IMG/VR virus record: IMGVR_UViG_3300020215_000090
Location: 1-41,378 of that record
Direction: 5' to 3' (one strand)
Length of the DNA stretch: 41,378 nt
Source: a virus
Made by a program: the position numbers and the translations under genes. The first letter of the stretch is position 1; each line of letters opens with the position of its first letter. The notes under the pieces were generated by a model. That model was not told where the DNA came from and did no database searches. It saw only the letters and a list, made by a program, of their open reading frames with translations. Positions 1 through 41,378 of this stretch are shown in pieces.

Positions 1-131
1 CCCGAGAACTGGCTGCCGACGCCCATCTCGGCGATCTTGTCCTCGATCAGCTTCTTGCTGGATTGCGCCAGGGTCTTCTGGACCTCGCGGATGCAGACCG
101 AACGCGAGCCGGGGTCGGCGATGTGCTCCTC
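1..131. repeat. Terminal direct repeat (circular closure), left copy
   Basis: Bases 6-131 are identical over 126 bp to 41253-41378. The repeat lies inside terL and joins its two halves in frame because the offset, 41247, is a multiple of three. This is the pattern left when an assembler linearises a circular or circularly permuted molecule; it is not evidence of a packaged terminal repeat. Bases 1-5 do not match the corresponding bases 41248-41252. Confidence 0.93.
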
Positions 132-260
132 GACCATCAGCTCGGCGAAGAAGTGGGACTTGCCCGAGCCACGGCCGCCGTGCGCGCCCTTGTAGCGGGC
201 GGGCTTCAGCAGGGGCGCGAAGGCCCTAGGCGTTGCGATTTGCAGGGTCGACAACGACAC
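1..260 (-). CDS. terL: Terminase large subunit, N-terminal part (continues at right end)
   Basis: This is the ATPase half of the DNA-packaging motor that threads DNA through the portal into the prohead. The start is GTG at 258-260, preceded by an AGGAT Shine-Dalgarno-like stretch about 7 nt upstream. A Walker A loop, GGRGSGKS, lies at about residues 28-35. The frame runs off the left edge and resumes at 41252 through the terminal repeat, for about 428 residues in total, which is normal for terL. The first 35 nt overlap the end of the terS-like gene, indicating translational coupling. The last two codons read from bases 1-5 differ from the right-end copy. Confidence 0.93.
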   Translation of the reverse strand, partial: MSLSTLQIATPRAFAPLLKPARYKGAHGGRGSGKSHFFAELMVEEHIADPGSRSVCIREVQKTLAQSSKKLIEDKIAEMGVGSQFS

Positions 261-540
261 GTTCGATCCTTTGGATCTGCACGGCATCGAAGTCCGCGTC
301 GCCGACCAACGGCTGCGGCGCCTTACCCTCCAGTCGCTCGAAGACGAGCTTGATTGCGTCGAGGTCGCCGGCGACCGCCTGCTCGACCAGCTTCTCGGCG
401 ATTTCGCGGACCTTCTTCTCGCCGGATCCGCCCGTCGCGTTGACGGCGATCCGCAACGCATCGCTCAGGCATTTGCGCGACGGCGGACGGCCAGGACCGG
501 CCTGGGTTTTATTTCCCGCAACGTCTTGAGGGCCCGACAT
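226..540 (-). CDS. Terminase small subunit candidate, DUF5681-like
   Basis: The product has 104 residues and sits directly upstream of terL, overlapping its start. The N-terminus carries a GRPP-type basic segment, as in DUF5681 proteins. The rest is helical and ends in a segment containing AIKLVFERLEGK, which is typical of that family. DUF5681-type proteins often occupy the small-terminase position in alphaproteobacterial phages, where this subunit would recognise the packaging site. The ATG follows the TGA of the upstream gene without a gap. The small-terminase role rests mainly on position. Confidence 0.7.
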   Translation of the reverse strand: MSGPQDVAGNKTQAGPGRPPSRKCLSDALRIAVNATGGSGEKKVREIAEKLVEQAVAGDLDAIKLVFERLEGKAPQPLVGDADFDAVQIQRIERVVVDPANRNA

Positions 541-1227
541 TCAGGCCGCCACCTTGTCGAACCGCGCCCGGATGCGCTCGACGATCGGGCGGAGGTCGGC
601 CCCCTGCCATTTGTAGAACGCGGCCTGGTCCTGGATGTAGGTCTCCGGGAAGCGGTAGACCTCGTCCATCTCGGCCTTGGGCTTGCCGTCGTCGCCCTTG
701 GCGAGCGGATGCATGTGCTCGAGCTTCACGTCGGGCAGGTAGACCAGCCGGCCGGAGCGATGGGCGATCGCGAAGAGCGCGGTGTCGACGAAGCTGTGCA
801 GGACGGTGGGCAGGACCAGCCAGCCGATGGTGCGGGCGAGCTCGCCGCCGATGACGGGATGGGTGGCGAGGTTCTGGCCGTGCAGGCCGTCGTCGCCATA
901 GGCGAGGCGGTCGGGCCCGGCGGCCTCGATCAGGGCGCGGTCCCAGCTCTCGGTGCGCGGGATCAGGTCGTCGGCCAGCAGGCCGTAGACGGGCTCTCGG
1001 GGGAACAGCGCGAACATCTCGGCGACGCAGCCGTTGCAGCGGTTCGGGTGGCGCGGGCCGACGGTCTTCAGCCAGTTCTCGGGCAGGTGGATGGCGTCGT
1101 ACTCGCCGAGCCGCGGGTCGTCCTGGTCGAGGCGCAGCCACACGGGATGCGTCGCGTAGGTGGCCTCGTAGGCGTCGAGGAACCGGCGGAGGTTGTGCGG
1201 GCGGCTACGAGACGGGAGCGAGAACAT
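541..1227 (-). CDS. Glycosyltransferase-like protein (GT-A-type features)
   Basis: This 228-residue protein is the first gene after a candidate late promoter and ends against the terS start (TGAATG). Acidic pairs DD at 86-87 (LLADDLIPR context) and GDDG at 111-114 resemble the metal and sugar-nucleotide sites of GT-A transferases. A later FVDTA and a histidine-rich segment near 170-173 fit the second half of that fold. The N-terminal SRSRP..LRRFLDAY resembles phage-encoded glycosyltransferase-like proteins. A cysteine pair (C64, C67) is present. Likely roles are modification of a virion protein or of host surface glycans; the substrate is unknown. An AGGG ribosome site lies just before the ATG. 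Confidence 0.55.
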   Translation of the reverse strand: MFSLPSRSRPHNLRRFLDAYEATYATHPVWLRLDQDDPRLGEYDAIHLPENWLKTVGPRHPNRCNGCVAEMFALFPREPVYGLLADDLIPRTESWDRALIEAAGPDRLAYGDDGLHGQNLATHPVIGGELARTIGWLVLPTVLHSFVDTALFAIAHRSGRLVYLPDVKLEHMHPLAKGDDGKPKAEMDEVYRFPETYIQDQAAFYKWQGADLRPIVERIRARFDKVAA

Positions 1228-1262
1228 TGGCCCTGCATGTATTGTGGAATTTTGCGAACCAC

Positions 1263-1291
1263 ATTTTGCGCCTGGATTTCTGGCGCGTCAA
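1263..1291 (-). promoter_or_regulatory. Candidate late/terminase promoter
   Basis: Read on the minus strand, TTGACG (1291-1286) is followed by a 17-bp spacer and CAAAAT (1268-1263). The spacing is ideal, with 5/6 and 4/6 matches to sigma-70 consensus. The predicted start near 1256 gives a 29-nt leader before the ATG at 1227. The octamer CGCAAAAT occurs twice on this strand (1270-1263 and 1256-1249). This is the main intergenic gap between the replication-side genes and the terminase/structural genes. Confidence 0.5.
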
Positions 1292-1307
1292 GATTTGGTG
1301 GCGGTCG

Positions 1308-2120
1308 TCACGCCTTCCTCCGCAGGAAACTCGGGACTTCCATCGGGTCGACGACCTCGTTCGTGATGTCGCGGATCGCGAGATAGGCGGTCTTGCCGCG
1401 ATCCTCCGCCGATCGCATCGCGCCTTGCAGCCGGCGGCCGATGTCGGGCCTGTCGCCGACGGCGGTGACGATCGTCCAGGCTTCCACGGCGTCGAAGCCG
1501 TGCGACTGCATCCGGGTCACGATGGCTGACCAGTCCATGCCGATCTGGCCGGCGATCTTCCCAGGGCGCGCCGAAGGCGTGCCTCCAGATCCAGAACTAA
1601 ACCTAGATTGGTTTTCTAATTCTTCTGGCTTCTGGCTTCTGGCTTCTGGGTCGCGCGCGTCGTGAGGCTTATCCGAGGCCTTATCCGGGTCGGTTATCCG
1701 AACATCTTCGGTTCGCTTATCCGACTTCGGCGGAGTTGGGTTAAGCGGTGGCTTATCCTTCAGCTTCGGGTTCCCCCCGTTCTCGCCATTGATGCGGTTA
1801 ACCGCTCGGCGGTGAGCGTCGCGCACCATGCGACGGCTGATCCACACGCCGTCCTTCACCGTGGCAACCCCGGCCGCTTCTAACTCCTGCATCGCCTTGC
1901 GGACGACGGGCAGCGGCGCAGCCACCTGGAGAGCAAGCTGCTGGATTGACGGCGGCTTGCCGTTGATGAGCAAATGTCCGTATGGATCGGCCTCGTGCAT
2001 GAGGCACAACATCTCCATCCAGAGACCTCGCGCCGAAAGCGAGCACAGGCGCAGCTCCTTATTGGCGCGCCAGTCGGCCCAATAAAACTTTGACCACGGT
2101 TCGCGCTTATCGGCGCTCAT
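1308..2120 (-). CDS. Replication-type protein with N-terminal winged-helix-like domain
   Basis: The predicted product has 270 residues. The first 110 or so (KFYWADWRA, then LSARGLWMEMLCLMHEA, then a QQLALQVAAPLPVVRKAMQEL helix pair) look like the YdaU/replisome-organizer type DNA-binding domain of phage replication proteins. A charged low-complexity linker and a C-terminal helical domain follow, so it may act in origin binding or helicase loading. ATG 2120 has a GGAG site 6 nt upstream. An in-frame GTG at 2189 with AGGAGA upstream and a GTGA overlap with the previous gene is an equally good start and would add 23 residues. The linker contains four tandem CTTCTGG units (1622-1649). Confidence 0.6.
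   Translation of the reverse strand: MSADKREPWSKFYWADWRANKELRLCSLSARGLWMEMLCLMHEADPYGHLLINGKPPSIQQLALQVAAPLPVVRKAMQELEAAGVATVKDGVWISRRMVRDAHRRAVNRINGENGGNPKLKDKPPLNPTPPKSDKRTEDVRITDPDKASDKPHDARDPEARSQKPEELENQSRFSSGSGGTPSARPGKIAGQIGMDWSAIVTRMQSHGFDAVEAWTIVTAVGDRPDIGRRLQGAMRSAEDRGKTAYLAIRDITNEVVDPMEVPSFLRRKA
1622..1649. repeat. Tandem 7-bp repeat, 4 x CTTCTGG
   Basis: There are four perfect head-to-tail copies of a heptamer inside the replication-type gene. They encode part of its charged linker (SQKPEE region). Seven is not a multiple of three, so gain or loss of a unit by slippage would shift the frame. Several TTATCC-containing near-repeats follow at 1669-1760. Confidence 0.9.
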
Positions 2121-2185
2121 TGGATGCTCCACCCCATCTCGTCTGGCTCCCGCAAGCATCTGGTCGCGCGGCGCAGGAAGCTCGG

Positions 2186-2452
2186 TCACGCGGCTCTCCT
2201 CTGCTGATCGGCCCTGAACAGCCGGTGGAGCTCGGAGCGCATGCCGTTGCGCACGGTGGCCGGGGCCAGCCCCATATGCCGTGCGATCGCGCTGATCGAC
2301 CGGCCCTCGGCCCATAGCTCGAGCATCAGCCGGTGCCGCTTGTGACTGATGGCCCATCGGTTGGTGCGGGCGAACAGATCGTCGCGGGACAGGCCGTTGC
2401 GCCGGCAGAAGCCGGCGACGTGGGCGTCAATGCGGGCCGTGTCGACGGCCAT
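2186..2452 (-). CDS. Small helix-turn-helix protein
   Basis: This 88-residue protein starts at ATG 2452, overlapping the TGA of the upstream gene. The central segment LWAEGRSISAIARHMGLAPA followed by TVRN is a classic helix-turn-helix. It resembles the DNA-binding part of GcrA and resolvase-type proteins (WAEG.S...IA). It probably binds DNA in the early operon, as a transcriptional regulator or replication accessory. It is co-transcribed with, and translationally coupled to, the replication-type gene downstream. A longer ORF reading in the same frame begins 30 nt upstream but would overlap the upstream gene more deeply. Confidence 0.6.
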   Translation of the reverse strand: MAVDTARIDAHVAGFCRRNGLSRDDLFARTNRWAISHKRHRLMLELWAEGRSISAIARHMGLAPATVRNGMRSELHRLFRADQQRRAA

Positions 2453-2799
2453 CACGCGCCCCCCGGCTGGACGAACAGGCACTGCACCTGCCGTTCCGGC
2501 GAGAGGCAGGCGTAGATGTTCCAGTCCTTGGAGTAGTAGAGGCCCTTGGCGGTCTCGGTGAACAGCTGGCCGGTCGAGGGCACGAACCAGCCGCGGGCGG
2601 TCTCGCGCACGAAGTCGAGCGGCATCGGCTTGCAGTGCTCGGGGCCGCAGCAGTGCTCGCCGTCGGCGCGCTTGTAGAGCTCGTTGTTGGAGATCCAGCC
2701 GTGCTCGAACTCCTCACCGAGAGCCGCCTTGATCGTTCCCAGGATCAGCAGGGCGACGAACAGCAGCATCAGGCCGGCGGTGATCTTGCGGGCGGTCAT
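2452..2799 (-). CDS. Small exported or membrane-anchored protein, unknown
   Basis: The product has 115 residues. The N-terminus is basic (MTARK) followed by a hydrophobic stretch of about 20 residues ending at AALG, consistent with a signal peptide or a single anchor. The mature part has a CC pair and a third Cys (HCCGPEHCKP) plus two more Cys near the C-terminus (YACLS, QCLF), so disulfides in the periplasm are plausible. The RBS is strong (GGAGGA, 7 nt from ATG). The start overlaps the stop of the 54-aa gene upstream (ATGA). I do not recognise a function. Confidence 0.6.
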   Translation of the reverse strand: MTARKITAGLMLLFVALLILGTIKAALGEEFEHGWISNNELYKRADGEHCCGPEHCKPMPLDFVRETARGWFVPSTGQLFTETAKGLYYSKDWNIYACLSPERQVQCLFVQPGGA

Positions 2800-2960
2800 G
2801 CGGCTTTCCTCCGAGAGGTCCGGCGCTCGGCCTTGAGCACCAGGGCGGTTGCGCGCTGATAGTCCTTGCGGGCCTGGGCGACGCCGTAGCGACGGCCGAT
2901 CGCGACGCGGAGCTTGCGGTAGGCCTCTTCCTGCATGGCGAGGGCTTCGGCGCGGGTCAT
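2796..2960 (-). CDS. Small basic helical protein, unknown
   Basis: This 54-residue ORF runs from ATG 2960 to TGA 2796. Both ends overlap neighbours by the ATGA pattern, with the methyltransferase upstream and the exported protein downstream, which supports real, coupled translation. It is rich in Arg, Lys and Ala and predicted mostly helical (AEALAMQEEAYRKLRVAIGR). It could bind nucleic acid or partner with the methyltransferase, but no family is recognised. Confidence 0.55.
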   Translation of the reverse strand: MTRAEALAMQEEAYRKLRVAIGRRYGVAQARKDYQRATALVLKAERRTSRRKAA

Positions 2961-3649
2961 GCGGCACCCCCGAAGATGTCGACCTGTTCAGGTCGCTTCG
3001 GCTTCTCGATGTCGCGGAAGATGTCGCCTTGGCGCTGCGCTTCCTCGATCCGCTTGCAGGCGATGTCGAAGTAGCGGGGCTCGCGCTCGATACCGATGAA
3101 CTTGCGGCCGAGGCGGGCGCAGGCAACGCCAGTCGTGCCGCTGCCCATGAAGGGATCGAGGATGGAGTCACACCCCGCCGGCAGCTTGCCGAGACACCAT
3201 TCCATGACGGCGACGGGCTTCTGCGTCGGATGCTGCTTGCCGTCCTGCATGGCAAGAGCGCGCGGATAGTTGATGCGCCGCGCCGCCCCCTCGAACGAAC
3301 ACCAAGCAAGCTCGAAATCGGCAAGCGAGAAGTCCGCTTGGCCCCTGTCCCAGCTCAACCATTTGTCCGCCGGAGGGAGGACGTCCGTCCAATAGTTGCC
3401 GCCCCAGATGATCGCGTGGCGACCGGCTGCAGCAACGAGCCTGATGAGATCCCCTGGCGCGCGCTCTTTGTCCCAGCCGGGGGCATCGTAGTCGCGCCAA
3501 CCCCACCGCTGACTGTTGCGTGTGCGAGCCGCGTTGATCCCATACGGCGGGTCCGTCACCACCGCATCGACCTTGCCGAGCGTCGGCAGGATCTCCCGGC
3601 AGTCGCCGAGATACAGCGTGGCATCGCCGATGATCACGGGCTCAGTCAT
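2957..3649 (-). CDS. DNA methyltransferase (N6-adenine/N4-cytosine type, beta class)
   Basis: This 230-residue enzyme would transfer a methyl group from S-adenosylmethionine to an exocyclic amino group in DNA. The catalytic motif DPPYG (33-37) precedes the SAM-binding motif DPFMGSGTTG (165-174). That order defines the beta class; DPPY favours adenine. HPTQKP (140-145) is the usual conserved segment before the SAM motif. No restriction endonuclease is adjacent, so it is an orphan enzyme, likely for protection against host restriction or for regulation. It sits in the early minus-strand operon with ATGA overlap to the next gene. Confidence 0.93.
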   Translation of the reverse strand: MTEPVIIGDATLYLGDCREILPTLGKVDAVVTDPPYGINAARTRNSQRWGWRDYDAPGWDKERAPGDLIRLVAAAGRHAIIWGGNYWTDVLPPADKWLSWDRGQADFSLADFELAWCSFEGAARRINYPRALAMQDGKQHPTQKPVAVMEWCLGKLPAGCDSILDPFMGSGTTGVACARLGRKFIGIEREPRYFDIACKRIEEAQRQGDIFRDIEKPKRPEQVDIFGGAA

Positions 3650-3803
3650 GCTTCACCGCCAGCCACCGGCCCTCGCAGCCGTGGTGGCCGAGCATCGGCG
3701 AGCACGTCCAGCCCTTGCGCCGGTACGCCTCAACCTCGGCAGCGTTGATGTAACGGAAGGTCGCTTCCGTGCGCGCACGCGTAGCACGCAGCGTGCCAGT
3801 CAT
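3642..3803 (-). CDS. Small protein, unknown
   Basis: This 53-residue ORF starts at ATG 3803 and ends at 3642, overlapping the methyltransferase start by 8 nt. The upstream gapR-like gene ends 3 nt before. The C-terminal half has Cys, His-His and Cys (KGWTCSPMLGHHGCEGRW), which could bind zinc. Tight packing between two solid genes is the main support. Confidence 0.5.
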   Translation of the reverse strand: MTGTLRATRARTEATFRYINAAEVEAYRRKGWTCSPMLGHHGCEGRWLAVKHD

Positions 3804-3806
3804 GGC

Positions 3807-4103
3807 TCAGGCCATCCCCAAGGCGCGCTTGTAGAGGTCGAGAAGGGTTTCCTCCTCGTCGAGCGCGTCCTGGTCCTTGCGGCGGATGGCGAGGATCTTG
3901 CGCATGATCTTCACGTCGAAGCCGGTGCCCTTGGCCTCGGCGAACACGTCGCGCACGTCAGAAGCCAGAGCCTCCCGCTCCTCGTGCAGCCGCTCGATGC
4001 GCTCGATGAAGGAGCGCAGCCGCGCACCCTCGATCCCGCCGACGGTTGACACAGACCGCTCGGCAACCGTGTCGCTCAATCCGGTGTTCGATCCATTGTC
4101 CAT
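3807..4103 (-). CDS. DUF2312 / GapR-like DNA-binding protein
   Basis: This 98-residue protein has the family's helical core: RLRSFIERIERLHEEREALA, then DVRDVFAEAKGTGFDVK, then IMRKILAIRRKDQ and a LLDLYKRALGM end. DUF2312 includes Caulobacter GapR, an essential nucleoid protein that binds AT-rich, overtwisted DNA ahead of replication and transcription. A phage copy next to replication-type genes and a methyltransferase suggests a role in phage DNA topology or in competing with host GapR. The family is strongly associated with Alphaproteobacteria. The N-terminal 25 residues are extra and variable. Confidence 0.9.
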   Translation of the reverse strand: MDNGSNTGLSDTVAERSVSTVGGIEGARLRSFIERIERLHEEREALASDVRDVFAEAKGTGFDVKIMRKILAIRRKDQDALDEEETLLDLYKRALGMA

Positions 4104-4212
4104 CGAAGCGCCTTGCGGGAAAGTGCCGGCCCCGATGAGCGAGGCCGGCTAGGTTCTGGGTGGGAGACTCCGCCGCGCGCCAATCCCCGGCGCGGCCCAG
4201 GGTGAGCTCAGG
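4104..4212 (-). other. Intergenic gap with two GC-rich hairpins
   Basis: Two inverted repeats lie here: GCCGGCC (4125-4131) with GGCCGGC (4143-4149), and CCGCGC (4173-4178) with GCGCGG (4190-4195), each with an 11-nt loop. On the minus strand they follow the GNAT-like gene and precede the GapR-like gene. No clear T-tract follows, so they could be attenuators or RNA-stability elements rather than full terminators. Confidence 0.4.
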
Positions 4213-4983
4213 TCAGCAAGCGGGGGCGACACGCCGCTCGGGCTTGATGAGCCCGTGGCGAACGATGCGATCGGCCTCGGCAAGGATGTCTTCGCGGCGC
4301 GACCACATCAGGTGGCAGTCGGCGGCCCCGGGCACGCCGGCGATGCTCTCGGTCACGCCTGCCGTGATGCCGGCCCAGCCGTAGCGCGCCGCAGTTCCCT
4401 TCAGGACCTTGTCCGTCTTCGTCGTCGCGATGCACCAGTCGACGTCGAACAGGTAGGCCGCCATCAGCCGGGAGAGCGACGAGACGATCTGCGAGACGCG
4501 GGCGCCGCCGAGCTCCGGACGGTCGCCGCGGAGCGCAGGATCAACCCAGACGGCGCCGTTGAAGGCGACACGGCCCTGGATCCGGTCGGCGATCGGACAA
4601 GAGAAGATCGCGTACTCGGTGTGCTTCGCATCTTCGGGGTGGTCGTAGTAGATCCGCAGCGCCCGGCTCTCGCTCGCCAGGGTCGCGCCGCCGTGCCAGG
4701 TGTAGAGGCGCGACGCGGCGCGGGTGACGGACGGCAGATAGATGTCCTTCGACCCGTGCAAGCAGAAGAAATTGCGCCCCGTCAGGCGGGCGGCGGTGTA
4801 GCGCGGATTGAGCGGCGCGCAGTCGACGTAGAGCGAGTCCGGCCTGTGGCTGGCCATGAACTGGATGCCGACCTTCGCCGCCTCGTGCTCGAGCACGGTG
4901 ACGGCGTCGACGATCGTCTCTCGCCAACGGCCCTCGCCAAGCAGATAGCTGCAAGCGGATGTGAGCGAGGGCCGTGCGTTCAT
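4213..4983 (-). CDS. GNAT-like protein paired with HTH-PAS regulator, unknown
   Basis: The product has 256 residues. The middle and C-terminal part has the pattern of an acyltransferase of the GNAT superfamily. There is a beta strand before GAVWVDPALRG, then a helix VSQIVSSLSRLMAAYLF, a strand DVDWCIATT, and a YGW near 210. The N-terminal 60 residues (LEHEAAKVGIQFMASHRPDS) are unassigned. It is translationally coupled (ATGA at 4980-4983) to the HTH-PAS-like regulator upstream. The reaction is not known. The GNAT reading rests on pattern recognition only; it could be a DNA-associated protein of another fold. Confidence 0.4.
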   Translation of the reverse strand: MNARPSLTSACSYLLGEGRWRETIVDAVTVLEHEAAKVGIQFMASHRPDSLYVDCAPLNPRYTAARLTGRNFFCLHGSKDIYLPSVTRAASRLYTWHGGATLASESRALRIYYDHPEDAKHTEYAIFSCPIADRIQGRVAFNGAVWVDPALRGDRPELGGARVSQIVSSLSRLMAAYLFDVDWCIATTKTDKVLKGTAARYGWAGITAGVTESIAGVPGAADCHLMWSRREDILAEADRIVRHGLIKPERRVAPAC

Positions 4984-5843
4984 GCGGTACCGGCTATGGG
5001 TTCCGAGGCGCAGACCGCGAACGGCGTGCGACCCTCAAGGTAGGGAAGGACGAGGCGGCGATAGCGCAGGTGCAGCGACACGCCGGGCTCGACCGCTACC
5101 GTGGCGTCGACGTCGTCGACGGCGGGCCGGCCCGAGTCCATGACGTCGCGCATGTTCCGCGCGCAGCCCTCGGCGTAGTCGCGGTCGAAGGTCTCTGTCG
5201 TCGGCTTGCCGATCAGCCGCTCGCGATCGACGGCGTGAAGACGGAATGCGGGCGAGATGTGCCCGAACAGCAGGTCGTCACCGCGGCGCGTGACGAGGGA
5301 CGCACGCAGGTGCGGCGTCTGCCGCGCCATGTTGACCAGGCTCGACCGCTCGGCCTTGCCCGAGCTCTCGGCCCATCGGCGCAGATGGTCGGCTAGGTGC
5401 GAGCGCTTGGATGCGACGACGTCGAGCGACCGTCGGACGACGACTGAACCCAGCCGTGCCGGCGCGCGATCCGATCCGCTTTCAACAGGGCTCGCCGGGC
5501 TTTGGCCCGCAGCCGATACCACCGCGCGAGCGGCGTGAACGGCCGGAACAGCCACTTCAACATCCAGAGCCCTCCTCATCGCCTCGACTTCGGCAAGCTC
5601 GGCCGCCGTCGGGGCCTCCTCGCCGAACACATACGTCAGGAACTCGCCACCGAAATGGCGGGCCAGCATTGCAACGTGCGCGGTCGTCGGCGCCGCGCCT
5701 TCGGTGTAGAGCCGAGCCGCGCTGCCGACCGATTGGCCGATGATGCGGGCCAGGTGCTTGACCGCCGAATTCTGCGGCAGATGTTCCCGCAGATAGGCGC
5801 GGCTGCGTTCACCAACAATCTTGGTGATCTGATCGCGTGTCAT
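4980..5843 (-). CDS. Regulator: N-terminal HTH plus C-terminal PAS-like domain
   Basis: The product has 287 residues. The N-terminal 75 (SAVKHLARIIGQSVGSAARL with a following helix AHVAMLARHFGGEF) look like a helix-turn-helix of the XRE type. After an Ala/Pro-rich linker, residues about 165-285 resemble the PAS_5-like domain of alphaproteobacterial proteins (LFGHISPAFR, then LIGKPTTETF, then LHLRYRRLVLPYL). PAS domains sense small ligands or redox state. The gene therefore looks like a sensor-regulator in the lytic early operon. It has no S24 peptidase or CII features. A GGAG site lies 9 nt before the ATG, and ATGA overlap exists on both sides. Confidence 0.55.
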   Translation of the reverse strand: MTRDQITKIVGERSRAYLREHLPQNSAVKHLARIIGQSVGSAARLYTEGAAPTTAHVAMLARHFGGEFLTYVFGEEAPTAAELAEVEAMRRALDVEVAVPAVHAARAVVSAAGQSPASPVESGSDRAPARLGSVVVRRSLDVVASKRSHLADHLRRWAESSGKAERSSLVNMARQTPHLRASLVTRRGDDLLFGHISPAFRLHAVDRERLIGKPTTETFDRDYAEGCARNMRDVMDSGRPAVDDVDATVAVEPGVSLHLRYRRLVLPYLEGRTPFAVCASEPIAGTA

Positions 5844-6199
5844 GACGCATCTCCGATGGCAGGGTTGGTCCCGTCATGGAGTGCATCACTTCTGGTTGTC
5901 CCTGTCACGCCCGCCGCCGGTTGCAGCCGGCTGAAGGGCATCGTCTCTCCGGTCGAAAGCGGACACGGCGGCGCGGCCTCTCCCAGACGCGCCGCCGGTC
6001 CACCCTTCGCGCGGCGCTGATGCGGAACGGGGATAGGGCCCGTGCCCACCGCACGAATGATCTTGTCCATGTCGGCGCTCTCGCTCGACGTGTCGTCGAG
6101 AAGGCGGGCCGCAAGCGCGACACTCGCCTTCGCCGAAGCGATCTCCCGCCCGGCATAGCCGAGAGCGAGATCGAGAAGTGAGAGCCCCCCGGCTTCCAT
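5840..6199 (-). CDS. Unknown small early protein
   Basis: The ORF gives 119 residues from ATG 6199, two bases after the stop of the 46-aa gene upstream, and ends in an ATGA overlap with the HTH-PAS gene. The N-terminal 50 residues are amphipathic helical (LSLLDLALGYAGREIASAKA). The remainder is Pro/Gly-rich and probably disordered. No family is recognised. An in-frame upstream extension exists but would run through two coupled small ORFs, so I chose the coupled ATG. Confidence 0.5.
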   Translation of the reverse strand: MEAGGLSLLDLALGYAGREIASAKASVALAARLLDDTSSESADMDKIIRAVGTGPIPVPHQRRAKGGPAARLGEAAPPCPLSTGETMPFSRLQPAAGVTGTTRSDALHDGTNPAIGDAS

Positions 6200-6201
6200 G
6201 G

Positions 6202-6342
6202 CTAAAGTCGCATCCGGTTGCGATGCTCGATCTCGGCGATCTGCGCCGCCGTGTACGCGCGGCCGCGGCCGGTCATGAACGCGAAGCGATGCTGAAGCCG
6301 CGACCAGCGGAAGCGCGCAATGAAATCGCGGAGCCAAGCCAT
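6202..6342 (-). CDS. Small early protein, 46 aa
   Basis: The ORF runs from ATG 6342 to TAG 6202. It is basic and aromatic at the N-terminus (MAWLRDFIARFRWSRLQ) with a helical end (YTAAQIAEIEHRNRMRL). The stop of the 18-aa ORF upstream abuts its start (TAGATG) and the next ATG lies two bases beyond its own stop, forming a coupled chain. A GGGGGCGG stretch precedes the ATG. Function is unknown. Confidence 0.45.
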   Translation of the reverse strand: MAWLRDFIARFRWSRLQHRFAFMTGRGRAYTAAQIAEIEHRNRMRL

Positions 6343-6399
6343 CTACCGCCCCCAGCCCACGCCGGCGACGAGCACGTATGCGAGGGTCAGCCACTCCAT
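6343..6399 (-). CDS. Possible 18-aa hydrophobic peptide
   Basis: The peptide MEWLTLAYVLVAGVGWGR is encoded between the Cro-like gene, whose TGA shares one base with this ATG, and the next start (TAGATG). It could be a micro membrane protein or simply keep ribosomes moving through the junction. Evidence is limited to the stop-start coupling on both sides. Confidence 0.3.
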   Translation of the reverse strand: MEWLTLAYVLVAGVGWGR

Positions 6400-6593
6400 C
6401 ACGCGGCGTCCCTCTGGCCGAGCAGCGCCTCGACCGCCTGCCACTTCTTCAGCGGCGGGCTCGTGACGCCGGCCTTCCACCGCTGCCAGGTGGCGCGATG
6501 AACGTCGGCGGCCTTGCACAGGTCGTCGACCTTCAGGCCCGCCTGCTTGGCGCGCTCCTCTGCCGCGACCACCGGATTGGAAGCTTTGACCAT
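6399..6593 (-). CDS. Cro-like HTH repressor, first gene of the leftward early operon
   Basis: The product is 64 residues from ATG 6593. Residues 16-45 (KQAGLKVDDLCKAADVHRAT then WQRWKAGV) form an XRE-type helix-turn-helix. Size and position match Cro of lambdoid phages: first gene of the lytic operon, divergent from the repressor candidate at 6679. The -10 element of the promoter at 6600-6628 predicts a transcript starting at the ATG itself, and no Shine-Dalgarno sequence is visible, so the mRNA may be leaderless. A GTG at 6611 is possible but lies in the operator and upstream of the predicted transcript start. Confidence 0.7.
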   Translation of the reverse strand: MVKASNPVVAAEERAKQAGLKVDDLCKAADVHRATWQRWKAGVTSPPLKKWQAVEALLGQRDAA

Positions 6594-6599
6594 CGGCGC

Positions 6600-6628
6600 A
6601 TTAATGCGCACTTATGCGCAGTCGTCAA
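6600..6628 (-). promoter_or_regulatory. Leftward early (PR-like) promoter
   Basis: On the minus strand, TTGACG (6628-6623), a 17-bp spacer and ATTAAT (6605-6600) form a good sigma-70-type promoter. The 16-bp operator TGCGCACTTATGCGCA (6605-6620, plus-strand reading) fills the spacer, so a bound repressor would block polymerase. The predicted start is near 6593, at the Cro-like ATG. Confidence 0.65.
6605..6620. promoter_or_regulatory. Operator O1, TGCGCA-N4-TGCGCA
   Basis: The sequence TGCGCACTTATGCGCA has two TGCGCA half-sites with centres 10 bp apart. Its exact reverse complement is at 8500-8515. Overlapping and nearby variants are present: GGCGCATTAATGCGCA at 6595-6610, and TGCGCAATTTTGCAGA at 6655-6670 next to the repressor start. 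This is the expected multi-operator pattern of a phage switch. Confidence 0.7.
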
Positions 6629-6654
6629 GCGCAGAAATGCATAGGGACGCAGAA

Positions 6655-6670
6655 TGCGCAATTTTGCAGA
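6655..6670. promoter_or_regulatory. Operator-like site O3 upstream of the repressor gene
   Basis: TGCGCAATTTTGCAGA keeps one perfect half-site and a 5/6 second half with the same 4-bp spacer as O1. It lies 9 bp before the ATG of the 6679 HTH gene, where binding would repress that gene (autoregulation). Confidence 0.4.
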
Positions 6671-6678
6671 GTCCGGGC

Positions 6679-7077
6679 ATGCCGAAAAGCGATGCGGAAG
6701 CCCGAAAGCGCGCCCTCAAGGAAATTCAGGACGCGATGCAGGTGACTGGTCTCAAGTCATCGCCGCTCGCGTTGGCCGCCGGCCTGCAGCCCTCCACGCT
6801 CAACCGGTTTCTCAAGGACCCCGAGCACTGCACGGTGCCGTCTACGACGACGCTCGCGAAGATCGCCGCCGTAGTCCGCCGACACGCCAAGTCGGCCGAG
6901 CCGGACGAAGCGGAATATCGCCGCATGGCAAAGGCACAGGAACTCGCCGAGGCCATGGGCATCCGCCTGCCCAAGCAGAAGGTCATCAAGTTCGCCGACC
7001 TCCTGCTGCAGCTCGGCAGCCGCCCGGAAGACACCGAGACCCTTCTCGACGAGATGACGCGCATCCTGCGGGATTAG
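6679..7077 (+). CDS. Lysogeny repressor candidate (HTH, no S24 domain)
   Basis: The product has 132 residues from ATG 6679. Residues about 17-55 (LKSSPLALAAGLQPSTLNRF followed by a helix TTTLAKIAAVV) are a XRE-type helix-turn-helix. The C-terminal part is helical (VIKFADLLLQLGSRPEDTET) and probably dimerises. The S24 autoprotease domain of lambda CI is absent, so induction would not use RecA-stimulated self-cleavage. The gene diverges from the Cro-like gene across the operators and lies between the two matched promoters, as cI does. An in-frame upstream extension would run through the operator and is rejected. Confidence 0.65.
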   Translation: MPKSDAEARKRALKEIQDAMQVTGLKSSPLALAAGLQPSTLNRFLKDPEHCTVPSTTTLAKIAAVVRRHAKSAEPDEAEYRRMAKAQELAEAMGIRLPKQKVIKFADLLLQLGSRPEDTETLLDEMTRILRD

Positions 7078-7137
7078 TTCGGCCGCGGGCGTGCCGTCTT
7101 TTTGCGCGCCTACCCCTACAACCTACCGGAGGACACC

Positions 7138-8052
7138 ATGCGTAGCTTGCTGCGTTTGATGGCGCTTGCCGCCGCTTTAACCATCCTGCCGTTGCTTCCA
7201 GCCAAGGCCCAGAACGTCGACGCGGGACTTTGGTGGTCGCCCGCAAATCCGGGCTGGGGCCTGGCGATCGACGAGCAGAACGGCGCCCTGGTCGTCATCG
7301 CCTACACCTACGACAGCTCGGGGACCGGCATCTGGTACTTCACCAACGGCTTCATGTCCTCGCGGACCACCTATTCCGGCCCGGCACAGACCTTCCGCGG
7401 CGGCCAGTGCGCCGGCTGCACCTATACCGCCCCCTCGGTCGCGGGCGAGCTCGGCACCGTGACCTTCACCTTCACCCCTGCCCTCACGGGCGCACCGGCG
7501 ACCACCGGCACCGTCTCGCTCAACGGCGGCACCTATGCGATCGAGCGCTTCAACTTCAATCTCGGCGACTTTCCCCACCGGATGCTGGGCCAATGGGCGT
7601 TCGTCTCTCGCGTGAACGGCGTCGCCGCCGCGGCGATCTTCACCTTCACGCGAGTTGGAACGGCCACGACCGGCGGCACCGGCCGGTTCCTCACCGCCGA
7701 CGGCCTGACCATCGGCCAGTGCTACAGCTCGGGATCCATTGCCGGGCTCTGTGAGATCGGGAACTTCAGCTCGAGCGGCGCCCTGCAGCTCTACATGCTG
7801 TTCGACCCCCGCGTGACCAACTCGCTCGTCGGGCTCTACCTGTCGAATGGCCAGTATTGGCCCACGCTCGGGTTCCGAACGGCCGCTCGCAGAGACGTGA
7901 CCAGCGTCGACGTGCTGCCTGACATGGTTTCCGCCATCCCGGAAAAGGCCGAGCAGTTCGGGAACATTCCGAACGAGATCAAGGACCCGCGTTTTCTGGT
8001 CACGCAGACGCCGGGCTGGGCCGATGATCGGGCGAAGCTTTTGAAAGAATAA
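7138..8052 (+). CDS. Exported beta-rich protein in the immunity region (lysogenic conversion candidate)
   Basis: The product has 304 residues from ATG 7138, with GGAGG 5 nt upstream. It has a clear Sec signal peptide (MRSLLRLMALAAALTILPL, likely cleavage after AKAQ). The mature protein starts with the GLWWSPANPGWGLAID motif seen in a family of bacterial exported proteins. It is rich in Gly, Thr and aromatic residues and probably all-beta, with a Cys pair (GGQCAGCTY). It follows the repressor candidate by 60 bp on the same strand inside the interval bounded by the two operator-promoters, so it is probably expressed in lysogens. The precise role, perhaps an envelope change or superinfection exclusion, is inference. 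Confidence 0.65.
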   Translation: MRSLLRLMALAAALTILPLLPAKAQNVDAGLWWSPANPGWGLAIDEQNGALVVIAYTYDSSGTGIWYFTNGFMSSRTTYSGPAQTFRGGQCAGCTYTAPSVAGELGTVTFTFTPALTGAPATTGTVSLNGGTYAIERFNFNLGDFPHRMLGQWAFVSRVNGVAAAAIFTFTRVGTATTGGTGRFLTADGLTIGQCYSSGSIAGLCEIGNFSSSGALQLYMLFDPRVTNSLVGLYLSNGQYWPTLGFRTAARRDVTSVDVLPDMVSAIPEKAEQFGNIPNEIKDPRFLVTQTPGWADDRAKLLKE

Positions 8053-8248
8053 TTCTGATCACGGTTTAGTCACGATGATCACAGTTTTCGTTGAATCTTA
8101 ATAAAACGCCCGCGATCCTGGGGACCTCGCCAAGGGGCGAGGACCGGGCCTGACCCGCCCGGCCCAGGACGCGCCGCTCGCGCATCCTCCGTGTAACACG
8201 GTACCGCTTGCCCCTGCGGGCAGCGCACCATGGGGGAGGCGTCGGGAA
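8053..8248. other. Non-coding gap rich in inverted repeats
   Basis: Phased TGATCAC-type repeats lie at 8056-8082. Four consecutive inverted repeats follow: CCTCGCC/GGCGAGG (8125-8142), CCGGGC/GCCCGG (8144-8162), CCGTGT/ACACGG (8189-8201) and TGCCC/GGGCA (8209-8222). No convincing ORF with a ribosome site is present. It may hold the terminator of the repressor/exported-protein transcript, protein-binding sites, or a structured RNA. Confidence 0.5.
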
Positions 8249-8434
8249 ATGCGCGGAAGCAAACTGTCGCATGCACGGCCAAAGGGTCTTGCCAAACGAG
8301 CTGTTCTGGCTGCTCGGCCAGAGCGGCTGAGGGCGATTGCCACGGATCTCGCCGTGCTCGCGGTCGCCATGGCACAAGCCCCGAAAAAGGACGAACGGAA
8401 GATCGTCGAACGCTGGCTAGCCGCGCGCCGCTAG
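8249..8434 (+). CDS. Small basic protein, unknown
   Basis: The predicted product has 61 residues. It has a very basic N-terminus (MRGSKLSHARPKGLAKRAVL) and a helical, Ala/Arg-rich remainder ending in VERWLAARR. GGGGGAGG lies about 10 nt upstream of the ATG, at the edge of useful spacing. It lies between the hairpin cluster and the rightward early promoter, inside the immunity interval. A minus-strand alternative ORF overlaps it and looks like a GC shadow. Confidence 0.45.
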   Translation: MRGSKLSHARPKGLAKRAVLAARPERLRAIATDLAVLAVAMAQAPKKDERKIVERWLAARR

Positions 8435-8491
8435 CATCTTCGTTGCCGCCCTAATTACAGGGCGCAATCTCGGCGTTGTGCATTTTTGCGC

Positions 8492-8520
8492 TTGCATTGT
8501 GCGCATAAGTGCGCAAATAT
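8492..8520 (+). promoter_or_regulatory. Rightward early (PL-like) promoter with operator O2
   Basis: TTGCAT (8492-8497), a 17-bp spacer and AAATAT (8515-8520) align base for base with the leftward promoter. The operator TGCGCATAAGTGCGCA (8500-8515) is the exact reverse complement of O1. Homology extends upstream to 8479, with 31 of 37 positions identical to 6641-6605 on the minus strand. It drives the plus-strand accessory operon beginning at 8545. Confidence 0.65.
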
Positions 8521-8544
8521 CTCCTCACCACAGAGGAGACGCCG

Positions 8545-8847
8545 ATGCCCGCCACCACCGACCAGCCGATCCCGCGCACCGAGGCCTCCGCGCTCGAAGC
8601 CGCCGTCGCTCTTGAGAAGGAGATCGACGCGCTCGCCGACAAGGCCGCCAGCCTCTCGCTGAACCTGAACCTGCCGCAGGACGTGAAGGAGGCGCTTGCC
8701 GAGGCGTGCCGGCACCTGCGCGACACGATCGCTGACAGCTGCATCGAGTGGTCGGTCCGTCGCTACGAGGAAGACGAGCCCCGGCGCGAGCGCGCTGCGG
8801 CCGCTTATGCCCGCGAGGTCGCGGCCGACGTGCAGCGCGGGTTCTGA
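8545..8847 (+). CDS. First gene of the rightward early operon, unknown
   Basis: The product has 100 residues. It is acidic and helical (LEKEIDALADKAAS, then LPQDVKEALAEACRHLRDTI), ending in a charged segment. GAGGAGA lies 8 nt before ATG 8545. The site is part of an inverted repeat CTCCTC/GAGGAG (8521-8538), although the predicted transcript start (about 8527) would cut off the 5' arm. As the first gene behind an operator-controlled promoter it occupies the place of lambda N, but I see no arginine-rich antiterminator motif. Confidence 0.6.
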   Translation: MPATTDQPIPRTEASALEAAVALEKEIDALADKAASLSLNLNLPQDVKEALAEACRHLRDTIADSCIEWSVRRYEEDEPRRERAAAAYAREVAADVQRGF

Positions 8848-8885
8848 GCCCGGCCGTTTGGCCGACGAGACACAGGAGAATGACG

Positions 8886-9218
8886 ATGGCCGACTGGCAG
8901 CGAACGATCCGACTGAACCCGGAATGGGCACAGGCCAAGGCCGGTTCTCTCGCCATGAACGAACTGGCGCGGGTGATCGCCGAGCGCCTGAAGGCTCTGC
9001 CGCCGTTCGGGGTCGATCACCTGGACGAGGAGCGCGACGAGATCGCCATCGAGTTTTCAGAAGCAGCGCGCGACCCCTCCATCACGGGCGATGATCTCGA
9101 TGAGGTGATGCGTCGCCTCTACGACTGGGCGGACACGAGACTCGACGACAAGCCCTTCGGCGGGAAGCGCGTCTGCTGGGTGGACACGATTTCTCCCGCC
9201 TCGCAGTCCGCCGCCTGA
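8886..9218 (+). CDS. Unknown early protein, 110 aa
   Basis: It starts at ATG 8886, with AGGAG at the right distance; an ATG six bases earlier is too close to that site. It is acidic and mostly helical (NELARVIAERLKAL, then DDLDEVMRRLYDWADTRL). It has the look of small accessory proteins found on alphaproteobacterial phages and plasmids, but I assign no function. The neighbouring gene starts 17 bp downstream. Confidence 0.6.
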   Translation: MADWQRTIRLNPEWAQAKAGSLAMNELARVIAERLKALPPFGVDHLDEERDEIAIEFSEAARDPSITGDDLDEVMRRLYDWADTRLDDKPFGGKRVCWVDTISPASQSAA

Positions 9219-9235
9219 CCCCGGAGATGTCCCCT

Positions 9236-9607
9236 ATGAGCGAGAACGATATGAGTGCCGCTTCGCGATCAAGGTCTGAGAAGGAGAGCTTTACGCCGGG
9301 GCCGTGGGCCGTGAACCCGGTCAACGCTCAGGTCGACACCTTTGCGGGTGGAGCGCCGCTCGCCGTCTGCAAGCTGCTCTGGCCGACCGATCTCCGCAGC
9401 GAAGAAGAGACCGAAGCGAATGCCCGCCTGATCGCCGCCGCGCCGGACCTGTATGCGGCGCTCAATCTCCTGCATGACGAGATCGCCGACTACATCGCGA
9501 TCAACAATCTCGGCGCTCTCAACAATAGCTCCTTGCGGATGGCCCGCGCCGCCCTCTCTCGTGCTCGCGGCGACCTCCCTCCTCCTGCGTCATCGGAGGG
9601 GGTGTGA
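9236..9607 (+). CDS. Conserved phage accessory protein (TPGPW / AAPDLYAAL type)
   Basis: The product has 123 residues. It contains two hallmarks of a common small phage protein of unknown function: FTPGPWAV near residue 25, and ANARLIAAAPDLYAALNLLH near 65-85. ATG 9236 is preferred over 9227, because GGAG would abut the latter. The codons for residues 7-18 fall in a divergent copy of the start-associated linker repeat (9256-9290). Its TGA overlaps the next ATG (TGATG). Confidence 0.7.
   Translation: MSENDMSAASRSRSEKESFTPGPWAVNPVNAQVDTFAGGAPLAVCKLLWPTDLRSEEETEANARLIAAAPDLYAALNLLHDEIADYIAINNLGALNNSSLRMARAALSRARGDLPPPASSEGV
9256..9290 (+). repeat. Linker repeat, divergent copy F
   Basis: GCCGCTTCGCGATCAAGG followed by TCTGAGAAGGAGAGC resembles copy E (20286-20316) with one inserted base and small changes. 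Unlike the others it lies within a coding region, near its 5' end. Confidence 0.4.
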
Positions 9608-9843
9608 TGGACGAGAGCCGCCGTCTCGCGATGCGCCGCGCCCACTCTCGGCACGTCACTTACTGCACTTGTGGCGCAACCCCGCACGGCAATGGCGGAC
9701 GAGCGTCTCATGCCGCGATGCACGCCCGCCGCAAGGATGGGCACTACGCGATGACGTACAGCACCTGGTGCGACGCGACGGCCGGCCGAATCCCGTGGCC
9801 CACGCCGACAACGAACCCCGAGACATCGGCGGAGGGTGAGTGA
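9607..9843 (+). CDS. Small zinc-finger-like phage protein
   Basis: The product has 78 residues from ATG 9607; GGAGGGGG lies 8 nt upstream, and the start shares one base with the previous stop. The segment YCTCGATPHGNGGRASHAAM followed by H has CxC and HxxxH ligands spaced as in a compact zinc finger. This pattern recurs in small phage proteins. DNA or RNA binding is plausible but unproven. Confidence 0.6.
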   Translation: MDESRRLAMRRAHSRHVTYCTCGATPHGNGGRASHAAMHARRKDGHYAMTYSTWCDATAGRIPWPTPTTNPETSAEGE

Positions 9844-9847
9844 TGGT

Positions 9848-9886
9848 CCGATTTTATGTGGCTTCGCATCGAGCTTTGAGAGAGCG
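9848..9886 (+). repeat. Linker repeat, copy A
   Basis: The copy reads CCGATTTTATG, TGGCTTCGCATC, GAGC, then TTTGAGAGAGCG. It lies between the TGA at 9843 and the GTG at 9893. Its purine-rich tail is positioned as the ribosome-binding site of the ASCH gene. Confidence 0.7.
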
Positions 9887-9892
9887 CGCGCT

Positions 9893-10591
9893 GTGACCGA
9901 CATCCCGATCATCTTCTCCGCCCCGATGGTCCGAGCCCTGCTCGACGGCAGGAAGACGCAGACGCGCAGGTTGGCATGGCGCGAGCCGGTCAAGGGCGCT
10001 GAGTACGATCCGCGCACGGACACGCAATGGAAGACGAAGCGCGAGCGTCCATCGCCCTGGCAGAAGGTGAAGCCGGGCGACCGGCTGTGGGTGAAAGAGG
10101 GCTGGGGAACTGACCCCTGCTACGACCACATCAAGCCTCGCGATCTTAAGGCGACGTGGCGGATCTATACGGCCCACACGGGCGGCCTCGTCCTCGGTTT
10201 TCACCAGGCTCGATCCTCGCGCTACATGCCCCGCTGGGCCTCGCGCCTGACGCTGCACGTCGAGGCCGTGAAGATCGAGCGGTTGCAGGACATCAGCGAG
10301 GAGGACGCGAGGGCCGAGGGCGTTCAGCAGGTCGGCATCGAGACGGGAGCGATCCTGGCGTCTAGCGCGCCTGTCGAAATCGGCTCTTACGCTGCCGCGT
10401 TCTGCGACCTGTGGGAGAGCTTGCACGGCCGCGAGTCCTGGGACGCCAACCCTGAGGTCGTCGCCCTGACCTTCCGCGTCGAGGCTCGCAACATCGACGC
10501 CCGCCGTCCGGGACCCACGGTGTCCCCGACCTCGAAGGCTCTCGAAAGCGAAGCCACACCGGGCCGTCAGAGCGACGGAGATCCCCAATGA
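9893..10591 (+). CDS. ASCH-domain protein
   Basis: The product has 232 residues from GTG 9893. The N-terminus (IIFSAPMVRALLDGRKTQTR then RL) and the later KVKPGDRLWVKEGWG are typical of phage ASCH-domain proteins, a PUA-like fold expected to bind RNA or modified nucleosides. The C-terminal 40 residues are low-complexity. GTG at 9836 would start inside the preceding gene and translate the linker repeat, with GGAGG touching the codon, so it is less likely. The next gene overlaps by ATGA. Confidence 0.75.
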   Translation: MTDIPIIFSAPMVRALLDGRKTQTRRLAWREPVKGAEYDPRTDTQWKTKRERPSPWQKVKPGDRLWVKEGWGTDPCYDHIKPRDLKATWRIYTAHTGGLVLGFHQARSSRYMPRWASRLTLHVEAVKIERLQDISEEDARAEGVQQVGIETGAILASSAPVEIGSYAAAFCDLWESLHGRESWDANPEVVALTFRVEARNIDARRPGPTVSPTSKALESEATPGRQSDGDPQ

Positions 10592-10830
10592 GTGACCGCC
10601 CCGCATCGGAAGTGGTGAGCCAGTCCGGCCTACAGACACCGACGCGCTCGGAGGCCGAACCGTCGCGGTATCTCACGCACCCGCCGCTCACCACGCGGGA
10701 GCGGGAAGTGCTGAAGCAGGCGAAGGGCGCTTTCGAGACCATCCAGCGGCTGAAGCAATTCAACGCGATCTCGGCGTCAGTCGGCACATGCGCGCTCGAC
10801 GAGATCATCCGCATCCTGGAGGGCAAGTAG
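10588..10830 (+). CDS. Small unknown protein, 80 aa
   Basis: It begins with an ATGA overlap with the ASCH gene and ends directly before the next ATG (TAGATG). The first 30 residues are Ser/Thr/Pro-rich. The rest is a helix pair (TTREREVLKQAKGAFETIQR, then ALDEIIRILEGK). The family is not recognised; support comes from coupling at both ends. Confidence 0.55.
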   Translation: MSDRPASEVVSQSGLQTPTRSEAEPSRYLTHPPLTTREREVLKQAKGAFETIQRLKQFNAISASVGTCALDEIIRILEGK

Positions 10831-11049
10831 ATGCTCGACCACACCGCCTGGACCACGTTCACCAAGTGCGAGCGGGTCGCCGACCTCGGCCCCAACCAGA
10901 TCGCGTGGCTGAAGGCCAACATCCCCGGCTTCGCAACCATGAAGCAGCAGGCCGATAGAGCCAAAACGGAAGTCTCCGGGTGTGCTGGTCGCGCCCAATC
11001 GTCCGAGACCGTGCTTTCGCCGGAGGTGACCACCCATGAGCACGACTGA
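10831..11049 (+). CDS. Small unknown protein, 72 aa
   Basis: It starts immediately after the previous stop (TAGATG) and overlaps the next gene by 14 nt. The N-terminal half (WTTFTKCERVADLGPNQIAW then LKANIPGF) looks globular. The C-terminal half is polar and probably unstructured. No function is assigned. Confidence 0.5.
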   Translation: MLDHTAWTTFTKCERVADLGPNQIAWLKANIPGFATMKQQADRAKTEVSGCAGRAQSSETVLSPEVTTHEHD

Positions 11050-11203
11050 GCGCGACATCTTCGATCTCGGCAACCTCGTCAACTGGCTCGCCACCCGCGC
11101 GCCTGACGAGCTTGCTCGAGACCTTCCCGATCTGGAGAAGGCCCGCAACACGCTGAACCAGGTCATCGGCCGCGCCCGCGAAGGAGCCCGTCATGCTGCC
11201 TGA
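11036..11203 (+). CDS. Small unknown protein, 55 aa
   Basis: The ORF runs from ATG 11036 to TGA 11203 and overlaps neighbours on both sides by 14 and 11 nt. It is helical and acidic-basic mixed (DIFDLGNLVNWLATRAPDEL, then LEKARNTLNQVIGRARE). It immediately precedes the recombination nuclease, whose AAGGAG ribosome site lies within it. Confidence 0.5.
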   Translation: MSTTERDIFDLGNLVNWLATRAPDELARDLPDLEKARNTLNQVIGRAREGARHAA

Positions 11204-11918
11204 TTACTACCGACACTCGCCCTCGTCGGGGAACATGTTCCGCGAGGCTCCTGACGCCTGGCTCTGGCGCTACGGCTTCGGCAATCGCGACGAGAAAAAC
11301 GCCCGCATGGCGATGGGTTCGGCGGCCGAACACGGCGTCAACGTCGCGCTGACCTCCGGGCTGTCCGACGACGACGCGGCCGATGCGGCACTCGCCGAGT
11401 TCGACAAGCTCATGCAGGGCGAAATCTCGGCAGAGCGTGACGCCGCGCCGCTGATCTGCAAGCAGATGCTTGCCCTGCTCCGCCCGTTCGGCAAGCCGCT
11501 CACCATCCAGAACGTGGTGAACCTGCCCACGGGCCAGCGGTACGGCTTCGGCTATCCGGTGAAGGGCGTCACCGACCTCGGCTACGACGAGTTCTATCTG
11601 GACCTCAAGGCGACGATGGCCTGCCCGTCCGCGCCGAAGTTCAGCCACGTCTGCCAGCTCGGGGCTTATGCCGAGTTGACCGGCAAGCCGCAGAAGATCC
11701 TCTACGCCACGCCCAAGCGGGCGATGCTCTACGACATCACGCCCGAGGATGCGGCCTATGGCTGGTCCGTGATGCAGGGCGCATGGCGGCGGATCGAGGC
11801 CCTGGCGCGGACCTATCCGACCGCCGAAGCCGCCGCGGCGATCATCCCGTTCAACCCCGACAGCTTCTACTGGTCCGACGCCGACAAGGCGAAGGCCGCC
11901 ACCATCTGGAGTATCTGA
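11193..11918 (+). CDS. PD-(D/E)XK nuclease (RecB/Cas4-like), recombination exonuclease candidate
   Basis: The product has 241 residues. The fold's motifs are in order: an N-terminal helix with GSAAEHG (H47), D128 in KGVTDLG, D137 and K139 in YLDLKAT, and Q155 followed by Y159 in the HVCQLGAYAEL helix. This matches PDDEXK_1-type phage exonucleases that process dsDNA ends for homologous recombination. The next gene is an SSB-like protein, which supports a recombination module. The final IIPFNPDSFYWSDADKA region is typical of this phage subgroup. Confidence 0.8.
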   Translation: MLPDYYRHSPSSGNMFREAPDAWLWRYGFGNRDEKNARMAMGSAAEHGVNVALTSGLSDDDAADAALAEFDKLMQGEISAERDAAPLICKQMLALLRPFGKPLTIQNVVNLPTGQRYGFGYPVKGVTDLGYDEFYLDLKATMACPSAPKFSHVCQLGAYAELTGKPQKILYATPKRAMLYDITPEDAAYGWSVMQGAWRRIEALARTYPTAEAAAAIIPFNPDSFYWSDADKAKAATIWSI

Positions 11919-11920
11919 CC

Positions 11921-12553
11921 ATGTACATGCCGCCCAACAACGGAGGCGACTTCACGCCCCCGCCGGCCGGGACCCACCTTTCCATTTGCTATCGCGTGAT
12001 CGACCTGGGCACGCAGCAGGTCGAGTGGCAAGGCGAGACCAAGCAACAGCACAAGCTGATGCTCTCCTGGGAGATCCCGGAGGAGAAGATGGAGGACGGT
12101 CGCCCGTTCTCAATCTCTCAGCGCTACACTTTCAGCAGCCATGAGAAGGCGCGCTTCCGCCAGGATCTGGAAGCGTGGCGCGGCGCGAAGTTCACCGAGG
12201 CCGACCTCGCTGGGCCGCCGAACGGCTTTCACGTCCGCAAGCTGCTCGGCGTGCCTTGCCAGCTCACCATCGTTCACAACGTCAAGCAGGGGAAGACCTA
12301 CGCCAACATCTCGGCGGTGACGAAGCTCATGAAGGGGCTGACCGTCCCGCCGCTCGTCAACGAGAAGGTCTACTTCTCGCTGGACCCGGCGGAGTTCTCC
12401 GAGGACGTCTGGAACAAGCTGTCCAGCGGCTTGCGTGCGGTGATCGAGAAGTCACCCGAATACGCCGAGCTCCGCCGGCCGCGCTCTGCAGAGCATGTGG
12501 GCGAGGCCCCGCCGCCGCGTCACCACGACCTCGACGACGAAATCCCGTTCTGA
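11921..12553 (+). CDS. Single-stranded-DNA-binding protein, phage type
   Basis: The product has 210 residues from ATG 11921, two bases after the nuclease stop. Its acidic tail ends DDEIPF, the hallmark by which SSB proteins recruit partners. The N-terminal 170 residues are beta-rich (HLSICYRVIDLGTQQVEW, then CQLTIVHNVKQGKTYANISA), consistent with an OB fold of the phage DUF669/gp2.5-like group. It would protect ssDNA made by the neighbouring exonuclease and during replication. Confidence 0.75.
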   Translation: MYMPPNNGGDFTPPPAGTHLSICYRVIDLGTQQVEWQGETKQQHKLMLSWEIPEEKMEDGRPFSISQRYTFSSHEKARFRQDLEAWRGAKFTEADLAGPPNGFHVRKLLGVPCQLTIVHNVKQGKTYANISAVTKLMKGLTVPPLVNEKVYFSLDPAEFSEDVWNKLSSGLRAVIEKSPEYAELRRPRSAEHVGEAPPPRHHDLDDEIPF

Positions 12554-12555
12554 CC

Positions 12556-12798
12556 ATGTACGAAGTCCGAGCAGAAATGCAAGTCGATGCTCAGCGGGTT
12601 GAGGCGATGCCGCTGACCGTCACCGTCACCATGAGCGTTGCAGCGTGGCGCAAGGTCATGGTCGGGCTACTGCACACCAAATCCCACCACACCGCTGTCT
12701 CCAATCTGGAGTGGGCGATCCGAAGCAGCGTCGAGCACATCGACAAGGCGACCGCGACCAAGCTCAAGGTCGGGGACCCGCAGGACACGCTCGCATGA
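12556..12798 (+). CDS. Small unknown protein in recombination module, 80 aa
   Basis: ATG 12556 lies two bases after the SSB-like stop. A beta-rich start (MYEVRAEMQVDAQRVEAMPL then TVTVTMS) is followed by helices (SNLEWAIRSSVEHIDKATA). Its place between the SSB-like gene and a conserved phage gene suggests a recombination or replication accessory role; the sequence itself does not show one. Confidence 0.55.
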   Translation: MYEVRAEMQVDAQRVEAMPLTVTVTMSVAAWRKVMVGLLHTKSHHTAVSNLEWAIRSSVEHIDKATATKLKVGDPQDTLA

Positions 12799-13358
12799 CC
12801 GCGCTCGACGGCATCCCCCTGTTCAAAGGCGAGGCCATGTTGCTCTCCTGGGGCGATACCAGCTCGCGCGGGAAGACCGTGACCTTCGCCCTTCACCCGG
12901 ACGAGTGCGGGGCGGTTCATCCGTTCCGCGACCTCGGGACGGGCAAGCACGGGCAGCGCTTCCAGCTTGTCGCCGTCCCCATCACGGATGACGGCGAACC
13001 CCTTTCTCCCGAGGCGTCCAGCACGGAGCCGGCCAGCGATGGGGTTGCGGCCGATGCTTCTGGCGCTCCCCCGCAAAAACAGCCAGGGGCCGCCTCGGGA
13101 GGAGCCAAGCGCGTCAAGACGCTGCCCGAGATCGTCGGGATGCGATGCAACGACCCGGCCTTTCAAGAATGGGCGAAGAACATGGCGGGGCGGGTCGGCG
13201 TGTTCGACGCCGAAGACGCTGCGGTGTTCGTGCGCCGGCAGTGTCGCGTCGATAGCCGGAAGGAGATCCTGCCGGGCACCCCTGCGGCAGCGATGTGGCT
13301 CGCTCTCGAAACGGACTATCTGGCCGACACCGGCCAGATAGCGGAACGCCGCCGATGA
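12795..13358 (+). CDS. Conserved phage protein of unknown function
   Basis: The product has 187 residues, with ATGA overlap at the start. It has two parts separated by a Ser/Ala/Pro linker. The N-terminal beta domain (LSWGDTSSRGKTVTFALHPD, then HPFRDLGTGKHGQRFQLV) is a pattern I have seen in many phage early proteins. The helical C-terminal domain (FQEWAKNMAGRVGVFDAEDA, then RRQCRVDSRKEI, then MWLALETDYL) is also typical of that family. It is adjacent to recombination genes and may work with them. Confidence 0.6.
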   Translation: MTALDGIPLFKGEAMLLSWGDTSSRGKTVTFALHPDECGAVHPFRDLGTGKHGQRFQLVAVPITDDGEPLSPEASSTEPASDGVAADASGAPPQKQPGAASGGAKRVKTLPEIVGMRCNDPAFQEWAKNMAGRVGVFDAEDAAVFVRRQCRVDSRKEILPGTPAAAMWLALETDYLADTGQIAERRR

Positions 13359-13690
13359 CGCTCCTCCTGCCCAAGTCCGAGATCGTGCGCAATCAGCGGT
13401 GGCTCGACCACCTGAAGACGGAGCGCTGCCTGATCACCGGGCAGTTCGGCTCGGAGTTCGAGGGCATCGACCCCGCGCACATCGGGACGCTCGGCAAGGG
13501 GATCAAGTCGTCTGACGACGAGGTGTTGCCGATCCTGCACCGCTTCCACGTCCTCCAGCCGAGCATCGGCGAGATGACGATGTGGCGGAAGCACCTGCCC
13601 GACCACGTTCTACGCGCCGCACTGAAGGCTTACGCCCGCGAGCTGTACGCCGAGTGGCTGCGCGATCAGCAGAGCAAGGAGAGGCCGTGA
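13355..13690 (+). CDS. HNH-like nuclease (DUF968/Ref-like)
   Basis: The product has 111 residues, with ATGA overlap at the start and a GTGA overlap at the end. The core CLITGQFGSEFEGIDPAHIG with GKGIKSSDDEVLPI and HRFH resembles the His-containing metal-binding core of DUF968/Ref-type phage nucleases (DPAHI...G..K..D...LP...H). Only one cysteine remains of the usual zinc pairs. The likely role is DNA processing during recombination, analogous to Nin-region nucleases. Confidence 0.6.
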   Translation: MTLLLPKSEIVRNQRWLDHLKTERCLITGQFGSEFEGIDPAHIGTLGKGIKSSDDEVLPILHRFHVLQPSIGEMTMWRKHLPDHVLRAALKAYARELYAEWLRDQQSKERP

Positions 13691-13899
13691 GCTATCTCAC
13701 ACCCGAAGAGGCGCGGACACAGCCGTGCATCGGACCCATGGTGTGCGGCTTCAATGTGCAGGGAGTGCGGCTATGCGCGGCCGAGGGCTGCAAGCTGGCG
13801 TGGCGGTGGCGTAGGGAAGTCACCTACACGGACCCGAGCATGCGTGACACGCCGATGGGCTATTGCGGGCTCGCCGGCCCGCCGCAGGAACGCTTCTGA
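13687..13899 (+). CDS. Small Cys-rich phage protein (CxxxWRW type)
   Basis: The product has 70 residues from GTG 13687 in a GTGA overlap. Four or five cysteines (QPCIG, MVCGF, RLCAAEGCKLAWRWRR, GYCGLAG) suggest zinc binding. The CAAEGCKLAWRW and GYCGLAG segments match a small phage family commonly seen among Nin-like genes. The function is unknown. Confidence 0.6.
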   Translation: MSYLTPEEARTQPCIGPMVCGFNVQGVRLCAAEGCKLAWRWRREVTYTDPSMRDTPMGYCGLAGPPQERF

Positions 13900-13997
13900 T
13901 GGCCTCCCCCTTGTCCCGAAACGTAGTCGATCCGGCACGGGCTCGGTCTGAGTTCAGCAATCCGAGCACACGTCCTCAAGGAAGAAGGGTAACGACG

Positions 13998-14351
13998 ATG
14001 AAAGCTGAGATGAGCGACGAGAGCTTGGTGGCCATGCTCACGAAGGATGTGTGCCGAGGCGAATACAGGTGTGAGAACTTCGTGCCCAGCGCCGACTGCT
14101 CGTGCGCGAACATCACCGAACTCGCCCGTCGCCTCACCGCCCTCCGTGAAGAGCACGCCAAGCTGACGCGGGCGCTGAAGAAAGCGGAGCGCGAGCGGGA
14201 CGAGAGCGATTACGCGCTGATCATGTCGAACTCCGACGAGTGCAAGTGGAATAGCCGCTGCCGGAACGCCCTGGGGGCCGCCGCCGCCCGCGCCCGCGCA
14301 GCGAAGGAGGGGCAAGCCGTCACCGTCGAGAAGAAGGGGGAAGAGCGATGA
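13998..14351 (+). CDS. Cys-containing coiled-coil protein, unknown
   Basis: The product has 117 residues from ATG 13998, preceded by GGAAGAAGG. The N-terminal third has four Cys (VCRGEYRC, DCSCA), probably a metal site. A coiled coil follows (ELARRLTALREEHAKLTRAL then KKAERERDE), then two more Cys. ATG 13899 overlapping the previous stop is an alternative start adding 33 residues without a visible Shine-Dalgarno. The end overlaps the next ATG. Confidence 0.5.
   Translation: MKAEMSDESLVAMLTKDVCRGEYRCENFVPSADCSCANITELARRLTALREEHAKLTRALKKAERERDESDYALIMSNSDECKWNSRCRNALGAAAARARAAKEGQAVTVEKKGEER
14318..14333 (+). repeat. 16-bp direct repeat, copy 1
   Basis: CGTCACCGTCGAGAAG is repeated exactly at 14508-14523. 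Copy 1 is within the 3' end of the coiled-coil gene. The two copies bracket the zinc-ribbon ORF. Confidence 0.9.
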
Positions 14352-14506
14352 ATTACCCGAAGGTCTGCGAGCGACACTGCTCCGTCTGCGAAGGCTCGGA
14401 CCATCACTGGATGCCGGACTTCGATGAAGAGACCGGCGATCCGCACATGGCCTGCAAGCACTGCGACGCGACACGCGAGATGACCGATGACGACCACGAT
14501 TTCTGA
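14348..14506 (+). CDS. Small zinc-ribbon protein, 52 aa
   Basis: The ORF runs from ATG 14348 (overlapping the TGA of the previous gene) to TGA 14506. Cysteines at 7, 11, 14, 36 and 39, in VCERHCSVC and ACKHCD contexts, give a two-pair treble-clef or zinc-ribbon pattern. The tail is acidic. It lies between two copies of a 16-bp direct repeat, so it could be a small exchangeable cassette. Confidence 0.55.
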   Translation: MNYPKVCERHCSVCEGSDHHWMPDFDEETGDPHMACKHCDATREMTDDDHDF

Positions 14507-14507
14507 G

Positions 14508-14523
14508 CGTCACCGTCGAGAAG
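14508..14523 (+). repeat. 16-bp direct repeat, copy 2
   Basis: This is identical to 14318-14333. It lies just after the zinc-ribbon stop and 11 bp before the ATG at 14535. Confidence 0.9.
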
Positions 14524-14534
14524 GATGCAGCGGA

Positions 14535-14945
14535 ATGAGCGAGTACGACGATCTGGTGAAACGGTTGCGGTCGCACAATGCCGCAACGGCAGAATGCTAC
14601 CTCCTGGCCAGCTGCGGTGAAGCCGCCGCCGCCATCACCCGTCTCCAGTCGGAGCTATCAGCGGCGAAGCGGGAGATGCGCGAGGAATGCGCGAAGGTCG
14701 CGGATGAATGGGGCTGGTCTAGCAAGCCGGACCACGCTCACGGGATACGAGACGCGATCCGCGCCCTCCCCGTCTCCGCACCGGAGCCCTGGGTGGAGAA
14801 GGTGCGAAATTGCCTGATCGACACGCGCGTTTGGCTCTGCTCGTGGGCTCCAACCCCGAAGACTGACGACGAGAAGCGCAGGGCCTTGACGTGTCTGTAT
14901 GAGATCGGGGAAGCCCTCAAGGCCATGCCGGGGAGCCCGCAATGA
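14535..14945 (+). CDS. Accessory phage protein, Ead/Eaa-like layout
   Basis: The product has 136 residues. The start SEYDDLVKRLRSHNAATAEC, with a helix AAAAITRLQSELSAAKREMR, is the usual layout of small Ead/Eaa-like phage proteins (LVKRLR...A...I..LE). The C-terminal half (PEPWVEKVRNCLIDTRVWLC) looks like a separate helical unit. No function is known for the family. The next start overlaps by ATGA. Confidence 0.55.
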   Translation: MSEYDDLVKRLRSHNAATAECYLLASCGEAAAAITRLQSELSAAKREMREECAKVADEWGWSSKPDHAHGIRDAIRALPVSAPEPWVEKVRNCLIDTRVWLCSWAPTPKTDDEKRRALTCLYEIGEALKAMPGSPQ

Positions 14946-15022
14946 GCCTAGAGACCAAGCTCGCCTCGGCTGATCCACAGCCTGATTTTAGTTCGCTTCG
15001 CCTCAATTCCGGCAACCGGTGA
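14942..15022 (+). pseudogene. Short ORF ending in a linker repeat, possible gene remnant
   Basis: This 26-codon ORF begins in an ATGA overlap with the previous gene. Its last third is the linker repeat copy B. It looks like the 5' end of a gene whose body was replaced at the repeat, or a leader peptide for the gene at 15030. Confidence 0.3.
14981..15019 (+). repeat. Linker repeat, copy B
   Basis: The copy reads CCTGATTTTAG, TTCGCTTCGCCTC, AATTCCGG. It shares GATTTTA and GCTTCGC(C)TC with copies A and C and ends 11 bp before the ATG at 15030. Confidence 0.6.
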
Positions 15023-15029
15023 GGACGGC

Positions 15030-15449
15030 ATGAACATCGCGGAGATGATCGAGCGGCTGGAGAACGCCACGGGGCCGAGCCGCGAGATGGACGCGCAAAT
15101 CTGGCGCGCCGTCACGGGCGGCGAATACCTGATCACATCGCGCAGCCCGCCCGTTGCTATCGGCGGCGCGACGATCCCCGCCTATACGGCGAGCGTGGAC
15201 GCGGCGGTGACACTGGTCCGCGACGGCTGGTCATGGACGGTCGGCAACTGCGACGAAGGGGACGCTCCTTGGGCGTGCCTCACAAGCCCGCTCGATAGCG
15301 ACGAGGATGGTGGGTGCAAGGACTACCACGCATCCGCCGCGACCGCGCCGCTCGCCCTCTGCATCGCCGCCGTGCAGGTTCGCCAGATGCCTCCGCGTGA
15401 GGGCGAAGCCACCCCCAAATCCCTTCAGGAGATCGGACATGGAGATTGA
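15030..15449 (+). CDS. Phage ABA-sandwich-domain protein
   Basis: The product has 139 residues. It has LENATGPSREMDAQIWRAVT at the N-terminus, YTASVDAAVTLVRDGWSWTV in the middle, and a C-terminal HASAATAPLALCIAAVQ helix. This is the layout of the phage ABA-sandwich family, whose function is unknown. The ATG follows GAGG and linker repeat B. The C-terminus overlaps the next start by 11 nt. Confidence 0.75.
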   Translation: MNIAEMIERLENATGPSREMDAQIWRAVTGGEYLITSRSPPVAIGGATIPAYTASVDAAVTLVRDGWSWTVGNCDEGDAPWACLTSPLDSDEDGGCKDYHASAATAPLALCIAAVQVRQMPPREGEATPKSLQEIGHGD

Positions 15450-15843
15450 TGAGAAGGCGCTAGAGGCGGTGCGCAAGGCAATCCGCGAATGCGACATCCG
15501 CGAGGATCATGTGCTCGTCGCGATCCGGGCATGGGAGGCGCACCACCCCGCGTCTCCGCCGGCAACGGTGGAGCAGTTGCCGCCGTGCGTCATCGATGGC
15601 GCTCGCGTCGGCCCTGGCGTCACGCTCGGCTACAACCAGGGCTTCGAGGAAGGACGCGCGGCTGCCGCTGAGGTGATCGGCAACGTCACGAAGCTGCTCT
15701 TCGTACTGCCCCGCTACGACGGCAACGGTGGCGCCAAGCTCGGCGAGAGCGTCATCGTCCCGGCGAGCAACGGCCGCTACGTCGCGCTGGAAGATGTGCG
15801 CGACCTGCTCGACAGCGCGTCGCGGCAGGAACCGCAGTCATGA
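15439..15843 (+). CDS. Unknown accessory protein, 134 aa
   Basis: ATG 15439 lies inside the end of the ABA-sandwich gene, with AGGAG 7 nt upstream. It has helix-rich termini and a Gly-rich middle (GVTLGYNQGFEEGRAAAAEV). NQGFEEGR is a motif often seen in small phage accessory proteins (GWNAAIEEAA-like). No function is assigned. Confidence 0.55.
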   Translation: MEIDEKALEAVRKAIRECDIREDHVLVAIRAWEAHHPASPPATVEQLPPCVIDGARVGPGVTLGYNQGFEEGRAAAAEVIGNVTKLLFVLPRYDGNGGAKLGESVIVPASNGRYVALEDVRDLLDSASRQEPQS

Positions 15844-16031
15844 CGACGGATGCAAGCGCCCATGATTGGCCGGGGATGTGGCGGGGCATCGCGGTCGTGG
15901 TCAATCAGGTGGCCAGCACGCCGGGCCTGCCCGAGGCCCTTTGGGACGAACACTCGGAACTCGTCACGCGGCTCGTAACCGCCATGACCGAGCTGTCCTT
16001 GGCTGTGCATAGAGAGGGAGGCTCGGCATGA
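15840..16031 (+). CDS. Small unknown protein, 63 aa
   Basis: It has ATGA overlap at the start and at the end (GCATGA at 16028). The sequence is mostly helical (HSELVTRLVTAMTELSLAVH), preceded by a Trp-containing segment (HDWPGMWRGIAVVVNQVA). It resembles no family I know. Confidence 0.5.
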   Translation: MTTDASAHDWPGMWRGIAVVVNQVASTPGLPEALWDEHSELVTRLVTAMTELSLAVHREGGSA

Positions 16032-16231
16032 AGCGAGACTTCATCGAGGATCGCCAGTGGCGCGGCCCGACCTGCATCGATTGCGGTTGGCCGGTCACGA
16101 TGGGCGCGCACACCTGCACGCCTCTCAAGGGTTCGACCATGAGCGTGCCGGATCGAACCATCCTCGTGCCGAAAGGCGTTGCTTCCCAGCTCGAAGGACA
16201 GCGTTCAGCAGGACGCGAAGCAAATGGCTGA
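16028..16231 (+). CDS. Small Cys-containing protein, 67 aa
   Basis: The segment RGPTCIDCGWPVTMGAHTCT has a CxxC pair plus His and a further Cys, a likely zinc knuckle. The C-terminal half is unrelated and polar. The start overlaps the previous stop by ATGA. Confidence 0.5.
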   Translation: MKRDFIEDRQWRGPTCIDCGWPVTMGAHTCTPLKGSTMSVPDRTILVPKGVASQLEGQRSAGREANG

Positions 16232-16313
16232 CGAGACCATGACGCTGCTCGACAGGGCGCATCCGATTTTTTGTGTGCTTCGCCTCACGCTGAGAAACCA
16301 GGAGAACCTATGA
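16224..16313 (+). pseudogene. Short ORF ending in a linker repeat, possible gene remnant
   Basis: This 29-codon ORF overlaps the previous stop and ends in an ATGA overlap with 16310. Its second half is linker repeat copy C. The layout is the same as 14942-15022, so it may be a truncated gene or a leader peptide. Confidence 0.3.
16263..16302 (+). repeat. Linker repeat, copy C
   Basis: The copy reads CCGATTTTTTG, TGTGCTTCGCCTC, ACGCTGAGAAACCAGG. The tail supplies the ribosome site of the gene at 16310. Confidence 0.65.
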
Positions 16314-16621
16314 CCACCGAGAACGCTATCACCGCCCTGACGGGTGACGACCTAGCCGTCGCTGAGCAGGGCCTTGCGCATCTGATCGAATGGTGGCGCG
16401 CGCAGCCCGGCCGCAGCAAGTTCAAGCGCGACCAGATCGCCGCCGCCCGGCTGCTGCGGTCGAAGCTCGCGTTCCTGCGGAGCCTCGCCTACCCGTACAA
16501 GTCGGGCGCGATGGAGATCGGCGCGCCAGACTTCGGGGCAGAACCGCTCATGCGTCCCGATCGCCGCGCGTTCCGGAAGGCGCAGCGCGCAGCCGCCAAA
16601 GTGAACCGGCTTCTGCCATGA
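16310..16621 (+). CDS. Small basic helical protein, 103 aa
   Basis: It starts at ATG 16310 with CAGGAGA 6 nt upstream, supplied by linker copy C. It is helical, with HLIEWWRAQPGRSKFKRDQI and AAARLLRSKLAFLRSLAY, and a very basic end. A 13-codon ORF overlaps its stop (16618-16659) and leads to the next gene. The function is unknown. Confidence 0.5.
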   Translation: MTTENAITALTGDDLAVAEQGLAHLIEWWRAQPGRSKFKRDQIAAARLLRSKLAFLRSLAYPYKSGAMEIGAPDFGAEPLMRPDRRAFRKAQRAAAKVNRLLP

Positions 16622-16660
16622 ACGCCGCCCTCCTCGCCGACCTAACGAAGGGGACGTGAA

Positions 16661-17080
16661 GTGGTCGAATGGGAAGTTGACGAGCACGGCTACCCTACGG
16701 ACGCGAGCATTGCCGCGATCGAGGCGCTGAGTTTCGAGCTCCACCCCGTCATCGAGGGCGCTCGGTTCATGACCGAGACATTCCCGGCGATGGCTTCGAC
16801 GCTGCCGTGCGGGCAAGTGACCGTCGCTGACATCGACAGCCGCGGCTTTCCGGCGAAGGAGATCCGGTTCGTCACGGGCGGCTGGAGCGGCTGCGAGGAC
16901 CTGATCAACGCCGTCCTCGGCCATGTCGTGCTGCGGCACCTTTACTACGCGAAGTGGGAGCGTGGCGGCCTGCATGTCTTCGTCGTGCCCACGAGCCACC
17001 TGAAGCCGGAAGAGACTCCCGCGACGAACGCCGCCGACACCGGCAGCACTCGCAAGCAGACGGAGCCAGAGAAGAGATGA
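16661..17080 (+). CDS. Unknown accessory protein, 139 aa
   Basis: GTG start at 16661, with AAGGGG about 9 nt upstream. It begins WEVDEHGYPTDASIAAIEAL and has a mixed alpha/beta body (KEIRFVTGGWSGCEDLINAV, then LHVFVVPTSHL). It resembles phage proteins in which a TGGWSGNE-like segment recurs. The C-terminal 25 residues are polar. No function is assigned. Confidence 0.55.
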   Translation: MVEWEVDEHGYPTDASIAAIEALSFELHPVIEGARFMTETFPAMASTLPCGQVTVADIDSRGFPAKEIRFVTGGWSGCEDLINAVLGHVVLRHLYYAKWERGGLHVFVVPTSHLKPEETPATNAADTGSTRKQTEPEKR

Positions 17081-17081
17081 A

Positions 17082-17121
17082 GATTCTAGGACTGGCTTCG
17101 CATCGAGCAGGGATAGAGCGG
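17082..17121 (+). repeat. Linker repeat, copy D
   Basis: The copy reads GATTCTAGGAC, TGGCTTCGCATC, GAGCAGGGATAGAGCGG. It starts just after the TGA at 17080 and lies before the ATG at 17134, so it fills a whole intergenic gap. Confidence 0.65.
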
Positions 17122-17133
17122 AGGGTGGGGTAG

Positions 17134-17412
17134 ATGGTCCGCTGCAAACATGCTTGGCGTGCCCGGGAGGCGTACAGGATCGACGCAGTGACGGGCAAGA
17201 CCACCGAGGCGATCGGCCCGATGCTTTGCGTCTGGTGGAACAACGTCTCGCCGTTGCTCGGCACGGTCCCGCCGTGGCTGACCCGCAACGCCGGCGCCGG
17301 CCATCTCCTGAATTATCCGGACGACTGCACGTCGTGCCCCGTCTACGAGAAAGCGCCGCCGGAGGACCCGCACAATTCGGACCCCGGCTCTCCACCGAAA
17401 GAGGCTCGCTGA
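17134..17412 (+). CDS. Unknown small protein, 92 aa
   Basis: ATG 17134 follows GGAGGGTGGGG. The protein has Cys at 4, 32 and in a CTSC pair (near 65-68) that could bind metal, and a Trp-rich centre (LCVWWNNVSPLLGTVPPWL). A 16-codon ORF (17412-17462) overlaps its stop and may link translation to the Xis-like gene. Confidence 0.5.
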   Translation: MVRCKHAWRAREAYRIDAVTGKTTEAIGPMLCVWWNNVSPLLGTVPPWLTRNAGAGHLLNYPDDCTSCPVYEKAPPEDPHNSDPGSPPKEAR

Positions 17413-17472
17413 TGCAGGCGAAGCCAGTCCAAATCCTGCCCCTCCTCTCACCAGGGCGGTAGGAGGAACACC

Positions 17473-17856
17473 GTGACCGCGAGGCGCGACATTGTTCCGG
17501 AGATGACACTCGAGGAAGTGGCGGAGCGGCTGCGAACCTCGACGCGGACGCTTCGGCGCCGGCTGGCCGAGCACCCGGAAGTCCGGCCCTTGCAGAACGG
17601 CCGCTCGATCCTGTTCGATGAACCCGCCTACATCCGGCTCAAGGAAGCCCTGAGGTCCCCATGCCCTACAAGCTCATCCCCCCAGGAAAGCGAAAGGGGA
17701 ACCGCTTCTACCTCATCCGGGGCACGGTCGCCGGCCAGCGTTTTGAGATCGCTACGGGCACGTCGGACGAAAAGGAGGCTGAGCGAGCTGCGCCAGGACT
17801 CGTTGCCGCCGTCCTCGACGTCGGAGCCCAACGTAATATCGATCCGCAGACCCTGA
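17473..17856 (+). CDS. Excisionase-like HTH protein overlapping the integrase
   Basis: The product has 127 residues from GTG 17473, preceded by AGGAGG. Residues 10-60 (MTLEEVAERLRTSTRTLRRR, then RPLQNGRSILFDEPAYIRL) are a winged helix of the HTH_17/excisionase type, which bends attachment DNA to favour excision. After EALR the frame continues for about 60 Ser/Arg-rich residues inside the integrase gene (196-nt overlap). That tail may be real or an ORF extension with little selection. Position directly before int supports Xis. Confidence 0.65.
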   Translation: MTARRDIVPEMTLEEVAERLRTSTRTLRRRLAEHPEVRPLQNGRSILFDEPAYIRLKEALRSPCPTSSSPQESERGTASTSSGARSPASVLRSLRARRTKRRLSELRQDSLPPSSTSEPNVISIRRP

Positions 17857-18674
17857 CGTTCACGCAGGCGGCGACGCTCTACAAGGAGTTCCGCCAACCC
17901 TCGAAGAACGACCAGCGGTACATCGACCGGATCGTTGCGCAGATCGATCACAAGGGCACCCGCCTCGCCGCGACTATCCGGCAGGCCGACCTCGTGACCG
18001 CCGCCAACACACTGCACCCGGGCGAGAGCAACCAGACGAGGAACCGCCAGGTCATCGCCCCCGCCGCCGCGATCCTCCACTACGCCGCCAAGAACGAATG
18101 GATCGGCTACCGCAAGTTCGAGCGCTTCCGGGAGCCGAAGCCCAAGACGCGATCGGTCGGCGACGAGGTTCCGCGAGTGCTGCTCGGGAACACCAAGGGC
18201 AAGCAGCGGCTGCTCATCCTGTGGCTCTTCCGCCAGGGTTCGCGGATCACGGATACCGTCAGGGTCGAGTGGCCACAAATCAACCTTGAGGCGGCGACGG
18301 TCGAAATGCTCGTCTCGAAGAAGAGGGGCGGCGCGGAGTGGCGGACCTTTTCCCTTGACGACGACCTGGTCGCCGCGCTCGCCAACGAGGACAAGGCGCA
18401 ACCGCTCTGGCCATGGGTCACGCGCGCCGGGGTCTACAAATGGCTCATCCCGCTCGTGCGCCGGCTGGGCATCACCTTCACGCCCCACATGGCCCGCCAT
18501 ACCCGGGGGCGGTATCTGAACGCCACGGGCGCGGGCCTGAGGACCATCATGCAGGCGCTCGGCCAGGACGATCCGAAATCGGCGATCCGCTATACGGACG
18601 CGGATATCGAGGTCGTGCGGGCGGCGCAGCGGAAGGCCATCGGCGCGGGGGAGAGGCGGGGGAAAAAGAAATGA
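17661..18674 (+). CDS. int: Tyrosine recombinase integrase
   Basis: The product has 337 residues. It would catalyse site-specific recombination between attP and the host tRNA-Thr gene. The catalytic residues are visible: R195 in GSRITDT, a Lys at 220-221 in the beta hairpin, HMAR (H276, R279), and nucleophile Y311 in IRYTDAD. The N-terminal 60 residues (MPYKLIPPGKRKGNRFYLIR) are the arm-binding type common in alphaproteobacterial phages. A SAM-like core-binding domain spans about 65-150. The attP core begins 36 bp after its stop, the classic arrangement. Confidence 0.92.
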   Translation: MPYKLIPPGKRKGNRFYLIRGTVAGQRFEIATGTSDEKEAERAAPGLVAAVLDVGAQRNIDPQTLTFTQAATLYKEFRQPSKNDQRYIDRIVAQIDHKGTRLAATIRQADLVTAANTLHPGESNQTRNRQVIAPAAAILHYAAKNEWIGYRKFERFREPKPKTRSVGDEVPRVLLGNTKGKQRLLILWLFRQGSRITDTVRVEWPQINLEAATVEMLVSKKRGGAEWRTFSLDDDLVAALANEDKAQPLWPWVTRAGVYKWLIPLVRRLGITFTPHMARHTRGRYLNATGAGLRTIMQALGQDDPKSAIRYTDADIEVVRAAQRKAIGAGERRGKKK

Positions 18675-18679
18675 GAGCG

Positions 18680-18708
18680 TTCAATTTCAAGACGTTACGT
18701 GCTATAAT
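18680..18708 (+). promoter_or_regulatory. Candidate promoter next to attP
   Basis: TTCAAT, a 17-bp spacer and a perfect TATAAT (18703-18708) precede the attP core on the plus strand. It could drive the small genes after attP. The -35 is weak. Confidence 0.35.
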
Positions 18709-18709
18709 C

Positions 18710-18760
18710 GCACCCTTGGTAAGGGTGAGGTCGACAGTTCAATCCTGTCCGGCGGCACCA
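18710..18760 (+). other. attP: attP core: 3' part of tRNA-Thr(GGT)
   Basis: The sequence folds as the 3' two-thirds of a tRNA. The anticodon arm is CACCC-TTGGTAA-GGGTG (18711-18727) with anticodon GGT at 18718-18720. The variable loop is AGGTC. The T arm is GACAG-TTCAATC-CTGTC (18733-18749). The acceptor strand CGGCGGC, discriminator A and CCA end at 18760. The 5' acceptor strand and D arm are absent, so it is not a tRNA gene. Integration here would restore the host tRNA-Thr. Two TTTCCGC repeats (18775-18781, 18795-18801), 20 bp apart, could be arm-type Int sites. Confidence 0.85.
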
Positions 18761-18915
18761 TCAAAATCCGCTGATTTCCGCCCTTTCCTGCTGGTTTCCG
18801 CAAAACGCCGCCTTGGCGATTGCGGCCAAATCCTGCGTGAACGAGGACGGAACATGACAGCGAAGTGGGGGAAAGGCTGGGGGAAGATTTTCCCGGTCTG
18901 TTCCGGCGGAGCGCC

Positions 18916-19095
18916 GTGACCCTCCCCCTTCCCCTGGACGACTTCTCCAAGCTGCGCCTTGGCGAGGGGATCATCCGGTACCGGCTCTATCAGCAGGACG
19001 GCTCGATGGTCGAGATGACCTGCGAGGACAAGCTGAGCAACCGGCTGTTCGTGTCGTGGGTGCAGAAGTTCGATCGGTATACACTGCCCGCATAG
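18916..19095 (+). CDS. Small unknown protein after attP, 59 aa
   Basis: GTG 18916 follows GGCGGAG. It is compact and beta-rich (LGEGIIRYRLYQQDGSMVEM, then NRLFVSWVQKFDRYTL). It is the first gene on the far side of attP, so in the prophage it lies next to the host junction opposite int. The function is unknown. Confidence 0.5.
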   Translation: MTLPLPLDDFSKLRLGEGIIRYRLYQQDGSMVEMTCEDKLSNRLFVSWVQKFDRYTLPA

Positions 19096-19107
19096 ACGGA
19101 GGACCAG

Positions 19108-19353
19108 ATGCAGGACCAAGCACACGACAGGACGCGGGACCCGGACGTGATCTCAGCGGCCTACCTGCTGGACAGGATCGCAGGAGAGCGAGGGGTCGGC
19201 GTGGGGGATCTGGTCAAGGCCATCCTCGCCGATCAGCGGGAGATGAACTTGGCGCAGTCGCAGGCGGCCTACTTGGCGGGCGCTTGGGCCGATGCGACGG
19301 GCTCGGCCTCTATGCCGGCCGCGGCGGTAGACGGAGCCAGTTCTAAGCCTTGA
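19108..19353 (+). CDS. Small unknown protein, 81 aa
   Basis: GGAGG lies 5 nt before ATG 19108. It is helical (ISAAYLLDRIAGERGVGVGD then LVKAILADQREMNLAQSQ) with an Ala-rich end. It lies in the post-attP cluster. No family is recognised. Confidence 0.5.
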   Translation: MQDQAHDRTRDPDVISAAYLLDRIAGERGVGVGDLVKAILADQREMNLAQSQAAYLAGAWADATGSASMPAAAVDGASSKP

Positions 19354-19396
19354 AGTCCTCGGCTGGCAGACGGAGCCAGTGCGTTAACATGACGGG

Positions 19397-19657
19397 ATGT
19401 CCTCCTACACCGTCGCCGAGTGGATCGCCCGAGGCGACAGGATCACGGCCTACTGCGGCAATCCCTGGTGCCCTCGCAAGCAGAGGGTCAGCGCCTTTCC
19501 CATGGGCGTGGAGCTTGATCTCTCGAAGCTCGATCCGAACCTGACGGCCGATCAGGTCAGAGCCCGCCTGAAGTGCACCGTCTGCGGACACAAGGGCGGG
19601 ACCATCACCATGTCGCCGAACGCGCCGGGGATGGGCGGGCCGAGGGGGAGAAGCTGA
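19397..19657 (+). CDS. Zinc-ribbon protein, alphaproteobacterial type
   Basis: The product has 86 residues. Cys at 20 and 25 (AYCGNPWC) and at 60 and 63 (LKCTVCGHKG) are separated by a helical insert (LDLSKLDPNLTADQVRARLK). This layout is widespread in short Hyphomicrobiales proteins of unknown role. The C-terminal tail is Gly/Pro-rich. It may bind DNA or RNA. Confidence 0.6.
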   Translation: MSSYTVAEWIARGDRITAYCGNPWCPRKQRVSAFPMGVELDLSKLDPNLTADQVRARLKCTVCGHKGGTITMSPNAPGMGGPRGRS

Positions 19658-19667
19658 CGAACGGGGA

Positions 19668-19696
19668 TTCAACTGCGGGGCGTGTTTTGCTACAAT
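19668..19696 (+). promoter_or_regulatory. Candidate promoter for the 19877 gene
   Basis: TTCAAC, a 17-bp spacer and TACAAT (19691-19696) lie in the 219-bp gap before the 19877 gene. The pattern TTCAA(C/T)-N17-TA(C/T)AAT also occurs at 18680-18708. The rest of the gap is GC-rich with no ORF. Confidence 0.4.
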
Positions 19697-19876
19697 GCCG
19701 GGTGCTGCGGCTTCCGGGGGAGATAGGCCCCGGCGGTCAGTATCGGGAGGCGCCGGAGAATGTGCCGGCATCAAGGTCTTCCCGTGTCAGGCTCGGAGAG
19801 CTTAAGCGATCGGATGTCGGTAGCCAACCCGGCCCGCAGCACCTTCCCCCGATCACCGGGATAGAGGGAGACGGAG

Positions 19877-20110
19877 ATGGCCGACGATCTGAAGCCTTTT
19901 GTGTGCAGCTTTCCATACGACGGGTCGCGTTGGGGGATCGAGATCTACGCTCGGGACTTCGATGACGCCAAGCGGCGACTGGAGCGGATCGGCACCAACG
20001 GAACGGTGGATGGCGAGTTTGTCGCAAAAGTCCCCGTCATGTCCGGCGGCTTCCTCGTGCCGCTCTATTGCTGGATCAGAAACCTTTTCACGCCGAAGCC
20101 AATCGGGTAG
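19877..20110 (+). CDS. Conserved small protein of unknown function, 77 aa
   Basis: GGGAGACGGAG precedes ATG 19877. The PFVCSFPYDGSRWGIEIYAR stretch followed by DFDDAKRRLERIGTNGTVDG is a pattern found in small alphaproteobacterial proteins. The C-terminus has a hydrophobic stretch (GGFLVPLYCWIRNLF) that could contact membrane. It is the last plus-strand gene before the convergence point. Confidence 0.55.
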   Translation: MADDLKPFVCSFPYDGSRWGIEIYARDFDDAKRRLERIGTNGTVDGEFVAKVPVMSGGFLVPLYCWIRNLFTPKPIG

Positions 20111-20197
20111 AATCCGCACATCTGTTCGCCAACGATGCGGCAGGTAGAGGCTAGCCATCTGCTCATGAGGGGATACTGAATAAGTCGGCCTCGCCTT

Positions 20198-20215
20198 AAC
20201 CTGGTCGACCAAGTT
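20198..20215. promoter_or_regulatory. Operator-like palindrome
   Basis: AACCTGGTCGACCAAGTT is an 18-bp inverted repeat with one mismatched pair. It lies in the 272-bp non-coding convergence zone between the accessory operon and the lysis genes. Confidence 0.4.
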
Positions 20216-20231
20216 CCTTCCGTCTACGCAG

Positions 20232-20257
20232 GGGCCGCCTCCACACCGGGGCGGCCC
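20232..20257. terminator. Hairpin at operon convergence
   Basis: GGGCCGCC (20232-20239) pairs perfectly with GGCGGCCC (20250-20257) across a 10-nt loop. Only TT follows. It is placed to end the plus-strand accessory transcript. Confidence 0.45.
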
Positions 20258-20271
20258 TTCGCGCATCGAGA

Positions 20272-20316
20272 CCGATCCTCTTGGGGTGGCTTCGCATCAA
20301 GGATTGAGAGAGCGAG
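20272..20316 (+). repeat. Linker repeat, copy E (orphan)
   Basis: The copy reads CCGATCCTCTTGGGG, TGGCTTCGCATC, AAGGATTGAGAGAGCGAG. No plus-strand gene follows; the minus-strand lysis genes do. It may mark where a gene cassette was lost. Confidence 0.6.
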
Positions 20317-20323
20317 AGCGGCA

Positions 20324-20348
20324 CCGAAAACGGCCACACCGGTTTCGG
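20324..20348. terminator. Hairpin after the lysis genes
   Basis: CCGAAAACGG and CCGGTTTCGG form a 10-bp stem with one mismatch and a 5-nt loop, about 35 bp beyond the holin stop on the minus strand. It is a candidate terminator of the late operon; no T-tract is seen. Confidence 0.4.
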
Positions 20349-20382
20349 GACAAGATCAGGCGCTTAGTGCTTCTGCGCCCAC

Positions 20383-20793
20383 CTACCGCCCAGCCGCGCC
20401 CCGGATCTTCTCGAACGTCCGCAGGCCACCCATTCCGAGCATGGCGAGCATGAGCTGCCAGAGATTATCGTCGAGCCCGATCAGCACCGGGGCATGGTGG
20501 ATGCCGAGGAGGTCGAACACGCCCGTGGCGACCGGCCGGCCGATGTACTGGTAGGCGAGCGCCGCCGCGCACACCCAACCGATCGCGGGTCGCCAGCCGG
20601 CGACGAACACCGAGTTGGACTGCGCCTCGGCCTTGTTCACTTCGAGCTGCGCCTGGTCGGCTTGGCTGGCGACGCTCAGCAGTCGGTCCATCGCCTCCGC
20701 CTGCGCCTTTGCTCGAGCCTCGGGGTCGGGGATCAGGCCCACCAGCTTCTCGATGATCGGGCCGACGAACGGCAGGAACGCAGCAAGCGACAT
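20383..20793 (-). CDS. Holin, GTA-type three-helix family
   Basis: The product has 136 residues. It has a hydrophobic N-terminus (AAFLPFVGPIIEKLVGLI), an amphipathic Ala/Gln-rich helix, then FVAGWRPAIGWVCAAALAYQ and a last hydrophobic helix (LMLAMLGMGGLRTFEK). GWRPAIGW is the mark of the GTA holin 3TM family in alphaproteobacterial phages and gene transfer agents. It would permeabilise the inner membrane at lysis. It is the last gene of the late operon, after endolysin and a membrane coiled-coil protein. Confidence 0.85.
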   Translation of the reverse strand: MSLAAFLPFVGPIIEKLVGLIPDPEARAKAQAEAMDRLLSVASQADQAQLEVNKAEAQSNSVFVAGWRPAIGWVCAAALAYQYIGRPVATGVFDLLGIHHAPVLIGLDDNLWQLMLAMLGMGGLRTFEKIRGAAGR

Positions 20794-20802
20794 GGCGCCC
20801 TC

Positions 20803-21225
20803 CTAGAGTTTGTAGAAGACGTGCCAGCCGATCTCCGCGCAGGGCTGCCGGCCCTCCGACCATTTCGGCTTGACCGATTTGGCGTGATAGTGCGTGGCGC
20901 CTCCCGTCTTGTCCGGGAGCTCGCCGGCAATGGCGCGCTTGGCGATCTCGACGGCATGGGCGAACCAGCCATCCTCGCTCGCCTTGACCATGATCAGCTT
21001 GCCGCGGTTCGGATCGCCCTCGTTCCAGCACGAGAACTGCCAGGGCTTGCGGCAGACGCCCTCGACGCCCTCGCCCCACCAATCCGGCCTGCCGTCCTTG
21101 CCGAGGTCGGCGTTGACGCGGTTCATGATGACGGCGGCCACGGCTTCCATGCCGGCGACGCCCTCGCCCCTCGCCTCCGCCCAGATCGTGCGGGCAAGCG
21201 TGTCGATGTCCTGGGACCGGCTCAT
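20803..21225 (-). CDS. Endolysin, SleB-type cell wall hydrolase
   Basis: The product has 140 residues. LARTIWAEARGEGVAGMEAV followed by AAVIMNRV and a Trp/Cys-containing body is the Hydrolase_2/SleB signature. The glutamate at about 17 is the catalytic candidate. The enzyme cleaves peptidoglycan, probably as a lytic transglycosylase or amidase-like hydrolase. No signal peptide is visible, so it relies on the holin for release. Its start overlaps the stop of the upstream membrane protein gene (ATGA). Confidence 0.88.
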   Translation of the reverse strand: MSRSQDIDTLARTIWAEARGEGVAGMEAVAAVIMNRVNADLGKDGRPDWWGEGVEGVCRKPWQFSCWNEGDPNRGKLIMVKASEDGWFAHAVEIAKRAIAGELPDKTGGATHYHAKSVKPKWSEGRQPCAEIGWHVFYKL

Positions 21226-21524
21226 GGCTGCGGCCTCCGGAAGTTCTCGTTGAGGCGGTCCAGCTGGACCTCGATCCGGTTCAGCCGTTGATTGATCGGA
21301 TTGCTGATCGCCGATAGGTCGCGCTCGCGGATGTAGGTCCGCTCCACTTCCTGCAAGCGGACGTCCTGACCGCTGACCCTGTCCGATAGCGCCTCGACCT
21401 TGGCAGCGGTCCCGCCGGAGGTGGCGCCGTAGGTGATCGCGGCCGCGAGAGCAGCCAAGCCCACCGTCACGAGCGGCCCCGTCCAGCCATTCCGCCGCCC
21501 GCCGTTCCCATTGTGCTCGGCCAT
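21222..21524 (-). CDS. Membrane-anchored coiled-coil lysis-cassette protein (spanin-like)
   Basis: The product has 100 residues from ATG 21524. A polar Asn/Gly-rich start is followed by one hydrophobic helix (GPLVTVGLAALAAAITYG) and a long coiled coil (KVEALSDRVSGQDVRLQEVE, then QRLNRIEVQLDRLNEN). Position next to endolysin and holin and a single N-terminal anchor suit an i-spanin or holin-like accessory. No partner lipoprotein is seen inside or beside it, so the spanin role is uncertain. Confidence 0.55.
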   Translation of the reverse strand: MAEHNGNGGRRNGWTGPLVTVGLAALAAAITYGATSGGTAAKVEALSDRVSGQDVRLQEVERTYIRERDLSAISNPINQRLNRIEVQLDRLNENFRRPQP

Positions 21525-21618
21525 GCTACCGTTCCCCCGTCGTCGCCATGGACTTACCCTCCGTGGTGGCGATAGGCCGGGGCGCATCGTGCAAGGACGC
21601 GCCTCGGCCGCTCCTCCG

Positions 21619-22032
21619 TCAGATGCTGGGCCAGTCGGCCAGGATCTCCGCCTTCCGCTCGGCGTCGATCACCTCGTAGGCAACCAGGGCGTCGAGCCCG
21701 GCGCCGGTCGACGGGTGGTCGCGCTCGTACTGAGAGGCCGCCTCGTAGAAGAGCCAGAAGCGGGCAAGCGTGGTCGCCTTCAGCGCGAGCGCGGCGTCGA
21801 TCTCCTCCCCGGTGAACAGGTTCAGGAACTCGAAGCGGGTCAGCGCCTTCGGCCGTGCGGTCGACGTCAGCGGGTGCCAGTGCTTCTCCTCCGTCGCCCC
21901 GCTCGGATGCGTGACGCGCACCACCACGCCGTAGTGCGTCTCGCTGTCGAGGTTGTCGGGCTGCGGCGAGACCGGAGAGCCGCCGAAGCCGCTGATGACC
22001 TGCAGGTTGCCCGGTCGCGCAAAGGTCGCCAT
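21619..22032 (-). CDS. Tail-fiber-region protein, unknown
   Basis: The product has 137 residues. ATG 22032 is chosen because the long same-frame extension is antisense-like noise through other genes. The N-terminus is beta-rich (THYGVVVRVTHPSGATEEKH). The C-terminus is helical (RFEFLNLFTGEEIDAALALK). It lies between the tail-fiber genes and the lysis cassette, where chaperones or accessory tail proteins occur. Confidence 0.5.
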   Translation of the reverse strand: MATFARPGNLQVISGFGGSPVSPQPDNLDSETHYGVVVRVTHPSGATEEKHWHPLTSTARPKALTRFEFLNLFTGEEIDAALALKATTLARFWLFYEAASQYERDHPSTGAGLDALVAYEVIDAERKAEILADWPSI

Positions 22033-22043
22033 GGGTGATCTCC

Positions 22044-22664
22044 TTACGGCTCGAGCCGGTACCAGGCGCCGGCGCGGCGCTCGTTGTTCGCCGTGGCGTT
22101 CTGCGTGGTGTCGACCTTCATCTCGACCAGCAGGGACACCTCGAAGCGCAGGCCCCCGCCGAAGAGCTCGACGCCGTTGCCGCCGACGAGCGCGTAGCTG
22201 GTGAGGTTGCGCGCGTTCATGACCGAGTTCGTGTTCGCGAGCGGAACCGGCGTCGTGAAGATGTAGGCCGAGTTGATGCCGGTGATGTAGCCGAGGCCGA
22301 TGCGGTAATTGACCGTGCCCGGTGCCCAGCTGATCTCCACCGCCGTTGCACCGTCGCGCGTGATGCGGATGTAGGCCGTATCGGCGCCGTCGGCGATGCA
22401 GGGGCCGACGCAGCCGAAGAGTTGGCCCCGGCCGGTCAGGCTCACCACCGTCTTGTACGCCCCGCCGGTGAACTGGCTGTCCACCTGGGCGCCCGAGGAG
22501 CCGATGCCGTACTGCGTATCGGTCCAAGCGGTCGCGCTGCCGAGCGGCGGGCCGCCGACGCCGCCGAAGGAGACGCCCTCCGTGGCGCTGTTGCCGAGCG
22601 TCTGAAACCGCGGCATCTGGCGCGGATCGACGAGCCCCCGGCCAGTGGGATTGAGACTTGCCAT
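22044..22664 (-). CDS. Probable tail/receptor-binding structural protein
   Basis: The product has 206 residues. It is Gly/Ser/Thr/Asn-rich and apparently all-beta. A repeated TDTQYGIGSSGAQVDSQFTG-like region and an AGAWYRLEP end suit a virion fiber or spike. It is encoded directly after the tail fiber and may form the distal part of the adsorption apparatus. No catalytic motif is seen. Confidence 0.5.
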   Translation of the reverse strand: MASLNPTGRGLVDPRQMPRFQTLGNSATEGVSFGGVGGPPLGSATAWTDTQYGIGSSGAQVDSQFTGGAYKTVVSLTGRGQLFGCVGPCIADGADTAYIRITRDGATAVEISWAPGTVNYRIGLGYITGINSAYIFTTPVPLANTNSVMNARNLTSYALVGGNGVELFGGGLRFEVSLLVEMKVDTTQNATANNERRAGAWYRLEP

Positions 22665-22667
22665 GGC

Positions 22668-23690
22668 TTACATGCTCCAGACGTTCGTGGTTCCATCGGC
22701 GAGCGTGCCGACATAGTCGAAGCGCAGGACCCCGCTGAAGGCGCCGTCGACGGTGTGGGTGCCCGTCGCATACCCGCCGCTCGGCAGCGCCAGCTTGTTC
22801 GCACCGAAAGCGATGCTCAGCGTCTGCGCGCCGAGCTTCTTGACCTCGATCCCGGCGTCTCCGGCGGTCGGGGTGGCGGGCATGGTCAGCGTCTTGGCGG
22901 CCGAGCTGCAGTCCATGGCCACCCGATCGCCCGCCGCAGCGGTGTAGTCGGCGGTCTTGATCGCGTAGGGCCCCCCCGCGGCTGTCCCGCTCGGCGCGCC
23001 CTCCACCACCCATTTGTCGAGGGTGCTGTCATAGGTCAGGCCGATCACGCTGTTGGCCGTGAGGTCGCCCGCGGCGATCGTCGTGTTGCCTGGCTTGACG
23101 ATGGTCTTCGCGGTCAGTCCGTCGACGGCCAGGGTCGGCGTGGCGCCGCAGGTCTGGTCGAGCTTCACGCGGACGTGCACGCCGTTCGTCAGCGCCACGT
23201 TCTTCGGCGTGAAGGCCGCCGTGTACGCGGTCGAGGTGCCGCCGGTGGTGGCGTAGGCCTCCTTGTTGAAGTTCGCCGGGGCGGAGAGGTTCGTCGGCGC
23301 CTGGATCCCGATATAGGCGGCGGTGAGGTTCGAGGTCAGCGTCGTGCCGGTGTCCATGACCATGGTGACGGTCGTGTTCGCGGCGACGTAGCTGACCGAC
23401 TGGATGGTGCCGTAGAGCGTCGTGCTGTCGTCGAACTTCATGCGCCGGCGCGCGAGGTAGACGGCGGTCAGGTCGCCGGGGGACGCGAAGGAGTTCCCAG
23501 AGACGAAGGTCGCGGTGTAGCCGTGATCGAGATATTCGATGCCGACCAAGGTGTTCTTGATCTTCGCCATCATCTGGCGCTCGGCGTCGTTCACCGCCGA
23601 CGGCGGGCAGCCCTCCGCGGCGTTGATGTCGGCGTCGGCCGTGCCGTTGTTCGCGGCAGTGGTCGACCACGCCCGGACGTTATTGGCCAT
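22668..23690 (-). CDS. Tail fiber protein
   Basis: The product has 340 residues. The N-terminus ADINAAEGCPPSAVNDAERQ followed by MMAKIKN is the conserved start of many podoviral and siphoviral fibers. The body is Thr/Gly/Ala-rich beta repeat (YTAAFTPKNVALTNGVHVRV, then AIKTADYTAAAGDRVAMDCS), usual for trimeric fibers. It would bind the host surface receptor. The C-terminal KTLTMPATPTAGDAG type segment is also common in fiber proteins. Confidence 0.75.
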   Translation of the reverse strand: MANNVRAWSTTAANNGTADADINAAEGCPPSAVNDAERQMMAKIKNTLVGIEYLDHGYTATFVSGNSFASPGDLTAVYLARRRMKFDDSTTLYGTIQSVSYVAANTTVTMVMDTGTTLTSNLTAAYIGIQAPTNLSAPANFNKEAYATTGGTSTAYTAAFTPKNVALTNGVHVRVKLDQTCGATPTLAVDGLTAKTIVKPGNTTIAAGDLTANSVIGLTYDSTLDKWVVEGAPSGTAAGGPYAIKTADYTAAAGDRVAMDCSSAAKTLTMPATPTAGDAGIEVKKLGAQTLSIAFGANKLALPSGGYATGTHTVDGAFSGVLRFDYVGTLADGTTNVWSM

Positions 23691-23718
23691 TGGCGGGCGC
23701 TCCTGCTAGGCTCGTGGA

Positions 23719-23868
23719 ATGACCGATGATGAAGTCGCGCGCGCGGCCCTGGTCGGAGCCGGCGTGGTCCTGCTGCGGCCCTACTACGAGCGGTTCATGG
23801 ATTGGCTGGCGCATCTACTGCAGCAGGCCAAGGCGTGGTGCGACGGCCGTCGCCGCTCCGGCTCCTAG
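23719..23868 (+). CDS. Small plus-strand ORF inside the structural operon
   Basis: The ORF encodes 49 residues. It has a hydrophobic/amphipathic start (VARAALVGAGVVLLRPYYER), a Trp-containing helix and a basic tail, so it could be a small membrane protein. It fills the 124-bp gap between two minus-strand genes and overlaps the 3' end of one of them by 54 bp. Its orientation is opposite to everything around it. It was too short for automatic detection; coding status rests on composition and the gap it occupies. Confidence 0.4.
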   Translation: MTDDEVARAALVGAGVVLLRPYYERFMDWLAHLLQQAKAWCDGRRRSGS

Positions 23869-25560
23869 CGCCGGCGTCGCATCGAGAAGCCCGCGGGCGA
23901 GCGGCTGTCGCCAGGACTGGCCGCCCAGCATCATCTGCTCGAGCATCCACCGCCCGGCCGGGCTGTAGGCGAGCGACGCGAGCGTGCCGGCGCCGCCGCC
24001 GAGGATCGCCGCTTCCGGGCTGACATGGCTCAAGCCGCCGAGCGCGCCGCCGCCGCCGAGAATGCCGAGCATGGCTCGCCCGGCGGTGCCGCTGTCGGGC
24101 ACATTCGACGGCATCACCGAAGACGCGGCGTCGGAGAGATCCTGCATCCGCGCACGGCCCGCGGCGTAGGAGCGATCCCGCACGGAGGGATCGTTGCGCT
24201 TGACCGCGCTCGCGAGCTGATTGGCGGAGAAGATGCCGTCTTTCGCGCCGGCGGTGCTGGCGGCCGTTTCGACGACGGCGAGGTTGCCCCACCCGGTATC
24301 GATCTTCTTCAGCGCCGCCGCCTGGTCGGGGTAGTTGCGCGCGGCCATGTCGAAGATGAGGCCCTTGAGGTCGCGAAGATGCTTCGCGAGCTCGCGCTGC
24401 CCGGCGTCGCTGCTGCTCGCATAGCCCTTGATCAGGGCGCCGAGCTCGCTGTCGATCGCCTTCATGGCGGTGCCGTCCATGACACCGGTCGACGGCCCCC
24501 ACGGGCTTTTCACCGGTGCCAGGCGCGGCGCCATGTTGTTCTGGACATAGCTGCCGACGACGCCCTGGAGGTCGGCGGGGAGCGTCTTCACCGCCTGATT
24601 GAGCTTGGCGAAATCCTGCAGGAACTGCGGGTCCAGCTTGATCTGCGGCATCTTCGCGAGCACGTCCTGATAGGCGCGGCTCAGCGTGTCCTGGGCGTAG
24701 GCAACACCCTCCCGGCCGACGTCGATCTTGTCGGGGAGCTTCTGGTTGATCGGCGCGAGGGCGCGGTTGATCGCGGCGCGGTTCAGGTCCTCGGTGCCGG
24801 CGCGCTGCCGGTTGGCGGCCAAGTCACCGATGATGGGGATGGTCCCGGCCGTCTTGTTCTCAACGGTCCGCGGCGCGCCGCCGAGGATCTGGCCCGGCGT
24901 CAGCCTGACGCCCTCCTCCCGAAGCTTTTGGACGTGCGGATTGTCCATTGCTTTCGGCGCGGCGATGCGTGCGGCCGCGGCCGTGAGCGGCGTCATCACC
25001 GCGCCACCTCCGGCGCCGAGAGCGGTCTGCTTGCCCTTCTCGCTCCAGAAGTTCTCGGTGTCGTAGACGGGCTGCGAGACCGCGGAGACACCAGCGCCGG
25101 TCAGCGCATTCCCTGCGGCCTTGCCCAAGAGCGTCGTGCCGGTCGGACCGCCGAACGGAAGCGTGCCGAGCACGTTGCCGACCAGGCGGCCCGTGTCGAA
25201 CTTGCCCTGCTGGTCGCCGCGGCTGGCCTGGTATTCGTCCTCGACGCGCTTGTTGCGGTCCTCGACGATCTGCGTCTGCTCTCGCAGCCAGTCCTTGACC
25301 ACCCCTTCGGGCGTGACCGCCGTCAACCCGCGGCCGATCAGCTGGGAGCCGGCATCGCGAACGGACGTCAGCCCGCGGCCGACGCCCGGGAAGGACAGCC
25401 CCGCCTCGCCGCGCTCCAGGCTCTCGCGCAAATTCCGGGCGCCTTCCATGACGAAGGCCTTGGAGCCGATGCGGGGGGCCGGGTCGACCACGAACCCCTC
25501 GGGCAGGGCGGCGGCCGGCGCCTCGTCGAGCTCGAAGCCGGGCGGGAGGGCGCCGGTCAT
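23815..25560 (-). CDS. Internal virion / DNA ejection protein
   Basis: The product has 581 residues from ATG 25560, overlapping the previous stop by 4 nt. It is Ala/Gly-rich with long helices and several hydrophobic Gly-rich patches (GNVLGTLPFGGPTGTTLLG; AMLGILGGGGALGGLSHV) that could insert in membrane. Length, composition and place after another such protein match podoviral ejection proteins, which leave the capsid with DNA to build a channel through the host envelope. No peptidoglycan hydrolase motif is seen. Confidence 0.6.
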   Translation of the reverse strand: MTGALPPGFELDEAPAAALPEGFVVDPAPRIGSKAFVMEGARNLRESLERGEAGLSFPGVGRGLTSVRDAGSQLIGRGLTAVTPEGVVKDWLREQTQIVEDRNKRVEDEYQASRGDQQGKFDTGRLVGNVLGTLPFGGPTGTTLLGKAAGNALTGAGVSAVSQPVYDTENFWSEKGKQTALGAGGGAVMTPLTAAAARIAAPKAMDNPHVQKLREEGVRLTPGQILGGAPRTVENKTAGTIPIIGDLAANRQRAGTEDLNRAAINRALAPINQKLPDKIDVGREGVAYAQDTLSRAYQDVLAKMPQIKLDPQFLQDFAKLNQAVKTLPADLQGVVGSYVQNNMAPRLAPVKSPWGPSTGVMDGTAMKAIDSELGALIKGYASSSDAGQRELAKHLRDLKGLIFDMAARNYPDQAAALKKIDTGWGNLAVVETAASTAGAKDGIFSANQLASAVKRNDPSVRDRSYAAGRARMQDLSDAASSVMPSNVPDSGTAGRAMLGILGGGGALGGLSHVSPEAAILGGGAGTLASLAYSPAGRWMLEQMMLGGQSWRQPLARGLLDATPALGAGAATAVAPRLGLLQ

Positions 25561-26768
25561 CGGACAGGCACCCAGGCCTTGCCGTCCCACACCCGCTTTT
25601 CGCCGGTTTTCTTGTTCCTCGCGGTCTGCCCGACAAAGGGCGTTGCCCCCGCCGGAGGCTTGTCGCCGCCGGGCGGCTTGGCGGCTGCGGGCTCAGCAAG
25701 TCGCTCCGGTCCCTTGCCGGGTCCGTGGACCACGTCCATGGTCACGTTGTGCAGGCGGATCAGGTTGCGGCGCAGCTGCTCGTCGCTCTGCGACTGTTCC
25801 AGGTTGCCCCGGACGGCAGAGAGCAGCGCCAGCTCGCGCTCGGTGACGCTGCCGAGCGCCGCGCCGGTCGGGGATGCCTTGCGCATCTCCGCCAGTTTGT
25901 CGAACGCCGTGTTCGCCTTGACGGTATCGAGCAGCTTGGAAACGTCGTGCGCGCCCGTGCCGCCGACCTTCGCCACGACCGAACCGGCCGCGCCGGTGGT
26001 CGGGAGCGTGGACTTGTCCATAAGCTCAAGCGTGCGGCGGATGTCCTGCGACACCACATCGGCCGCGGTCGAGCGCTGCGCCTGGGCCTCGCCCTTCGCC
26101 TCTTGCTCCTTGGCCACCTCTCGCGCGGCAGGGCTGCCGTCGATCGGCGCCATGGCGTAACTGCCGTCCGGGTTCTGACGCAGGACGTGGCCCGGCGGGA
26201 TCGTGCCGAACTGCGGGCCTTGAGACAGGTTGACGCTCATGCTCGGCTTGCCGGCGGCGCGGATCGCCTGCTGAGCCTTGATGTACTCCGGATCCTGCCA
26301 GTCCTTCGGTGCGGCCGGCGCCTGGAAAATGGGCTTGCCGTCGCGCCCGACGAGGTGGCTGCCGGGCGCGACCACCTGCGGCGCGTGGTCCTTCGGCAGC
26401 GCGTTCTCAGCCGCGGACTTGAAGAACTGCTCGGGCGCCGCCTCTATGAGGCTCTTGTGCGCGGCATAGCGGGGGTCCGCCGCGAGAGCCGCGCGAGCCT
26501 CCTTCTGCTTCTTCTGCTCCATCAGCTTCTCAAGGAAAAGCCGCTGTTGCAGGGCCTGCTGGTTGCCCTTGGCCATGCCCTGGCCGAAGCCGCCGAGGCC
26601 CTGGGCGAAGCCCTGCCACCCGGACATGCCCGGCTGCGCCATGGTCGCGCCCATCTGCGTCAGGCCCTGAAAGAGGGCCATCAGGCGATCCTGCTTGCTG
26701 AGCAGGCCGAGGGTGCCGGAGCCGCCGGCCGGCTCGTCGAGGTCGCCGAAGCTGTCGAGAAGGCCCAT
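25557..26768 (-). CDS. Internal virion / ejection protein
   Basis: The product has 403 residues. The N-terminus is Gly/Gln/Met-rich (TQMGATMAQPGMSGWQGFAQ then GLGGFGQGM) followed by a coiled coil (LFLEKLMEQKKQKEARAAL). The rest is helical with a Pro/Lys-rich tail ending in a WDGKAWVPV motif seen in phage structural proteins. It lies between two other large virion proteins of the ejection block. The call is by position and composition. Confidence 0.5.
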   Translation of the reverse strand: MGLLDSFGDLDEPAGGSGTLGLLSKQDRLMALFQGLTQMGATMAQPGMSGWQGFAQGLGGFGQGMAKGNQQALQQRLFLEKLMEQKKQKEARAALAADPRYAAHKSLIEAAPEQFFKSAAENALPKDHAPQVVAPGSHLVGRDGKPIFQAPAAPKDWQDPEYIKAQQAIRAAGKPSMSVNLSQGPQFGTIPPGHVLRQNPDGSYAMAPIDGSPAAREVAKEQEAKGEAQAQRSTAADVVSQDIRRTLELMDKSTLPTTGAAGSVVAKVGGTGAHDVSKLLDTVKANTAFDKLAEMRKASPTGAALGSVTERELALLSAVRGNLEQSQSDEQLRRNLIRLHNVTMDVVHGPGKGPERLAEPAAAKPPGGDKPPAGATPFVGQTARNKKTGEKRVWDGKAWVPVR

Positions 26769-26776
26769 CTCTCACC

Positions 26777-28558
26777 TCACCAGAGCAGGCCGCGAGTGCC
26801 CGCGGCGAACTGACCCGCACCACCGAGGCCGGCGAACAGCGACGCCCAGGGATTTCCGCCGGCCCCCGTCGTCGTCACGGACTGGCCGGGGGACCCGCCA
26901 TTGATGAGGTTCATGTAGCGAGCGAGGCTCTGCCACTCGGCGTTCTGGCCGAAGTCGTGGCGGGCCACGTCGGCGTCGATCATCTGTTGGGCCTTCGCGT
27001 CGCGCTGCTGGCCCACGGCCGAGGCGGCGTTCAGGTCCTTGTAGGCCATGTCCTGGTACTGGCCCTGCATGCCCAGGCCCTGCAGCTGCTGAGCCCGGTT
27101 CTGCAGGTAGGCGTTGCTGGCCGAGTTCAGCGCATTCATCTGCCGGTCAGCGCCGCTTTCGTAGGCGGAGCCGATCTGCTGGTTCGCCTGCAGCTGGCGG
27201 TTGGCGCCCTGGTCGAACATGGACGACAGCTGCTGGTTGGCCTGCATCTGCCGGTCGGCGCCCGTGTTGAACATGCGCGACTGCATGTCGAGGCCGCTCA
27301 TCAGGTTCGAATAGTCGCCCTGCTCCGCCCTGGTCATGGCGTCGGACGCCTGCATGCGCCGGGCGAGATCCTGCGACGCGGCATCGGCCGACATGCCGGC
27401 GGCCTGCAGACGCCGCGACGCATCGCCCGACATGTCGCCGCTGATCTGGCCGGCGGCCTGCAGGCGCAGTGCCGCATCGCGGGTCGCCTGGTCGGCGGAC
27501 TGCCCCGCCGTCGAGGCCCGGAGGCCCTGGCCCTGCAGGTACTGGCTGCCGAGGGTGCTGGCGGCCGAAAGCTGGTTCTGGCGCTCCTGGGCGTAGTTGC
27601 CGCCATAGATGCTCGTGGCGAGGTCGCCGAGGGTGCGCCCGAAGCCCTCGCCCGCAGCGTCCTTGACGTTCGCGTGCATGCCGGAGCCGTAGCGTCCGGC
27701 GGCGGACGCGGCGCTGTCGAGGCCGGGGGTCACGCCCTCGGCGAACTGCCGAGTGACGCCCCGGGCGGCGCGGGCATAGGTGTCGTCGAGGTACGGGTTG
27801 GCCCCGATGAAGTTGCCGTTCGCCGCGGCGCTGAGCGCTCCGAAGGCCGGGTTGTTCGCCTGAGCCTGGCCGGTGATCAGGTCGTAGGTGTCGTTGCGGA
27901 TCTGGCTGTTCGAGCCGCCGCCGGTCTGCGTGATGTCGCCGATCGCGCCCTGCGAATAGCCGGCGATGTTGCCGCCCGAGCCGATCAGGTCGCCGATCCG
28001 CCCGTCCAGCCGGCCGGCGACGTTGCCGCCGCTCTCGATGATGTCGGAGGTCCGGCCGTAGAGGTTTTTCGCCATGTTGGCGCCGCCGGCGCCCATGACG
28101 CCCGCGAGCGTCCCGTAGGCAGGATCGGCGGCGTAGTTGTTGTTGGCCGCCATGGCGCTGACGTTCGCGGTCGCCGGGTTGCTGGCGTAGTTGTTGTTCG
28201 CCGCCATGCCGGCGAGGTTCGATGTCATGGGGTTGCTGGCGAAGTTGTTGTTCGCGCCGAGCCCGCGCATCTGGCCGACCGTGCCCCAATCGCCCATGCC
28301 GCCGCCGGAGAACTGATCGAGCGCATGCTGAGAGCCGGCGCGCTGCGCCTGGCCGCCCATGCCTTGCGAAAAGATGGCGTTCATCGCGCTGTTCGACTCG
28401 TTGCCGAAGCCCGCGACGGTCTGGCCTGGGAAATACTGCGCCGGCCCCTTGTTGTAGAGGTTCTGCGCCTCGGCGTAGCCTTCGCGGACGTAGGGTTTTT
28501 GGCCTTCCCACGGCTCGGATTTCGAGGTCGAGGTCTGTCCGCCGCTGCTGCTAGGCAT
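26777..28558 (-). CDS. Large repeat-rich virion protein
   Basis: The product has 593 residues, rich in Ala, Gly, Asn, Gln and Ser. At least four sets of degenerate repeats are visible. They are three AANNNYASNP-type units near 100-150, SGGN(V/I)AG units near 175-220, RLQAAG/RMQAS units near 365-410, and GADRQMQANQQL-type units near 425-475. The last part is a helix bundle. It probably forms a helical internal core or tail component acting with the two ejection proteins downstream. No enzymatic motif is seen. Confidence 0.6.
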   Translation of the reverse strand: MPSSSGGQTSTSKSEPWEGQKPYVREGYAEAQNLYNKGPAQYFPGQTVAGFGNESNSAMNAIFSQGMGGQAQRAGSQHALDQFSGGGMGDWGTVGQMRGLGANNNFASNPMTSNLAGMAANNNYASNPATANVSAMAANNNYAADPAYGTLAGVMGAGGANMAKNLYGRTSDIIESGGNVAGRLDGRIGDLIGSGGNIAGYSQGAIGDITQTGGGSNSQIRNDTYDLITGQAQANNPAFGALSAAANGNFIGANPYLDDTYARAARGVTRQFAEGVTPGLDSAASAAGRYGSGMHANVKDAAGEGFGRTLGDLATSIYGGNYAQERQNQLSAASTLGSQYLQGQGLRASTAGQSADQATRDAALRLQAAGQISGDMSGDASRRLQAAGMSADAASQDLARRMQASDAMTRAEQGDYSNLMSGLDMQSRMFNTGADRQMQANQQLSSMFDQGANRQLQANQQIGSAYESGADRQMNALNSASNAYLQNRAQQLQGLGMQGQYQDMAYKDLNAASAVGQQRDAKAQQMIDADVARHDFGQNAEWQSLARYMNLINGGSPGQSVTTTGAGGNPWASLFAGLGGAGQFAAGTRGLLW

Positions 28559-28967
28559 GTGCCACCTCCGTCCGCATGATCACGGCGTCGAGCGTCCAGC
28601 CGCGCAGCTTCCGCAGCCACGCCATGCGCCCGCCGACCTCGAACTGCTTGCACCCCTCGGCCTTGGCCCAGGCCTGGAACATCGGCTTGGCGAACGCCCA
28701 CCAGCCCTCGAAGTCCTCGCCGGCCAGCAGCACGAAGCGGGCAACCCGCATCTGCGGCCAGACGCAGATTTCAGTGATGGCGACCATCCGAAGCTCGTCG
28801 CCGTCGACGCCGAACCAGAGCTGCATGTCGCGCTCGCGGATCTTGACCAGCAGGTCGGCGGACGCGACGCGGCCGTTGTCGTGCTCGAGCGCGCGCTCGA
28901 CGAGCGGCAGCGCCTGATGCCAGACGCTTTCCGCGGCCGTGGAGTGGATCGGGAAGGCGCGCCTCAT
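28551..28967 (-). CDS. GNAT-like virion-module protein (compare T7 gp13)
   Basis: The product has 138 residues. The pattern of strands and helices (ELRMVAITEICVWPQMRVAR then FVLLAG; KPMFQAWAKAEGCKQFEVGG then WLRKLRGW) resembles GNAT-fold proteins. Many podoviruses have such a protein among internal virion genes. Acetyl-CoA-binding residues cannot be confirmed by eye. It overlaps both neighbours (ATGA type), so it is firmly within the late operon. Confidence 0.5.
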   Translation of the reverse strand: MRRAFPIHSTAAESVWHQALPLVERALEHDNGRVASADLLVKIRERDMQLWFGVDGDELRMVAITEICVWPQMRVARFVLLAGEDFEGWWAFAKPMFQAWAKAEGCKQFEVGGRMAWLRKLRGWTLDAVIMRTEVAHA

Positions 28968-29641
28968 TTGCGCTTCGCCTTGAGCACGCGATCCACCTCG
29001 GCGCGGGCCTCTTGCGAGAGGGCGCGATACTGCTTTTCGTTCAGGATCCGCTCGCCGGTCTTGGCGCCGATGACGACATTGTCGGGGCCCGGCGGATCGA
29101 TATCGAGCAGGCCCTTGCGGCCGACCTTGCCGCCCTTCGCGAACACGCCGGTCGTGTTGCCTTCAGCAAGAGAGGCGCCCAAATCAGCCGCGCTGACGCC
29201 GCCGCCGGAAAAGCCGCCGGCGCTATTGCCCGTCCCGCCGATCCCGCCGTAGCCGGCCATCATGTCCTCATCGGGCATGGACTGACCGCGCCCGACGAAC
29301 TCGGCCGAGCGCTTCGACTGCTCATTGGCGAAATTCGCGTCGTCCATCTTGCTACCGAGCGTCATAGCGAACCCGCCGCCCGGCATCAGCGCGCCCAGGA
29401 TCGCGCCAGGTGCGTGCCTCTCCATGAAGCTTCGATTGGCGCGATCCTGGGCTGCTTGGTTGAACTCGGCCTGTGTCATGGCGCCGTAGTCCAATCCTCG
29501 TCCCCCAGGCTTCTCGCCGTGGTGCCCCTCGCCGGTTCCATAGTCCACCGTCGCGGTCGACGTGGTCTCGTCGAGGATGGGAGCGAGAAGCCCGTTGCGC
29601 GGGCGGAACGACCGCGGCTTTGATGCGTCGATCAGGCCCAT
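28964..29641 (-). CDS. Structural-module protein, unknown
   Basis: The product has 225 residues. A polar N-terminus is followed by a hydrophobic Gly/Met stretch (APGAILGALMPGGGFAMTLG). There is a Gly-rich centre, and a C-terminal VFAKGGKVGRKGLLDIDPPG region with KTGERILNEKQYRALS. The last motif (GERILN..Q...LS) is a common C-terminal feature of phage tail-associated proteins. It overlaps the next gene by ATGA. Confidence 0.5.
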   Translation of the reverse strand: MGLIDASKPRSFRPRNGLLAPILDETTSTATVDYGTGEGHHGEKPGGRGLDYGAMTQAEFNQAAQDRANRSFMERHAPGAILGALMPGGGFAMTLGSKMDDANFANEQSKRSAEFVGRGQSMPDEDMMAGYGGIGGTGNSAGGFSGGGVSAADLGASLAEGNTTGVFAKGGKVGRKGLLDIDPPGPDNVVIGAKTGERILNEKQYRALSQEARAEVDRVLKAKRK

Positions 29642-29961
29642 TACCCGCCTCCCACCTTGTAGGCAAAGACCCGGTCCGTATGGGTCTGGCTGTCGTGCGT
29701 CAGGATGAACTCGCCCTGCATGCGGGCGGAGACGTAGAGGCTCGACAGGGCCGCGGCGGCGCGCGCCGTGGTCGGCATGAAGGTGATGACGCTGTCGACG
29801 CCGACCCGCGCATCGAGCACGCTCGTCGTCGTGGTCGAGGTCGCGAGCGTCGCCGTGCCGGTCGCGTTCATTCGGCCGTCGAGCAGGCCGTTGACGACCA
29901 GCCGCATGCGGCTCAGCAGCTGCTTGGCGTCCTGCAGGGCGGCGGGGATCGGGGGGATCAT
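29641..29961 (-). CDS. Conserved structural protein, 106 aa
   Basis: Helical start (LQDAKQLLSRMRLVVNGLL), then a Thr-rich beta region (ATGTATLATSTTTTSVLDAR), a FMPTTARAAAALSSLYVS segment, and GEFILTHDSQTHTDRVFAYK at the end. The final two motifs (PTTA.AA, FxLTHxNxxxxDRxF) are shared by many small phage virion proteins, perhaps decoration or fiber-attachment proteins. Exact role is unknown. Confidence 0.6.
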   Translation of the reverse strand: MIPPIPAALQDAKQLLSRMRLVVNGLLDGRMNATGTATLATSTTTTSVLDARVGVDSVITFMPTTARAAAALSSLYVSARMQGEFILTHDSQTHTDRVFAYKVGGG

Positions 29962-31442
29962 ATCGACCCGCTCGCCGTCGACCGCGGCTCGACGCCCTGG
30001 GCGTGCTGGAAGCCGCCGGTGATGTCGACCATGAAGCGGAAATAGCGGGCGTCGATGTTGAACGGGCACTCGCCGACCGCGTTGATCGTGCTGGCCGTGC
30101 CGGTCGTCACCGCGTCGATCAGGCGGTTCCGATAGATCGGCGTCACCGAGACCGAGCTGCCGACGTTCTGCACCAGAGGCCGCACGGCATCGAGCAGGGA
30201 CCGGCCGTCGGGGTTCGGCTGAACCTCGCCCGTCGCGAGCGTGGCGGCCATGGCCGAGCCGTTGAAGTAGCCGAAGCGGTGCGAGGTGTCGAAGGCGCCC
30301 AGAAGCGCCACGCCGCCCTGCCAGACGTAGCTGTCGAGCGAGAACGGCAGCGCGTCGAGGCTGGCGGACACGGCATCGAGCCCGTCGAGCGTATAGCCGA
30401 GCGTGTAGGAGATCTCCGCCAGCCACTCTACCGCCTGCTCGATGATCGACCACCGGCCGGTCGGGGTGTGCAGGCAGATGATCTTGTCCGGCGTGCCGGC
30501 GCCGCTGTTCGTCGAGGCGTAGGCCCACAGCACCAGCTTGTTGGCCGGATCGACGGCCGAGCAGATGCGCGGCGAGGTGTTCGGCGACAGGTCGTTCAGG
30601 AACCAGGCGTCGACCTTCTGCGAGCCGATCGGCACCGACTGAATGCCGTCGAACCGGTAGAACCCGTCATTGCCGATGTAGTAGGTGAACCGGCCGTCGG
30701 AGATGATCGAGCCCGCATAGAGCGAGCCGCGCTCCTTCTCGACCCGCTGGATGTCGAAAACCAGGGGCGAGCCGATATAGTTGACCGTGTAGATCGAGCG
30801 TTCGCAGACGACGACGCCCGACTGCCCGCCGGTGATGCCGGTGATCGAGCCGCCTTCCGGCAGATCCTGGTAGTCCGACTGGACGTTCGCCGCGGCCGTG
30901 GTGCCGGGCGTCGGCCAGGACGTGATGTTGTTGATCGCCGGCCACCACAGCCGGCCCGGCTTGAAGCCGTCCGTCGCGTCCCAGGTGTTGCCGACCATCA
31001 GGAAGTCGCGGATCACCGCGGCGTGGCGGGCCTTGGGCGCGGCGGCGGACAGGTTCGCGAAGTTGGCGCCGGCGCCGATCGTCGTGTACTGGATCGGGTT
31101 GCCGATCTGCAGCGCCACCATGTAGTCGCCGAACTTGACGAAGCGCCAGAAGTCCGCGGCCGCGCACGAATAGGCCGTGCCGCTGCGGTCGGTCCACGTC
31201 GTCGACGCCGAGGTCAGCTCCAGCAGCTTCGTGGCCGTGCCGACGTAGTTGAAGACCGACCCGGTCGCGCTCTTCGCCGCGGTCGCGCCCTGCGCCCGCT
31301 CGGACAGTGCCACCATGGCGTTGACGAAGGACAGCACCTGCTTGTAGCTGGCCGCCGACGGAATGACGTTCTTGGCGATCGTCGCGGAGTTGCCGAGGTC
31401 GGGGAGGTCGGGAAGCCACTCGCCGAAGGGAATGGCGCTCAT
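29958..31442 (-). CDS. Tail tube/nozzle-type structural protein
   Basis: The product has 494 residues. The start MSAIPFGEWLPDLPDLGNSA followed by TIAKNVIPSAASYKQ is a conserved start of podoviral tail proteins annotated as tail tubular or stabilisation proteins. The body is beta-propeller-like with repeated strands (RFTYYIGNDGFYRFDG, then VLWAYASTNSG). It is encoded right after the head-tail adaptor, as expected for the tail nozzle. Overlaps at both ends are 4 nt. Confidence 0.65.
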   Translation of the reverse strand: MSAIPFGEWLPDLPDLGNSATIAKNVIPSAASYKQVLSFVNAMVALSERAQGATAAKSATGSVFNYVGTATKLLELTSASTTWTDRSGTAYSCAAADFWRFVKFGDYMVALQIGNPIQYTTIGAGANFANLSAAAPKARHAAVIRDFLMVGNTWDATDGFKPGRLWWPAINNITSWPTPGTTAAANVQSDYQDLPEGGSITGITGGQSGVVVCERSIYTVNYIGSPLVFDIQRVEKERGSLYAGSIISDGRFTYYIGNDGFYRFDGIQSVPIGSQKVDAWFLNDLSPNTSPRICSAVDPANKLVLWAYASTNSGAGTPDKIICLHTPTGRWSIIEQAVEWLAEISYTLGYTLDGLDAVSASLDALPFSLDSYVWQGGVALLGAFDTSHRFGYFNGSAMAATLATGEVQPNPDGRSLLDAVRPLVQNVGSSVSVTPIYRNRLIDAVTTGTASTINAVGECPFNIDARYFRFMVDITGGFQHAQGVEPRSTASGSI

Positions 31443-32092
31443 GGCGTGCCCGTGGCCGAGCGGATGGTCAGCACGCCGCCCGAGTAGCGGTCGGACTTGT
31501 CGGCCTCGTTGAGCGCGTTGATGGACCCGGCGAAGCTGGCGAGCCAGGCCGGCCCCATCTTGTTGCCGGTCATGGTCGACGACGCATAAAGCGCGCCGAA
31601 CAGGTAGACGTTCGGAGCGTTCGTCAGCAGCCAGTTGGTGTCGGCGCCGGCGGAGAACGGGGCGAAACGCTGGTAGTAGAGGATCGACAGCGCATCGGCC
31701 GAGTTCGGCACGTCGCCGAGGACGATGTTGTCGCCCTCGATCGAGAAGACCTCCGGGATGCCGTTCGACGCATAGGGCTTCTCGAACAGCCGCTGCTCAG
31801 GCGAGACCGGCGTCAGCTTCCGCTTGGGATTGGTGTCGATGTAGATGTTGCGCATCGCGACATAGCGCGTCGGCAGCGCCACCGTGGCCGTGCCCGCGAC
31901 CATCGACGGGGTCGCCGTCGCTTCCATGGCACGGATGCGCAGCGGCGGGATCTTGATTGCCCCCATGTCGAGGCCGAAGGCGATCCAGCCCTCGCACATG
32001 GCGATGTATTCGGGAATGCGCGAGGTCAGATCGCCGCGCGCAAGCCAGTTGGCGACCGCGGCCTGCAGCTCCGTGTAGGTCGTGATCGCCAT
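31439..32092 (-). CDS. Head-tail adaptor (gp4/tubular-A-like)
   Basis: The product has 217 residues. YTELQAAVANWLARGDLTSR then IPEYIAMCEGWI at the N-terminus is the typical first helix pair of podoviral adaptors. A beta part (YVAMRNIYIDTNPKRKLTPV) and NVYLFGALYASSTMTG, matching the conserved late helix, follow. It would form a ring below the portal and join the tail. The genes after it encode tail proteins. Confidence 0.75.
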   Translation of the reverse strand: MAITTYTELQAAVANWLARGDLTSRIPEYIAMCEGWIAFGLDMGAIKIPPLRIRAMEATATPSMVAGTATVALPTRYVAMRNIYIDTNPKRKLTPVSPEQRLFEKPYASNGIPEVFSIEGDNIVLGDVPNSADALSILYYQRFAPFSAGADTNWLLTNAPNVYLFGALYASSTMTGNKMGPAWLASFAGSINALNEADKSDRYSGGVLTIRSATGTP

Positions 32093-32095
32093 TGG

Positions 32096-32836
32096 TCACA
32101 GGCTCGCGTATTCGGCGACGGCGGGCGGCGGCGGCTCGACGGCGACTGGTGCCGCCTCCTCCGCTTCCCGCTTCGCCTTCACCGCGGCGGCTTCGGCCTC
32201 GTATTCCGCCCGGCCGAGCGCGGCCAGCTGGTGCGAGTAGTCGAAATTGCCCGAGTGCCGGTTGTTCCAGCTCAGGTCGTGGTCGATGAAGATGCGGAAG
32301 CCGGCGTCGATCGCCCGATGGCAGAACCAGACGTCCTCGCCCTGGTATTCCTGCTGGCGCACCAGCCACGGGGTCATGAACCAGGGCTGCTCGACCTTGC
32401 GGAAGACGTCGGTCTTGATCAGGGCGGTGTGCAGGCCGACGTGGTCGTGCACTTCCTCGAGCCCGAAGTCGTCGGGGCCCGTCCAGATCGGATGACCGGG
32501 GCCGTTGGAGCTCGTCGGCGTGCACGGCAGCGCCCGGCGGACGGCGTTGCAGGCGACGAAATCGAGGTCGTGGGCCAGCAGGCGGTCGAGCGTGTCCTTG
32601 GGGAAGCGCGCGTCGCTGTCGAGGAAGAGGACGTGCGTCGCGTCCATCTTCAGCGCTTCCTGGACCAGCATCATGCGGGACTTCGGCAGCACGCTCAGCT
32701 GCGTGTTGACCAGCCAGCAGACGTGCTGCTCCTTCTGGTGCAGCCGGTTGAAGGTGCCCATCATCACCGCGACGTCGACAGCGGTTCCGGCCTTCCAGGT
32801 ATCGCCGGAGGGGACGCAGATCGCGACGGTGGCCAT
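32096..32836 (-). CDS. GT-A glycosyltransferase
   Basis: The product has 246 residues from ATG 32836. N-terminal strand VAICVPSGDTWKAG, then ATHVLFLDSDARFPKDTLDR with a DxD metal/nucleotide site, and GEDVWFCHRAIDAGFRIFID with the conserved ED acceptor region, are the three landmarks of GT-A transferases. The C-terminal 40 residues are Ala/Glu/Pro-rich. It lies in the structural block between head proteins and the adaptor, suggesting it glycosylates a virion component. The sugar donor is unknown. Confidence 0.8.
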   Translation of the reverse strand: MATVAICVPSGDTWKAGTAVDVAVMMGTFNRLHQKEQHVCWLVNTQLSVLPKSRMMLVQEALKMDATHVLFLDSDARFPKDTLDRLLAHDLDFVACNAVRRALPCTPTSSNGPGHPIWTGPDDFGLEEVHDHVGLHTALIKTDVFRKVEQPWFMTPWLVRQQEYQGEDVWFCHRAIDAGFRIFIDHDLSWNNRHSGNFDYSHQLAALGRAEYEAEAAAVKAKREAEEAAPVAVEPPPPAVAEYASL

Positions 32837-33144
32837 CAGACGCGCCCCGGCGCGGTGCGGAGGTAGAGCCAGGCGGGATCGTTGAGCTTCCGGCGGATGG
32901 CTTCGGCGCAGTTCGGGTCGAAGATGTCGATACCCTCCTTCATCCACTCCTCGACGACGGTCAGCGGGATCGACGCGACCCGGCGCAGGTCGCGCGAAGG
33001 CGAATAGCCGTCGTTGAGCGTGAAGAGCCGCTTGTTGTTCTCCAGGATCGGCTCGCAGTCCTGGTACCGGCGGACGTGCATGTCGTCGCCGTCGAGCACG
33101 GTCTCGGTGATGATGCCGGCGCCGTCGTGCTCGATGTCGCGCAT
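32836..33144 (-). CDS. Conserved structural-module protein, 102 aa
   Basis: It begins in a one-base stop/start overlap and shares its last base with the next ATG. The end DPNCAEAIRRKLNDPAWLYL followed by RTAPGRV and the middle RYQDCEPILENNKRLF are conserved in podoviruses of this capsid type. The function is unknown. Confidence 0.6.
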   Translation of the reverse strand: MRDIEHDGAGIITETVLDGDDMHVRRYQDCEPILENNKRLFTLNDGYSPSRDLRRVASIPLTVVEEWMKEGIDIFDPNCAEAIRRKLNDPAWLYLRTAPGRV

Positions 33145-33452
33145 CAGCCGATCTCCACCGCGGTCACGCCGACATAGCCGGTGACGTCGTTGAGCACGGC
33201 GAGATAGCCGTATCCCGGCACCTTGAAGCGGTGCGGGTAGTTGGGGGCGAGCAGGATGTCGGTCGAGGTCGAGGCGGTGATCGCCGAGGACTCGCCGAAG
33301 CGCACCCAGGTCGCGACGCTCGCGACGATCTGGACGCAGGTTGCCGTCTTTCCGTCGCGGGTGGTCGGCAGGGACGCGGTGACGATCGCGTTCCCTGCCA
33401 CCAGCCGCTTGGAGAGCCCCGCCGCAATCGCGTCGTCGGGGAACTTGCTCAT
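33144..33452 (-). CDS. Small virion protein, beta-rich, 102 aa
   Basis: It starts at ATG 33452. It is mostly beta (ATCVQIVASVATWVRFGESS, then VPGYGYLAVLNDVTGYVGVT). It follows the decoration-like gene and precedes a conserved head-module gene. It may be a head fiber or minor capsid component; this is inference from position. Confidence 0.5.
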   Translation of the reverse strand: MSKFPDDAIAAGLSKRLVAGNAIVTASLPTTRDGKTATCVQIVASVATWVRFGESSAITASTSTDILLAPNYPHRFKVPGYGYLAVLNDVTGYVGVTAVEIG

Positions 33453-33967
33453 GCGACGATGTATCCGACGACCGCGCGGCCGACGAGGCCGGTGGCGGAG
33501 CCCGAGACCATGATGCAGTTGAGGTACTGGTTCGCGGTCATCTTGACCCGCGGCTTGCCGCCCGCCGTGCCGTCCCAGCCGGCCGAGGCCAGGAGCACGT
33601 TCGACAGGTCGAGGGCGGTGATGACCGTGGTCCCCGACGAGGTCGCGAGGTTGCCGACGTCGACCTTGCAGGTGCAGCTCGCCGCGGAGCCGGTCTGGAT
33701 GTCGAGCAGGTAGTCGGTGACGTAGATGTCCGCGCCGTTCTCCTCCTTGTTCTGGAAGGAGGCGAGCGCGGCGCCGACGCCGGCCGTGGCCAGCAGCGGC
33801 ATGACGGCCCATTTCTGGGCGCGGTAGGTCTGCACGCCGGCGCTCGATGCCGACGCGGAGCTCGTGTTGGCGGAGGTGACGCCGCCGAAGCGCGCGACTT
33901 CCTTGCCGTCGAGTTCGTTGATGAGCGAGCAGGACCCGTCGGGGTTCTGGCGGAGATTGACTGCCAT
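33449..33967 (-). CDS. Head decoration-like protein
   Basis: The product has 172 residues encoded directly after the major capsid gene. Start MAVNLRQNPDGSCSLINELD is typical of proteins after MCP in this phage group. The rest is Gly/Ala/Ser/Thr-rich beta (DIQTGSAASCTCKVDVGNLA). No assigned fold; a decoration or stabilising role is suggested by location. Confidence 0.5.
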   Translation of the reverse strand: MAVNLRQNPDGSCSLINELDGKEVARFGGVTSANTSSASASSAGVQTYRAQKWAVMPLLATAGVGAALASFQNKEENGADIYVTDYLLDIQTGSAASCTCKVDVGNLATSSGTTVITALDLSNVLLASAGWDGTAGGKPRVKMTANQYLNCIMVSGSATGLVGRAVVGYIVA

Positions 33968-34022
33968 TTCTGGCCTCCTTGAAAAGGAAGAGGGCCGAGC
34001 GCTGTGGCCCGGCCCCGCCCGG

Positions 34023-34964
34023 TTACGAGGTGGTCAGATCGGCGATCGCGCCGGAGGCCGCTTCGTTGCGGCTTTCCAGCGTGTACTCCGTGACGATCAT
34101 CTTCTTCTGGCTATCGCCGGTCTTGGCGATCTCCTCGATGGTGATCGGGCGGAGGAAGGACAGCGCCCAGTAGTCGAGGTCGAGCACGAACGCGGTGCGG
34201 TCGCGCTGGAAGCGGTTCGGAACGACCTTCAGCTCGCCGTAGTCGCCGGCGTAGACGTCGATCGAGGCGAAGAGCTTCTTGTCCTCGGACTTGTCCATGC
34301 GGGTGGCGCCGCCGGTGAAGGTCGAGACCACCTGCTTGTTGTAGGGACCGACCATGAGCATGGTCGGGTCGCCGCCCGAGTTGAAGATGTTCTTGCAGAC
34401 CGTCTTCAGCAGGCTCTCGGTGAAGGCGCGCTGCGTGCCGTCGGTGACGGTCGCGGTGATGCCCGTGGCGGTGACGAAGTTCGTGCCGCCGACCGAGTTG
34501 GTGCCCAGCCAGTTCTCCAGGGCGCGGAGCTTGCGCGCGGTGGTCGCGGAGCCCGCAAAACCGGCCTGGTTCTGCGTCACCGTGTATTCCATGTCGCGCT
34601 TCAGCTCTTTGCCGCGCTTGGCGATCTGGTAGGCGAGCTCGGACTTGCGGCCGGCCTTCAGCACGGCCTCCATGGTGCCCGACGAGATCACGCCCTTGGT
34701 CGAGATCTGCAGGTAGTTCTGAACCCGGACGGTCGGGGTCGCCGTCATCGAGTTCATGTCGTCGCCTTCGACCTGGGCATTGCTGCCGGCGTTCGAGAGC
34801 GAGTCCGTCTGCCATTCGTGCAGGGTGGCGGTGGCCTTGGAGCCCTTGCCGACGGCGGACATGAAGGGGGTTTCGGTCGGGCTGATCATGAAGATCATGT
34901 CCGACAGGTCCTCGCGCATGCCGATCGCGACATACGTCTGGGCGGTCGTATTGGGTACAGCCAT
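34023..34964 (-). CDS. Major capsid protein, DUF5309/SU10-like
   Basis: The product has 313 residues. The N-terminus (EDLSDMIFMISPTETPFMSA then VGKG) and the following LHEWQTDSL segment are hallmarks of DUF5309 major head proteins with HK97 fold. The central KRGKELKRDMEYTVTQNQAG helix and MLMVGPYNKQVVSTF strand agree. The SU10-type family is common in alphaproteobacterial podoviruses. The scaffold gene is just upstream (10 bp gap), as usual. Confidence 0.9.
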   Translation of the reverse strand: MAVPNTTAQTYVAIGMREDLSDMIFMISPTETPFMSAVGKGSKATATLHEWQTDSLSNAGSNAQVEGDDMNSMTATPTVRVQNYLQISTKGVISSGTMEAVLKAGRKSELAYQIAKRGKELKRDMEYTVTQNQAGFAGSATTARKLRALENWLGTNSVGGTNFVTATGITATVTDGTQRAFTESLLKTVCKNIFNSGGDPTMLMVGPYNKQVVSTFTGGATRMDKSEDKKLFASIDVYAGDYGELKVVPNRFQRDRTAFVLDLDYWALSFLRPITIEEIAKTGDSQKKMIVTEYTLESRNEAASGAIADLTTS

Positions 34965-34974
34965 GGGGAAGCCC

Positions 34975-36018
34975 TCAGTTCAGCCGGGCGAGGATCAGCG
35001 CTGCGGCGTCCTCGACCCGGCCCGTCTTCCGCAGCTTGGTCTCGTGAGCGGTGATCTGCTGGCGGCTGACGTGGTTGCCGTCGACGGCGGCGCCCGGCTT
35101 CTGCACCTTCGGCAGGCCGACCACGCGCTTGTCGATCTTGGGCTTCGACGCCTGGAGCTTGTCGTATTGGGCGGCCTTCCACGCGATCTGGACGGATCGG
35201 TGGTCGGTCAGCCCGGCGATTTGCTCAGCCGTGTAGCCCTGCCCGATCAGGTACGAGCGAAGCTCGGCTTTCGCCGCGTCGCCCTTCTTCGGGTCAGCAA
35301 ACACCGGGAGAACCTTGGCAAGCGCCTCGCTCTCCCGCTTCAGGGTCTCCGCGGTCTCCTGGGCGGCACGCTGCTGCTGCTGGAACAGCATTCGCTGCTG
35401 ATCCTGGGCAACGGCCTGGCGCTGGTCCTTGAGGTCGCGGAAGTACTCCTTCAGCCGCACATATTCGGCCGGGTCGGTCTTGTGGAGACCGTCCCAGTCG
35501 ATGCTCTTCTCGCTCGGAATGAGGCGGTCGAGCTCGGCCCCGAGCATGTCGAGGCGCTGCTTGATCGCCTGCGCCGCCTGCTGGGCGTGGGCTTCGAAGC
35601 CACGCTCCTTCTCGGCAAGCGCCTGCGTCTTGCGGGTGTAGTCGCTCTGCCGGAGGTATCCGTTCTTCAGCTCGTCGAGCTTGACCTTCGTCGTCGTGCC
35701 GTCCGGAAGGGCGACCTCGACTTCGGCAGGGGCTTTCTCGGCTGGCTCGGGCTCGGCTTCGGCGTCCGTCTCCGCAGACGGTTGTTCTTCGGCCTCCGCT
35801 TCGTCCTGGGCCGGCTGCGTGGCGGCTTCGGTCTCTGCTTCGGCATCGTCCGGCGCATCGGCCGGGGTCTCAGCGGCGGCATCCTGGCGCTTGGGCTTGT
35901 CGGACGGAGCCGGGCCCAGCAGTCCCTCGATGCGAGCAGCCGCCTGATCGACGGTGAGGCTTTCGCCGACAGATCCCGAGGGCGCGGAGGCCGTGTTCGG
36001 GGTGGCCTGATCGGACAT
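34975..36018 (-). CDS. Scaffolding protein
   Basis: The product has 347 residues. The first 115 are very acidic and Ala/Glu/Pro-rich (disordered). A conserved LKNGYLRQSDYTRKTQALAE region then leads to a long coiled coil (DLKDQRQAVAQDQQRMLFQQ). The C-terminal part is basic and helical, the expected capsid-binding end. Size, acidity and place before the capsid gene fit a scaffold. AAGGAG lies 6 nt before the ATG. Confidence 0.85.
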   Translation of the reverse strand: MSDQATPNTASAPSGSVGESLTVDQAAARIEGLLGPAPSDKPKRQDAAAETPADAPDDAEAETEAATQPAQDEAEAEEQPSAETDAEAEPEPAEKAPAEVEVALPDGTTTKVKLDELKNGYLRQSDYTRKTQALAEKERGFEAHAQQAAQAIKQRLDMLGAELDRLIPSEKSIDWDGLHKTDPAEYVRLKEYFRDLKDQRQAVAQDQQRMLFQQQQRAAQETAETLKRESEALAKVLPVFADPKKGDAAKAELRSYLIGQGYTAEQIAGLTDHRSVQIAWKAAQYDKLQASKPKIDKRVVGLPKVQKPGAAVDGNHVSRQQITAHETKLRKTGRVEDAAALILARLN

Positions 36019-36136
36019 GAAAGGCTCCTTCTAGGGGATGCGCGTCTCACGACGGGCGTATATCCACACGCGACACTCGGCTATGGCCGACTAATCACAA
36101 TGTATCACTGTAAGATCACTGGGGAAACCGTTATTT
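36019..36136 (-). promoter_or_regulatory. AT-richer gap upstream of scaffold/capsid, candidate promoter region
   Basis: This is the main gap in the head operon. Three ATCAC units at 36094, 36104 and 36115 (plus-strand reading) are phased at 10-11 bp. An inverted repeat CGGC-TATG-GCCG lies just beside them. A weak -35/-10 pair TTTCCC-N17-TACATT is present on the minus strand. A separate capsid-gene promoter with a regulatory site is plausible. Confidence 0.4.
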
Positions 36137-37276
36137 TCACGCGCACGCGGCATTGAGCGCGGTCCTGAGCACCTTCAGGTCGACGGTCATGTCCTTGTTG
36201 GCGCCGTCCAGGCAGATGACGCGGCCGTACCAGTGCCCCGACCACTTCGCGATGTGCTGGAACATGTGATGCTGGTAGGACCGCGGCACGAACTCGACGA
36301 TTTTCGTGCCCGCGCCGGCGAAGATCATGTTCGCGCAGCCGGCGCCGTGCGGCATGACGACGATCTCGGCGTCCCGGAACAGGTCGCGCTGCTCGGCGAC
36401 GCTCATTCCGGTCAGCATGACCGTCTCGAAGCCCATCGGGGCGAGGATTTCGAGCACGTCGTTCTCGTTCACCACCCGGCGCTCGGTCGCGTCCGCGCGC
36501 GTCACGTAGATGCGGCGCTTGCCGGGCTGGTCCGGGGCCCCGAACCGCCCGCGCAGCCACTGCACGGACGCCTGGGAGGCGCCGATCTGACTGTAGAATG
36601 ACGGGACGTAGAGCGTTTCGAACCGGACATGGTTCGCAGGGAGCGGCTTGGCCTTGCCGGGGCATAGCCACTCGGCGATTTCCTTCTGCCAGGGCCGGTT
36701 CGTCTCCCACACCACCGGGAAAGCGGCCATCTCCGGGCATTCCTCGTAGGCCCAGAAGCGAGAAGCGGTCTCCAGCAGCGTGTGCGCGTAGTTCTCGGCC
36801 CAGAAATGGCTGATCAGCACGGCCGGCGCGCGCACCTTCGCGTCGATCGGCGCGTCGTCCATGATGTTGGCGGTCAGCGTCGGGCCGTCCTGGAGGCCGA
36901 GGCGGACGGTCTCCCCGATATGCGCGCCCAGCCATTCGCCGTCGTGGTAGCTGTCGCTCGCGACGATGCCGTTGTCGAGGACGACGTGCCACCGGTCGCG
37001 GCCGAGGGAGCGGCGCAGGACCGAGACGTCATGCAGGATCGTGAGCCGCCGCCGCTCGGTGACGAAGCGCGGGCCAACCTTGCGCCAGCCGAACTCGTCG
37101 AGGCCGTCGGGGGCCTTCTTCGCCGACGGGCCGTCGGGGTCGTAGAGGTAGTCGGGCTTGGTGGTCGGGCTCAGCGTCTCGGCCACGGGCGCGTCGAACT
37201 CGACGGCCTCGCCCCAGTCGTAGAGCGGCGACCAGGCGAAGGCCTTCAGGGTGACGCGGGCGGGGGAGCCGTCCAT
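36137..37276 (-). CDS. GT61-type glycosyltransferase
   Basis: The product has 379 residues from ATG 37276. LISHFWAENYAHTLLETASR (around 175-195), RRIYVTRADATERRVVNEND and IVVMPHGAGCANMIFAGAGT (around 320-340) with IVEFVPRSYQ are the GT61/DUF563 signature, a GT-B-fold family that transfers sugars such as xylose or GlcNAc. It is unusual between portal and scaffold. Likely substrates are a virion protein or host surface glycan. It shares its first base with the next stop upstream. An upstream in-frame extension is antisense to another gene and rejected. Confidence 0.85.
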   Translation of the reverse strand: MDGSPARVTLKAFAWSPLYDWGEAVEFDAPVAETLSPTTKPDYLYDPDGPSAKKAPDGLDEFGWRKVGPRFVTERRRLTILHDVSVLRRSLGRDRWHVVLDNGIVASDSYHDGEWLGAHIGETVRLGLQDGPTLTANIMDDAPIDAKVRAPAVLISHFWAENYAHTLLETASRFWAYEECPEMAAFPVVWETNRPWQKEIAEWLCPGKAKPLPANHVRFETLYVPSFYSQIGASQASVQWLRGRFGAPDQPGKRRIYVTRADATERRVVNENDVLEILAPMGFETVMLTGMSVAEQRDLFRDAEIVVMPHGAGCANMIFAGAGTKIVEFVPRSYQHHMFQHIAKWSGHWYGRVICLDGANKDMTVDLKVLRTALNAACA

Positions 37277-37557
37277 CAGAACACCCTGAACCGTTTCTTG
37301 CGCTCGAACTCGGTCAGCTCGGCCTCGGCCAGCTTGCCGTTGTCCACCAGCTGCTCGAGGTGGCCCTTCACCCGGTCGACCAGCTTGTGCATGACCCACA
37401 GCCGCTCGCGCTTCTCGGTCTCGGCGACCTGGGTCTTCTGCCAGGCGTCCATGTAGGTGGACCGGAGCGTGTCGAAGGCCTCGGTCAGCAGCGGGTCGTC
37501 GAGCAGGGCCCGGGCGCGCACGCCCTTGTTGCGGTCGGCGGTCAGGGCGTCGGTCAT
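37276..37557 (-). CDS. Conserved head-module protein, 93 aa
   Basis: Helical throughout: RARALLDDPLLTEAFDTLRS then TYMDAWQKTQ, and RERLWVMHKLVDRVKGHLEQ. DDPLL..AF..L...Y...W is the conserved core of small proteins that follow portal genes in podoviruses. The function is unknown. Overlap with portal stop is 4 nt. Confidence 0.6.
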   Translation of the reverse strand: MTDALTADRNKGVRARALLDDPLLTEAFDTLRSTYMDAWQKTQVAETEKRERLWVMHKLVDRVKGHLEQLVDNGKLAEAELTEFERKKRFRVF

Positions 37558-39683
37558 GCCGTCACCTGCGCGCTGTCAGCGTTCGCCGGCGCGGCCATCT
37601 CGCGCATCAGCTTCGTCATCTTCACCTGGAACTCCACCGTGGCCAGCTGCTCGTCGCGCTCCAGCTGGCGCATCGCCGCGGCCGCCTTCGCCTCGTCGAC
37701 CTGGGCCTGACGCTCGGCCGCCCGCTGGTCGTTCGCGGCCTTCATCTGCGCGGCTTGCGACTGGATCTGCTCCGGGCTCGGCGGAGGCGGCGGCGCCGGC
37801 TGGCCGGACTGCTGCTGCTGCTTCTGCACCTTGTCGGGGTCGTTGAAGAACGGGTCCACCGACTTCAGGCCCGAGTTCTCCACGATCTTCTCGAACGTGT
37901 TGTAGACCTTCTTGGGATCCACCATGCCGCCGGGGTTGCCGGCCTGGACCGTCTTCTCCTGCAGGCCCAGGATGTTCATCAGGTGGCCCAGCATCTGGTC
38001 TTTGTTGCCGGTGCCCAGGCCGACGTTCGTAGTCACGTCCATCGACGTGTTCCACTCGCGCGGGTCCATCGGCACCCATTCCTGGCGGAGCCGGATCACC
38101 CGCTCCTTCTGCTGGTGCTTGGCGACCAGCCGGAGCATGCCGCGGAACAGCTCCTTGACCCCGGTCTCGGCGAAGATGCGGGCGATCAGCTCGATCCGCT
38201 GCTGCGCCGCATTCATGATCTGGTTCACGCCCGAGGCGGTCTTGTTGAGGCTGTCCGCCTCCAGGCCCTGGTTGTAGCGGGTGACGCCCGTGCGGGTCTC
38301 GCGCACGGCGTCCAGATACTCGAGCGACTGCAACGCCGGCCCCATCATGCTCGGCGTGACCAGCTGCTTGATCGCGTCCAGCTGCTTGGTGCGGACAACG
38401 CCGCCCGGCCGGCGCGTCAGCAGGTCGTCGAGATTGACCTGCCCGTCGACGATGGCCGTCTGCGGCGAGTTGATCAGGTACATGTTGTCGAGCAGGCCGC
38501 GCTGCACCGTCGACTTGATCAGCTGCAGGTCCATCACGAGGTCGGCGACCGAGCGGCCGATCAGGACGTGCGGCGTCCGCACCGGGCACAGGAAGTAGAA
38601 CGGGCGCGCGTCGATCACCTCGTTGTCGAGGATTTCGCCGCCGTCCCCTGCCCCGCCGAGCGTGATCTTGCGCAGCTCGGTCTTGCCGTCGCCGTCGTAG
38701 TCGACCTTGATGTAACACTCGGTGCGCCAGACGATCTCGGCAGCCGGGTCGAGGTTGTCGCCGGTGCTGTCGGCGAGCTCCTGGTCGGCCCACCGCGCCG
38801 CGGCCTCGCCGGTCTCGACGTTCGGATCGTAGGCCGGGATCGCGTCGACCAGCTTCTTGTCGTAGCCCTCCTCGATCAGCGCCGACCGCGTGGTGCGGCG
38901 GCGGTGCGCCATGAGGATCGCGCTGTCCGGATCGCGCGTGCCGGGGGAGATCAGGAACTCCTCCGGCGGGATCGCGGCGAGGCGTGCGCGGCCGATGACC
39001 TTGGTGCGCTTGACCTTGACGTCATGCAGCATCGGCGCCGGGCCGCCGTTGTGGCCCATGGGCGGCAGCTGGTCGGGAGCGGGCATCGCCGGAGGCGGCG
39101 CGGCGTTGTCGTTGGCCTGCGTGTCGTTCGCCGGCATGCCGGGCTCGGGCTCGTAGCCGAGCGCGGTCGCCGGGTACTCGGTGTGCTCGATCGGCTCGAC
39201 CTCCTCGTCCGCGAGCAGCTGCGCGAACTCGTCGTCGGTCAGGCCCTCGTAGACCTCCTCGCTCTCCTCCTCCCGCTCCTCCCACCAGAGCTTGGCGACG
39301 CCAAGCTTCTGCATGAGCGAGTCCTTCATCCAGTCGTAGAGGATGGTGAAGCCGTCGTTGTCGCGGTTGAAGATCCAGTTGCAGTAATCGGTGGCCTGCT
39401 GCGCGACCTTCTCGTCCTCCGGCCCCTGCGGCTCGAAGCGCACCACGGTATCGCCCGAGGTGAAGATCTTGAGCAGGCTCGGCAGGATGCTCTCGATCAC
39501 GTCGCAGACGTCGGTGGAGACGACGGAGGAGCGGCCCTCGACCTCGTTGCCGAACGGGCGGCCGAGGTAGTAGTCGAGCGCCTTCTGGCGGTCGGTGGAG
39601 ATCGTGCCGCCCATGTAGCCGATCGCGCGGCGGACCTCGCCGGCCACCACGGCCTTGAGGGTGGCTTGATCCATCTTAGCCAT
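37554..39683 (-). CDS. Portal protein
   Basis: The product has 709 residues, the size of P22-like podoviral portals. Landmarks are GRSSVVSTDVCDVIESILPS and LLKIFTSGD near 50-80, and YCNWIFNRDNDGFTILYDWM near 100-120. A long RVVRTKQLDAIKQLVTP-like crown region, TRYNQGLEADSLNKTASGVN near 470, and a Gln/Pro/Ala-rich C-terminal barrel follow. The dodecamer forms the DNA channel at one vertex and docks the terminase. It lies between the terminase cluster and head genes. Confidence 0.92.
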   Translation of the reverse strand: MAKMDQATLKAVVAGEVRRAIGYMGGTISTDRQKALDYYLGRPFGNEVEGRSSVVSTDVCDVIESILPSLLKIFTSGDTVVRFEPQGPEDEKVAQQATDYCNWIFNRDNDGFTILYDWMKDSLMQKLGVAKLWWEEREEESEEVYEGLTDDEFAQLLADEEVEPIEHTEYPATALGYEPEPGMPANDTQANDNAAPPPAMPAPDQLPPMGHNGGPAPMLHDVKVKRTKVIGRARLAAIPPEEFLISPGTRDPDSAILMAHRRRTTRSALIEEGYDKKLVDAIPAYDPNVETGEAAARWADQELADSTGDNLDPAAEIVWRTECYIKVDYDGDGKTELRKITLGGAGDGGEILDNEVIDARPFYFLCPVRTPHVLIGRSVADLVMDLQLIKSTVQRGLLDNMYLINSPQTAIVDGQVNLDDLLTRRPGGVVRTKQLDAIKQLVTPSMMGPALQSLEYLDAVRETRTGVTRYNQGLEADSLNKTASGVNQIMNAAQQRIELIARIFAETGVKELFRGMLRLVAKHQQKERVIRLRQEWVPMDPREWNTSMDVTTNVGLGTGNKDQMLGHLMNILGLQEKTVQAGNPGGMVDPKKVYNTFEKIVENSGLKSVDPFFNDPDKVQKQQQQSGQPAPPPPPSPEQIQSQAAQMKAANDQRAAERQAQVDEAKAAAAMRQLERDEQLATVEFQVKMTKLMREMAAPANADSAQVTA

Positions 39684-39894
39684 TGGCGCGCCCCCCGGCC
39701 GACGCAGCGTTGAGCGCGTCCATGGCCGCCGCGGTGCGAGGGTCCAGTTTCGCAGCGACCTTCCGCGCCTCCTCCTCGCACTTCACGCACGGCCAAAGGC
39801 GCCAGTGCCCGATGACGCGCGGGGAGCCGCAGCGATCACACGGCATGGTGTCCGGCGCGGGCACCCCGTAAGCGACGCGATCTTTGTCAGCCAT
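39676..39894 (-). CDS. Small zinc-ribbon protein, 72 aa
   Basis: Cysteines at 19, 22, 36 and 39 (MPCDRCGS, WPCVKCEE) form a two-pair zinc ribbon, followed by a helix. It overlaps the portal start by 8 nt. Zinc-ribbon proteins at the terminase-portal junction may assist packaging, but no function is established here. Confidence 0.6.
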   Translation of the reverse strand: MADKDRVAYGVPAPDTMPCDRCGSPRVIGHWRLWPCVKCEEEARKVAAKLDPRTAAAMDALNAASAGGRANG

Positions 39895-40054
39895 TGGCGC
39901 GGGCCTTCATGGTCAGGGTGGGGCGCTGCGCTTCGAGCGCTGCGACGCGCTCCTCGGCAGCGGCGAGGCGCGTGCGCAGGTCGGCGAGCTCAAGGGAGAG
40001 CCGGCGGCAGTTCTCGGTCGCGTCGGCGATGGCCTGGCGCTCGGCGATGGTCAT
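39887..40054 (-). CDS. Short coiled-coil protein, 55 aa
   Basis: From ATG 40054, almost entirely a coiled coil (LSLELADLRTRLAAAEERVA). It overlaps the zinc-ribbon start by 8 nt and the upstream gene stop by 4 nt (ATGA). This is a small terminase-portal junction gene; function unknown. Confidence 0.5.
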   Translation of the reverse strand: MTIAERQAIADATENCRRLSLELADLRTRLAAAEERVAALEAQRPTLTMKARANG

Positions 40055-40224
40055 GGACGCCTCACCGGCTTAATGGCGCACACAGTCCCGCTCCGGGTGT
40101 GCACGAGCGACGTGCCGGCGGGGCATTCGTAGCCCTGCCAATACTGATCCGCGGCCCAGCCCAGCCCCATGACGAGCGCGACTAGCCCGACGATAACGAG
40201 CGTGCCCGCCGTGAATTCGCTCAT
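40051..40224 (-). CDS. Small single-pass membrane protein, 57 aa
   Basis: From ATG 40224, overlapping the terL stop (ATGA). One hydrophobic helix (TAGTLVIVGLVALVMGLGW) is followed by a short domain with two Cys (EC...VC) that could form a disulfide outside the cytoplasm. It could be a minor lysis or superinfection protein; the sequence does not decide. Confidence 0.5.
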   Translation of the reverse strand: MSEFTAGTLVIVGLVALVMGLGWAADQYWQGYECPAGTSLVHTRSGTVCAIKPVRRP

Positions 40225-41378
40225 ACGATTGCCCTCGTGTCGCGGTAGCTGACGGGCTTCGACCAGGACTGGTTCGGCTCTTCGTAGTCGATCGCCATCA
40301 GCCCGAAGGCGTCCGCGGCGTGGCTCGACCAGTCATGCTCCGGGCCGAGCCCGATGTTGCGCGCCTCGTCCTTGCGCTCGTGGTAGTAGCCAAGCGCCTC
40401 GCGGCCGGGTGCCGTCGGCCCCTCGTTGAACCACATGCGCGAGAACCACCGGCGGGCGGCCTCGATGCGCTGCGTCGCGGCTCCCTGCCCCTGGTTCGGC
40501 ACGGTGCGGACGCTCAGCCCCGCGTCCTTCAGGTGGTCCTCGTAGCGCTTGCCGGTGATGTTGTTGGTGTTCACGCCGTCATGCGGCAGCACGCACTCCG
40601 CAGCCGCCCAGCCGCGCGTACGCAGCTCGTTGACGTAGTAGGCGAGCACCTGCCCCTGGCCCTCGATGTAGTCGAGGACGCGGATCTCCTTGCCGACGAA
40701 CTGGACGATCCAGATCGACATGGCGTCGGCGCGCGCACCGGCGCCGCCGATGTCCCAATAGGCGCGGATCGACAGCATGGGGTCGACGGCCACATGCCCG
40801 ATGCGCCCGTCTGCCTTCGCCCGAGATAGATGCTTGGCGTAGTAGGCCCCTTCGAGCGCCTGGGCATAGCCGCCCTCCCAGATGTGCTCGTAGCGGTCGG
40901 GATAGCGCTCCAGGTCCAGCTTGCGCTCGTCCTCGAGCACGGCCGGGAACCACGGGTTATCGCGCCAGTTGGCCTCGACGACGATCGAGCCGGGCGGCTT
41001 GTCCTGGCGCAGGAACTTGTCGATCGCGTCCGATTTCCGTCGCGGGTTCCAGCTGGCCCATATCTCCGAGCCCTCGGCGCGGATGGTCGGGCGAAGCAGA
41101 GTCAGGCTGCGCTCGGAGAGCGTCTGAGCCTCCTCGATCCAGGCGCGTTTGAACTTCTCCAGCGATTTGATGCTCTCGGCGTTGTGATCCTGCATGCCCT
41201 GGAAGACGATCAGGCCGCCGCCGGGCGCGATGATCTGCTCGCGCTGCACCTCGAACTGGCTGCCGACGCCCATCTCGGCGATCTTGTCCTCGATCAGCTT
41301 CTTGCTGGATTGCGCCAGGGTCTTCTGGACCTCGCGGATGCAGACCGAACGCGAGCCGGGGTCGGCGATGTGCTCCTC
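40221..41378 (-). CDS. terL: Terminase large subunit, C-terminal and central part
   Basis: This continues the gene begun at 260 on the minus strand, across the terminal repeat. Walker B and the coupling glutamate are in FKRAWIEEAQTLSERSL. SWNPRRKSDAIDKFL is the usual segment after it. The RNase-H-like nuclease has acidic residues in AYWDIGGAGARADAMSIWIV, LPHDG and HDWSSHAADAFGLMAID. It belongs to the Terminase_3/6-like group. The nuclease cuts concatemeric DNA at packaging start and end. The stop overlaps the next small gene by 4 nt. Confidence 0.93.
   Translation of the reverse strand, partial: EEHIADPGSRSVCIREVQKTLAQSSKKLIEDKIAEMGVGSQFEVQREQIIAPGGGLIVFQGMQDHNAESIKSLEKFKRAWIEEAQTLSERSLTLLRPTIRAEGSEIWASWNPRRKSDAIDKFLRQDKPPGSIVVEANWRDNPWFPAVLEDERKLDLERYPDRYEHIWEGGYAQALEGAYYAKHLSRAKADGRIGHVAVDPMLSIRAYWDIGGAGARADAMSIWIVQFVGKEIRVLDYIEGQGQVLAYYVNELRTRGWAAAECVLPHDGVNTNNITGKRYEDHLKDAGLSVRTVPNQGQGAATQRIEAARRWFSRMWFNEGPTAPGREALGYYHERKDEARNIGLGPEHDWSSHAADAFGLMAIDYEEPNQSWSKPVSYRDTRAIV
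41253..41378. repeat. Terminal direct repeat, right copy
   Basis: This is identical to 6-131. See the left copy; joining the two gives a circular unit of 41247 bp. Confidence 0.93.

Follow-up and report, generated by a model that had tools for sequence, protein, structure and literature searches.

A TGCGCA operator predicted to serve both early promoters in a lambda-type immunity region of a temperate phage

The lambda-type layout, in which one repressor site is copied at two outward-facing early promoters around the repressor gene, is well known. The window, that is, the whole stretch of 41,378 nucleotides analysed here (IMG/VR virus record IMGVR_UViG_3300020215_000090), carries two promoter-like modules of similar sequence around a candidate helix-turn-helix (HTH) repressor gene. 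The question raised by this locus is whether the two modules form a switch of this type and, if so, which proteins would act on it. The window is a circularly mapped genome, and its 126-bp exact terminal repeat (6-131 = 41253-41378) shows that the genome is complete. The terminase gene is split across the window ends.

The two modules, at 6641-6605 on the minus strand and 8479-8515 on the plus strand, aligned without gaps and with 31 of 37 bases identical, exactly as the original prediction had described them. The 16-mer common to both, TGCGCATAAGTGCGCA, occurs twice in the window, at 6605-6620 (minus strand) and 8500-8515 (plus strand), and nowhere else. These exact copies, termed O1R and O1L, fill the spacers between the -35 and -10 hexamers of the predicted promoters PR and PL, respectively. 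While one operator per module had been proposed, only the presence of an O1 copy in each module was upheld; the single-site count was not, PL having two sites and PR three or more. In each module, the second operator is weaker than O1. O2R (TATGCATTTCTGCGCT, 6628-6643, minus strand, 3 mismatches in 12 positions) ends at the -35 hexamer of PR, and its position is kept in related phages. O2L (TGTGCATTTTTGCGCT, 8477-8492, plus strand, 2 mismatches) ends likewise at the -35 hexamer of PL. The spacing from O1 to O2 is 23 bp at both promoters. The third site at PR, the O3R candidate (TGCGCAATTTTGCAGA, 6655-6670, plus strand, 2 mismatches), is 27 bp away and adjoins the start of cI, and an extra site without strand assignment (GGCGCATTAATGCGCA, 6595-6610, 1 mismatch) overlaps O1R in a 10-bp register. 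Both early promoters are thus overlapped by the same operator sequence, as in phages of the lambda type.

The concentration of these sites was then compared with chance. The two intergenic stretches, which together span 173 bp, hold five of the sixteen TGCGCA hexamers present in the window; the expected number is 0.07, and the module pair is therefore far beyond chance. All of the five 16-mers in the window that are within two mismatches of TGCGCA-N4-TGCGCA also lie in these stretches. In the 8 kb tested, no inverted repeat was better than this pair, which a repeat finder called as 37 nt at 84%; in lambda, the same finder called PL and PR as a pair of 33 nt at 79%.

PR (6600-6628, minus strand) consists of a -35 hexamer TTGACG (6628-6623), a 17-bp spacer and a -10 hexamer ATTAAT (6605-6600), with a predicted +1 at 6593. 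This geometry is common to the contigs L012, L111, L236 and L165. PL (8492-8520, plus strand) consists of TTGCAT (8492-8497), 17 bp and AAATAT (8515-8520); homologous modules in other phages show better -10 hexamers, such as TATGAT, TATTAT and TATATT. The hexamers of PR and PL are weak by the consensus of E. coli. In Sinorhizobium meliloti, poor conservation of the -10 regions of sigma-70 promoters is reported (PMC3616915). Since a fixed-rule sigma-70 scan called no promoter at PR or PL, both assignments rest on position and comparison. The first gene of the PL operon (8545-8847, plus strand) has the Shine-Dalgarno sequence AGAGGAG, over which a possible hairpin (8521-8538, CTCCTC-ACCACA-GAGGAG) is located. 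Because its left half precedes the predicted +1 of PL, the hairpin would form only in transcripts from further upstream.

The genes around the modules were compared with those of lambda (PL-OL / rexB-rexA-cI / OR-PR-cro). On the minus strand, the cro-like gene 6399 is followed by genes for a methyltransferase, a helicase-loader-like protein, the terminase, the portal and the major head protein, and by lysis genes to 20383. The plus strand carries cI 6679, a secreted-protein gene (7138-8052), PL, a phage replication initiator of the NGO0469 family (11921-12553; NCBIfam NF046043, E 2.7e-65) and a tyrosine integrase (17661-18674; PHROGs phrog_1, E 5.6e-23). The plus operon had been regarded as accessory. 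This view has to be abandoned, because the replication initiator and the integrase are encoded there, and the operon corresponds to the early-left (PL) operon of lambda. As in lambda, cI and cro are divergent, PL and PR flank cI and face outward, cI and PL read the same way, PL leads into recombination and integration genes, and PR leads into cro, replication and late genes. Shared operators lie in and beside both promoters in the two phages, at spacings of 20-24 bp in lambda and 23 bp in the window. Where lambda has rexAB, between cI and PL, the window carries a gene whose 304-aa product apparently has a signal peptide; this gene is a candidate for cargo or lysogenic conversion, and its product had no match in Pfam, PHROGs or NCBIfam. 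In related phages, the same interval is occupied by different genes. The window differs from lambda in its unrelated operator letters, and N, CII and CIII gave no confident family match among the window genes tested (a CII-like PHROG matched 6679 at E 0.04). Two further differences, in the repressor and in the start of cro, are described below.

Layout and gene order therefore bear out the predicted lambda-like arrangement of PL and PR with shared operators around cI. Judging from the sequence, it is highly probable that the region around cI serves as the immunity region and follows the lambda plan, and that the window is the genome of a temperate phage, whose structural genes are of the podovirus type. 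The host is most likely alphaproteobacterial. A separate observation concerns the gene at 4980-5843, in which a patch of about 100 bp (5719-5831), encoding the N-terminus of the product, showed 73-83% DNA identity to otherwise unrelated phages of Myxococcus, Paracoccus, Sinorhizobium, Pseudomonas and Synechococcus.

In order to find relatives of the operator independently of the proteins, IMG/VR was scanned with the DNA pattern TTG-N5-TGCGCA-N4-TGCGCA and no protein information, which gave 78 loci. When the window cI and cro were compared with these loci by tblastn, 14 matches were obtained in nine loci, and 13 of the 14 were located within 90 bp of an operator. Two of the nine loci, L167 and L216, look near-identical. 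The same search of 137 control loci (1.76 Mb), which were picked by their portal gene and do not sample temperate phages at random, gave no match. The motif scan of related phages that had been suggested as a check was thus positive, with nine loci encoding relatives of 6399, of 6679 or of both. Pairs of sites at 23 bp were found in six of the TGCGCA contigs, on both sides of cI in several of them (L236, L165, L227/L228), and the PL modules of these contigs are close to that of the window. L236, L165, L227/L228, L237, L211, L226 and L216 resemble the window in having its operator, mostly at the 23-bp spacing, a related cI HTH domain and cro, and sites on either side of cI. These comparisons support an association of the operator with both HTH families, the 6399 type and the 6679 type.

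When IMG/VR and GTDB genomes were scanned with protein seeds from 6679 and 6399, no relatives were recovered. This result is probably due to the strictness of the eight-residue seeds; the operator-seeded scan then recovered relatives. Scans with 4213-4983 and 11193-11918 gave no matches. The exact 16-mer in the IMG/VR loci L003-L010 occurred as single sites without a second module, and these were taken as chance. Clusters of TGCGCA-N4-TGCGCA at L207:3038-3122 and L168:5699-5783 have no detectable relative of the window cI or cro nearby; other regulators possibly use the same palindrome there.

It is worth considering that TGCGCA is itself palindromic and could be used by many dimeric proteins. 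A host regulator, instead of the phage proteins, might bind the sites and tie the early promoters to host physiology. We consider this very improbable, since the pattern gave only 2 hits in 385 alphaproteobacterial genomes, neither of them resembling a promoter pair or lying in an evident promoter, while in viral contigs the pattern adjoins relatives of the phage HTH proteins. As to which of these proteins acts, the 6679 or the 6399 product had been expected at both modules. The part of this claim that stands is the association of the operator with relatives of both proteins, in a comparison that covers co-occurrence only. Just one of the two might bind the shared operators while the other acts elsewhere, without true competition between CI and Cro; co-occurrence cannot tell the two proteins apart, and phage PY54 provides a case in which Cro, in contrast to CI, has one binding site only (PMC4488713). 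On the other hand, the recognition helices of both HTH families are conserved across the operator-sharing phages, and CI and Cro of lambda both bind all operators. Binding by one protein only thus appears unlikely, though clearly less so than control by a host regulator, and binding of both CI and Cro is preferred.

The CI-like repressor (6679-7077, plus strand, 132 aa) contained only an HTH domain, as judged from domain searches. Its N-terminal domain is of the Cro/C1 type (HTH_26, E 3.4e-4, just below the cut-off); the HTH matches of 6399 and 6679 are both below the curated Pfam cut-offs. The model is all-helical, with high confidence for HTH residues 11-70 and lower confidence for the C-terminal part, and a fold search with it gave no significant match. 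The C-terminal Peptidase_S24 domain of lambda CI and LexA-type repressors gave no match in 6679, in agreement with the original prediction. A degraded S24 remnant 3' of cI was also considered and was dropped, because an intact open reading frame lies only 60 bp beyond cI. Among phages with the same TGCGCA operator, Peptidase_S24 was found above the Pfam cut-off in the repressors of L237, L236, L165 and L211, which differ from the window also in their cargo genes, and was absent from the repressors of the window, L226 and L216. The opposite exchange was observed in Acetobacter phage phiAX1, whose S24 domain is almost identical to that of L236 (84.7% DNA identity) but follows an HTH domain that is different; upstream of its cro-position gene lies ATGCGGGCATATCCCCGCAT, a palindrome of another kind. 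Because of these two observations, the repressor looks modular, with an exchangeable DNA-binding part and S24 domain.

Since the window repressor lacks S24, its inactivation by RecA-stimulated self-cleavage is unlikely, and it would probably not be induced in this way. The likeliest routes of induction would be spontaneous switching by Cro or an antirepressor of a kind not recognised. There is a precedent in Salmonella phage SPC32H, whose repressor Rep is controlled by the antirepressor Ant (PMC9986798). Rep has a C-terminal oligomerisation domain, and the HTH domain of cI 6679 showed a weak profile match to Rep (PDB 5d4z, E 5.5e-4). In contrast to SPC32H, no antirepressor was recognised in the window.

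The Cro-like HTH protein (6399-6593, minus strand, 64 aa) also differs from its lambda counterpart, whose gene has a leader with a Shine-Dalgarno sequence. Its ATG is located 7 nt after the -10 hexamer of PR and has no Shine-Dalgarno sequence. The distance from the -35 TTG to the cro ATG is 35-36 nt in the window, ppBeUSDA76-2, ppBjS10J-1, an Aestuariivirga prophage, phiKX1, phiAX1, L236, L165 and L227, by -35 assignments made by eye and in phages that are not all independent; longer distances were found in L167, L226 and L211. A distance of 35-36 nt places the predicted +1 at, or one or two bases from, the A of the ATG. Of the 70 window genes, only 3 are preceded by a TTG at this distance. 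Taken together, the position of the ATG and its recurrence in most of these phages suggest that the cro mRNA of the window is probably leaderless. Experimental precedent exists in PY54, whose cI and cro mRNAs are leaderless, the latter starting at the AUG, although PY54 is a gammaproteobacterial linear-plasmid phage with only one Cro operator (PMC4488713). For Sinorhizobium meliloti, the existence of leaderless mRNAs is established (PMC3616915). A leaderless cro is thus a consistent prediction, the principle of which is already known.

The same plan was found with unrelated operators in three phages of alphaproteobacteria. The Bradyrhizobium phage ppBeUSDA76-2 (OP596614; L012), with a portal 44% and a head protein 47% identical to those of the window, has a cI-like gene (116 aa) that is flanked by modules in inverted orientation, at 79% over 48 nt. 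Its operator is GCTAC-N5-GTAGC, O1 lying within the spacer and O2 next to the -35. The module geometry is the same in ppBjS10J-1 (OP596615), with the operator CCTACC-N5-GGTAGG, and in the Aestuariivirga prophage, with a GTTACC-N5-GGTAAC-like palindrome. No S24 match was found in the three repressors. The two Bradyrhizobium phages, which are spontaneously released by their hosts (PMC10127595, where podophage particles were also seen), ppBeUSDA76-2 by Bradyrhizobium elkanii USDA 76, resemble the window in structural proteins, module geometry, short S24-less repressors and the distance of the cro ATG. They differ from it in their operators, in HTH sequences that are not detectably related, and in having no cargo gene between cI and PL. 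The inverted module was absent from most portal-selected loci, many of which may be virulent or may lack the region, and inverted repeats in L127, L131 and L140 were rejected, having no recognisable cI/cro pair between them. In ppBeUSDA76-2 (L012:19031-21087), the portal is in two pieces in different frames, the stop of the N-terminal part (about 184 aa) overlapping a possible start of the rest. Many other Bradyrhizobium prophage portals match only before residue ~170 or only after ~190. A portal in two pieces may therefore be usual among these prophages.

These structures bear on a further explanation of the module pair. The identity of 31/37 would also be expected if the second module were a recent duplication without function, or the resemblance might be accidental. 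The identity is, however, concentrated in the operators and the -35 hexamers, and modules are paired in the same way in related phages whose flanks differ and, with unrelated letters, in other phages. We regard this explanation as the least probable of those considered, with hardly any weight left to it.

In the preferred reading, in which CI and Cro act on shared operators at PR and PL, both proteins would recognise TGCGCA half-sites. Since O1 fills the spacer and O2 abuts the -35 hexamer at both promoters, bound repressor dimers would block RNA polymerase directly and shut PR and PL at once. Cooperativity between the sites spaced by 23 bp may contribute, and O3, beside the cI start, would probably tune the expression of cI. 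We hold this reading as a whole with high, though not full, confidence. As for alphaproteobacterial temperate phages in general, the chances seem even that they exchange two modules independently of each other, one being the DNA-binding domain and its operators and the other a C-terminal domain for induction, either S24 or a short helical one, and that cro is commonly leaderless with its start codon at the +1 of PR.

The TGCGCA operator and its repressor family appear to be previously undescribed; no paper describing the operator was found in the literature searched, which is not proof of absence. On the evidence of sequence, the operator and repressor of the window form a new class in a design that is otherwise familiar, the overall plan being that of the textbook. 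As far as comparison between genomes can show, the main interpretation is upheld, with binding, promoter activity and induction as predictions. It would provide a concrete pair of operator and repressor in temperate phages from a class of bacteria in which such switches have received little study, and the immunity type of unannotated viral contigs could be told from their DNA. The occurrence of S24-bearing and S24-less repressors on the same operators amounts to a natural experiment on the gain and loss of SOS induction.
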